A stretch of DNA of 42,368 nucleotides from positions 1 to 42,368 of the forward strand of contig JARNMJ010000038.1 in NCBI GenBank assembly GCA_029432795.1, read 5' to 3'. The notes under the pieces were generated by a model. That model was not told where the DNA came from. It ran no database searches and worked only from the letters and a program-made list of their open reading frames with translations. Made by a program: the position numbers and the translations under genes. Source of the stretch: Pontiellaceae bacterium B12219 (GTDB lineage: Bacteria; Verrucomicrobiota; Kiritimatiellia; Kiritimatiellales; Pontiellaceae). This document shows positions 1-42,368 of the stretch, one piece after another. The stretch's first letter is position 1. Each line of letters begins with the position of its first letter.

Positions 1-75
1 GTTTTTCCGCCTCTTCTTGTTCGGTCTGTATACGTTTTTGTACACAGTTCGCATTTTTAACCCCGGTTTTATTGG

Positions 76-111
76 GTTCGGATGTGGCTTCGAATCCCAC
101 CCCGAGCACCA
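76..111 (+). other. tRNA 3'-end-like remnant (T-arm, acceptor strand and CCA only)
   Basis: This stretch has a T-arm-like segment (TTCGAAT loop, 4 of 5 stem pairs) followed by CCCGAGC-A-CCA, as at the 3' end of a tRNA. The matching 5' acceptor strand GCTCGGG, a D-arm and an anticodon arm are not found in the 75 bases upstream, although a complete tRNA would fit there. The best alternative 5' partner (19-25) gives a weak pairing and no cloverleaf. A terminator follows directly. It looks like a tRNA remnant or an attachment-site duplicate. It lacks the position-70 U expected of tmRNA, so I do not call it ssrA. Confidence 0.4.
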
Positions 112-115
112 TTTT

Positions 116-154
116 CCTTTCATGGAACTTCTGTTCCCTGAAAGGTTTTTTTTT
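116..154 (+). terminator. Rho-independent terminator after the tRNA-like remnant
   Basis: A 13-position stem (116-128 with 133-145, one mismatch), a TTCT loop and nine T residues (146-154). Confidence 0.8.
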
Positions 155-277
155 GTCCGGGAGGTGTGACGCAGGGCAGAAAGCCGGGTGTTTGGAATCT
201 AATTCAAAAAAATTACTTTTCCACTTGCGCGCTCAGAATATTCGTGTACCTTCATCCACCTCTTAACGAGAAAAGAT

Positions 278-354
<77 letters not shown>

Positions 355-360
355 ATCTTA

Positions 361-391
361 AAGGCCGGAACTTCTGTTCCGGCCTTTTTTG
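361..391 (+). terminator. Terminator of tRNA-fMet
   Basis: A perfect 11-bp stem (AAGGCCGGAAC / GTTCCGGCCTT) with a TTCT loop and a T-run, 7 nt after the tRNA. It shares its inner stem-loop GGAACTTCTGTTCC with the terminator at 116-154. Confidence 0.93.
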
Positions 392-430
392 TTTTATTTT
401 CCCGTTTCCGGTGCGTTGGAGCTCTGTGCT

Positions 431-1363
431 TCAGGGTTTTCGTTCGCTGAAGGCCTGGACGCGCTGGCGTTCTTCTTCTTCGCTACGGAATTGGATGTCT
501 TTCCACTCCCTGGATTCTGCGGCTGAAAGTCCGCTGAAGTTTTTCCGATATTGGGACGGTGTTGTTCCGGTGGCGTGTTTGAAGATGTTCGCAAAGTACT
601 GGCTGGTGCTGTAGCCGCATTCGAAGGCGATATCGATGATTTTAATGTCGGTTTCCCGCAGAAGAGTTTTGGCGCGTTCGATGCGGATTCGAGCAAGGTA
701 TTCAAGGGGCGTGCTGCCGGTGAGTTTCTGAAAAATTTTACCGAGCTGGGTTCGTTGAATGCCGCATTGGCTGGCCATTTCGGCGAGGGTCCACTGTTGT
801 TCGTAACGGGTGGGGAGCGAGGAGATGAGTGCCTGAACCTTTTGTTCGGAGTAGGTGTATCTGCCGGTATCAACCACTTCGCCTTCAATGATTCGTTTCA
901 GCTCAACCAGAATGGCACGAAGGAGTGTTATGGTGTGGGCATCACGAAGGGCGTGGGTGCTCTGCAGCTCGGCAATCAGGGTGGACATCAGTCCGCGCAT
1001 GGCGGGTGTGGCGGGGAAGCAATGGGCGCCGCTTGCGGTGAAGGTGGAGCTGAGTATTTTCATTTCTTCTGCTGTGAACCCGAAGGAGTCGGCAAAACGG
1101 AAGTGGCTGCGGGCGGTGGGATAATCCTCTTTGAGGTGAAAGAGAACGTGCCAGATCGTATTGTCGGGCTCTTTTGCGTTAACACTGCCGTGTACCTGCC
1201 ATGGAAGGGTGAAATAGATGGAGCCCGATTCAATGGTTTCCACTTTTCCCTCAACCATCCATTCCATCATACCCTTTTCAATGTAGGTAATTTCCATACC
1301 CCGGTTTTTGTGCGGTGTAAGTTCCGAGCATTGAAAGCGGCCATAACTGATGATTTCTTTCAT
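431..1363 (-). CDS. AraC-family transcriptional regulator
   Basis: This 310-aa cytoplasmic DNA-binding regulator has an N-terminal cupin-like sensor region (about residues 20-110, including the pattern IxxGSIYFTLPWQVHG). A C-terminal double helix-turn-helix of the AraC/XylS type (about 195-290) carries the segments WTLAEMASQCGIQRTQLGKIF and IIDIAFECGYSTSQYFANIFKH. I chose the ATG at 1363 because AGGGG precedes it at good spacing; the ATG at 1402 would add 13 residues and has no such site. The gene is divergent from fucI, 107 bp away, so it probably controls fucI in response to L-fucose or a related sugar. That role is inferred from position only. Confidence 0.9.
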   Translation of the reverse strand: MKEIISYGRFQCSELTPHKNRGMEITYIEKGMMEWMVEGKVETIESGSIYFTLPWQVHGSVNAKEPDNTIWHVLFHLKEDYPTARSHFRFADSFGFTAEEMKILSSTFTASGAHCFPATPAMRGLMSTLIAELQSTHALRDAHTITLLRAILVELKRIIEGEVVDTGRYTYSEQKVQALISSLPTRYEQQWTLAEMASQCGIQRTQLGKIFQKLTGSTPLEYLARIRIERAKTLLRETDIKIIDIAFECGYSTSQYFANIFKHATGTTPSQYRKNFSGLSAAESREWKDIQFRSEEEERQRVQAFSERKP

Positions 1364-1387
1364 ATAAATTCCCCTGAAATGTATAAT
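1358..1387 (+). promoter_or_regulatory. Putative promoter of fucI
   Basis: A perfect -10 hexamer TATAAT (1382-1387) has a weak TTTCAT (1358-1363) 18 bp upstream. A weak -35 is typical of activator-dependent promoters, which would suit an AraC-type activator, but no operator repeats were identified. Confidence 0.35.
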
Positions 1388-1415
1388 ATATACCACCTCC
1401 AAAACCGATCGACAA
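1387..1415 (-). promoter_or_regulatory. Putative sigma-70 promoter of the araC-type gene
   Basis: On the minus strand, TTGTCG (1410-1415) and TATATA (1387-1392) are separated by 17 bp, 24 bp upstream of the chosen start. It overlaps the region holding the fucI promoter candidate. Confidence 0.5.
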
Positions 1416-1470
1416 GTTTTGCCTATGCCACTTTAATGGTGCAATCAATCGAAATCCAAGGAGAGACACG

Positions 1471-3258
1471 ATGAGTAAAGACAAAACATGGATCACTAAA
1501 CTTCCAAAGATTGGAATCCGTCCGACAATCGACGGCCGTTACGGCGGTGTGCGTGAATCGCTTGAAGGTCAGGTCATGAACATGGCCAAGGCCGCAGCAA
1601 AGCACATCAGCGAAAATTTGAAATATCCGAATGGCGAACCGGTAGAGTGTGTAATTTCCGACACTTGCATCGGGGGCGTTGTTGAAGCGGCCGCCTGTGC
1701 GGAAAAGTTTGATGCAGAAAATGTCGGTGTTTCACTGACGGTTACCCCTTGCTGGTGCTACGGCTCCGAAACGATGGACATGGATCCGCTTCGTCCGAAA
1801 GCGGTTTGGGGCTTCAATGGCACGGAGCGTCCCGGTGCTGTTTATCTGGCAGCCGTGCTTGCGGCACATGCGCAGAAAGGTCTTCCGGCCTTTGGAATTT
1901 ACGGGCGCGATGTGCAGGATGCCGGCGACACGTCGATTCCTGCAGACGTTTCTGAAAAGATTCTGCGTTTCACCAAAGCCGGTCTGGCTGCGGCGATGAT
2001 GAAAGGAAAATCATATCTTTCCATGGGCGGTTGTTCGATGGGCATCGGCGGTTCGATTGTGGACCAGCCTTTCTTCGAAGAATATCTGGGCATGCGTGTT
2101 GAAGCGATTGACCTGACCGAAATGCACCGTCGCATCCGGGATGGCATCTATGACGCCGATGAATACGAAAAGGCATTGGCCTGGGTTAAGGAAAACTGCC
2201 CGGAAGGCGAGGATGTGAATTCGCCGGAAACCACCCGTTCGCGCGAGAAGCTCGATGCGGAATGGGAAATGTCCGTGAAAATGGCATTGATTACCGAAGA
2301 CCTGATGTATGGCAATCCGAAGCTGGCTGAAATGGGGTACCAGGAAGAAGCGCGTGGTCATAATGCCATCGTTTCCGGTTTCCAGGGACAGCGTCACTGG
2401 ACGGATGCCTACACCAATGGTGACTTCATGGAAGCGATTTCCAACAGCTCGTTCGACTGGAACGGCATTCGCGCTCCGCGTCTGGTGGCCACTGAAAACG
2501 ATGCCATGAACGGCGTTTCTATGCTTTTCGGTTATTTGCTGACGAATACGGCTCAGGTTTTTGCGGACGTTCGCACGTATTGGAGTCCGGATTCTGTTAA
2601 ACGTGTTACCGGGCATCAGCTCGACGGCGTTGCGAAAGACGGAATCATCCACCTGATCAACTCCGGATCTGCTTCGCTTGATGGCTGCGGTCAGCAGTCG
2701 ATCGATGGTCAGCCGGCCATGAAGCCGTTCTGGGATATTACTGAAGAAGAAAAGGACGCCTGTTTGAAAGCCACCACCTGGCATCCCTCCGTTACGGAAT
2801 ATTTCCCGGGCGGCGGCTGGTCCTCCAAGTTCACTACCAAAGCGGGTATGCCGATCACGATGAGTCGAGTGAATATGGTGAAGGGCCTCGGACCTGTTCT
2901 TCAGATTGCTGAAGGTTGGACGGTTGAACTGCCGGATGATGTGCATAAGGTATTGGATGATCGCACTAACAGCACCTGGCCGACCACGTGGTTTGCTCCG
3001 CGTATCACCGGTAAGGGCGCATTCTCCGACACGTATTCCGTGATGGCGAACTGGGGCGCAAACCATGGTGCCTTCAGCTATGGGCATATTGGTGCAGATC
3101 TCATTTCGCTGGCATCGATCCTTCGCATCCCGGTCTTCATGCACAACGTCGAAGAGGGTGAAATTTTCCGCCCGGCGGCCTGGAGTTCCTACGGTACGAA
3201 TGACCGTGAAGGTGCGGATTTCCGTGCCTGTGCAGCGTACGGTTCGATCTACGGCTAA
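1471..3258 (+). CDS. fucI: L-fucose isomerase
   Basis: Converts L-fucose to L-fuculose (also D-arabinose to D-ribulose in the family), Mn2+-dependent and cytoplasmic. The 595-aa length matches the family (about 590). The three metal/catalytic positions known from the E. coli enzyme are present in their motifs: Glu342 ([10 protein letters not shown]), Asp366 ([10 protein letters not shown]) and His532 ([10 protein letters not shown]). The ATG at 1471 is preceded by AAGGAGA. A strong terminator follows, so it appears monocistronic. No fuculokinase (fucK) or fuculose-phosphate aldolase (fucA) lies in the window, so the rest of the pathway is encoded elsewhere. Codons 11-15 contain one exact copy of the dispersed 15-bp palindrome. 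Confidence 0.96.
1502..1516. repeat. Dispersed palindrome TTCCAA-AGA-TTGGAA (in fucI)
   Basis: Exact copy, inside the coding sequence near the 5' end of fucI. Confidence 0.7.
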
Positions 3259-3280
3259 TAGAACGACGCATCATTCAATT

Positions 3281-3313
3281 CCGCATCCGGCTTTGGCCGG
3301 GTGCGGTTTTTTT
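3281..3313 (+). terminator. Terminator of fucI
   Basis: An 11-bp stem CCGCATCCGGC / GCCGGGTGCGG (one G-T pair) with a TTTG loop and seven T residues. It lies 22 bp after the fucI stop. Confidence 0.93.
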
Positions 3314-3358
3314 GTGCCGGAGGTTGCGCCGCTTCTGCCGCGTGCTACCGTGTTGACT

Positions 3359-4918
3359 ATGTTGGAAAAAATACAGAAAGCGCATGCGCGCATGCGGGAA
3401 AAGCTGCTTGCAGAACAGGGACCGTCCGGCCTTTGGGAGGGTGAAGTTTCGAGTTCGGCGATGGCCACGGCGGTGGCTGCGTTTACGCTGAAACTGGCGG
3501 GAAATACCGAGCCCGCACTGCGCGGGTTCCAATGGTTGGAAACCGATCGCCACGACGACGGCGGGTGGGGCGATTGTCCGGAAGGGCCGAGTACGTTTAT
3601 CACCACGCTTTTATGCCGTTGCGCGCTGAATATGGAAATCGGTGATCCGGGAAAAGTTGCTGCTGAAGTGATCCGGTTATACGGCCGCGACCTTTCGCAG
3701 TCGGTGCCGGTGTTGGCCATGAGTATGTTTTCCCGCAAGCTGGGCGATGAAGGTTCGGTGATTCCCCGGCTGCCGTTCAACCGCCTGTTTTTTCCCCGTA
3801 AACTATTTCGCTTTCTGAATCTGCCGATGGTCAGCACCGGGCTTCCTTTTCCGCTGGCGATGGGCATTGTTCATCCGGACCGTCGTAAACGGGCAGAAAA
3901 AACCTTAAAAGCCATAGCTTCGGTTCAGTCGGAAAACGGCAGTTTTATGGACCAGATTCCACTGACTGGATTTGTGGCGATGGCGTTGATCGGCGCGGGA
4001 CAGAAGGAGCACCCCGCCACTCAGAACTGCATTCGGTTTCTGGAGCAAACGGTTCGTGCCGACGGCAGCTGGCCGGTTGAAAAAAGTCCTTCGGTTTGGC
4101 TGACGTCGCTTGCCGTCCAGACTTTGGAAGGGGATGTTTCCGGGGATTGGCAGGAGCGGGCGCGCGATGCACTGGTTCGCGAGCAGCTTCAGGAGGCCCA
4201 CCCATTGAATCCGGCGGAGCCGGGCGGCTGGGGGCGGGGCGGTTTGCCGAACGCAATGGATACGGCTGCAGCTTTGGTTGCATTGCATCAGTTGGGATGT
4301 GATGTGGCGGTGGCTGAAAAAGGGGTGTTCTGGCTGCTGGAGGTGCAGAATCGGGACGGAGGAGTACCGACGTTTTGCAAGGGATGGGATCAGTCGCCGC
4401 GGGATAAAAGTGCGCCGGATGTTACCGCGCTTGCGATCCGCGCGTGGGCTTGTTGGCGGGATCAACTGGATGAAAATTATTTTGCGGCCATTTTTGATTC
4501 GATTCAGATTGCCGTGGAATTTCTGGAAAAACAGCAACGCAAAGACGGGGCCTGGGAGTCGCTTTGGTTCGGCAGTCCGGTTTGCGGAACGGCGCGGGTG
4601 CTGGAGGCATTGCTGGAATTGAATCTGAAGGAATTTCCAAAGGTTGAAAGAATGCTGCAGCGCGGGTTCCAATGGTTGGAAACCGCGGAGCAGGACGATG
4701 CTGTTCCGGTTGAAGAGCGCGCGCTGATTGCGGGGCTGACGGGGAATGGGGCGGAATTGCTGCCGGAGATGGCGGAGAGCGATGTTTCAGCGGGTGCGGT
4801 CGGGATCAATTTTGCGGGCCTGCGGTATTCGGAACGGTTGTATCCGCTCTTTTTTGCAGGGGATGCATTGAAGCGGGGCTGCCGGAAATCCTCGGAAGAA
4901 AAGCATGAATCTGAGTAA
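3359..4918 (+). CDS. Squalene-hopene-cyclase-like (prenyltransferase/squalene oxidase repeat) protein
   Basis: This 519-aa protein is built of alpha/alpha-barrel repeats with QW-type motifs: residues 56-72 (GFQWL..DRHDDGGWGD), 234-238 (ADGSW), 329-335 (VQNRDGG) and 392-399 (QQRKDGAW). The order of blocks (GGW...DTAAALVAL, then VQNRDGG...PDVTALAI, then QQRKDGAW...GTARVLEAL) follows the C-terminal half of squalene-hopene cyclases. The position of the catalytic DxDD acid motif reads N298-A-M-D301, so the proton-donating Asp is replaced by Met. It is shorter than classical cyclases (about 630 aa), with no signal peptide. The start at 3359 lies after the fucI terminator; a GTG at 3350 is also possible, and no clear ribosome-binding site is seen. 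Family assignment is good; substrate and activity are unknown. Confidence 0.8.
   Translation: MLEKIQKAHARMREKLLAEQGPSGLWEGEVSSSAMATAVAAFTLKLAGNTEPALRGFQWLETDRHDDGGWGDCPEGPSTFITTLLCRCALNMEIGDPGKVAAEVIRLYGRDLSQSVPVLAMSMFSRKLGDEGSVIPRLPFNRLFFPRKLFRFLNLPMVSTGLPFPLAMGIVHPDRRKRAEKTLKAIASVQSENGSFMDQIPLTGFVAMALIGAGQKEHPATQNCIRFLEQTVRADGSWPVEKSPSVWLTSLAVQTLEGDVSGDWQERARDALVREQLQEAHPLNPAEPGGWGRGGLPNAMDTAAALVALHQLGCDVAVAEKGVFWLLEVQNRDGGVPTFCKGWDQSPRDKSAPDVTALAIRAWACWRDQLDENYFAAIFDSIQIAVEFLEKQQRKDGAWESLWFGSPVCGTARVLEALLELNLKEFPKVERMLQRGFQWLETAEQDDAVPVEERALIAGLTGNGAELLPEMAESDVSAGAVGINFAGLRYSERLYPLFFAGDALKRGCRKSSEEKHESE
3527..3541. repeat. Dispersed palindrome TTCCAA-TGG-TTGGAA (in cyclase-like gene, copy 1)
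   Basis: Exact copy encoding part of the RGFQWLET repeat (residues 55-62). The surrounding 24 nt (3521-3544) recur identically at 4661-4684. Confidence 0.7.
4667..4681. repeat. Dispersed palindrome TTCCAA-TGG-TTGGAA (in cyclase-like gene, copy 2)
   Basis: Exact copy encoding the second RGFQWLET (residues 435-442). A one-mismatch copy (TTCCAA-AGG-TTGAAA) lies just upstream at 4635-4649. Confidence 0.7.
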
Positions 4919-4920
4919 AA

Positions 4921-4940
4921 TGCAGACAGGCCTGTCTGCA
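4921..4940. promoter_or_regulatory. Perfect 20-bp palindrome between the cyclase-like and beta-lactamase-like genes
   Basis: TGCAGACAGGCCTGTCTGCA is fully self-complementary with no loop. It starts 2 bp after one stop codon and lies 81 bp before the next gene. It could be an operator for a dimeric regulator, or a transcript-end hairpin, though no T-run follows. Confidence 0.5.
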
Positions 4941-5020
4941 GGGACCTGAAAAGTTATACGCAGGATTTCATCAGTTTTAATCCGGATTCGGGGTGATATT
5001 TTTTTGGAACAAGGGTCGAT

Positions 5021-5794
5021 ATGAGAGTTGTTTTAGCGGTTATTCTATGTTTTTCGGGGCTTCAGGTCCGGGCGCAAACCTTTATAAGTGATGCCGAAAT
5101 TAATGTGTTATTCCGGGACATGAATGTGGAGGGCACTTTTGTTGTTTTTGATGCGCAAAGAGGTACCTATACCGCGCATGACCCTTCGCGTGCTGAAAAG
5201 CAGTATGTTCCCGCATCCACCTTTAAAATTGCAAACAGCCTGATCGGTCTTGCCGTCGGCGCAGTGAAAAATGTTGATGAAGTTCTGCCGTATGGCGGTG
5301 AAAAACAGCCGGTCTCTGCCTGGGAAAATGACATGAGTTTGCGGGAGGCCATTGCGGTTTCCAATGTTCCTGTTTATCAGGAACTTGCGCGGCGCATCGG
5401 TTTAGAGCAGATGCAGAAAAATATTTCCATGCTGAAGTATGGAAACGGTGAAGTTGGAACGGTGAATGATAAATTCTGGCTGGAAGGACCGCTGAAAATC
5501 AGTGCGGTGGAGCAGACGGAATTTTTGGCGAAATTAGCAAAAAATGAACTGCCGTTTTCAGAAAATATTCAAACCAGCGTTCGTGACCTCATTAAGCTGG
5601 AGGAGGGCAAGGGGTGGGTGCTTTATGGCAAAACCGGTTGGGCCCGGGAAATCGGATGGTGGGTTGGCTGGGTTGAAAGAAGCGGTGCAGTTTACAGTTT
5701 CGCTTTAAATATGGATATGAAGGATATCGAGCAGGCTCCGCTGCGGGTTAAACTGGGTAAAGACGGTCTCAGAATTCTCGGTATTCTTGATTAA
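5021..5794 (+). CDS. Class D (OXA-type) beta-lactamase-like protein
   Basis: A 257-aa secreted serine hydrolase that acylates beta-lactams at an active-site Ser in the periplasm. A signal peptide spans about residues 1-19 (cleavage near VRAQ). All class D motifs are in order: S66-T-F-K69 (PASTFKI), S114-N-V116, Y140-G-N142, W153 (KFWLEGPLKIS) and K204-T-G206. The length and the conserved Trp match true class D enzymes rather than the BlaR sensor, which would be membrane-anchored and longer. An AAGGGT precedes the ATG. It is not accompanied by a regulator, IS or integron, so it is probably an intrinsic chromosomal gene. Whether it confers resistance cannot be told from sequence. Confidence 0.9.
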   Translation: MRVVLAVILCFSGLQVRAQTFISDAEINVLFRDMNVEGTFVVFDAQRGTYTAHDPSRAEKQYVPASTFKIANSLIGLAVGAVKNVDEVLPYGGEKQPVSAWENDMSLREAIAVSNVPVYQELARRIGLEQMQKNISMLKYGNGEVGTVNDKFWLEGPLKISAVEQTEFLAKLAKNELPFSENIQTSVRDLIKLEEGKGWVLYGKTGWAREIGWWVGWVERSGAVYSFALNMDMKDIEQAPLRVKLGKDGLRILGILD

Positions 5795-5823
5795 GGCAGG
5801 GGCGCTTGGTGCCGCCGTTTTTT
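5795..5823 (+). terminator. Possible terminator of the class D beta-lactamase-like gene
   Basis: A short GC-rich stem (GGCGC / GTGCC, 5801-5813) is followed by GCCG and six T residues. The stem is short and imperfect. Confidence 0.45.
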
Positions 5824-5893
5824 CAACGTGCCGGCTTGATGTCTGCCGGGATTGAGCTGTCCGACAGACAGTGCACATAACTGCTTCGTATTC

Positions 5894-6190
5894 TCAGGCC
5901 TCGATGAGTTCCTTCACAGTTTGAAGAATGGCAGGGAGGTCGTCCATTGTGATGCCGGAAAGCCAGATCTTTTGCGGATAGATCATGATATTGGGGCCGG
6001 CCTCGCAAACGCCGAGGCAGCTGGATTCGGAGATGCGCACCATCGGCTTCCATCCCCGGTTTTTAATTTCATCTTTCAGGATGTTTTTGAGCTCCGGGGC
6101 GCACCCGTCGCCACAGGATTTGCGCACGCCGTCGCGGGATTTGGTGCATAGGAAAAGGTGTACTTTATAAGGGGATTCGCTTTTTTTCAT
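5894..6190 (-). CDS. Thioredoxin-fold (2Fe-2S) ferredoxin
   Basis: A 98-aa soluble electron carrier of the NuoE-like/Aquifex-type [2Fe-2S] ferredoxin family. Cysteines are at 15, 26, 30, 58 and 62; the pattern HLFLCTK...C..GC...(about 28)...SCLGVCEAGPN is typical, with C15, C26 or C30, C58 and C62 as likely ligands. The start at 6190 follows GGAGAACC at proper spacing. A longer upstream reading frame exists, but its extra 77 residues look non-coding. The gene converges on the beta-lactamase-like gene and is divergent from the kinase. Its redox partner is not evident. Confidence 0.88.
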   Translation of the reverse strand: MKKSESPYKVHLFLCTKSRDGVRKSCGDGCAPELKNILKDEIKNRGWKPMVRISESSCLGVCEAGPNIMIYPQKIWLSGITMDDLPAILQTVKELIEA

Positions 6191-6388
6191 CGTGAGGTTC
6201 TCCGGCTTTGAAATTAGGGTTGCCATAATGAGTATCTGGACTGGAAAATAAAGGCATTTGAAGGGCTTTTTTCGTGAAGCCCGGGCTGTATGCACGGTTG
6301 ACTGCGAACGGTTGTGCGGGGTAGATTGTTTCGGAATATGCACTGAATTAAGTGTTTTGGATGGGGTATCCAACTTTTTAAGGAACGC

Positions 6389-7723
6389 ATGTTTGGAAAA
6401 ACAAGAATTGAGAAGGTGCAAAATGCTGCAACCCTGCCGAGCGGGATTGCGGAGATCATTTTCTGTATTTTTGACGAAAAACGAAGGTTAAAGCACCATT
6501 ACCAATCGATTCGACCAAATGGAGCAAGCGCGGGCGGGTTTAAGCTTCTGAATGATCCGGCTGCTGCATTCGACCATATTTTGTTGTGCGAGGCTGTTTC
6601 TTCCCGGAAACCGGTCTCGGTTTTATTCAATGAAGGCGCCGGGCGGTCGGTATTTTTCAATGTACTTCCGTATGAGTATAAGCGGGGAAGGTTTCATTTT
6701 GCGTGCCTGCAGGTGGCGATCGAGCAGCAATCCGCTCAGGAAACAGAACCGGTTGACAGCCTGATTGCGCTGGATGAATCCCGAGTATGCCTGCTGCTTG
6801 CGGATGCCCGGAAAGCAGTTCTTGCGGCGAGTTCAGTGGTGCCTGAAGCGTTCGGATATTCGAGCGACAAACTGGTGGGTCAAAAATTGTCTGATCTTTT
6901 CGGGGTGGCGGATCTCGGGAGAATTTATTCCGGTTCCGCAGATACCCATGAGTCGATTCAGAATTGTGTTTTCCAATGTCAGGATGGCTCGAAACGCGAT
7001 GTTGAAGTAAAAAAATATACCGCCACCGATGGCGGGATGCTCTATGTGGTATCTGATGTGACGCGGCCGCAGCTGAATGAGGAAATCACCTCGGTTGCAA
7101 CGCGCGAACGCCGCCGCATCGGGCAGGATCTGCACGATTCGGTCGGGCAGATGCTGACGGGGATCAGTCTGTTGGGCCGCTCGTTGGCGAACGGTCTTAA
7201 ACGGGCCGGGAATGCGGCGCATGAAGATGCTGCTCAGATTTCCGATCTGGCTGACGATGCGAGCAATCAGATCCGGCAGATTTCCCGGGGATTAATGCCC
7301 ACGGATATTGTGCACCGCGGTCTGCACGACTCGTTGCGGAATCTGGCCCGTATGACAACGGCCAGCTGCGGAATGAAATGTGAAACAGCGATTGATGACA
7401 GGATTGTTTTCCCGGACGGGGCGATTGAAACACACCTCTTTCGTATTGCGCAGGAGGCGGTGAATAATGCCGTCCGGCATTCCGGGGGAAGTCATATTTA
7501 CATCACAATTTCAGAGGAAGAAGGACTCCCCCAACTGGAAGTCCGGGATAATGGGCGCTGGCGGAATATCATAGAAAATGAAGGCGGTATCGGTATGCGG
7601 ACGATGCAGTATCGGGCAACCGCCATTAACGGGAAGCTGAATATCGGACAGGTTCCCGGTGGTGGAACCCGGGTGCTCTGTCGGCTTGAAGCCGATGATT
7701 TTGGTGAAATAAGGGTGGATTAG
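6389..7723 (+). CDS. Soluble PAS sensor histidine kinase, NarL/HisKA_3 type
   Basis: A 444-aa kinase that autophosphorylates on His and passes the phosphate to the adjacent response regulator. Domains: an unassigned N-terminal region (1-120), a PAS-like domain (about 128-225), a HisKA_3 dimerisation segment with H249 (RERRRIGQDLHDSVGQ), and a HATPase_c domain with N box (FRIAQEAVNNAVRHS, 351-365), G1 box (DNGR, 387-390), GGIGMRTM (399-406) and GGGT (424-427). No membrane segments are seen, so it senses a cytoplasmic or redox/ligand signal through PAS. AAGGAA precedes the ATG. The response regulator starts 2 nt after its stop codon, so they form one operon. Confidence 0.92.
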   Translation: MFGKTRIEKVQNAATLPSGIAEIIFCIFDEKRRLKHHYQSIRPNGASAGGFKLLNDPAAAFDHILLCEAVSSRKPVSVLFNEGAGRSVFFNVLPYEYKRGRFHFACLQVAIEQQSAQETEPVDSLIALDESRVCLLLADARKAVLAASSVVPEAFGYSSDKLVGQKLSDLFGVADLGRIYSGSADTHESIQNCVFQCQDGSKRDVEVKKYTATDGGMLYVVSDVTRPQLNEEITSVATRERRRIGQDLHDSVGQMLTGISLLGRSLANGLKRAGNAAHEDAAQISDLADDASNQIRQISRGLMPTDIVHRGLHDSLRNLARMTTASCGMKCETAIDDRIVFPDGAIETHLFRIAQEAVNNAVRHSGGSHIYITISEEEGLPQLEVRDNGRWRNIIENEGGIGMRTMQYRATAINGKLNIGQVPGGGTRVLCRLEADDFGEIRVD

Positions 7724-7725
7724 GT

Positions 7726-8418
7726 ATGGCTGTGCAAAAAACGAATGAAGTCGGAAACCTTAGAAAGCGGGTTTATCTGGTGGACGACCATCCGATAGTG
7801 CGCCAAGGCCTGATCAAGCTGATTGAGCAGGAAGCGGGGCTGGAAGTCTGCGGCGAGGCCGGCAGCGTTGGCCGGGCGCTGGATGAAATTCAGAAACAGG
7901 GACCGGATGTGGTGTTGGTGGATATTTCGCTGGAAGATTCCAACGGGCTGGAGCTGATTAAGGCCATCGACGATCTTGGACTTCAGATTCCGACGCTGGT
8001 GCTTTCGATGCACGATGAAACGCTCTATGCCGAACATGCGCTTAAAGCCGGGGCGAGTGGATATGTTATGAAACAGGCGGCATCCAGTACGTTGATTAAT
8101 GCGATTGAAAAAGTGCTGGCGGGACAGATTTACGTCAGCAAGACGATGTCTTCCCAAATGCTGAAAATGGCATTCCGGGGCGGCGGCGAAAAACAACGCA
8201 GTGGTACCGATGCGTTAAGCCTGCGTGAACTCGAGGTTTTTGAGCTGATCGGCCGGGGAAATTCAACCCGCGAAATTGCAGAACAACTCAGTCTGAGCGT
8301 TAAAACCATCGAAACCTATCGGGGTAATATCAAAAGCAAACTGCAGCTTCGCAGTGGAACCGAGTTAATGCAGAAAGCGATTCGGTGGGTGGAAACCGAG
8401 TCGCATCGAATCGGTTGA
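7726..8418 (+). CDS. NarL/FixJ-family response regulator
   Basis: A 230-aa DNA-binding regulator. The receiver domain (about 15-130) has acidic residues in VYLVDDHP, phospho-acceptor D66 (VLVDISLED) and a conserved Lys in GYVMKQ. A LuxR-type helix-turn-helix (about 163-225) has LSLRELEVFELIGRGNSTREIAEQL and VKTIETYRGNIKSKL. It is the partner of the preceding kinase. The pilus operon lies downstream but behind a terminator, so control of that operon is only a possibility. Confidence 0.94.
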   Translation: MAVQKTNEVGNLRKRVYLVDDHPIVRQGLIKLIEQEAGLEVCGEAGSVGRALDEIQKQGPDVVLVDISLEDSNGLELIKAIDDLGLQIPTLVLSMHDETLYAEHALKAGASGYVMKQAASSTLINAIEKVLAGQIYVSKTMSSQMLKMAFRGGGEKQRSGTDALSLRELEVFELIGRGNSTREIAEQLSLSVKTIETYRGNIKSKLQLRSGTELMQKAIRWVETESHRIG

Positions 8419-8447
8419 GTTTGTACATAACACATTCATAGTAAACG

Positions 8448-8485
8448 CCTTCGTTCCGTGCTCCGGAAGGAAGGTCTTTTATTTT
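8448..8485 (+). terminator. Terminator of the two-component operon
   Basis: The stem CCTTC-g-TTCCG / CGGAA-g-GAAGG (8448-8474) with a 5-nt loop is followed by a T-rich tail. Confidence 0.8.
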
Positions 8486-8786
8486 CTGAGGTTTGTTCGG
8501 GTAAAAGCGGATGCGCTATCGGGGAATCCCCCATGCCTTGCTTCGGATTTTCCTGTAGTGTTGATCAGGGTTAAGTCGATGTTTCTTTCAGCAATCACCC
8601 GTCTTGTGGAAATATGCCATGCGCGTAGCCTTAGTTTGTGGTCCGAACGGATTATCAGATTTTATGGTGTATTGAAACATCGTGCCGGCAAGCGGGATAA
8701 CGGGGCGTCGTTGGCGGAGCATCCATCCTCTTGGCATAAAGAATGCGCAAACGAGCGGTTGGTTGGTTACAAAAAAGGAGAAAATA
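8486..8786. other. Gene-free leader region before the pilus operon
   Basis: About 300 bp without a convincing gene; the short open frames lack ribosome-binding sites and family signals. It presumably holds the operon promoter. A weak candidate is TTGTGG at about 8637 with a TTTTAT-like -10 18 bp further on. An 11-bp palindrome GGGGAATCCCC lies near 8521. Confidence 0.4.
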
Positions 8787-10559
8787 ATGATTAAGCACGT
8801 GTATAAGGCTGACGTGAAATACTGGGTGGGCCTGCTTGTTTTTGCCGTTTGCGGAACACTGACGGCAACTGCCCAGAACGTATTGGTAACCAACACGGGG
8901 GGATCGGAAAGCAGTGAATCTGTTACCGACGAGGAGCTCTCTGAATTTGTAACCATCAACGTTAAAAACGCCAATATTTCCGAAGTTTTAAAAGCGTATT
9001 CTCTTCAGACGGGGCAAAGCATTGTGGTTGGTCCGGATGTTGTTTCCGATAATGTGAACGTGCGGCTGAATAATATCCCCTGGGAAGATGCTCTCGACGT
9101 GATTTTAAAACCCTATGGGTTTGGCTACCGGGTTGTGGGCGATACCATTGTGATCAGCAAGCTGGAAAATATTGTCACTGTGGAAGGCATTGAACCGCTG
9201 GTTTCGAAAGTTTTCAACCTCGGCTATTGCGATGCGTATGATATCAGAGCAATTGTTGAAGCGCAGCTGACCAGCCGCGGAAAATTTACGATTCTGGAGA
9301 CCAGGAGTCTTCCCGGCTGGGAATTCGGCGGCGATGGAAAAAGCGGTGCCGCCACAGAATCCGGGGTGCGCAACCGCAAGGAGCGGGAAGATATCCAGAA
9401 AAGCAAGACCTTCGTGGTCACGGACGTGCCATCTGCCATAACCCGAATTGGAAGCATTATTAAAGAAATTGATCTGATGCCGCAGCAGGTACTGATTGAA
9501 GCCAAGTTCCTTGAAATCAGTACGGGCGGGCTTTCCGATATCGGGCTCGATTATATTCAGGGATTGGAAAATGTTGAGGACTATACGCAGAATGGCGGAG
9601 GTTCGCTCACGGTCAGTCCGGTAGATGAAGTGCTGAAACTGCTGAATGGATCCACGGGGTTCCCGAATCCATTGAATACGGCGGCGGCGGGCGGATTCTC
9701 GCAGGATCAAGGCATTACTCTTTCCCACAGTGTGCTCGATGATTGGGGGGCTGAAATGGCCTTCGCCTTCATTGTGAACGATGAAGACTCCAATTTGCTG
9801 TCCTCCCCGAAAATTCTGACGCTGAATAATCAGGAAGCTGCAATTCTTGTGGGCCAGAAATATCCGATCATCGATTCGCAGAATAACAGCAGTGGCGGAA
9901 GTGCTCTCACCTCCACCAGTCTGGATTACTATGAAAATATCGGGATTCAGCTGAATGTAATTCCACAGGTTTGCGCCGATAATTATGTAAATATGGTGGT
10001 TCACCCGGCGGTCAGCGAAATCGAAAGTTTTGAAGCCGGTGTGGTTACGGCGGGAACCGGCGTGCAGTCGGGCACGCGTTATCCGATTCTGAAGATTCGT
10101 GAAGCTGAAACACAGATCATGCTGAAGAGTCATAGCACGGCGATCATCGGCGGACTTCAGACCGAGCGGGATAAGGAAACCGTTAAAAAAGTTCCGTTCC
10201 TTGGAGATATCCCTTTCATCGGCCGGCTTTTCCGCCGCGAAACCATCACGAAACAAAAAATTGATCTGCTGATCTTCATCAAAGCTTCCATTATTGACCC
10301 GAATGAATATCAGGCCGCTTCGGCGAAAAAAGAAACACAACGCCAGGAAAAGATGGATTTCGAGATTCTGAGAGAAGATGAAGGCGCTGATTTTCCTGAA
10401 ACCTCGCGAATGAATGATGCGGTGGCAGCGGAGCAGGCCGTTGCCGCAGTGGATGAAGGTGTGGAAGCGGACAATGCCGCGGAAAATGCTGAAATTCTTG
10501 CACTGGTTCAGCGTTTGGGCAGCACCTCAGCCGCCAAGGATGCGGATACGGAAAAATAG
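8787..10559 (+). CDS. Secretin (PilQ/GspD-type outer-membrane channel)
   Basis: A 590-aa outer-membrane pore for a type IV pilus or type II-like secretion machine. A signal peptide spans about residues 1-29. An STN/N0-like domain follows (about 50-135: VTINVKNANISEVLKAYSLQTG, DALDVILKPYG), then a secretin N-domain (about 140-235) and the C-terminal secretin beta-domain (about 250-505) with the diagnostic VPFLGDIPFIGRLFRR near 468-483. After the beta-domain comes an acidic, Ala/Glu-rich tail (about 510-590) that is not part of the pore. ATG 8787 has AAGGAG upstream; earlier in-frame ATGs lack one. It is the first gene of the operon, whereas in Pseudomonas-type loci pilQ is last. Confidence 0.92.
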   Translation: MIKHVYKADVKYWVGLLVFAVCGTLTATAQNVLVTNTGGSESSESVTDEELSEFVTINVKNANISEVLKAYSLQTGQSIVVGPDVVSDNVNVRLNNIPWEDALDVILKPYGFGYRVVGDTIVISKLENIVTVEGIEPLVSKVFNLGYCDAYDIRAIVEAQLTSRGKFTILETRSLPGWEFGGDGKSGAATESGVRNRKEREDIQKSKTFVVTDVPSAITRIGSIIKEIDLMPQQVLIEAKFLEISTGGLSDIGLDYIQGLENVEDYTQNGGGSLTVSPVDEVLKLLNGSTGFPNPLNTAAAGGFSQDQGITLSHSVLDDWGAEMAFAFIVNDEDSNLLSSPKILTLNNQEAAILVGQKYPIIDSQNNSSGGSALTSTSLDYYENIGIQLNVIPQVCADNYVNMVVHPAVSEIESFEAGVVTAGTGVQSGTRYPILKIREAETQIMLKSHSTAIIGGLQTERDKETVKKVPFLGDIPFIGRLFRRETITKQKIDLLIFIKASIIDPNEYQAASAKKETQRQEKMDFEILREDEGADFPETSRMNDAVAAEQAVAAVDEGVEADNAAENAEILALVQRLGSTSAAKDADTEK

Positions 10560-10616
10560 TTTTTGCAGAACCCGAAACGGAAGATCGCGTGAAATGGATT
10601 TAAGGGATACTACGGA

Positions 10617-12329
10617 ATGATTACCGACCAACTAAGTGAAATGATGATTCGGAGCGGCCGCGTCGGCTCTTCGGAACTGGAACAGGCCATGGCTATCCAG
10701 GCTGAAAGCGGGCGGATCCTGACCGAGATTCTGATTGAGGAAGGGCTGGCCTCTCCAACGGATATTGCGCTCACATTTTCCGAATTGCTCAATATCCCGT
10801 ATCTGGAGCTCGGCGATGAGTTTCATTTGAAGCGCGATGAGTACGACATGATTCCGGAATCAGTTGCACGGCGGTTTTGTCTGATTCCACTGGTGAAGGA
10901 AGAAGGGGTGGCCATTACGGTGGTCATGAAAAATCCCCTGGATATGGATGCGGTTGATACCGTGCGCTCATTAACCTCGTATGAAATTCATAAGGCTGTC
11001 AGTACTGAAGAAAAAATCAATGCGATTATCGACAAGTGCTATCGGGAAGAGGCCTATGTTGAAGCCGGTCTGAAAGACATCGTTGATATTGAAACCGCGT
11101 TGGGTGATGCCGAGAATTTTGAGCAGAATATCGGGGATGTGGACCAGCTGCTGGTGCATGCCAACGATGCGCCGGTTGTGCGGTATGTAAACCTGCTGCT
11201 GATGGAAGCGGTTCGTGACGGGGCTTCGGATATTCATTTTGAGCCCGGCGAAAATGCCTGTTCGGTTCGCCTGCGTGTGGACGGCTCGCTGCATCCTGTA
11301 ACACCTCCTCCGAAAAGTTTATACCCGGCCATCGTAACGAGGATTAAAATTCTGGCGGAAATGGATATTGCCGAACGCCGCCTGCCGCTGGACGGCCGGT
11401 TCAAATTTAAATTTTCCGGTCGCGTTGTGGATGTTCGTGTTTCGTCGATGCCTCTGGTTTTCGGCGAAAAAGTGGTGATGCGTATTCTGGATAAAGAGAG
11501 TCTGCTGCTGAATTTAGAGGATATCGGTTTCGAAGGCCAAAGCCTGAAGCGGTTTAAAGAAGTGCTGGCGATGCCGAACGGAATCGTTCTGCTCACCGGG
11601 CCAACCGGAAGCGGTAAAACCACCACACTCTACAGCGCACTGCAGATTCTGAAGAGCCCGACCCGGAATGTCCAGACGGTGGAAGATCCGGTGGAATATC
11701 TGATTGAAGGCATTAACCAGATGCCGATACGGCCGAAGATTGGCCTCACTTTTGCGGAGTGCCTGCGCCATATTCTGCGCCAGGATCCGGACGCGGTAAT
11801 GATTGGAGAAATCCGCGATGCGGAAACGGCGGAAATTGCGATGCGCGCCTCGCTGACCGGTCATATTGTATTGAGCACCCTGCACACAAACGATTCAACC
11901 TCTTCGTTTTCGCGGTTGCGTGATATCGGTATTCCTTCCTATCTAACCGCCGCAACCATACGTCTGATTATTGCGCAGCGCCTCGTTAAAACGATCTGTC
12001 CCAGCTGTAAGACTATATATCAACCGGACGCCACGGAAATGGAATGGGTGAAGCAGTTCGATGCTTCCGCACCGGACTGGACCTATTTTCATGGAACAGG
12101 CTGTAATCAATGTAAAAAACGCGGCATGAAAGGGCGACGTGCCATCTTTGAGTTTCTTGAAGTCACTCCGGGTATCCGCGAAATGGTTCATGACGAAGTG
12201 GACGATATGACGCTGCGGCGCAAAGCCATTGAAGGCGGCATGCAGACTTTGTCGGGCAATGCCTTCCAACGCGTTCGTGAAGGGCAGACCACAATTGGTG
12301 AAGCGATCAACGTTTGCATGGTGGATTAA
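10617..12329 (+). CDS. pilB: PilB/GspE-type extension ATPase
   Basis: A 570-aa hexameric cytoplasmic motor that powers pilus or pseudopilus assembly. An N-terminal MshEN/GspE-N region (about 1-150) is followed by the catalytic domain with Walker A GPTGSGKT (328-335), an Asp box (VEDPVEY), Walker B DPDAVMIGE (about 390-398), a His box (STLHTNDS) and a zinc-binding tetracysteine CPSC (461-464) / CNQC (496-499). The zinc motif marks assembly ATPases, not PilT. It follows the secretin by 57 bp. pilC starts 2 nt after its stop. Confidence 0.95.
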   Translation: MITDQLSEMMIRSGRVGSSELEQAMAIQAESGRILTEILIEEGLASPTDIALTFSELLNIPYLELGDEFHLKRDEYDMIPESVARRFCLIPLVKEEGVAITVVMKNPLDMDAVDTVRSLTSYEIHKAVSTEEKINAIIDKCYREEAYVEAGLKDIVDIETALGDAENFEQNIGDVDQLLVHANDAPVVRYVNLLLMEAVRDGASDIHFEPGENACSVRLRVDGSLHPVTPPPKSLYPAIVTRIKILAEMDIAERRLPLDGRFKFKFSGRVVDVRVSSMPLVFGEKVVMRILDKESLLLNLEDIGFEGQSLKRFKEVLAMPNGIVLLTGPTGSGKTTTLYSALQILKSPTRNVQTVEDPVEYLIEGINQMPIRPKIGLTFAECLRHILRQDPDAVMIGEIRDAETAEIAMRASLTGHIVLSTLHTNDSTSSFSRLRDIGIPSYLTAATIRLIIAQRLVKTICPSCKTIYQPDATEMEWVKQFDASAPDWTYFHGTGCNQCKKRGMKGRRAIFEFLEVTPGIREMVHDEVDDMTLRRKAIEGGMQTLSGNAFQRVREGQTTIGEAINVCMVD

Positions 12330-12331
12330 AC

Positions 12332-13594
12332 ATGGCTGTATTCAACTACATCGCCAAAACAAAAGAAGGCCAGGAAGTTCGTTCTTCGCTGGAGGCAACT
12401 TCGCGCCTCGATGCACTTGAAACCTTGCGGAAGAAAGGGCTGACCGTTGTTGACCTCTTTAGTGCCGAGGATGAAACCGCGGTGCAGAAAGGCGATAAGA
12501 CCGGTTCGCCTAAAATCGCAAAAATTAAACCCCCGAAAAAATCACTTTCCCTTTCCTCCAGGGTGAAAATGACCGACCTGGCCATCTTCTGCCGGCAGCT
12601 GGCCATTTCTGTGAATGCCGGTGTGCCGCTGCGTGATGCCATTGAAGGCATCAGCATGGAGCTGGAGCATCCGGTGCTGAAACGCGTGAGCAAAGATGTG
12701 GTGCAGCAGCTGCACGACGGTAAAAGTTTTTCTGAAGCGATCGGCCGTCATCCGAAGGTTTTTAATGAAATGTTCACGGGGTTGGCAAAGGTTGCCGAGG
12801 AATCGGGAAAACTGCCGGAAACATTGAACCAGCTTTCAACTTATCTGGAACGCACGGACCGCTTGCAACGGCGGATCAGAGCGATGGCGGCCTATCCGAT
12901 TTTTATAGGCATTTTCTTTGCTGTGGTCTGCCTGATTATGACGCTGTTTATTCTTCCGAAATTTACCGATATTTTCAGTGGGTTCGGTTCCAGTTTGCCG
13001 CCATTTACCAAATTGGTTTTCAGCATTAATACTTTTTTTGTGGATAATATTCTGCTCTTCGGTATCGGGGCGGTGCTGCTGGCGCTGGGCATTGGATTTT
13101 ATACTCGAACGCCGGCCGGTTCGTACCGGAAAGATCAGCTTAAACTCAGGTTGCCCTATGCCGGGGGATGTCTCAAAAAATATATTCTGGCCCGTTTCTG
13201 CCGGAGTATGTCCATTATGGTGAACAGCGGAGTCCCGATTTCCAATGCGCTGGAAATCTGCGCGGATTCCACCGGGAACCAGTTGCTGAAGCACAGCGTG
13301 CTCGGGGCACGGGAATTGATCATGAACGGCAACCGGATCTCGACCAGTCTGGAGCGTGCGGAAATCTTTCCCGGCCTGATTGTTCGAATGGTTTCGGTGG
13401 GGGAGGATTCCGGTCAGCTTCCCGAGGTGCTCGAAAATGTTTCCGACCTCTATGAAGATCAGGTTGAAGTTTCCATCATGACTTCGATGGCGTTGTTTGA
13501 ACCGGTCATTATCTGTGTGTTCGGAGCCTTTATTCTGATCCTCGTTTTGGCGATTTATCTGCCGATCTTTACGGTTTCAACGACGATGCAGTAG
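12332..13594 (+). CDS. pilC: PilC/GspF inner-membrane platform protein
   Basis: A 420-aa polytopic protein with two GspF domains (about 85-210 and 285-410) and membrane segments near residues 190-215, 235-255 and 390-415. It couples the motor ATPase to the growing pilus. Both repeats show the family signature (FCRQLAISVNAGVPLRDAIEG; FCRSMSIMVNSGVPISNALE). The ATG at 12332 gives the standard MAVFNYIAK N-terminus of this family; the upstream in-frame ATG would overlap pilB. Confidence 0.95.
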   Translation: MAVFNYIAKTKEGQEVRSSLEATSRLDALETLRKKGLTVVDLFSAEDETAVQKGDKTGSPKIAKIKPPKKSLSLSSRVKMTDLAIFCRQLAISVNAGVPLRDAIEGISMELEHPVLKRVSKDVVQQLHDGKSFSEAIGRHPKVFNEMFTGLAKVAEESGKLPETLNQLSTYLERTDRLQRRIRAMAAYPIFIGIFFAVVCLIMTLFILPKFTDIFSGFGSSLPPFTKLVFSINTFFVDNILLFGIGAVLLALGIGFYTRTPAGSYRKDQLKLRLPYAGGCLKKYILARFCRSMSIMVNSGVPISNALEICADSTGNQLLKHSVLGARELIMNGNRISTSLERAEIFPGLIVRMVSVGEDSGQLPEVLENVSDLYEDQVEVSIMTSMALFEPVIICVFGAFILILVLAIYLPIFTVSTTMQ

Positions 13595-13618
13595 CCATAA
13601 AAAAGGAGCCGGTTATTT

Positions 13619-13651
13619 ATGAAAATGAAAACGATTAAAAAGTTCCAATGA
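13619..13651 (+). CDS. Possible 10-codon leader peptide upstream of the pilin
   Basis: AAAGGAG (13602-13608) is followed at good spacing by an ATG and ten codons (MKMKTIKKFQ, stop TGA). The stop codon lies inside an exact copy of the dispersed palindrome (13643-13657). It may be a leader ORF that tunes expression of the pilin, a decayed pilin start (its basic N-terminus resembles a prepilin leader), or chance. The spacing to the pilin start is 65 bp. Confidence 0.3.
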   Translation: MKMKTIKKFQ

Positions 13652-13657
13652 TTGGAA
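13643..13657. repeat. Dispersed palindrome TTCCAA-TGA-TTGGAA (upstream of pilin)
   Basis: Exact copy between pilC and the pilin gene, spanning the stop codon of the possible leader ORF. Confidence 0.75.
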
Positions 13658-13716
13658 TGTCCCAGTGGGTTGGGGTACCTGCTGAATTTTAAAAACCAGT
13701 AACTAAGGAGAATAAT

Positions 13717-14136
13717 ATGAAGGCTAAAAAACAGAAAAAGTCCGGTTTCACTTTGGTGGAGTTGATGGTGGTTGCAATCATCGTCGCGATTCTGGCCGCA
13801 GTGGCGATTCCGTTGATGTCGGGCAACACTGACGCTGCGATGGCTACAGAAGGTCAGACGGGCTGCGCTACAGTTGCCACCGGCATTAAGCTGTGGTTGG
13901 TTGAAGGCGGGGATACGAATTCAACGCCAGCGATTGCTGAACTTCCGGGTATCAGTGTGGATAACCTCAAGGGTAACTATTTTGATACGTATGAGATCAA
14001 TTCGGTTGGCGGCCCGAACACGTACACCATCACAGCTACGGGGAGAGGAAAAGCGGCGGGCAAAGAACTTACGATGACTGTAGCTGATGGGGTGGTTACA
14101 TGGTCAGGATTGGTTGATACTGATGATGAAGAATAG
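13717..14136 (+). CDS. Type IV pilin / major pseudopilin (GspG-like)
   Basis: A 139-aa prepilin. The class III leader MKAKKQKKSG is cut between Gly10 and Phe11, giving FTLVELMVVAIIVAILAAVAIPL with Glu at mature position 5. A hydrophobic assembly helix spans about 11-33. The soluble part is short and acidic at its C-terminus. Strong AAGGAG upstream. It is followed by a hairpin that may limit read-through, consistent with this being the abundant structural subunit. Cys54 is the only cysteine, so there is no disulfide loop. Confidence 0.92.
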   Translation: MKAKKQKKSGFTLVELMVVAIIVAILAAVAIPLMSGNTDAAMATEGQTGCATVATGIKLWLVEGGDTNSTPAIAELPGISVDNLKGNYFDTYEINSVGGPNTYTITATGRGKAAGKELTMTVADGVVTWSGLVDTDDEE

Positions 14137-14168
14137 TACCTCCCCGTGATTATCCAAATTACAAAAAC

Positions 14169-14200
14169 ACTTCCGGGTATTTGATGCCCGGAAGTTCATT
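14169..14200 (+). terminator. Hairpin after the pilin gene (partial terminator/attenuator)
   Basis: A 9-bp perfect stem ACTTCCGGG / CCCGGAAGT (14169-14177, 14187-14195) is followed by TCATTTCG. The tail is only moderately T-rich, so it may act as attenuator or mRNA-stabilising end between the pilin and pilM. Confidence 0.6.
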
Positions 14201-14229
14201 TCGTTAGGAAATGAAAATGGAAAAACTGA

Positions 14230-15168
14230 ATGAGTATTGAAAACATAGCTGGAATCAATATCGCGGATGGGGTCGTCAGCGCGGCGCGCGTCGTGCGGCG
14301 CGGGCGGTATAAAATTGTCCTCACGCATGCGGGCTGGATGGAATACGCACCCGATGCGGATGAAGAGGCAATCATTGACGTGATTCGTAAGCTGTGGAAG
14401 AAGGCCAGGATGCCGACCCGTACAGTTTGTTCCGGTCTTCAAACCCGTTCACTTTGCCTGAAATATTTTAAATATCCCGACCTGGCTCCGCGCGAGCTGA
14501 CATCGGCGCTGAACCTTGAGGCGGAGGAAACGCTGCAGCTTCCTCCGGATGAAATTGCATTGGACTGGCATCTGAACCGTCCGAAGAATGATCCGTATAC
14601 CCAATTGGGCGAACAGCTGCACGGCATTCTGGTTGCGGTGGCAAAAAAGGAAGTGAACAGTCAATTGAACCTGTTGAAAAAAGCCGGCCTTTTTCCGGTG
14701 ATTTCGGATGTCGGCTGTACCTCGCTTTGCAATCTGTTCCTCGCACTGCGCGGGGAAAAGGTGAATAACGATAATGCGGTTTGTGTGGTAAACCTTTCCC
14801 GATATAACGCTGATATTTCTATTTTATATAATGACCACTACATCTATCCGCGCACCATTATTTCGCGCTCATCCGAGTGGTCGAGTAAAGTGCAGTATCT
14901 GATCGAAAATATATCGGATGCCCTGCTGTATTATCATGTAAAGGTCGATAAGACACCGGTCACTCAGTTGGTGCTAACCGGCTATGTGCCGAAAGAGCGG
15001 GAATTTGTGGCTCAGATTCATGACACCATCGGACTGCCGACTGAAGTCTGGAGTCCGCTTGAAGATGCAAACTTTGCGGTCTCCCGCGGAGTGAAAGCTT
15101 CGAAGGATTACGATCTGATTTCCCCGTTTATTACGACGACATTGGGATTAGCTTTGAGGAATACATAA
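14230..15168 (+). CDS. pilM: PilM-like actin-fold ATPase
   Basis: A 312-aa cytoplasmic actin-like protein that binds the PilN N-terminus and links the motor to the alignment complex. The N-terminal GINIADGVVSAARVV segment matches the phosphate-binding start of the fold, and LNLEAEETLQLPPDEIALDWHL matches the PilM family. A central region (about 140-210) and a second nucleotide-fold half (LVLTGYVPKE, about 250) follow. The next gene starts 1 nt after its stop codon, so translation is probably coupled. Confidence 0.85.
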   Translation: MSIENIAGINIADGVVSAARVVRRGRYKIVLTHAGWMEYAPDADEEAIIDVIRKLWKKARMPTRTVCSGLQTRSLCLKYFKYPDLAPRELTSALNLEAEETLQLPPDEIALDWHLNRPKNDPYTQLGEQLHGILVAVAKKEVNSQLNLLKKAGLFPVISDVGCTSLCNLFLALRGEKVNNDNAVCVVNLSRYNADISILYNDHYIYPRTIISRSSEWSSKVQYLIENISDALLYYHVKVDKTPVTQLVLTGYVPKEREFVAQIHDTIGLPTEVWSPLEDANFAVSRGVKASKDYDLISPFITTTLGLALRNT

Positions 15169-15169
15169 T

Positions 15170-15763
15170 ATGCCCGCTGACTATCGCATCAACCTGGCGA
15201 AGGATCTGACCAGTTCCGTGGAAGAGCGCACAAGGTTTTACAACAGAATGCTGCTTTATCAGGTGGGCTGTGCTGCACTGCTAGTGTTGGTTGCCTATTT
15301 TAGCAGTGTGAATTTAAATTCCTTTTTGAGAAACAGATTGGAAGCACATCAGCTGCTGGTAACGGCGGCGGTGGTATCTGATCTGGATCTGGAAACCTTT
15401 AAAAATCCGGACACCATTTATAAGGAGCTCGACGTTCATTCGCGGGAAATTGCTTCGTTGCGGCAGGTATTGGAAAGCCGGGTGCAACTGCTTCCGGTCA
15501 TCCATAATCTGTTTTTGAATCTGCCGGCGGACGTGTCCCTTCAGATGCTTTCTGCAAATCGGTATAAGCTCTCTTTCGGTTTGGTGATGCCACCGCTTTC
15601 TGAGCATGCCGGAGATCCCGTGCGCGATCTGAGGGAAGCCTGGGAAAAAAATGAAGAATTGATGATGCGGGTTTCCAGCATCCGTCCGTTAACGGGCGAG
15701 CGCCGTACGATCGGTAATACGTCTGTGTTTTATGTTCAGTTTGAATGTCTTTTGAAAAAGTAG
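15170..15763 (+). CDS. pilN: PilN-like inner-membrane alignment protein
   Basis: A 197-aa bitopic protein. The N-terminus (PADYRINLAKDL) matches the PilM-binding INLL-type motif. One membrane helix (about 27-48) precedes a coiled-coil/ferredoxin-like periplasmic domain with LRQVLESRVQLLPVIHNLFLNLPADVSLQ. The family call rests on motif and on its place between pilM and a PilO-like gene. Confidence 0.8.
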   Translation: MPADYRINLAKDLTSSVEERTRFYNRMLLYQVGCAALLVLVAYFSSVNLNSFLRNRLEAHQLLVTAAVVSDLDLETFKNPDTIYKELDVHSREIASLRQVLESRVQLLPVIHNLFLNLPADVSLQMLSANRYKLSFGLVMPPLSEHAGDPVRDLREAWEKNEELMMRVSSIRPLTGERRTIGNTSVFYVQFECLLKK

Positions 15764-15770
15764 GTGGAAT

Positions 15771-16322
15771 ATGGATGTGGGCAAATTTAAAGCGAGCCGA
15801 GGCCGGTTGTTTCTATGGATCCTTATTCCGCCGTTTCTGATTGCGGGAATCGGGCTGACTTCTTTTGCACTCAAACTGCAGTCGGATTGGAAACTGGAAC
15901 GAACCCGGGCTTATGCAAGTGTATTGCCCGAAGTGGCTGCGGCAAAGCGTAAGGTTGAAACGCTGATCTCGACGTTTAATAACTCGGAGGCCGGTCGGAT
16001 TAAAACAGAGGATGAACTGATTTCTTTCCTCCAGAGTTCGGCACAGGATGCAGATTTTATGGTGGATACGCTTAAGGTGGAGCGTAAAACCATTTCGGCC
16101 GGAGGAAGTGTTCCGGTATTGCTGGCCAATGTGCGCGGTTCTGGTTCGTTTGAAGCGATTCAGAATTTTCTCAGCGAAGCGACTTCCCGGCAGCAGCTGC
16201 TGACCGAAAGCTCGTTGCAGATCAGTCGTGGAGGCCAATCTCCGGGGCACGATGCCTGCCGTGCGGACATCTCTTTTGAGCTGATTTTGTTTAAATTGAA
16301 GACACCCGGCGGAGGTGCATAA
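15771..16322 (+). CDS. pilO: PilO-like inner-membrane alignment protein
   Basis: This 183-aa bitopic protein has one membrane helix (about 13-32). A coiled coil (about 35-85) precedes a small C-terminal domain with the PilO-like pattern VRGSGSFEAIQNFLSEATSRQQLL. It likely forms a heterodimer with the PilN-like protein. Similarity is mainly architectural; gene order supports it. Confidence 0.72.
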   Translation: MDVGKFKASRGRLFLWILIPPFLIAGIGLTSFALKLQSDWKLERTRAYASVLPEVAAAKRKVETLISTFNNSEAGRIKTEDELISFLQSSAQDADFMVDTLKVERKTISAGGSVPVLLANVRGSGSFEAIQNFLSEATSRQQLLTESSLQISRGGQSPGHDACRADISFELILFKLKTPGGGA

Positions 16323-16323
16323 A

Positions 16324-16857
16324 ATGAGTTCAAGAACAACGCTGTCCACCCCGGGAACACCGTATAAAGAGGAATCGATTAAAATTCCGGCCGGTGTAAC
16401 GGTGGTTCTTTTGGTTCTCATTTGTATTCCGCTGCTACTTTGGATTTTGCGCATTAACGAGGAGGGAGCCCGGGCGACCAACACGGCGAAATACGATGCC
16501 ATGGTTGCGAAAGTTCAAAACGATGCCCAGACGGTGGATGCGCTGTTGCGGAACGATGCCGCTGAACTGGAAGCCATGCGTGCGGCGAAGGAGGCTGTTA
16601 CCTTGATTGTTCCGGAAATCGTTATTGTTGAGGAAAAGAAGGAGCCTGAAAAAATCGGTGCTCTGAAGGTCAACATTGATGGAATTTACTGGAGCCCGAA
16701 AAATCCTCTGGTGAGTATCGGCGATGAAACCTATCGGATAGGCGATGTGGTGCAAGGGTATGAAATTGTGCGGATTAATAAAACAACGGTTCATTTTCAG
16801 GCGCCGGACGGGACCCTTGTCGTGCAGGACATGTATGAAGACTTACTCCATAAATAA
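16324..16857 (+). CDS. PilP/GspC-like bitopic protein
   Basis: This 177-aa protein has one membrane helix (about 24-43), an Ala/Glu-rich linker, and a C-terminal domain (about 118-173) whose pattern IDGIYWSPKNPLVSIGDETYRIGDVVQG then VRINKTTVHFQAPDG resembles the HR domain of PilP and GspC, which contacts the secretin. Unlike classical PilP it has no lipobox and is anchored by a helix, as GspC is. GGAGG precedes the ATG, 1 nt after the upstream stop. Confidence 0.65.
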   Translation: MSSRTTLSTPGTPYKEESIKIPAGVTVVLLVLICIPLLLWILRINEEGARATNTAKYDAMVAKVQNDAQTVDALLRNDAAELEAMRAAKEAVTLIVPEIVIVEEKKEPEKIGALKVNIDGIYWSPKNPLVSIGDETYRIGDVVQGYEIVRINKTTVHFQAPDGTLVVQDMYEDLLHK

Positions 16858-17290
16858 CAGGAGTCAGCGCAGCGGATTTTCGCTTATAGAAACGATGGTT
16901 GCGCTACTGCTTCTGTCGATTATTGCAGTGGGGGGCGCCGCTTTGATGCAGCGCACAGGGATGACGGTTGCGCAGCAGAATAACAAGCGGGCAGCGCTTG
17001 CGGCCGCAGAGCGGCGCCTGGAGCAGTTGAGGGCTCAGCCCTATAGCAATATTAATGATGGAGAGGCGGGGACTCTGCGATATGCGTCGGAACGGTATAA
17101 CGATGGAACATTCCGTGTTGTTTCTTCAAAGCCGACAGAAACGGTGCGGGTGAACAGAGTACAACGACCGGTTTGGGTGGAGCTGATCCGGTTTGACGAA
17201 ACCAATCCGAAGCGTGAGTTTGTGCAGGCAACTGTTTTTGTGGAATACGCCGCCGGAGAAACGGTTTCGTTAGCGACCAATCTGAGGTAA
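16835..17290 (+). CDS. Minor pseudopilin (PilV/GspI-like)
   Basis: A 151-aa prepilin. The leader ends RSG, followed by FSLIETMVALLLLSIIAVGGAALM, with Glu at mature position 5. The ATG at 16835 overlaps the preceding gene by 23 nt and gives a leader of normal length; the longer in-frame extension is out of character. The helix is followed by NKRAALAAAERRLEQLRAQPY, typical of GspI/PilV proteins. Confidence 0.85.
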   Translation: MKTYSINNRSQRSGFSLIETMVALLLLSIIAVGGAALMQRTGMTVAQQNNKRAALAAAERRLEQLRAQPYSNINDGEAGTLRYASERYNDGTFRVVSSKPTETVRVNRVQRPVWVELIRFDETNPKREFVQATVFVEYAAGETVSLATNLR

Positions 17291-17293
17291 GCC

Positions 17294-18676
17294 ATGAAAG
17301 GTGCAGACCGAAAATCAAAAGATGGCGGAATACTTCCTCTGGTTCTCTCCGTTCTGCTTGTCATGAGTATTTTAGGGATTGGTCTGTTTCGTCTGGCCGA
17401 AACCGATGCGCTCGAAACCGGGCATGCGCAGAATCGAGCCAGAGCATTCTGGCTTGCGGAAGCCGGGGTGAACGAGTTTAAGGCCATCGTATCTGAACCG
17501 GCACATTTCGTGCCGCTCGAAAATATAGATTTAGTGGGACGTGGGGTGGTCCGCGGTTCAATTCCAGACCTTGGAACTTATTCGGTTGATGTGATTGCCG
17601 ATGCAGAGAATGCCGGCCGTTTTACTCAGCGCTACACGATTACTTCAACTGGAACCGCTGTCGGCGGGGAGATTTCCCGCGTTTCAATCGTTGCCACGAT
17701 AAAAACATGGGGAAATTTTAATTACGCGTCGCATGATGAGGGAGAATACTACTTCGGTGATGATGACGTGCTTGGACGGGATATCAGCAATCTGGAAGAA
17801 AATGGTACTTTTCAAACGGATGGGGAATTGCACATCTATGGATCTCCTGATTTCTATGCAGCAGTCCGCTCTTCCCAAAGCAGCATCGATTATAATGATG
17901 GTCGGGATGGGCAATATGCTGACCCTTCCGTGTTTCACAACGGTGTGGAGCTGGGAGTGGATGAACTGGATTTCACAGAGCAGAACTTTGATCAGATTGA
18001 GCGGGTGGTTCCGTATGCAAATCGATTGGCAGGAGGCTGTGCGATTACATTTATCGGTGACCAGTATATTCTTGAGGCGGGGAGCGGGGACATTTCCACG
18101 AATCAGATTTCGAGCTTGGGATTTTCAGAAAATGAACGAATCATCTATGTAACAGGTGATGTCGAAGTCCGGGGAGAGGTCGGAACTGCTGTCAGTGTGG
18201 CGGCAGAGGGATCTATTTATATTACCGGTGACCTCTATTATTCCTCGTCAAATCACAAGCCCCATACTGAATGGCTGTCAAATTATCAGCCGGATGATGA
18301 TGAAGTGCTGGGCCTGTTTTCGGAAACCCGCGTACAAATTGCGAAAGGATGGGAGAATGAAGAGGGAGGAGTGAACGATGGTATTATTATCCACGCCACG
18401 ATTTTAGTGACAGACGAAAATGCAAATTCACATGATCCTACCTACGGCGGATTCGGTGCTGCTTGGGATGGGGCGAGTGGTGATTACGATTATACGAAAG
18501 ACTATGGGACGATTTATCTGTATGGGAGCGTGAGTCAGTACCGCCGTGCAGCCGTGGGATTAGTGAACAAAAAGGGGTATAGAAAAGAATATGGCTACGA
18601 CCCCCGGCTCCAGTTCAGCCCGGCTCCAGGCACGCCAACCACGGGATACGAATTATCAAATTGGAGGCAGCTTTAA
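17294..18676 (+). CDS. PilX-like pilus protein with beta-helix-like C-terminal part
   Basis: This 460-aa protein has an N-terminal hydrophobic helix (about 13-36), preceded by a GG-containing leader, and the PilX N-terminal signature ARAFWLAEAGVNEFKA (about 49-64). The C-terminal half has repeating IYVTGDVEVRGEVG and IYITGDLYY strands, reminiscent of DUF4900/beta-helix domains found on PilX-like proteins. It lacks the Glu5 of ordinary prepilins. Probably a minor, surface-exposed pilus or secretion-tip component. A one-mismatch copy of the dispersed palindrome lies at 17562-17576. Confidence 0.7.
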   Translation: MKGADRKSKDGGILPLVLSVLLVMSILGIGLFRLAETDALETGHAQNRARAFWLAEAGVNEFKAIVSEPAHFVPLENIDLVGRGVVRGSIPDLGTYSVDVIADAENAGRFTQRYTITSTGTAVGGEISRVSIVATIKTWGNFNYASHDEGEYYFGDDDVLGRDISNLEENGTFQTDGELHIYGSPDFYAAVRSSQSSIDYNDGRDGQYADPSVFHNGVELGVDELDFTEQNFDQIERVVPYANRLAGGCAITFIGDQYILEAGSGDISTNQISSLGFSENERIIYVTGDVEVRGEVGTAVSVAAEGSIYITGDLYYSSSNHKPHTEWLSNYQPDDDEVLGLFSETRVQIAKGWENEEGGVNDGIIIHATILVTDENANSHDPTYGGFGAAWDGASGDYDYTKDYGTIYLYGSVSQYRRAAVGLVNKKGYRKEYGYDPRLQFSPAPGTPTTGYELSNWRQL

Positions 18677-18934
18677 ATGAAGGTTCTTGCGCTGATTTCA
18701 TTTCGGCACATGGTGTTGACGGTCTGTATTCTGTTGACCATAGGGTGTCTGTTTCTGGTGCGATACGGGATCGCGGAAATGTCAGAAAACGAAATGGAAT
18801 CCGGAAATACTGTGCCGATTGATTTACTCGCACCTGATCCTGCTCCTGAGCCTCCGGAGGATGTGCCGGACTTCCTCTGGGACAAAGAAGATGCCGGACA
18901 GGCAACGAATACAAACGGGCAGCTGTTAACCTGA
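18677..18934 (+). CDS. Small single-helix protein of the pilus operon, unknown
   Basis: An 85-aa protein beginning immediately after the upstream stop codon. It has one membrane helix (about 12-31), then a Pro/Glu/Asp-rich tail (DPAPEPPEDVPDFLW). I recognise no family. Its position between two pilus subunits, with no gap, argues that it is real and works with them. Confidence 0.6.
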   Translation: MKVLALISFRHMVLTVCILLTIGCLFLVRYGIAEMSENEMESGNTVPIDLLAPDPAPEPPEDVPDFLWDKEDAGQATNTNGQLLT

Positions 18935-18941
18935 GTTTAAT

Positions 18942-19433
18942 ATGAGGCGTTTGAATAGAAAATCAGGATTCACCTTGGTTGAAATAATGGTGGGAATCCT
19001 TGCAGGAACGGTGCTGGCCATTACGTTCTCTGCCATGTTGATTGCGACGTACCGTTCCTGGGAGAACAATCGCGACTCCGTGAAAATGCAGAACGATGCC
19101 ACGCTTGCTCTCGCATTGATCGGTCGGGAAATCCGGAAATCCAGTATTGAAGATCTTGCCATTAACGGAGTGAAATTCAGTGAAGATCCGGCGGCCAGAG
19201 GAGAGCGTTTGGATTTTTCAATAAGCACCATTCGCTCAAACGCCGTAACCATTTTTAGAAACGGAGATCGGTTGGTTTCAAGTGCCGGCGACTTCGTGGT
19301 GGTTGAAGGTGGACTCGATGATTTTGCGGTAAGCTTTTCAGAAGGTCCCGGTGTTGATGTTGCTTTCCGGCTGGATGGTGGAAATCGTGTGGGGCAGACC
19401 ACCCTTCGGGCAACTTTCGTTCCGAGAAATTAA
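18942..19433 (+). CDS. Minor pseudopilin (PilW/GspJ-like)
   Basis: A 163-aa prepilin. The leader MRRLNRKSG is followed by FTLVEIMVGILAGTVLAITFSAML, with Glu at mature position 5. The RSWENNR...QNDATLALALIGREIRKSS region is typical of PilW/GspJ proteins. It is the last gene of the operon, 44 bp before the convergent parC. Confidence 0.85.
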   Translation: MRRLNRKSGFTLVEIMVGILAGTVLAITFSAMLIATYRSWENNRDSVKMQNDATLALALIGREIRKSSIEDLAINGVKFSEDPAARGERLDFSISTIRSNAVTIFRNGDRLVSSAGDFVVVEGGLDDFAVSFSEGPGVDVAFRLDGGNRVGQTTLRATFVPRN

Positions 19434-19477
19434 ACCGTCTTGTAAATTTACAGAGGTTGGAAATAAAACATGCCGGT

Positions 19478-21583
19478 TTAAAGCAGTACGCCTTCGGGGA
19501 TGGCGCCGTCATCATTCTGATCCCACCAGCGTCCGGGCTCGGCACCAATGTATTTGATACTCTTGGTTGTCATCCGGTTTCCGCGCGCCTTCACGCTTTT
19601 TACGGCGATATCTGAAGGATTAAACCGCTGTTGATGAATTCGCTGACCTTTGGCCGGGCGGTATTTCACATAGATGCCTTCCGGAGTTCCATCGATCAGC
19701 AACTGCAGTTTTGATTTTTCGCCCTGCGAAATAAAATACTCGCGGTTCATAATCGCACCACCGATAGCAAAGCGTTTCATGTAGGTTATTTTTTCGTCGG
19801 TGTAAACGGCGGTGAACAGCTTGTCCCGATCGAAAATTTCGCACCGTTCAAGGTTATCATCCACAAACAGTTTATCCGGAGGCGGAAGCACTTTGTACTG
19901 CCCGTTTTTCCAGATTACCAGAAGCTTATCGAGTGAAGAGCATTCCAGAATAATCTCGCCTTTGACGTTGGTTCCGATGTAGCCGTTTTCATCCTGCTTG
20001 ATCTGCAGTTCGGTCGAGGTCAGTTCTCGTACATCGGCTTCTTTGAAGCTGGCCGATTCCGTGCAGCGCGGATACTGGTCTTTGTATTCTTTGATAAGGC
20101 GTTTGATGTAGCGAATCGTATAACCGTTGAGCCCGCCCAGATCTTTTTCAACCTGATTGAGTTCGGCGAGAATCTCTTCAATGTCTTTGCGGTTTTTCTC
20201 AATGTCGAAGAGTGAAATGCGTTTAATACGCACCCCGAGCAGCATCTCAATATCGTCATCCACCACCGCGCGTTTCAGTTGACCGGAAAAGGGTTCGAGG
20301 CCTTTGTAGATCGCCTTGTAAACGGCTTCATAGGTTTTACATTGCTCGATCTTCTTATAGATCCGGTTTTCAACAAAGATCTGCACAAGCGTCTTGTTGT
20401 GAAAGTCGTCGAGCAGCTTGGCCTTTTTCAGCTCCAGTTCCCGTTCGAGGATGATCAGAAGCTGTTTAACATTTTCGCGAAGAACCTCATCGACTGTCAT
20501 TTCAACCGGGCGGTTTTCACGAAGGCAGATCAGCCGGCTCGAAATCGAAGTTTCGCATTTGGTGAAGGCATACAATGCCTGCATTGCTTTTTCCTGCGAT
20601 GCACCGGGGGTGAGCGTGAGTTCGATTTCCACTTTTTCCGCGGTAAAGTCGTCGATGGAACGCACCGGTACTTTTTTCTTTTTAACGGCATCTTCAATGG
20701 ACGCGGTGAGCGATTCAGTATTGGTGCCGTGCGGGACTTCGGTAATCACCAGCCGGTTGTTTTTGCGCATCTCGATTTTTGCGCGCAGTTTCACTTTCCC
20801 GTTGCCTTTGTTGTATTCAGAGACATCCATCAAGCCGCCGGTCTGGAAGTCGGGCAAGAGATTGAGTTCAGCGGGCGTGCGGACTTTTTCGCGCAGAATT
20901 TCAATCTGCGCTTCCAGCAGTTCAATAAAGTTATGCGGCAGAATGCTGGTGGAAAGACCAACGGCAATACCGTCTGCGCCAAGCATCAGCATGAGCGGAA
21001 GTTTGCACGGGAGGCTTACCGGCTCTTTGTTACGGCCGTCGTAACTCGCAATCCATTCCGTCAGCTCTTTATTAAAAATTTCATTGCGGGCGAGGGGAGT
21101 CAGCCGACATTCAATATAACGGGAAGCGGCCGCCCGGTCGCCGGTGAAGATGTTGCCGAAGTTTCCCTGCCCTTCAATCAGATAGCGCTTATTTGTGAGG
21201 GTGACGAGCGCATCGGCAATGGATGCATCGCCATGCGGGTGGTACTGCATGGTGTGGCCGACAATGTTCGCCACTTTGATAAAGCGGCCGTCGTCCTTTT
21301 CCTTCAGCGCATGCATGATGCGCCGCTGTACCGGCTTGAGGCCGTCTTCCAATGCCGGGATGGCGCGGTCGCAGATGACATAGGTTGCGTATTCAAGGAA
21401 GTTCGTGCGCACCATTTGATTCAGCGGGCCGTGCTCCTCGTGCAGAGGGTCGAATCCCTCTTTTTCATCAACCGCCGGTTCGGTTTCCTGTTCTGTATGT
21501 TCTTCCTGCTTTGTTTCTTCGACGACCTCATTGGCGGGGTCGTCAAACAGTTCGAGCTCTTCGTCTTTTTTCTTATCAGCCAT
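19478..21583 (-). CDS. parC: DNA topoisomerase IV subunit A
   Basis: A 701-aa DNA-cleaving subunit that relaxes and decatenates DNA with ParE. An acidic, low-complexity N-terminal extension (about 1-50) precedes the winged-helix/tower core. The catalytic R155-Y156 dyad is in AAASRYIEC, with the usual QYHPHGDASIADALV (113-127) and GQGNFGN before it. The C-terminal part (about 520-700) is short compared with GyrA and lacks an obvious GyrA-box. Lacking that box and paired with a ParE-like gene, it is called topoisomerase IV rather than gyrase. It is the second gene of a minus-strand operon. Confidence 0.9.
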   Translation of the reverse strand: MADKKKDEELELFDDPANEVVEETKQEEHTEQETEPAVDEKEGFDPLHEEHGPLNQMVRTNFLEYATYVICDRAIPALEDGLKPVQRRIMHALKEKDDGRFIKVANIVGHTMQYHPHGDASIADALVTLTNKRYLIEGQGNFGNIFTGDRAAASRYIECRLTPLARNEIFNKELTEWIASYDGRNKEPVSLPCKLPLMLMLGADGIAVGLSTSILPHNFIELLEAQIEILREKVRTPAELNLLPDFQTGGLMDVSEYNKGNGKVKLRAKIEMRKNNRLVITEVPHGTNTESLTASIEDAVKKKKVPVRSIDDFTAEKVEIELTLTPGASQEKAMQALYAFTKCETSISSRLICLRENRPVEMTVDEVLRENVKQLLIILERELELKKAKLLDDFHNKTLVQIFVENRIYKKIEQCKTYEAVYKAIYKGLEPFSGQLKRAVVDDDIEMLLGVRIKRISLFDIEKNRKDIEEILAELNQVEKDLGGLNGYTIRYIKRLIKEYKDQYPRCTESASFKEADVRELTSTELQIKQDENGYIGTNVKGEIILECSSLDKLLVIWKNGQYKVLPPPDKLFVDDNLERCEIFDRDKLFTAVYTDEKITYMKRFAIGGAIMNREYFISQGEKSKLQLLIDGTPEGIYVKYRPAKGQRIHQQRFNPSDIAVKSVKARGNRMTTKSIKYIGAEPGRWWDQNDDGAIPEGVLL

Positions 21584-21591
21584 GTTCAGTC

Positions 21592-21606
21592 TTCCAGCTA
21601 TTGGAA
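21592..21606. repeat. Dispersed palindrome, one mismatch (TTCCAG-CTA-TTGGAA), between parE and parC
   Basis: Occupies much of the 37-bp gap of the parE-parC operon, 8 bp before the parC start codon. Confidence 0.6.
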
Positions 21607-21620
21607 ATTAGGTTTGCGGG

Positions 21621-23447
21621 TTACACCAGCATTTCTGCATCGACGACCAGATTGTCCATGATGAAATCGCGACGGTCGGGGGTGTTTTTTCCCATGTAGA
21701 AAGAGAGGATTTCTGAGACCGAATGGTCGCCTTGAATGTCGACCTGCGAAAGCCGCATGCCATCGTCGCTGATGAAATCCTTGAACTCCTTCGGTGAGAT
21801 TTCTCCGAGCCCTTTGAATCGGGTAATCTCTGCGCCTCGCCCGAGTTTATTGAGGGCGCGTTCGCGCTCTTCATCGGAGTAGCAATAGATGGTCTCTTTT
21901 TTATTCCGTACGCGGAACAGCGGTGTTTCCAGAATTTTAAGATGGCCTTCCCGCACGAGTGTTTCAAAGAAGCGCAGGAAAAAGGTGATCATCAGATTCC
22001 GGATATGCAATCCGTCGACATCGGCATCGGTGGCGAGAATTACGTTGTTATAGCGCAGGCCGTCGATGTTCTCTTCGATATTCAGGCTGCGCATCAGATT
22101 ATAGATTTCGACGTTTTTATACAGTGCATCGCGTTTGAGATCGCAGACATTCAGCGGTTTGCCCTTCAGGGTGTAAATCGCCTGATTGTTGGCATCGCGG
22201 CAGCTGACAATTGAGCCGGCGGCCGACTGCCCTTCGGTAATGAAAATCTGTGTTTCCAGATGTTTCTGCTTTTCGCGGTTAAAGTGGTTTTTGCAGTCTT
22301 TCAATTGGGGAATGCGGATCGAGACCGACTTCGAGCGTTCGCGGGCCAGCTTTTTGACGGAGTTGAGTTCTTTCCGCAGTTTCTGGGTTTCCTCAATTTT
22401 TGCGATCAGCTTTTTGGCTTCAGCCGGTTCCCGGTGCAGGAGGTCGGAGACCACCTGTGAGACTTTGGCCACAATATCGGATCGGATTTCTGAGTTGCCC
22501 AGTTTGTTTTTGGTCTGGCTTTCAAATATCGGTTCTTTCAGGCGGATCGCCACTGCGCCGAGCACCCCTTCGCGCACGTCGTCGCCGGAATATTTTTTAT
22601 TGGCAAAATCGTTGATGCCGCGCAGCAGTCCTTCTCGGAATGCGCTGAGATGGGTGCCGCCATCGGATGTAAACTGTCCGTTTACAAACGAGTAGTATTC
22701 TTCGGAAAAGCGGTTGGTGTGGGTGAGGGCAATTTCGAGCGTTTTGTCGGAATAGTGCAGCGGGGTATAGATTTTTTCGTACTGACTTTCGTCGCGAATC
22801 AGATCGAGCAGGCCGCCTTTGCAATGGTAGAGCTCGCCGTTGAACCAGATCTTCAGGCTGGCGTTGAGATAGGCATAAAAGCGCAGGCGACGCGCCAGAT
22901 GGTCCGTATTGAATGCAAATTTCTTGAAAATATCAGGGTCCGGAGAAAAGGCCACATAGGTGCCGTTTGGCTCGTCGGTTGCGCCTTTTTCTTCCCGTAC
23001 GAGGGTGCCCCGTTCAAATTCCGCTTCCACGTATTTTCCGTCACGATGTGAGCGCACAAGAAAATAGGTGGACAGCGCATTGACCGCCTTGGTGCCGACC
23101 CCGTTAAGGCCGACGGAAAACTGAAAAACGTCGTCGTTGTATTTTGCGCCGGTATTCATTTCCGAAACACAGGCCACCACTTTACCGAGAGGAATACCGC
23201 GGCCGAAATCGCGGATCGTGACCATGTCGTCTTCGATGGATACATTGATCCGGTCGCCGTGCCCCATAATAAATTCGTCGATGCCGTTATCAATCACCTC
23301 TTTAACGAGGATATAGATACCGTCGTCATAGTGCGCACCATTTCCGGTCCGTCCGATGTACATGCCGGTGCGCAGCCGAATATGCTCCAGCGACGAAAGG
23401 GTCTTGATTTTGTCTTCAGTGTATTCGTGTTTCTTCTTGGCGGCCAT
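21621..23447 (-). CDS. parE: DNA topoisomerase IV subunit B
   Basis: A 608-aa ATPase subunit. The GHKL domain has EVIDNGIDEF (N box), DFGRGIPLG and GLNGVGTKAVNALS; the transducer domain and a TOPRIM domain follow, with ITEGQSAAGSI and ATDADVDGLHIR supplying the Mg2+-binding acidic residues. It ends without the E. coli GyrB-type insertion. The start ATG at 23447 is supported by the MAAKKK...TLSSLEHIRLRTGMYIG family N-terminus. Divergent from the lipoprotein gene. Confidence 0.93.
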   Translation of the reverse strand: MAAKKKHEYTEDKIKTLSSLEHIRLRTGMYIGRTGNGAHYDDGIYILVKEVIDNGIDEFIMGHGDRINVSIEDDMVTIRDFGRGIPLGKVVACVSEMNTGAKYNDDVFQFSVGLNGVGTKAVNALSTYFLVRSHRDGKYVEAEFERGTLVREEKGATDEPNGTYVAFSPDPDIFKKFAFNTDHLARRLRFYAYLNASLKIWFNGELYHCKGGLLDLIRDESQYEKIYTPLHYSDKTLEIALTHTNRFSEEYYSFVNGQFTSDGGTHLSAFREGLLRGINDFANKKYSGDDVREGVLGAVAIRLKEPIFESQTKNKLGNSEIRSDIVAKVSQVVSDLLHREPAEAKKLIAKIEETQKLRKELNSVKKLARERSKSVSIRIPQLKDCKNHFNREKQKHLETQIFITEGQSAAGSIVSCRDANNQAIYTLKGKPLNVCDLKRDALYKNVEIYNLMRSLNIEENIDGLRYNNVILATDADVDGLHIRNLMITFFLRFFETLVREGHLKILETPLFRVRNKKETIYCYSDEERERALNKLGRGAEITRFKGLGEISPKEFKDFISDDGMRLSQVDIQGDHSVSEILSFYMGKNTPDRRDFIMDNLVVDAEMLV

Positions 23448-23568
23448 ATGCCTAATTCCCTCTTAAACCACAAGATATGGATGTAATTTGCTGTAAACCC
23501 ACAAAACCTAGCAAGTCGTACTCACGCCTTCAAGCGGCAGCCTTGAATTTCTCGCGCCCGGCGCCGGT

Positions 23569-23583
23569 TTCCAACCCTTGGAA
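23569..23583. repeat. Dispersed palindrome TTCCAA-CCC-TTGGAA (parE/lipoprotein divergent region)
   Basis: Exact copy in the 193-bp region between divergent parE and the lipoprotein gene, where promoters of both are expected. Confidence 0.75.
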
Positions 23584-23640
23584 GCGCTTTACTTTGTTCA
23601 GGGTGAATCTATGATGAACTCATTCAAATTAAGGATTTTT

Positions 23641-24207
23641 ATGAAGCTGCATTTAATTCGTACAGTCGGAGTTGCTCTGTTGGTTTCCTCACTTGCCCTG
23701 ACCGGGTGTAAGACGAAATCGCATGCCGGGCAGGAGGCGAAAAGCGGGGCGGGTTATGGCGCGCTGGGTGGCGCGGTTTCCGGATTTTTCTGGGGGCTTT
23801 TCAGCGGCAATCCAATGCAGCGTGCTGCGCAGGGAGCCGTGGTTGGCGGGGCAACCGGTGCCACAGTGGGCGCGGTGCACGGTTCCGGTAAGGACAGGGA
23901 ATTGAAGGCTGAATACGGAGAAACCAACTATAAAGGGCTGATGGCTCTGGTGGAGCGAAATTATCCATTGGCAAAAGAATATGCCGCCCAGACTGCAAAT
24001 GATCCGAATCCGAAGTATAAACATGCATCCGTTTGGCTTTCCGTGCTGATTGCCGGCGAGACACTCCGGGCAGATGAAATGGCGCCGTACTATAAAGCTC
24101 TTGAGGCTTCCGACCCGGATATCAACTCCATCGAAGATGCGAAAGTGGAAGTCCGGTTGGCTCAGCGCGATCTGAAGTCGCTTCGCAAGCAGCTCAAGGC
24201 TCGGTAA
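23641..24207 (+). CDS. Glycine-zipper lipoprotein, unknown function
   Basis: This 188-aa protein has a lipoprotein signal (residues 1-23, lipobox LTGC, Cys23). A Gly/Ala-rich zipper follows (about 36-80: GAGYGALGGAVSGFFWG, GAVVGGATGATVGAV), similar to 17-kDa-antigen/SlyB-type membrane-inserting segments. The C-terminal helical domain (about 90-188) is unrecognised. AAGGA precedes ATG 23641; upstream in-frame ATGs would spoil the signal peptide. Predicted outer-membrane location. Confidence 0.8.
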   Translation: MKLHLIRTVGVALLVSSLALTGCKTKSHAGQEAKSGAGYGALGGAVSGFFWGLFSGNPMQRAAQGAVVGGATGATVGAVHGSGKDRELKAEYGETNYKGLMALVERNYPLAKEYAAQTANDPNPKYKHASVWLSVLIAGETLRADEMAPYYKALEASDPDINSIEDAKVEVRLAQRDLKSLRKQLKAR

Positions 24208-24216
24208 ACCCACGAT

Positions 24217-24231
24217 TTCCAAGGATTGGAA
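24217..24231. repeat. Dispersed palindrome TTCCAA-GGA-TTGGAA on the 3D-domain gene's ribosome-binding site
   Basis: Exact copy. Its AAGGA core lies 9-13 nt before the ATG at 24235 and would serve as the Shine-Dalgarno sequence, so a protein bound here, or the RNA hairpin, could block translation. Confidence 0.75.
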
Positions 24232-24234
24232 CGC

Positions 24235-24768
24235 ATGGGGCGTCGTAAGAAAAAGAAGAGAAAGAAACGTTTCGGGCATTGGAAGGCTGTGTTGCTGACA
24301 GCTGTCTGCATCTGGCTCATCGCCGAAGGCCGGTTTTATATTCCGCGTTTCATCCGGCCGCCATCGGGGGTGCAGCCGATCACGTTAAATCTGAAAACCA
24401 CGTCCTATTGCCATTGCGGCCGATGCTGCAGCTATAACTGGCTGCTGGTGATTCCGTTTCAAAAGGTCAGTCCGTTCGGGTTCCGGTTCAAGCACGTCGG
24501 AAAAACGTCGTCGGGGGCTATGGCTCGGCCCGGAACCATCGCCGCCGACACGTCGGTTTTTCCCTATGGGACGGTGATGTTTGTGCCGGGATATGGATAC
24601 GGAGTTGTGCAGGATACCGGAGGTGCAGTTAAGGGTGCGCACATCGACCTTTACCGGCCGAATCATGCATGGGCCCGATGGTGGGGTGTTCGGATGAAAA
24701 AGGTGAAGATCTGGCTCCCGCCGGAAAGAAAAAACGATGTCGCCGTGGAAGGAACAAAAGGCAATTAA
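24235..24768 (+). CDS. 3D-domain (MltA/RlpA-like fold) cell-wall protein
   Basis: This 177-aa protein has a very basic N-terminus (GRRKKKKRKKR), one membrane helix (about 18-38), and a C-terminal 3D domain with the three conserved Asp in IAADTSVFPYGT, VVQDTGGAVKG and HIDLY. The family occurs in peptidoglycan-lytic or cortex/cell-wall proteins. A Cys cluster (SYCHCGRCCSYN) precedes the domain, as in several 3D proteins. Located 27 bp after the lipoprotein gene, probably in one transcript. Confidence 0.82.
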   Translation: MGRRKKKKRKKRFGHWKAVLLTAVCIWLIAEGRFYIPRFIRPPSGVQPITLNLKTTSYCHCGRCCSYNWLLVIPFQKVSPFGFRFKHVGKTSSGAMARPGTIAADTSVFPYGTVMFVPGYGYGVVQDTGGAVKGAHIDLYRPNHAWARWWGVRMKKVKIWLPPERKNDVAVEGTKGN

Positions 24769-24770
24769 TA

Positions 24771-24799
24771 TTGCTTAACATCAACTAATGTTTTATATC
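24771..24799 (+). promoter_or_regulatory. Putative promoter of the secreted 202-aa protein
   Basis: TTGCTT (24771-24776) and TATATC (24794-24799) are 17 bp apart, 27 bp before the start codon. Confidence 0.45.
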
Positions 24800-24826
24800 T
24801 GTTTAAAACTTCAATGGAGGCAAGTT

Positions 24827-25435
24827 ATGAAAAATTTAGTGACCAGTATTTTAGCCGTAACCATCATTGGATCATCAATGATGGCGCATGCCCAAAATAA
24901 ATTCCCGTTGCGCGTTGATATTGACGTTTCAACCAAAAGTTCAAAAAGAAATATCGGTTCCGGTTCAGATGGTTCCGCGAACCTTTCCAATGTTCAGGTC
25001 ATTGTGAAAGTGCGCAAAAGCTCTTCCGAACCCTGGACGAAACCAGTCGGTATGGAACTGTATGTCATCGGAAAACAGATTCAGACCGGTTACTACGGAA
25101 TTATTGACGTGCAGAAGGGCGAATTTGCTTTTAACCAGGAAGATGATTACTCCTTTATCTATAAAAGCCCGACCTATACCCTGGGAAGAACCAGCGGAAA
25201 TATCAATGTAGGCGGGATTTACGAAACCTACCTCGTGGTCGTTACCGATCAGGACGGAGAAATCGTGGCAACACGCAGTGGACGACACATTCAGGACAAA
25301 GGGATTGCTTTCATTCGTGAACTCGGCCCGTTAACCCTGTTCGATCGCGATGGCAACATCCTGGGCAAAGCGGATGCTTCTGCTCCGGCTTTCAGGGCCG
25401 CGGTTCCTGCTGCCGTAGGTGTATATGACAACTAA
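24827..25435 (+). CDS. Secreted protein of unknown function
   Basis: A 202-aa protein with a signal peptide (about 1-22, cleavage after AHA). The mature part looks all-beta (VDIDVSTKSS, VQVIVKVRKS, TYLVVVTDQDGEIVATRSGRHI), with alternating hydrophobic strands and no cysteines. The C-terminal tail is Ala/Pro-rich. I recognise no family. GGAGG precedes the ATG. A strong terminator follows, so the gene ends its own transcript. Probably periplasmic or surface-bound. Confidence 0.75.
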   Translation: MKNLVTSILAVTIIGSSMMAHAQNKFPLRVDIDVSTKSSKRNIGSGSDGSANLSNVQVIVKVRKSSSEPWTKPVGMELYVIGKQIQTGYYGIIDVQKGEFAFNQEDDYSFIYKSPTYTLGRTSGNINVGGIYETYLVVVTDQDGEIVATRSGRHIQDKGIAFIRELGPLTLFDRDGNILGKADASAPAFRAAVPAAVGVYDN

Positions 25436-25462
25436 GGATTAACGACGTATCAGTCCTGTTGA

Positions 25463-25495
25463 AGCGATCTCTGCAAGGAGGTCGCTTTTATTTTA
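25463..25495 (+). terminator. Terminator of the secreted-protein gene
   Basis: A 9-bp stem AGCGATCTC / GAGGTCGCT (one T-G pair) with a 6-nt loop and a TTTTATTTT tail. Confidence 0.85.
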
Positions 25496-25587
25496 TATAA
25501 TCGGTTCGAAACAAAACGACAAATGCCCCTTGCCTTGCTCTGGCTCATTCATGTATCTCTAGCTCCGCTTTTTTTAAGAAACAAGAA

Positions 25588-25664
25588 GGGCCTGTAGCTC
25601 AGTCGGTCAGAGCAGGAGACTCATAATCTCTTGGTCGGGGGTTCAAGTCCCTCCAGGCCCACCA
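25588..25664 (+). tRNA. tRNA-Ile2 (anticodon CAT at 25622-25624, read AUA after lysidine modification)
   Basis: A full 77-nt cloverleaf with encoded CCA: acceptor GGGCCTG/CAGGCCC, D-arm AGCTCAG..GAGC, T-loop TTCAAGT. The anticodon is CAT, but the arm and variable region (AGACTCATAATCTCTTGGTC) match bacterial tRNA-Ile2, whose C34 is changed to lysidine by TilS. The 1:72 pair is G:C, so it is not an initiator. Elongator tRNA-Met is the less likely alternative. Confidence 0.88.
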
Positions 25665-25670
25665 AATTCA

Positions 25671-25697
25671 AGCCAACCGTAAGGTTGGCTTTTTTTG
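25671..25697 (+). terminator. Terminator of tRNA-Ile2
   Basis: Perfect 8-bp stem AGCCAACC / GGTTGGCT with a GTAA loop and a run of seven T residues. Confidence 0.92.
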
Positions 25698-26107
25698 GTT
25701 TTCCACAAAAATACGGGCGCGAAGCGTCAGCTCCTTCCAGACTCCCTGCCTTTTCTGGGGTTATCTTCATGAATAAATCCATTTATTTGATTTTGCGCAG
25801 CTGGTGAATGATCTTCCTTAACCGTATCCGCGTTATATTGGTTAAGGGGAGAGATTGGGGTGTTATCTGGGGTTAATCTGGTGGGACACTCTGTCGCAGG
25901 TGTGTCATCCGGATCGAGGCAGGTGGGACAGGTGGCACAGTTTTAAGTTTCGGTAATTGGATTCAGTTTTTTCGGTGATTGTTGGTTTATGTTTCGTATG
26001 CAGTGGGTTATGCGTTTTTGCTTATGCGGAATTTCCGGTGGCACGCTTCGTGTTTATAGGGAGTGCATCACTACAGGATCAAATTTAATTTAAATGGAGA
26101 CAAACGA
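25698..26107. other. Gene-free region upstream of dnaK
   Basis: About 410 bp with no credible gene. It contains short G-rich direct repeats (GGTGGGACA-like at about 25880 and 25921) and the presumed dnaK promoter. No CIRCE element (TTAGCACTC-N9-GAGTGCTAA) or clear sigma-32 promoter is visible. GGAGA just upstream of 26108 is the dnaK ribosome-binding site. Confidence 0.6.
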
Positions 26108-28039
26108 ATGAGCACAGCAGGATCAAAAGTATTGGGTATCGACCTGGGTACCACCAACTCGTGTATGGCCGTTATGGAAGGCGGCGAACCGACAGTTATT
26201 CCAAATGCAGAAGGCGGACGTACAACCCCTTCAATCGTGGCTTTTACCAAAAACGGTGAGCGTCTTGTGGGAACCGCGGCCAAGCGTCAGGCGGTAACGA
26301 ATCCGCAGCAAACGATCTTTTCAATCAAACGTTTTATGGGTCGCAAGTTTGACGAAGTGGAGCATGAAATTCATCTCGTTCCTTACGACGTGGTAAAAGC
26401 CAAGAACGGCGATGCGCACGTTAAGGTCGGCGACAAAGTATACAGCCCGCAGGAAATCTCCGCGATGATTCTGCAGAAGCTGAAAGTGGACGCAGAAGCC
26501 TATTTGGGAGAAACCGTTTCTCAGGCCGTGATTACGGTTCCGGCTTATTTTAATGACTCGCAGCGTCAGGCGACGAAAGACGCCGGTAAGATTGCCGGTC
26601 TGGAAGTGCTTCGTATTATCAACGAACCGACGGCTGCTTCGCTGGCATACGGCCTCGACAAAAAGTCGGAAGAAAAAATTGCAATTTATGACCTCGGCGG
26701 CGGAACCTTCGACGTTTCGATTCTGGATATCGGCGATGGCGTATTTGAAGTGACTGCAACCAGCGGTGACGGACACCTTGGTGGTGACGACTTCGACCAG
26801 AAGATTATCGACTGGCTCGTTGACGGATTCAAAAAGGAACACGGCATTGACCTTTCGGCTGATGCGATGGTGCTGCAGCGCTTAAAAGAAGCGGGCGAAA
26901 AAGCGAAGTGCGAACTTTCCAGCTCGCAGTCGACCGAAATCAACCTGCCGTTCATCACGGCCGATGCAACCGGTCCGAAGCATTTGAATGTGACGCTGTC
27001 CCGTGCGAAGCTTGAAGAGCTCTGCGATGATCTGGTCACGAAGGCAATTGAACCGGTTAAGGTGTGCTTGAAGGATTCCGGCCTGAGTGCTTCCGAGGTT
27101 AATGAAGTCATTCTGGTTGGTGGTTCCACCCGTATGCCGAAAGTGCAGAGTTCCGTGAAGGAAATCTTTGGCCAGGAACCGCACAAGGGGGTTAACCCGG
27201 ACGAAGTGGTATCTATCGGCGCATCCATTCAGGGCGGCGTTCTGAAGGGTGAGGTGAAAGACGTTCTGCTGCTCGACGTGACTCCGCTGACGCTCGGTAT
27301 CGAAACCATGGGCGGTATCGCGACTCCGTTGATTGAGCGCAACACCACAATCCCGGCGAAGAAGAGCGAAATCTTTTCGACTGCCGCGGACAATCAGCCG
27401 GCTGTGGAAATTCACGTGCTGCAGGGTGAACGCAAAATGGCGAACGCCAATAAGACGATCGGTCGTTTCAATCTTGATGGTATCCCGCCGGCTCCGCGCG
27501 GTACACCGCAGATTGAAGTCACGTTCGACATCGATGCCAACGGCATTCTGAAAGTCAGTGCCAAAGATCTGGGCACCGGTAAAATTCAGCACATCACCAT
27601 CACTGCTTCCAGCGGTCTGAGCGACGAAGAAATCGATGCGATGATGAAGGATGCGGAAGCGCATGCGGCAGAAGATGAAAAGCTGAAAGAAAAGGTTGAT
27701 CTGAAAAACCAGGCGGACTCGACCGTATTCCAGACGGAAAAATTCCTGAAGGAAAACGAAGACAAAGTTTCTCCGGAGCAGAAAGCTGAAGTGGAAGCCG
27801 CTATTGAGCCGGTTAAAAAGGCGATCGAGGCTGAGGACTACGAAGGCATGAAGACCGCTTTGGATGCGCTCAACGAAAAGATGCAGGCTGCCGCAACTGA
27901 AATGTATGCCAATGCAGCTCCGGGTGCCGAACAGGGTGCGCCGGGAGCAGATGCAGGGGCTGCGGGGGGTGGCGAAAAGTCCGCCTCCGATGTTGAGGAA
28001 GCCGACTTCGAAATGGTTGACGAAGACGACAAGAAATAG
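26108..28039 (+). CDS. dnaK: Hsp70 chaperone DnaK
   Basis: A 643-aa ATP-dependent chaperone. The nucleotide-binding domain starts [13 protein letters not shown] and includes [28 protein letters not shown] and [14 protein letters not shown]. The substrate-binding domain contains [16 protein letters not shown]. The lid is followed by a Gly/Ala-rich linker and the acidic C-terminal [16 protein letters not shown], the DnaJ-interacting type of tail. The ATG at 26108 follows GGAGA; the earlier in-frame ATG adds an atypical 15 residues. dnaJ, grpE and hrcA are not next to it. Confidence 0.98.
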
Positions 28040-28053
28040 AACTTAAAAGTTTA

Positions 28054-28108
28054 GAACAAGGAATATCGGATTCCGAAGTATCTCTTCTGAATTCCATGTT
28101 CCTTGTTC
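28054..28108. repeat. Imperfect 20-bp inverted repeat between dnaK and groES
   Basis: Arms 28054-28073 and 28089-28108 match at 17 of 20 positions, starting GAACAAGGAA and ending TTCCTTGTTC, with a 15-nt loop. Two of the three differences allow G-U pairs in RNA. It may be a dnaK transcript end, a processing site, or a decayed small intergenic repeat element. Confidence 0.65.
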
Positions 28109-28149
28109 AGTGTTCGATATTTATATAACCTAACAAGGAGAGAAAGTTC

Positions 28150-28437
28150 ATGAAGATTAAACCATTGGGTGAACGTGTACTGGTTGAGCCGGTAAAAGAA
28201 GAAGAAGCCGTTAAAGGCGGAATCATTATTCCCGATTCGGCCAAAGAAAAGCCGCAGGAAGGCAAAGTGATTGCTGTGGGCACCGGCAAAGTGGACGAAA
28301 AGGGGAAAGCTATTCCGTTCAACGTCAAAAAGGGTGATATCGTCCTGATGCCGAAGTATGGCGGAACGGAAGTTAAAGTGGATGGTAAGGAATACCAGAT
28401 CATGCGCGAAGAAGACATCCTCGCAATTATTGGGTAA
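28150..28437 (+). CDS. groES: Co-chaperonin GroES
   Basis: A 95-aa heptameric lid of GroEL. Starts [15 protein letters not shown], with the mobile loop (about 17-32, [18 protein letters not shown]) and [10 protein letters not shown], and ends [10 protein letters not shown]. Usual length. AAGGAGAG upstream. Followed by groEL after 132 bp. Confidence 0.97.
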
Positions 28438-28548
28438 ATAAATTTCAGAATCCGAATCTCTAACTCCTAAACAAATAAAATGATGACGTTCCCGTGTTCG
28501 GAACACATCCGGTTTAGAAATCAGAGCTTAGAGGGTAGGGTTTATTAA

Positions 28549-30204
<1,656 letters not shown>

Positions 30205-30219
30205 GTCTGATCCGTGACT

Positions 30220-30300
30220 GGATTTCCGGCGGGTGGGCCTTGTTCCCGTTCCTCCGGAAATCCGCCATTTCAATAATCCACCTCATTTTGAGGTGGATTA
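30220..30300 (+). terminator. Two hairpins after groEL
   Basis: The first pairs GGATTTCCGG (30220-30229) with CCGGAAATCC (30254-30263) around a 24-nt loop. The second is a perfect 12-bp stem TAATCCACCTCA / TGAGGTGGATTA (30274-30285, 30289-30300) with a TTT loop. Neither has a strong T-run. They probably end or protect the groEL transcript. Confidence 0.6.
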
Positions 30301-30315
30301 TGTTGTAAATGATGT

Positions 30316-30343
30316 TTGACGAAAAATAGTGGGGTGCTACACT
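30316..30343 (+). promoter_or_regulatory. Putative sigma-70 promoter of rpoZ
   Basis: TTGACG (30316-30321), 16 bp spacer, TACACT (30338-30343), a close match to consensus, about 77 bp before the rpoZ start. Confidence 0.6.
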
Positions 30344-30373
30344 ACGCGCCGATTTTTTTTACATTATTAGGAT

Positions 30374-30387
30374 TCTGTTTAAACAGA
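30374..30387. promoter_or_regulatory. 14-bp palindrome in the rpoZ 5' leader
   Basis: TCTGTTTAAACAGA is perfectly self-complementary and lies downstream of the rpoZ promoter candidate. It could be an operator. The CTGT..ACAG spacing is too short for the E. coli-type LexA box. Confidence 0.4.
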
Positions 30388-30419
30388 TTAAGACAAAGCA
30401 GTTGCGCGGAGCACAGACT

Positions 30420-30674
30420 ATGAATTTTGAATATCTAAGCCTTGCCGAAGAAAAGATTACCAACACACCGGTACTGGTAAACCTCATTTCCTATCGCACC
30501 CGCCAGCTTAACAGCGGCGCTCGTCCGATGGTTAAGAAGGACCATCCGGAAATGGATAATCACGACCTCGTTCTTAAAGAAATTGCACAGGGACTGCTGA
30601 CCGCGGAAATGATTTTCACGCAGGAAGAGCCCGAAATGCCCAGCCTGGATTTCGACGCGACCATCCTCCTCTAG
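30420..30674 (+). CDS. rpoZ: RNA polymerase omega subunit
   Basis: An 84-aa protein. The core NTPVLVNLISYRTRQLNSGARPMV...DNHDLVLKEIAQGLLTAEMI fits the omega family pattern (RxRQLNxGxxP, then xxALxEIxxGxI). Omega binds beta-prime and aids polymerase assembly. The ATG at 30420 is the sensible start; upstream ATG 30402 has no better site. It lies between groEL and smpB. The family match is from residue patterns only. Confidence 0.78.
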   Translation: MNFEYLSLAEEKITNTPVLVNLISYRTRQLNSGARPMVKKDHPEMDNHDLVLKEIAQGLLTAEMIFTQEEPEMPSLDFDATILL

Positions 30675-30728
30675 GGGGAAATCTGAATATCGGATATTTA
30701 AATTCGAAACAATTTGGAATTTTGAAAG

Positions 30729-30757
30729 GCTCAAAGCTACAATGTTTTGAGCTTTTC
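30729..30757 (+). terminator. Probable terminator of rpoZ
   Basis: Stem GCTCAAA / TTTGAGC (30729-30735, 30746-30752) with a 10-nt loop and a TTTTC tail. Confidence 0.6.
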
Positions 30758-30817
30758 TGCTTTAAGTTTAAAGCGTGTTCAGGCTTTCGTATTTAGAAAT
30801 TAGGATTTGCCCCATAC

Positions 30818-31312
30818 ATGGCAGGTAAAAACAAAAAGAAAAAAAATGATCCTGGATCGGGGGTGCTGGCCACCAACCGGAAAGCGCTGCATGATTTCCA
30901 GATATTGGAAAAACTGGAAGCCGGAATGGTACTGACCGGAACCGAAGTAAAATCGTGTAAGCAAGGTCACGTCAGTATCCAGGAGGGCTATATCCATATC
31001 GATGAGCGATTGGAAGCCTGGTTGGTTGGAAGCACGGTTCAGCCCTATGAGCAGGGTAATATTTTCAACCACACTCAGACCCGTGAGCGTAAGCTGCTGT
31101 TGCATCGTAAAGAAATTGAGCGTCTCTACGCCAAAACGCGGGAAAAGGGGCTGACCATTGTTCCGCTTAAACTTTATCTTTCGAAGGGCAATGTGAAGCT
31201 GCGCATTGGGCTGGCCAAAGGTAAAAACGTGGTTGATAAACGCGAGACGCTGAAAGAGCGCGAATCAAAACGCGATACCCAGCGTGCAATGCGTAACCAC
31301 AATCACCGGTAG
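30818..31312 (+). CDS. smpB: SsrA-binding protein SmpB
   Basis: A 164-aa partner of tmRNA in rescue of stalled ribosomes. A basic N-terminal tail precedes the OB-fold core with LEAGMVLTGTEVKSCKQGHVSIQEGYIHI, RERKLLLHRKEI and GNVKLRIGLAKGKNVVDKRE; the C-terminal tail KRDTQRAMRNHNHR is the part that enters the decoding channel. No intact ssrA gene was found in this window. A one-mismatch copy of the dispersed palindrome lies at 30896-30910. Confidence 0.97.
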   Translation: MAGKNKKKKNDPGSGVLATNRKALHDFQILEKLEAGMVLTGTEVKSCKQGHVSIQEGYIHIDERLEAWLVGSTVQPYEQGNIFNHTQTRERKLLLHRKEIERLYAKTREKGLTIVPLKLYLSKGNVKLRIGLAKGKNVVDKRETLKERESKRDTQRAMRNHNHR

Positions 31313-31314
31313 GT

Positions 31315-31695
31315 TCAGGCGGATTTCATAACAGTCACGGCCAGCAATATCCAGCCGATGATGAAAAAGAGGCCGCCGATCGGGGTGATGGCGCCGAGCA
31401 CTTTGATTCCGCTGATCGAGAGCGCGTACAGGCTTCCGGAAAAAAGAAGGATGCCGACGAGAAAACTCCAGCCACTGGACGTCAGCAAGCCCGATTGGAA
31501 TTTGAGCGCGAGCAGTCCGACGGCGAGCAATGCAAACGTGTGGTAGAAGTGATATTGAACGCCGGTTTGGTAGACCGTCAGCATCTGATCCGAAAGTTTA
31601 CTCTTCAGCCCGTGTGCGCCAAACGCCCCGATTATGACACCCAGGGCACCGCTGATGGCACCGAGCGAGAGAAACAGTTTTGCGATGGTGTTCAT
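31315..31695 (-). CDS. DUF423 (YgdD-like) membrane protein
   Basis: A 126-aa inner-membrane protein with four predicted helices. The family signature GAFGAHGL (about 23-30) is near the N-terminus, with YHFYHTFALLAVGL and GGLFFIIGW later. Function of the family is unknown. GGAGA precedes the ATG. It converges on smpB with only 2 bp between stop codons. Confidence 0.88.
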   Translation of the reverse strand: MNTIAKLFLSLGAISGALGVIIGAFGAHGLKSKLSDQMLTVYQTGVQYHFYHTFALLAVGLLALKFQSGLLTSSGWSFLVGILLFSGSLYALSISGIKVLGAITPIGGLFFIIGWILLAVTVMKSA

Positions 31696-31769
31696 ATTGT
31701 CTCCATTAAATATTATTTGCGCCTCTTTGTGGCTTATCCGATAATCAGCGGTTTGTTATGCAGAATCGG

Positions 31770-32456
31770 TTATTCAGTGTTTTCAGTAGATTCTGTCCCC
31801 TGCCATTCGAGATCGGAAATTTGCAGAGTGGCTTTATTGCCTGATTTGGTATCGAGCAGTTCGAGATCTTTTGCGACCCACATGCCATCCATTTTTTTGA
31901 TGCTCTTGATTTTCATGCGGCGCAGCATTTTTTCTTTGGGGTTCAGGGTTTGGACCTCCAGCACCATGCCCATATATTTTTCCACCCAAAGGCGCATGAT
32001 ATTTTCAGAATCGGGAATGGGCACATCAATCACGTAGGCATCGCGATTAATCTTTTTCTCTTCGCCGACCAATTTTGAGTTCGGCCACCAGAGCATCGAA
32101 AAACTGAGGTCGGCCCAGGTGAGGCCGGTACCGAGAATTTCGGAGGTCGGCGAGTTCCCGGCCTTGGAAAAGGTGTAGTAGGGCTTGTCGCCCTGCCAGG
32201 AGATGGTCAGCGACTGGTCATCGATTTGATAAAAAGCGGTGGCCGGGGCAGCCCCCCAGTTGAGTTCCATGGTGACGGGCAGGTTGGATTTGGTGTAGCC
32301 GTTGCGCGTACGCACTTTCAGAGAGCCGGTCAGTTTAATCGGATCGGACGGCAGTTTTTGCTGAACCATCTGCAGAATTTCATCCGCCGGCGGTTGCTCC
32401 ACCGCGCCGCATGAAATAACACACAAAGCCAGAATTCCTAAAATCAGTTTTTTCAT
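31770..32456 (-). CDS. LolA-like outer-membrane lipoprotein-sorting-type protein
   Basis: This 228-aa lipoprotein has a signal peptide ending VISC (Cys16). The body resembles the LolA/LolB-fold 'outer membrane lipoprotein-sorting protein' group: alternating beta-strands and the late pattern MKIKSIKKMDGMWVAKDLELLDTKSGNKATLQISDLEW. It may bind lipids or lipoproteins in the periplasm. Sequence support is moderate, since this fold is poorly conserved. Confidence 0.65.
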   Translation of the reverse strand: MKKLILGILALCVISCGAVEQPPADEILQMVQQKLPSDPIKLTGSLKVRTRNGYTKSNLPVTMELNWGAAPATAFYQIDDQSLTISWQGDKPYYTFSKAGNSPTSEILGTGLTWADLSFSMLWWPNSKLVGEEKKINRDAYVIDVPIPDSENIMRLWVEKYMGMVLEVQTLNPKEKMLRRMKIKSIKKMDGMWVAKDLELLDTKSGNKATLQISDLEWQGTESTENTE

Positions 32457-32575
32457 TTTTTACCACTCACTTTGCTGGAGACGCGGTGTCCGGAGATTGC
32501 CTCGTTTCCGTGACTCTGCGCTTCCATGGTTCAATGCATCTGCTATGAGACCGCTTTAGCGATTTTATTGAACAA

Positions 32576-32657
32576 AATAATTATATGCAAAATGTTGTCT
32601 TCGCTATCGGTCGGAGTCGCAAGACCGTTTTTCATCCTCATTTTGCATATAATTATT
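32576..32657. repeat. 19-bp perfect inverted repeat with nested hairpin, 3' of lon
   Basis: Arms AATAATTATATGCAAAATG (32576-32594) and its exact complement (32639-32657) enclose 44 nt. The loop holds a second small hairpin CGGTC...GACCG followed by TTTTT on the plus strand. It begins 3 bp after the lon stop codon. It could be the lon transcript end/terminator or a miniature inverted-repeat element. Confidence 0.75.
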
Positions 32658-32660
32658 CTG

Positions 32661-35042
32661 TTACACCTTTTCAGATGAGAGCTTCAGCGCGTAGCGCAGG
32701 GCCTGATCGATATTTTTGACGGTTTTAAAGGTCAGCTTCTTTTTCACATCGTCGGGGATTTCAGCCAGGTCGATTTTGTTTTTTTCCGGCAGCATAATGT
32801 GTTTGATGCCGGCACGGGAGGCGGCGAGCACCTTTTCCTTCAGTCCTCCGATTGGCAGCACGCGTCCGCGCAGGGAGATCTCTCCGGTCATGGCAAGATC
32901 GGGCCGAATGGGTTGCTCCGTTAAAATGGAAAGAATGGCAAGCGAGATCGCCACGCCGGCGGAAGGCCCATCTTTCGGAGTGGCCCCGGCGGGCACGTGA
33001 ATGTGGATATCCGTTTTTGAAAACAGGTCGGGATCAATTTTAAAGGTGGAGGCATTTGCCCGCAAATAACTGAGTGAGGCGCGGGCGGATTCCTTCATAA
33101 CATTCCCCAGCGAACCGGTAAGAATGAGGCCTCCTTTGCCGGGCATGGCGGTGGCTTCGATGAAGAGGATGTCGCCGCCATAGGGCGTCCAGGCCAGTCC
33201 GGTTACCACGCCGGGCATAGCCGCATTTTCAGCAACGTCCTTATCGATCTTCACGGGGCCGAGGAATCCTTTGAGCTTCCGGGGGGTGACTGTAACCGCA
33301 CGGGTTTTACCTTCAGCAAATCCGCGTGCAATTTTTCGGCAGATATTGGCAATTTGACGCTCCAGATTACGGACACCGGCCTCGGCGGTGTAGCCGCTGA
33401 TGATACCTTCAAGTGCTTCTTTCTCGAATTTGGCCTGTCCGCGTTTGAGGCCGTGTTCGCTAATCGCTTTTGGAACGAGATAGCGGCGGGCAATGGCGGT
33501 TTTTTCCTGCAGGGTGTAGCCGGAAATACGGATCACTTCCATGCGGTCGCGCAGTGGGCCGGGAATGGTTTCGAGCATATTGGCGGTGGTAATGAACAGG
33601 ACCTTGGAGAGGTCGAACTGCACATCGAGATAATGATCCTGGAAGGTGGAATTCTGTTCGGGATCGAGCACTTCCAGCAGGGCCGAAGCGGGATCGCCCC
33701 GGAAATCTTTGCCCACTTTATCGATTTCATCGAGCATGATGACGGGGTTGTTGGTTCCGCAGCGGCGTAAACTTTCAATAATACGCCCGGGCATGGACCC
33801 GATGTAGGTGCGCCGATGGCCCCGGATTTCCGCCTCGTCGTGCATACCGCCGAGCGACATGCGAATAAACTCACGGCCCAGCGCACGGGCCACGGATTTC
33901 CCTAGGGATGTTTTTCCAACCCCTGGAGGTCCGGCGAGGCAGAGAATCGGGCCTTTCATATCGCTCTTGAGTTTGAGCACAGAGAGATATTCCAGAATGC
34001 GGTCTTTTACTTTATCGAGGCCGTAGTGGTCTTTATCGAGGATCTTCTGTGCGGCCAGAATGTCGAGATGGTCTTCGGTGGATTTTGACCACGGAAGCTC
34101 GGCCATGACGTCGAGATAGGTACGGATGACTCCGTGCTCAGGCGATGCGGTTGGAATGGCTTTCAGCCGATCGAGCTCTTTGCCGGCTGCTTCGCGCGCT
34201 TCCGGCGGCAGTTTGGCGGCTTCCAGTTTTTTTTCCAGTTCCAGAATTTCATTGGCCTGGGGGTCGTCCTGTCCCAGTTCGGCCTGAATAGTTTTCAGCT
34301 GTTCGCGCAGGAAGATTTCGCGCTGCGATTTTGTGAAGGTTTCGTGCACCTTGTGTTCGATCTTACTGCCCAGTTTCAGGATCTGATATTCCCGGTTCAG
34401 AAATTCCATCAGGGTATTCAGCCGTTCGGCCGGTTTGTTCAGCGCGAGCAGGTTCTGCCGCACCTCCGGAGGAATCGGCAAATTGGAGGCAATCAGATCG
34501 GAAAGCTGGGAGGGGGTGCCCATGTTGAAAATGGCGACCGCCAGTTCGTCGGGCAGATTGGGGGTCATGGTGACAATCTGCTGGAACTTTTCGGTGGTGT
34601 TGCGCACAAGCGCTTCGGTTTCGATGGAGTCATCCACTTCATCTTCGATCATTCGGTAGTGTGCGGTGGGATAGTCCTCTTCCGTGAGCAGGTCTTTGAG
34701 CTCGCAGCGGGAAAGGCCTTCCACGAGCACATGCGTGGAGCCGTCGGGAAATTTGAGGGTTTTCAGCAGGCGCGCCACACAGCCGACTTTGTAGATATCG
34801 TCCTTCGTCAGATTGGCTTCATCGATTTCATCTTTGCGCTGCAGGGCTGTGATGAAATGCGGTGATTTTGTTGAGAGGTCGGTAATGAGCTTTTTGGATT
34901 CGTCCGTCGTGATTACCAGCGGGGCAATCATCTGGGGGAATAACACAAAATTTTTCAGCGGCATCACCGGGAGCAGGTCGGGGACGTCCTGTTCCTGGAT
35001 AATTTCAATTTCAACATCGTTCTGGTCTTCTTGTGCGCTCAT
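32661..35042 (-). CDS. lon: ATP-dependent protease Lon
   Basis: A 793-aa homohexameric AAA+ protease. The N-terminal substrate domain starts near residue 23 (LLPVMPLKNFVLFPQMIAPL). The AAA+ module has Walker A GPPGVGKT (371-378) and downstream PVIMLDEIDKV. The protease domain has the Ser-Lys dyad at S694 (KDGPSAG) and K737 (GGLKEKVLAA). Usual length. No strong ribosome-binding site is seen before the ATG at 35042, though the N-terminus supports it. Confidence 0.97.
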   Translation of the reverse strand: MSAQEDQNDVEIEIIQEQDVPDLLPVMPLKNFVLFPQMIAPLVITTDESKKLITDLSTKSPHFITALQRKDEIDEANLTKDDIYKVGCVARLLKTLKFPDGSTHVLVEGLSRCELKDLLTEEDYPTAHYRMIEDEVDDSIETEALVRNTTEKFQQIVTMTPNLPDELAVAIFNMGTPSQLSDLIASNLPIPPEVRQNLLALNKPAERLNTLMEFLNREYQILKLGSKIEHKVHETFTKSQREIFLREQLKTIQAELGQDDPQANEILELEKKLEAAKLPPEAREAAGKELDRLKAIPTASPEHGVIRTYLDVMAELPWSKSTEDHLDILAAQKILDKDHYGLDKVKDRILEYLSVLKLKSDMKGPILCLAGPPGVGKTSLGKSVARALGREFIRMSLGGMHDEAEIRGHRRTYIGSMPGRIIESLRRCGTNNPVIMLDEIDKVGKDFRGDPASALLEVLDPEQNSTFQDHYLDVQFDLSKVLFITTANMLETIPGPLRDRMEVIRISGYTLQEKTAIARRYLVPKAISEHGLKRGQAKFEKEALEGIISGYTAEAGVRNLERQIANICRKIARGFAEGKTRAVTVTPRKLKGFLGPVKIDKDVAENAAMPGVVTGLAWTPYGGDILFIEATAMPGKGGLILTGSLGNVMKESARASLSYLRANASTFKIDPDLFSKTDIHIHVPAGATPKDGPSAGVAISLAILSILTEQPIRPDLAMTGEISLRGRVLPIGGLKEKVLAASRAGIKHIMLPEKNKIDLAEIPDDVKKKLTFKTVKNIDQALRYALKLSSEKV

Positions 35043-35114
35043 ATAAAAATAGGTAGTAGGTTATTCGTTAATAGAAATCAGATTTCCAATGGTCTACACC
35101 GTAGGGCAGGCGGC

Positions 35115-35129
35115 TTCCAATGTCTGGAA
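35115..35129. repeat. Dispersed palindrome, one mismatch (TTCCAA-TGT-CTGGAA), between lon and the secreted-protein gene
   Basis: Lies 40 bp past the stop of the secreted-protein gene. Its flank (AAATGCGCAAAAAATC) resembles the flank of the copy at 36943. Confidence 0.6.
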
Positions 35130-35169
35130 AAATGCGCAAAAAATCAAGGGGTTGGAAAAGGGCGCGGAA

Positions 35170-36807
35170 TTACAGGCCGGGATCCAGTAAAACCCGGTAG
35201 TATGCCGCCGCATTGCTTTCCGCCGGAGAGAAAAGCAGCGGAGCTCCGGTTGCTTTGAACGTGGAGATGGGATGCCAGTGGCCTTCCACCAGATTGGTAC
35301 TGGTCAGCAGGGTGTAGGAAAAGTCGGGGAACAGACGAGGGGTGAAGAACAGCGAAAACTCATCCTCGTTCATGCCCATCGTTAACACATCATACGGCGG
35401 GGAGCCGGCTTTTACCTCAAAACTTGAAGCTGCCCTGGTGGTCAGCTGACCGTTCACCGACCAGATGTCCAGCCCTTCCGCGAGGTCATTAGTGGGCCAC
35501 GAGGCCGTGATGCCCGGATAGTAATCATAGATGTAGGTGATGGAAAATGTGTTGGTTCCCTGAGCCAGCGCCGGAGCGTCCGGCCAATTGGTTTGGGTGG
35601 CAGGAAGAGAGGTTGCGACGGCAGGAAACTGGACGTCGGAACCGAGAACGCTTACAGAGAGGTCGGTAAAGTTAGTGGGGCCGATCCAGGCCATCCTTGG
35701 ATTTCCAAAATGATTGGTGGTTCCGTTTGCGGGAGTAAGAATGAGCGTTTGCGCGAGGGTGTTGGTATCGATACCGTCCAGCTCCACACTGAAATAATAG
35801 ATTCGGTTGGATGCGGAACCCTGATCGAATTCCAGAGTCCAGGTGCCGTTCGTACATTCCGAAAGGGCCTCGGCCAGGGTCGGGAATTCAGGGGAGGTCG
35901 AGGTGCTTTCTGTGGCGGTGCACAATCCGTTCGGGGAGGTGATTTCGTGGAGGGTTGCTGCGGCCGGCACCGGATTAATCAGATCGGGATAAAGGCGGTA
36001 GCGGTTGGAGGCATCGCGTTGGATATTTAATGCGAAGGCTGCACCGTAGGGAATTTCAGGTTCCGGTTCCACAATCTCGAATTTTCGAATTGCATACGTC
36101 CATACATCCGCTGTTCCTGACCAGTTTGAGAGAGCGGATCCATTTACGATATTGGTCGGTGTTGAATAGGTAACGCCCACGAAATCGTTGGATAAATTTC
36201 GAACGAAAAAAGTGTTTGTTCCCGGAGATAGGGTTCCATTTGGGGTCCAGTTTGTGGTGCTTTCGGGAAGTTGGTCGGCAAGTTCAACAGAACGGGGTGG
36301 ATTATATGCTCTGACTCTGGTCTCCGGCAGCGATGAGGTGGTGATCCATTCAAACGCGGGAGGGTTGTTGGTTATGGTACTCTTTGCTTCCGGCGCGGTG
36401 ATTGTTATGTCCCCGAACAGGTTCGTGGTGACGTCATTGATTGCAAGTGAATAGGTGTATTTGGCTTCGGAAGCATCACCGACGTTGAGTGTGATTTCCC
36501 ATAAATCATTGGTGAGACCGTATATCACGGCATTCAGATCATTTGTGTATGCTGGCGCATTCCGGGAGCTATCCGCTCCGACGTTTTTCCAGTATTTCCC
36601 GTTAGCGGATTGTACGCGGTGGTAGGTGATTGGCGTTGAGTCGGTTGTCACGTATAGCGTCGCGTAGTAGTTAGAGTAGCTGTGAGTTAAATCCAGACGA
36701 ATGTCTACCTCGGCATGCGCCTGCTGTGTAGATAGGCCAACAAATACGAGCAACGCGGAGGTGAGCAGAATGCGCAAAGGATTATAGCTGGTTTTTGAAT
36801 TATTCAT
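35170..36807 (-). CDS. Secreted repeat protein A with PVC-type C-terminal domain
   Basis: A 545-aa exported protein. A signal peptide spans about 1-32 (cleavage at AHA-EV). Two homologous modules follow: the first begins EVDIRLDLTHS and includes YHRVQSANGKYW, WEITLNVGDAS and NLFGDITITAPE; the second begins AFALNIQRDAS and includes HEITSPNGLC, WTLEFDQGSAS and TLILTPANGTT. The last 55 residues (YTLLTSTNLVEGHWHPI...AAAYYRVLLDPGL) match a C-terminal pattern common in secreted proteins of this phylum group. The start at 36807 follows AGGA; a longer frame upstream spoils the signal peptide. Function unknown. Paralogous with the next gene. Confidence 0.78.
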   Translation of the reverse strand: MNNSKTSYNPLRILLTSALLVFVGLSTQQAHAEVDIRLDLTHSYSNYYATLYVTTDSTPITYHRVQSANGKYWKNVGADSSRNAPAYTNDLNAVIYGLTNDLWEITLNVGDASEAKYTYSLAINDVTTNLFGDITITAPEAKSTITNNPPAFEWITTSSLPETRVRAYNPPRSVELADQLPESTTNWTPNGTLSPGTNTFFVRNLSNDFVGVTYSTPTNIVNGSALSNWSGTADVWTYAIRKFEIVEPEPEIPYGAAFALNIQRDASNRYRLYPDLINPVPAAATLHEITSPNGLCTATESTSTSPEFPTLAEALSECTNGTWTLEFDQGSASNRIYYFSVELDGIDTNTLAQTLILTPANGTTNHFGNPRMAWIGPTNFTDLSVSVLGSDVQFPAVATSLPATQTNWPDAPALAQGTNTFSITYIYDYYPGITASWPTNDLAEGLDIWSVNGQLTTRAASSFEVKAGSPPYDVLTMGMNEDEFSLFFTPRLFPDFSYTLLTSTNLVEGHWHPISTFKATGAPLLFSPAESNAAAYYRVLLDPGL

Positions 36808-36939
36808 TTTTATATCCTGCCCTTCGTTTTTTGGACCGTTGAGACGAGTCGTCCGGTGCCGAATTGGCTGTGGACTTAAAAAGATCGGCCCCTTATTAAA
36901 TGGAAATGACTTTAAATGAGCTTTGTTCAAAGACAAAGG

Positions 36940-36960
36940 CATTTCCAAGGTTTGGAAATG
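36940..36960. repeat. Dispersed palindrome, extended to 9-bp arms (CATTTCCAA-GGT-TTGGAAATG)
   Basis: The core is an exact copy, here with three more matching bases on each side. It lies between the two paralogous secreted-protein genes, 46 bp from a second, one-mismatch copy. Confidence 0.75.
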
Positions 36961-36988
36961 GGCGCAAAAAAATCCAGCGGATGGAAGG

Positions 36989-37003
36989 TTCCAACCACTG
37001 GAA
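36989..37003. repeat. Dispersed palindrome, one mismatch (TTCCAA-CCA-CTGGAA)
   Basis: Lies 27 bp past the stop of secreted protein B. Between it and the neighbouring copy, on the minus strand, is TCCATCCGCTGGA followed by seven T residues (36985 down to 36966), a weak terminator-like arrangement. Confidence 0.6.
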
Positions 37004-37030
37004 GTTCTGTCTAAACCGGGAGTTTAAACC

Positions 37031-39109
37031 TTATTGCGTTTTGATTTGATAGAAGGCCGCCGGGTTGGTGGTGGGCAGCGTAATCAGGTTCGTGGTGCCG
37101 TCGCCGGGGAAGTTGGTGGCGGGAACCCACGGGCCGGTCACCAGATTCGTGCTCCATTCAATTTGATGGGTTGCGCCGGATTGGGAAACGAAGGACAGGC
37201 CGAAGTTTCCTGAAGAAAGAACCGGGGACAGGATGGTGACCGGTTCGGGGATGATCCCTCCGCCGACGACAAACTCGGAGAGGCCGCGTGAGCCGAGGCG
37301 GGTGGAAGCGAGCCAGTTTGTGAGGGTCAGAGAGCCGTTGGAGGGATAGCTGAATGACAGCCCGGAAAAGTTGTTTTTGTAATAACTGATCACCACGCTG
37401 TTAGTCGCTTCCGGAAGGGATACGGCCGCCGTCCAGCTTGTGTCGGACGGTGAAAGTGAAGTGCTGTCGACCGTTGAGGCCGCTTCTACATCGCGGACAT
37501 AAATGTAGGCTGAATTCCATCCTGAAGGTCCACTCCATTCGAAAGCAGAAGCGGTGGAGACACCTGTGGAACCTTCGAGCGGCTGCGTGATGATGACCGG
37601 CGGGAGATCGTTGGTGCTGAGTGCATTGGCACTGATGGTGAAATCATATTCGTAGGAAGCACCGTTGCGGTCGAAGTAGATCGTCCAGGGGCCGTCTTCC
37701 AGCTCATTAATCACCGCTTGCAGAGACGAAAAATGAATGGAAGAGGAGGAGGAATCCGTGCCGGAGCACAGGTTGTTGGGCGATTCGACCTCATCGAGGC
37801 TGGATACGGGATTAACGTTGTCCAGGCGCGGTAAAACCAGGTAGTGCGTGCTGTTGCCGGAAGTGACCCGCTGAATTTCAATCTCGAACTCCGCTTCGTG
37901 GCTGACACTGTTGCTGTTGTCGCCGGTATACGTGTAGCGGATGTTGTCGAGGAAAGCGGAGTCCGGATAGAAAGCGTTGGTTTCATCGTTGTAGAAGTAC
38001 CAGTTGAGGTAGTAGATGTCGTTGGAGGAGAGCGTGACGGTGTGGGTATCCCAGCCGTAGGTTTCATAGCCCTCGTAATAGAAGAAATCTTCATCGTATC
38101 CGGACTCGTTATCATAGGCATAAAATTCGAAGGAATCGCCATCGCTCCCGAACAGGGCCCAATCGAAGGTGATCACTGCGGGACCCTGAACGACTGCTTC
38201 CAGATAAGAAGATCCCCATTCTCCGGCCGTGCTCTGCAATGACGAGTAGCCCGCAGTATAGTCTGCGGAGGAAACGATCCACGGTTCATATTCGTCGGTA
38301 TACCAACTGAAGCCGGGGCATTCAACGGCGACGTTAAACGGATCGGAGCAGGTGTTGCTGCCGGGGACTACAAATTCTGAAACGTGATAACTGCTGACAT
38401 CCGCCGATGCCGTCCAGTCGACGAGCGGAGATCCGCCACCGGTCATCGGGGTGGTGAAGGTGATGTCCGCAAAGTTATTGGTCTGGTAGGCGAGATAAAT
38501 ATAGTTTGTGCCGGGTAACACCGGTGACGGCGGTGTCCAGCTGTTGTAGGGAGCCGGGGCGGTGTAATGGTTGCCGGGTTCCGGAGGCTGGTACCCGTTA
38601 TGCACCTGAATGTGGATCTCAGGAAACAGGGACGTGCTGGTCCATTCAATGAGCGGCTGGTTGGTGGATACGGATTCGAACAGACCTGGATTGGTGACGG
38701 AGGTGTCGCCGAACAGACTTTCACTCAATCCGGAAATGCTGACGGTGAACGTATATTCTTCCTCGGAGGGATCGCCTACGTTGGTGGTGAGGGTCCATGG
38801 TCCGTCGGTACATTCATCAATCACATCCGAATAGCTTTGGCTCCCGTAGCTGTAGTCATTGAGGCTTCCGGTATTGCGATAGAACAGACCGTTCGGGGAT
38901 TCGATCCGGTGATACGTCAGCGGTTCTTCACCGCCGTCCGCATAAAAACTGATGTACGGATAGAATGACCCTCCGGTGCGGTCGAGGTTAAGCGTCATGT
39001 CGATTTCGGCCAGAGCTCCGCCGACTGCAAACATGGAAATGAGAAGTGCCGCCGTTAGGCGGAGGCTGCAGAGCAGCTGAAGTGGATTACTGTGGACGTG
39101 CGCATTCAT
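37031..39109 (-). CDS. Secreted repeat protein B with PVC-type C-terminal domain
   Basis: A 692-aa exported protein. A signal peptide spans about 1-34. Module 1 begins EIDMTLNLDRTGG (with YHRIESPNGLFY, WTLTTNVGDPS, SLFGDTSVTNPG). An inserted acidic, Tyr-rich, jelly-roll-like domain (about 275-400: ITFDWALFGSDGDSFEFYA, AFLDNIRYTY) comes next. Module 2 begins EFEIEIQRVTS (with DEVESPNNLCSG, WTIYFDRNGAS, PPVIITQPLEGS). It ends with a domain containing HQIEWSTNLVTGPW and AAFYQIKTQ. The modules match those of protein A, so the two genes arose by duplication; B carries the extra domain. GGAGG precedes the ATG. Adhesin or polysaccharide-binding roles are guesses. Confidence 0.78.
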   Translation of the reverse strand: MNAHVHSNPLQLLCSLRLTAALLISMFAVGGALAEIDMTLNLDRTGGSFYPYISFYADGGEEPLTYHRIESPNGLFYRNTGSLNDYSYGSQSYSDVIDECTDGPWTLTTNVGDPSEEEYTFTVSISGLSESLFGDTSVTNPGLFESVSTNQPLIEWTSTSLFPEIHIQVHNGYQPPEPGNHYTAPAPYNSWTPPSPVLPGTNYIYLAYQTNNFADITFTTPMTGGGSPLVDWTASADVSSYHVSEFVVPGSNTCSDPFNVAVECPGFSWYTDEYEPWIVSSADYTAGYSSLQSTAGEWGSSYLEAVVQGPAVITFDWALFGSDGDSFEFYAYDNESGYDEDFFYYEGYETYGWDTHTVTLSSNDIYYLNWYFYNDETNAFYPDSAFLDNIRYTYTGDNSNSVSHEAEFEIEIQRVTSGNSTHYLVLPRLDNVNPVSSLDEVESPNNLCSGTDSSSSSIHFSSLQAVINELEDGPWTIYFDRNGASYEYDFTISANALSTNDLPPVIITQPLEGSTGVSTASAFEWSGPSGWNSAYIYVRDVEAASTVDSTSLSPSDTSWTAAVSLPEATNSVVISYYKNNFSGLSFSYPSNGSLTLTNWLASTRLGSRGLSEFVVGGGIIPEPVTILSPVLSSGNFGLSFVSQSGATHQIEWSTNLVTGPWVPATNFPGDGTTNLITLPTTNPAAFYQIKTQ

Positions 39110-39294
39110 GATTTTCCTCCCGTTAGAATCAATATGCTTTGTTTCCAGCATCTTGTATGTGCAGATTTTATGATGTCAAGAAGTGTGAGAAATATGATTC
39201 TTATATAAGTATTATATTGGTAGGGGCGATTTTTCTGGGAACCTTGTTTTTGAAACGGTTTACTCTTTATAGATATGTAAAAGAAGAGGTGCGC

Positions 39295-40830
39295 ATGCTT
39301 TCGCAGGTAAATTCAGGAGCAGTGGTCGGGATTGAAGCCTATCCCGTAGAGATCGAGGTCAATGCCGGGCACGGTGAACCGAAAGTGGTGATTGTCGGTT
39401 TGCCGGATGCCGCTGTGAAAGAAAGCTCCGACCGCGTCTGGACGGCGCTGATCAATTCGGGATTCCGTCCGCCGATGGGCCGCACCACCATTAACCTTGC
39501 GCCGGCCGATATGAAAAAAGAGGGGCCGAGTTTTGACCTGCCGATTGCGCTCGGGATTATCGCCGCGCTTGACGATATGTCGGCGGATCTGCTTCCAAGG
39601 ATTGGAATTGTCGGCGAGCTGGCGTTGAGTGGAGCGGTTCGGAAAGTGCGCGGCATTCTGCCGATCACGATCATGGCCAGAGACGCCGGTCTGAAAGCCA
39701 TCATGGTTCCGGCAGAGAATGCGGAAGAGGCGGGCGTCGTGGACGGGATCAAGGTGTTCCCCGTGAAAACGCTGCGCGAAGCCGCTGATTTCCTGAATCA
39801 GGATCTGAAGATCGCCCCGTACGAACTCGACATCAAATCGGTCTTCGAAGCCAACAGTTTATACGAAGACGACTTCGCGGATGTGAAAGGGCAGGAATTT
39901 GCAAAACGGGCCATCGAGGTCGGAATCAGCGGCGGCCATAATTTGCTTTTGCTTGGTCCTCCAGGGACTGGAAAAAGTATGCTCGCCAAGCGCATTCCTT
40001 CCATCCTGCCGAACATGACGCTGGATGAAGCGCTGGAGACGACCAAAATTCATTCCATTTGCGGATCGCTCAAATCGCATCAGGCGTTGGTTGCCACGCG
40101 TCCGTTTCATTCGCCGCATCATACGATTTCCGATGCCGGCCTGCTCGGGGGCGGAACCAACCCGATGCCGGGGGCCGTCAGTCTGGCGCACAACGGCGTC
40201 TTGTTTCTCGATGAGCTGCCCGAATTTCAGCGCAGTGTGCTCGAAGTCATGCGCCAACCGTTGGAAGACGGCGCAGTCACGATTGCCCGTGCCGCCGCCA
40301 GCGTCACCTATCCCTGCCGCTTCATGCTCGTCGCCGCCATGAATCCGTGCCCGTGCGGCTATCAGACCGACCCGAAACGCGAGTGCCGCTGTTCGCCCAC
40401 GCAAATTGCGCGGTATCGCAGTAAAATCTCCGGTCCGTTGCTGGACCGAATCGACATCCACGTCGAAGTCCCGGCCATCGATTACGAGCAATTGACCAAG
40501 CTCGAAAAAGGCGAACCTTCTTCCAAGGTTCGGAAACGCGTGGTCCGCGCCCGCGAGATTCAGCAGGAGCGCTATAAGAATCAGCCGGGCACCCATTGTA
40601 ACGCCAATATGCGGAGCAAGATTCTACATCAGATTTGCACGATGGAATCCGATGCCGAACAGATTTTAAGAGCCGCCATGAGCGATCTGAATTTCAGCGC
40701 CCGCGCCTACGACCGGATTCTGAAAGTTGCCCGCACCATCGCCGATCTCGCCGAAAGCGAAACCATTCATTCGCACCATATTTCCGAAGCCATCCAATAC
40801 CGCACGCTCGATCGGCAGCTTTGGGTTTGA
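39295..40830 (+). CDS. comM: ComM/YifB-family Mg-chelatase-like AAA+ ATPase
   Basis: This 511-aa protein has an N-terminal Lon-like fold domain (about 1-165: [28 protein letters not shown]), an AAA+ domain with Walker A GPPGTGKS and [12 protein letters not shown], a Cys-rich element [18 protein letters not shown] and a C-terminal helical domain. Family members such as ComM are branch-migration helicases that help integrate incoming DNA during natural transformation. AGAGG precedes ATG 39295; the upstream in-frame ATG at 39139 would add an unrelated hydrophobic stretch. Two palindrome copies lie inside the gene (39593-39607 exact; 40521-40535 one mismatch). Confidence 0.93.
39593..39607. repeat. 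Dispersed palindrome TTCCAA-GGA-TTGGAA (in comM)
   Basis: Exact copy, same spacer as the one at 24217, in coding sequence. Confidence 0.7.
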
Positions 40831-40834
40831 TAAC

Positions 40835-40900
40835 GAAATAATAGGACTGACACTTTTGCCGAAATAATAGGACTGACACTTTTGCCCTGACACTTTTGCC
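40835..40900. repeat. 26-bp tandem repeat, two exact copies plus a 14-bp partial copy
   Basis: Units at 40835-40860 and 40861-40886 are identical; 40887-40900 repeats the last 14 bases (CTGACACTTTTGCC). It starts right after the comM stop codon. The GACTGACACTTTTG-type wording recurs in dispersed intergenic repeats of other environmental bacteria, by my recollection. Confidence 0.85.
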
Positions 40901-40903
40901 TAT

Positions 40904-40960
40904 TAGGTAGGGCTGGTTCGCCGAACCCGCCGCCGATGGATGAGTTTTCACCACAGAGGT
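40904..40960. repeat. Intergenic repeat, copy 1
   Basis: Contains the small palindrome GGTTCGCCGAACC (40915-40927) and ends TTCACCACAGAGG. A diverged second copy is at 41051-41110, in the same orientation. Confidence 0.7.
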
Positions 40961-41050
40961 TTTTAGACAGGATCTACAGGATAGACGGGATCTTTATGTA
41001 GCTGCGATCCGTGATCGCGGAGCGGTGGAAAAAGGCGGTGCGGTTTAATT

Positions 41051-41110
41051 GGGTAGGGCCGGTTCGCCGAACCCGCCGCACGGTGGATAGGAATTTTTTC
41101 ACCACAGAGG
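41051..41110. repeat. Intergenic repeat, copy 2
   Basis: Shares GGTTCGCCGAACCCGCCGC and TTCACCACAGAGG with copy 1, with changes between. It is followed by CTCAGAGGCACACGGAG, a wording common in intergenic repeats. Confidence 0.7.
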
Positions 41111-41552
41111 ACTCAGAGGCACACGGAGTTCCATACATTGGAAATGAATATGTAGATGCGACGAAGGCAGATTGCGTAACCTTTGCGAAGGTGGACGGAA
41201 AATTTTTGAACCCCTGAATACACGAAATACACGGAAGGGAAAGACGGGCGGTTCTCCGGCCAGCCTCGCTCCGCGTTAGGCGGCTATGGCGGGACAAGCC
41301 AGAGCGCTACGCGCAAAAAGCCCCAGCTTCTTAAAACCCTTTCCTTTACTTAAACCTGAATCCCGATAAGCTGTGCGAATATTTTTGCTGTGCGTATGGA
41401 TTGTGCAGCTGAGTGGGCGGATGATGGGAAATGCGTTCTAGTCTCTTGGATAAGATCTGAGGAATGATTGTTTACTAGATTGCGAGACTGACCCCCTTTT
41501 CCTGTTGCGCATTAAGCTTTTTTGATCTGAATTGATTATATAGGGGTTTGGT
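41111..41552. other. Gene-free region with degenerate repeat debris
   Basis: No credible gene; short open frames here fall in the repeats. It holds a one-mismatch copy of the dispersed palindrome (41129-41143, TTCCAT-ACA-TTGGAA) and a GACTGACCCCCTTTT-like string near 41485. The presumed promoter of the KAP gene lies near the end. The region marks a change from core genes to an accessory segment. Confidence 0.5.
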
Positions 41553-42278
41553 ATGCCAGATAAAGAACATGCATTTTCAGCGGATCAGCCAATTAAAGGA
41601 AAATCGGAGGATGTTCTAAACAGAGCAAGGTTTTCTGAATCAATCGCAACCGCGATAAGAAATTGGGCTGGCGATGATAGTTTGGTTCTGGGCCTGTACG
41701 GGAAATGGGGTAGCGGGAAGTCTTCGGTTAAGAATATGATTTTAGAGTCGTTGGAAGGCGAAAAGCCGGACTCTCCCAAAATAATTGAATTCAATCCGTG
41801 GCAATGGAGTAGTCAGTCGCAAATTGCTCAGGCGTTTTTCAGAGAAATCCAGATCGCTCTTGAAAAAAGCCCGACCAAGGATGACAAAGCAAGAGCCAAG
41901 CATTGGCGACTCTATGCCGCCTATCTGGATTTTGGGGCAGAAACCGCCAACCTCATGCAAAAGGCAATCGTTTTAATATTCCTATTAGCAACCGGTTTAA
42001 TGCTGTCTTTTAGAATCGTTCCGCCGGGATGGATTAAGCCAATAGCCTACATATTAGCCACTCTGTTTTTAGGCGTATCAATCTTATGCGCTCGGGCAAA
42101 CATTGTAGCGGAGAAACTTTCTAAGCTATTACAGGCTCGCGGTGAAGCTAGGCAAAAATCTCTTGAGGAGATCAGAGGACAGCTCATGAAATCTATGGCG
42201 CAGTCCGGCCAACTGCTCATCGTTATTGATGATGTTGATCGCTTGACTCCGGATGAATTAGTACTGCTATTCCAACTA
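41553..42278 (+). pseudogene. KAP-family P-loop NTPase, truncated by an insertion element
   Basis: The N-terminal 242 residues of a KAP NTPase remain: Walker A GKWGSGKS (50-57), the EFNPWQW motif (79-85), two membrane helices between Walker A and B (about 138-153 and 163-179) as is typical for the family, and Walker B LLIVIDDVDRL (221-231). Normally the frame continues LLFQLxxxNADFPN and several hundred residues more. Here, after Leu242 (codon 42276-42278), it enters the insertion-element end and stops at 42314. KAP NTPases include PifA-type phage-exclusion proteins; a defence role here is inference. AGGGGT precedes the ATG. Confidence 0.82.
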
Positions 42279-42368
42279 GGGCGTGTTAACACAACGGGAG
42301 CATGTCCACGGTGAGCGCAAAGTGAATAAAGGCGCAGAACATGACGTCGAGTTTCTCGAAGCGTGAAA
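42279..42368 (-). mobile_element. One end of an IS5-like insertion sequence (continues past the window)
   Basis: The element appears to begin GGGCGTGTTAACAC at 42279, directly after CTA in the KAP gene, giving a CTAG-type junction as used by many IS5-group elements (YTAR/TA targets). The transposase stop codon lies within the terminal repeat. The other end is outside the window, so the inverted repeat and target duplication cannot be confirmed. Confidence 0.72.
42286..42368 (-). CDS. IS5-family transposase, C-terminal fragment
   Basis: Reading the minus strand from 42366 gives 26 residues and a TAA at 42288-42286: SRFEKLDVMFCAFIHFALTV then DMLPLC. The RFEKLDVMF.AFIHFAL wording is the usual C-terminus of IS5-group transposases. 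The rest of the gene lies beyond the window end. Confidence 0.72.
   Translation of the reverse strand, partial: SRFEKLDVMFCAFIHFALTVDMLPLC

Follow-up and report, generated by a model that had tools for sequence, protein, structure and literature searches.

The closest described system to the protein considered here is the squalene-hopene cyclase (SHC) of entries 1gsz and 3sqc, which we take to be that of Alicyclobacillus acidocaldarius. His451 of this enzyme has a catalytic role. Bacterial class II sesqui- and diterpene cyclases act on prenyl diphosphates (for 5bp8, by its name). For class II cyclases in general, passages of two papers assign the role of general acid to the central (middle) Asp of the DxDD motif (PMC9814783; PMC11795633). 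Both the fold and the superfamily are known, and a natural, selected class II cyclase lacking this acid would be new; a literature search of titles and abstract openings, whose coverage is partial, returned no such case.

Here we describe a candidate for such a protein. It is encoded in the window (the whole 42,368-nucleotide stretch of DNA that was analysed, contig C205 of a 4.75-Mb draft genome, 96% complete, in 273 contigs) by a frame that runs from ATG to TAA, specifies 519 amino acids, and is open throughout (Table 1). Its likeness to Alicyclobacillus SHC is that of a superfamily member: the family profile matches 1gsz at E 4.6e-47 with the DxDD motif and the D447-H451 block in register, and QW-type repeats are shared. 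The window copy differs in reading NAMD, in carrying Leu for H451, and in its length (519 versus 631 residues). The proteins 5bp8 (ent-copalyl diphosphate synthase), 7xq4, and 8zg0 ('cyclase C-terminal domain-containing') are of similar size, 514-539 residues, and have a related C-terminal domain (profile E 6e-20 to 3e-11). By analogy, use of a prenyl diphosphate is also suggested for the window family by its companion polyprenyl synthase, but these proteins are more distant by score than SHC, and the window copy is without the acid. The direct orthologues are found in the same genus and order (among them those of genomes G005, G016, and G001); over 11 aligned rows, their identity to the window protein ranges from 47 to 58% (58% for G016) and, in contrast to it, they keep DADD, TAH, PFDRSC, and GLYFASLWY.

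Table 1. Coordinates of the features discussed, as positions in the window
Feature	Position	Strand	Basis
L-fucose isomerase gene (fucI), upstream neighbour	1471..3258	+	Profile match, relatives' regions
Hairpin resembling a terminator, with T-run, in the interval from fucI to the cyclase ATG	3281..3306	+	11-pair stem
Class II terpene cyclase (SQHop_cyclase) homologue, intact frame	3359..4918	+	ORF, Pfam, phmmer, profile matches
26-bp direct repeat, first copy; holds TTCCAATGGTTGGAA, codes GFQWLET	3520..3545	+	Repeat search
Site of an in-frame gap of four residues, G292/R293, shortly before the motif; most relatives have WTxx here	4229..4240	+	Alignments
N298-A299-M300-D301 replacing DxDD (D374-V375-D376-D377 of Alicyclobacillus SHC)	4250..4261	+	Alignments
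Altered GWGKLPFDRSCPDLTAH block, reads GWDQSPRDKSAPDVTAL; F348R, C352A, H358L	4382..4432	+	Alignments, invariant-site comparison
L358 replacing the His aligned with H451 of SHC (TAH)	4430..4432	+	phmmer, profile, row alignment
26-bp direct repeat, second copy	4660..4685	+	Repeat search
Altered C-terminal PIGLYFASLWYSEKLYP block, reads AVGINFAGLRYSERLYP; Y484N, W489R	4796..4846	+	Alignments, invariant-site comparison
Class D beta-lactamase family gene, downstream neighbour	5021..5794	+	NF012161, 291.2 bits versus cut-off 250

Results

Judged by its sequence, the window protein is a member of the squalene/hopene cyclase superfamily, as an earlier note on this DNA had proposed. Both Pfam domains score above their curated cut-offs, SQHop_cyclase_C (PF13243) with E 3.5e-21 and 76 bits against 26.1 and SQHop_cyclase_N (PF13249) with E 5.3e-10 and 39.4 bits against 26.2. 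A phmmer comparison with 1gsz (E 3.7e-8) aligns PNAMDTA with PDVDDTA (residues 373-379), and the profile, built from 19 sequences that take in the window protein itself, puts the motif in the identical register. The score against the hopene cyclase equivalog model TIGR01507 is 56.8, below the cut-off of 431.1, and the DADD orthologue of G005 also falls short of it (74.2). A structure prediction made from two sequences was helical but not confident (mean pLDDT 50.6, pTM 0.44) and too poor to show a pocket. The product would most likely be an alpha-alpha toroid unable to start cyclisation in the known way. One other open reading frame of the same genome (contig C204, 528 aa) also matches PF13243; by eye it is a different repeat protein, and it was set aside.

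The first Asp of DxDD has become Asn298, the central acid has become Met300, and the third Asp is retained as D301 (D377). The NAMD reading at this position, given in the earlier note, thus holds in both alignments to 1gsz, although the residue in place of the central Asp is Met300 and not Met299, as had been written there. An alternative DxDD elsewhere at the active site would have spoken against that reading; a search of all 519 residues found none. The change from Asp to Met takes three base changes (GAY to ATG). Further on, the PDVTAL of the window protein lies under E446-D447-V-T-A-H451 of SHC, so that D447 is retained as D354 and H451 is replaced by Leu358. A His at this position is not universal, as two homologues (L021 and L031) are without it yet have DxDD. 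The PFDRSC block, GLYFASLWY, the aligned His, and the four residues before the motif are all changed or lost, whereas QW-type and other structural residues are retained. Neither a DxDD with its central Asp nor a His at the H451 position, the two marks of a catalytic class II enzyme considered here, is present in the window protein. From these losses, and from the lack in its genome of the companion genes (below) that probably provide the substrate, it has probably ceased to work as a ring-forming terpene enzyme and survives either as a relic or in some other role.

A search of 97 genomes (the source genome and 96 relatives) gave a cyclase match in 29, of which 26, including the source genome, are strong; G050, G084, and G086, with E values of 8.7e-5 to 8.1e-4, were not counted as cyclase genomes. 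A scan of genome contigs turned up L031, with 28% identity (9e-39), and L032, a short match (4e-4). Rows were aligned when their E value was better than 1e-30, which left out L026, L027, L028, and L032; L029 had no match, and L030 was aligned but does not cover the motif. Each of the 25 other aligned homologues spanning the motif has DADD, DGDD, or DVDD there. The same holds for the frameshifted G075 homologue that the E-value threshold excluded, which is also DADD. Twelve of the 28 genomes of the genus have a cyclase match, and the 11 besides the source genome are all among the DxDD rows. We therefore rejected NAMD as the conserved motif of a subfamily, a possibility that the earlier note had asked to have checked; in the aligned sequences, the loss of DxDD is private to the window lineage among the genomes compared. 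The G075 homologue itself (L026; G075:C11:27828-29347) is split over three frames with DADD intact, and its frameshifts are either real or derived from assembly.

The motif is one of many differences. Sites invariant in relatives were compared in two sets of rows, with L013, L015, L016, L030, and L031 left out. Over 12 full-length order-level rows, the window copy broke 81 of the 242 sites invariant in its 11 relatives, among them H358L, whereas each relative broke 1-6 of 162-167. In a class-level set of 22 rows it broke 22 of 100 and kept 78, as against 0-8 of 78-86 for the others. The class-level breaks include D298N, D300M, F348R, P401S, Y484N, W489R, and part of the four-residue gap before the motif. 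The earlier note would have taken a DxDD conserved in close orthologues as a sign of a sequencing error here. Close orthologues do keep it, but an error is ruled out because the copy carries so many other lineage-specific changes. A tree built on all columns, motif columns included, places the window protein in a clade with the G016 and G001 proteins (support 95/90), where its end branch is 0.84 compared with 0.18 and 0.13. Longer end branches occur in five class-level or outer rows (L031, L019, L020, L021, and L024), so that the length as such is unremarkable and stands out only against the genus of the window protein. The neighbouring fucI shares 91% identity with the orthologues of G016 and G005, as compared with 58% between the window and G016 cyclases.

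Purpose-written codon models were fitted to 508 codons from five taxa, in which the window contributes one lineage and long branches approach saturation at synonymous sites, and in this setting omega was 0.244 on the window branch versus 0.106 in the background (2dlnL 13.4 against equality); omega = 1 on the window branch was rejected (2dlnL 52). Allowing two classes of sites gave a relaxation parameter k of 0.42 (2dlnL 67 versus k = 1), and full neutrality, k = 0, was rejected (2dlnL 79). A model in which the gene was constrained and then neutral fitted 8.2 log units worse than continuous relaxation; it expects 6.0 stop codons in the neutral part, and none is present (P = 0.0024). These models are simple, and on the neutral scale the window branch has accumulated about 3 changes per codon. 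Constraint is relaxed but present, which we take as moderate, not decisive, evidence that a protein is still selected.

In relatives, the cyclase gene has company. Of the 20 regions fetched, at levels ranging from the genus up to the class, 14 (L033-L044, L046, and L051) have a fusion of DUF116 with a polyprenyl synthase near it. Clustering of the open reading frames of these 20 regions, with gene names taken from Pfam, gave three propeller families, one of PQQ type in 11 regions and the others in 9 and 8; a 265-residue toroid protein and a 4Fe-4S protein in 11 each; an NHL protein and a NapH-like Fe-S protein in 7 each (the latter named from NCBIfam at a score below the cut-off); a ferredoxin and a glyoxalase-type protein in 5 each; and a radical-SAM protein in 4. 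Over its first 14 kb, the window has no gene apart from the cyclase that falls in these families. Genome-wide, 24 of the 26 strong-cyclase genomes have the DUF116-polyprenyl synthase (at least 316 bits), 23 have the toroid partner (weakest 2.3e-5), and 25 have the Fe-S partner (E <= 1.0e-22). The source genome is the sole one of the 26 that lacks all three at orthologue level; it has only a polyprenyl synthase of generic kind (3.6e-25) and a short match of ferredoxin type (8.8e-7). The other genome without the DUF116 fusion, G023, is a 490-contig draft in which the Fe-S gene is present. In G069 the three tested partners occur with no cyclase match at E 1e-3.

Squalene/phytoene synthase (SQS_PSY, PF00494) was matched in 10 of the 97 genomes. 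Five of the 10 are cyclase genomes, which number 26, and the source genome gave no match. Because squalene synthase is missing from 21 of the 26 (20 of the 25 others), squalene is probably not the substrate of this cyclase family; in its place, our natural guess is a prenyl diphosphate made by the companion synthase. A squalene/hopanoid pathway in the source organism was set aside, as the genome has no SQS_PSY match and the cyclase no recognised hopanoid neighbours. A term search of two Pontiella papers, one of them PMC7356697, brought up menaquinones, reported in P. desulfatans and P. sulfatireligans, and hopanoids solely in the title of a reference.

The window copy also sits in a different genomic place. 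Its scanned neighbours, an AraC regulator, fucI, and the class D beta-lactamase gene, agree with the earlier observation that no hopanoid genes are adjacent. fucI was found in 6 of 11 genomes searched, and neither the cyclase nor the beta-lactamase was matched in the fucI regions of these six relatives, where the gene after fucI is, by eye, transporter-like in G016, G001, G021, and G025, a small membrane protein gene in G005, and another gene in G004. The cyclase ATG lies 52 bases past the terminator-like hairpin, which has the longest stem of the 4 terminator-like sites found in positions 3200-5100 (3.2 expected). In the same interval no sigma-70-type match was found. No ribosome-binding site was seen by eye just 5' of the ATG, where G001 and G005 have AAGGA, and no remnant of the 3' end of an upstream partner was evident there by eye.

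One further genome, G060, has two cyclase genes. A partial one (query residues 6-257) lies on contig C149 (L087) next to the genes for the polyprenyl synthase, the toroid protein, and the Fe-S protein. The other, which is full-length, with DGDD and no conserved His, is on contig C50 (L088; L021), whose 3.7 kb are too short to show its surroundings. The latter shows the most class-level breaks after the window copy (8 of 86). Duplication, with looser constraint on the copy away from the cluster, may thus have occurred elsewhere too. No genome of the genus has two full cyclase copies, the two matches in G012 being non-overlapping pieces on two contigs.

Discussion

The explanation that we prefer, with about even confidence, is that a class II cyclase has lost both its protonation chemistry and its pathway, and that what is left is more likely a retained non-catalytic protein than a plain pseudogene. 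The gene would descend from a protonation-initiated class II cyclase that, in relatives, often stands near its own DUF116-fusion polyprenyl diphosphate synthase. By analogy with known class II enzymes, these relatives probably protonate the terminal alkene of a prenyl substrate through the central Asp of DADD. In the window lineage, the tested partner genes are gone, the cyclase stands behind fucI, and the residues of proton delivery (the first Asp, the central Asp, and the aligned His) have been lost along with several other conserved residues of the family while structural residues were kept. These points are shown by the data above, as are the homology and an evolution that is accelerated but constrained; we infer the loss of catalysis and the order of these events, as well as any binding role: the window protein could now be a non-catalytic toroid that, for example, binds an isoprenoid or a protein partner. 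More specifically, and only tentatively, we propose a pseudoenzyme, in which the cyclase became an isoprenoid-binding or scaffold protein after loss of the cluster and evolves under measurable selection. The earlier note offered three readings, namely use of another acid, action on another substrate, or a relative without catalysis. The last is the one favoured here, since the central acid, the first Asp, the His, and further conserved positions are lost together. The reading of another substrate stands in part: a substrate other than squalene is likely, but for the whole family and not specifically for the window copy.

How firmly this explanation can be held depends on several alternatives. 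The main rival, which we consider rather unlikely but serious, is that the pathway was lost recently and the gene is a plain pseudogene in early decay, without protein function and with a frame that is open by luck. The absence of the three tested partners, the relaxed constraint, and the position of the gene past a terminator-like hairpin are consistent with it, and the missing promoter match and ribosome-binding site, which fit a silent gene, count against our preferred explanation. However, both forms of full neutrality on the branch were rejected, a switch to neutrality fits worse and predicts stop codons that are not there, and the frame is open throughout with more than three-quarters of the class-level invariant sites (78 of 100) intact. 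Because the codon evidence shows weak selection, a retained protein seems the likelier of the two. The residual selection on the frame would equally suit a protein that is still an enzyme, using another acid such as D301 or D354, or acting on a different, more easily protonated substrate. Many fold-type residues are kept, as would also suit such an enzyme, and D301 (D377) and D354 (D447) leave some acid near the site, which in addition speaks against our preferred explanation. We nevertheless regard a surviving enzyme as unlikely, as Met stands at the position of the central Asp and Leu at that of the aligned His, the changes extend to the PFDRSC, GLYF, and LWY blocks, and the usual companion polyprenyl synthase is absent.

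The two remaining alternatives concern the genome and not the protein. The window gene could be a diverged second copy, with a DxDD gene and its cluster in an unassembled part of the genome, which is 96% and not 100% complete. Since G060 has two copies, one partial by the cluster (C149) and one full-length with DGDD (C50), such a hidden copy in the window species is conceivable and weighs against our preferred explanation. The joint absence of three partner genes and the lack of any genome in the genus with two full copies (G012 having two non-overlapping pieces) make it quite improbable. Finally, a sequencing error, a misassembly, or a contaminant contig might be suspected in a draft of 273 contigs when close orthologues have DxDD. 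This is very unlikely indeed: the 81 lineage-specific breaks lie within an open frame, the change from Asp to Met needs three base changes, fucI shares 91% identity with that of G016 and of G005, and the cyclase groups in the same genus.

If the protein has been kept for binding, it would be a natural case of a terpene cyclase fold without the chemistry, for which the close DADD relatives provide controls. The gene is also a caution against annotating its like as squalene cyclases. A larger lead comes from the relatives, in whose cluster a DxDD cyclase is found near a DUF116-polyprenyl-synthase fusion, with Fe-S proteins, propellers of PQQ type (PQQ_2), and sometimes a radical-SAM protein, for the most part in genomes that lack squalene synthase. 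This composition hints at an isoprenoid linked to electron transfer. A literature search by title and abstract opening, with partial coverage, showed no description of the cluster.

A separate observation concerns a short palindrome within the cyclase gene. The family of TTTCCAATGGTTGGAAA and its variants has 15 matches (up to 3 mismatches) at 13 distinct places in the window, versus 0.23 expected; the sites include 3526, 4666, 13642, 21591, 23568, 35114, 36942, 36988, and 41128. In the looser form TTCCA-N3..7-TGGAA there are 15 sites, 6 of them intergenic by a rough gene list, where four control palindromes gave 1, 0, 0, and 0. Exact copies of TTTCCAATGGTTGGAAA number 30 in the source genome, 57 in G016, and 52 in G001, and they occur in 14 of the 28 genomes of the genus; a reversed control gave 0. 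The family could be a REP-like element or the site of a regulator. Two of its copies fall inside the cyclase gene, where they encode a QW motif, and the same is seen in three homologues (L002, L003, and L007).
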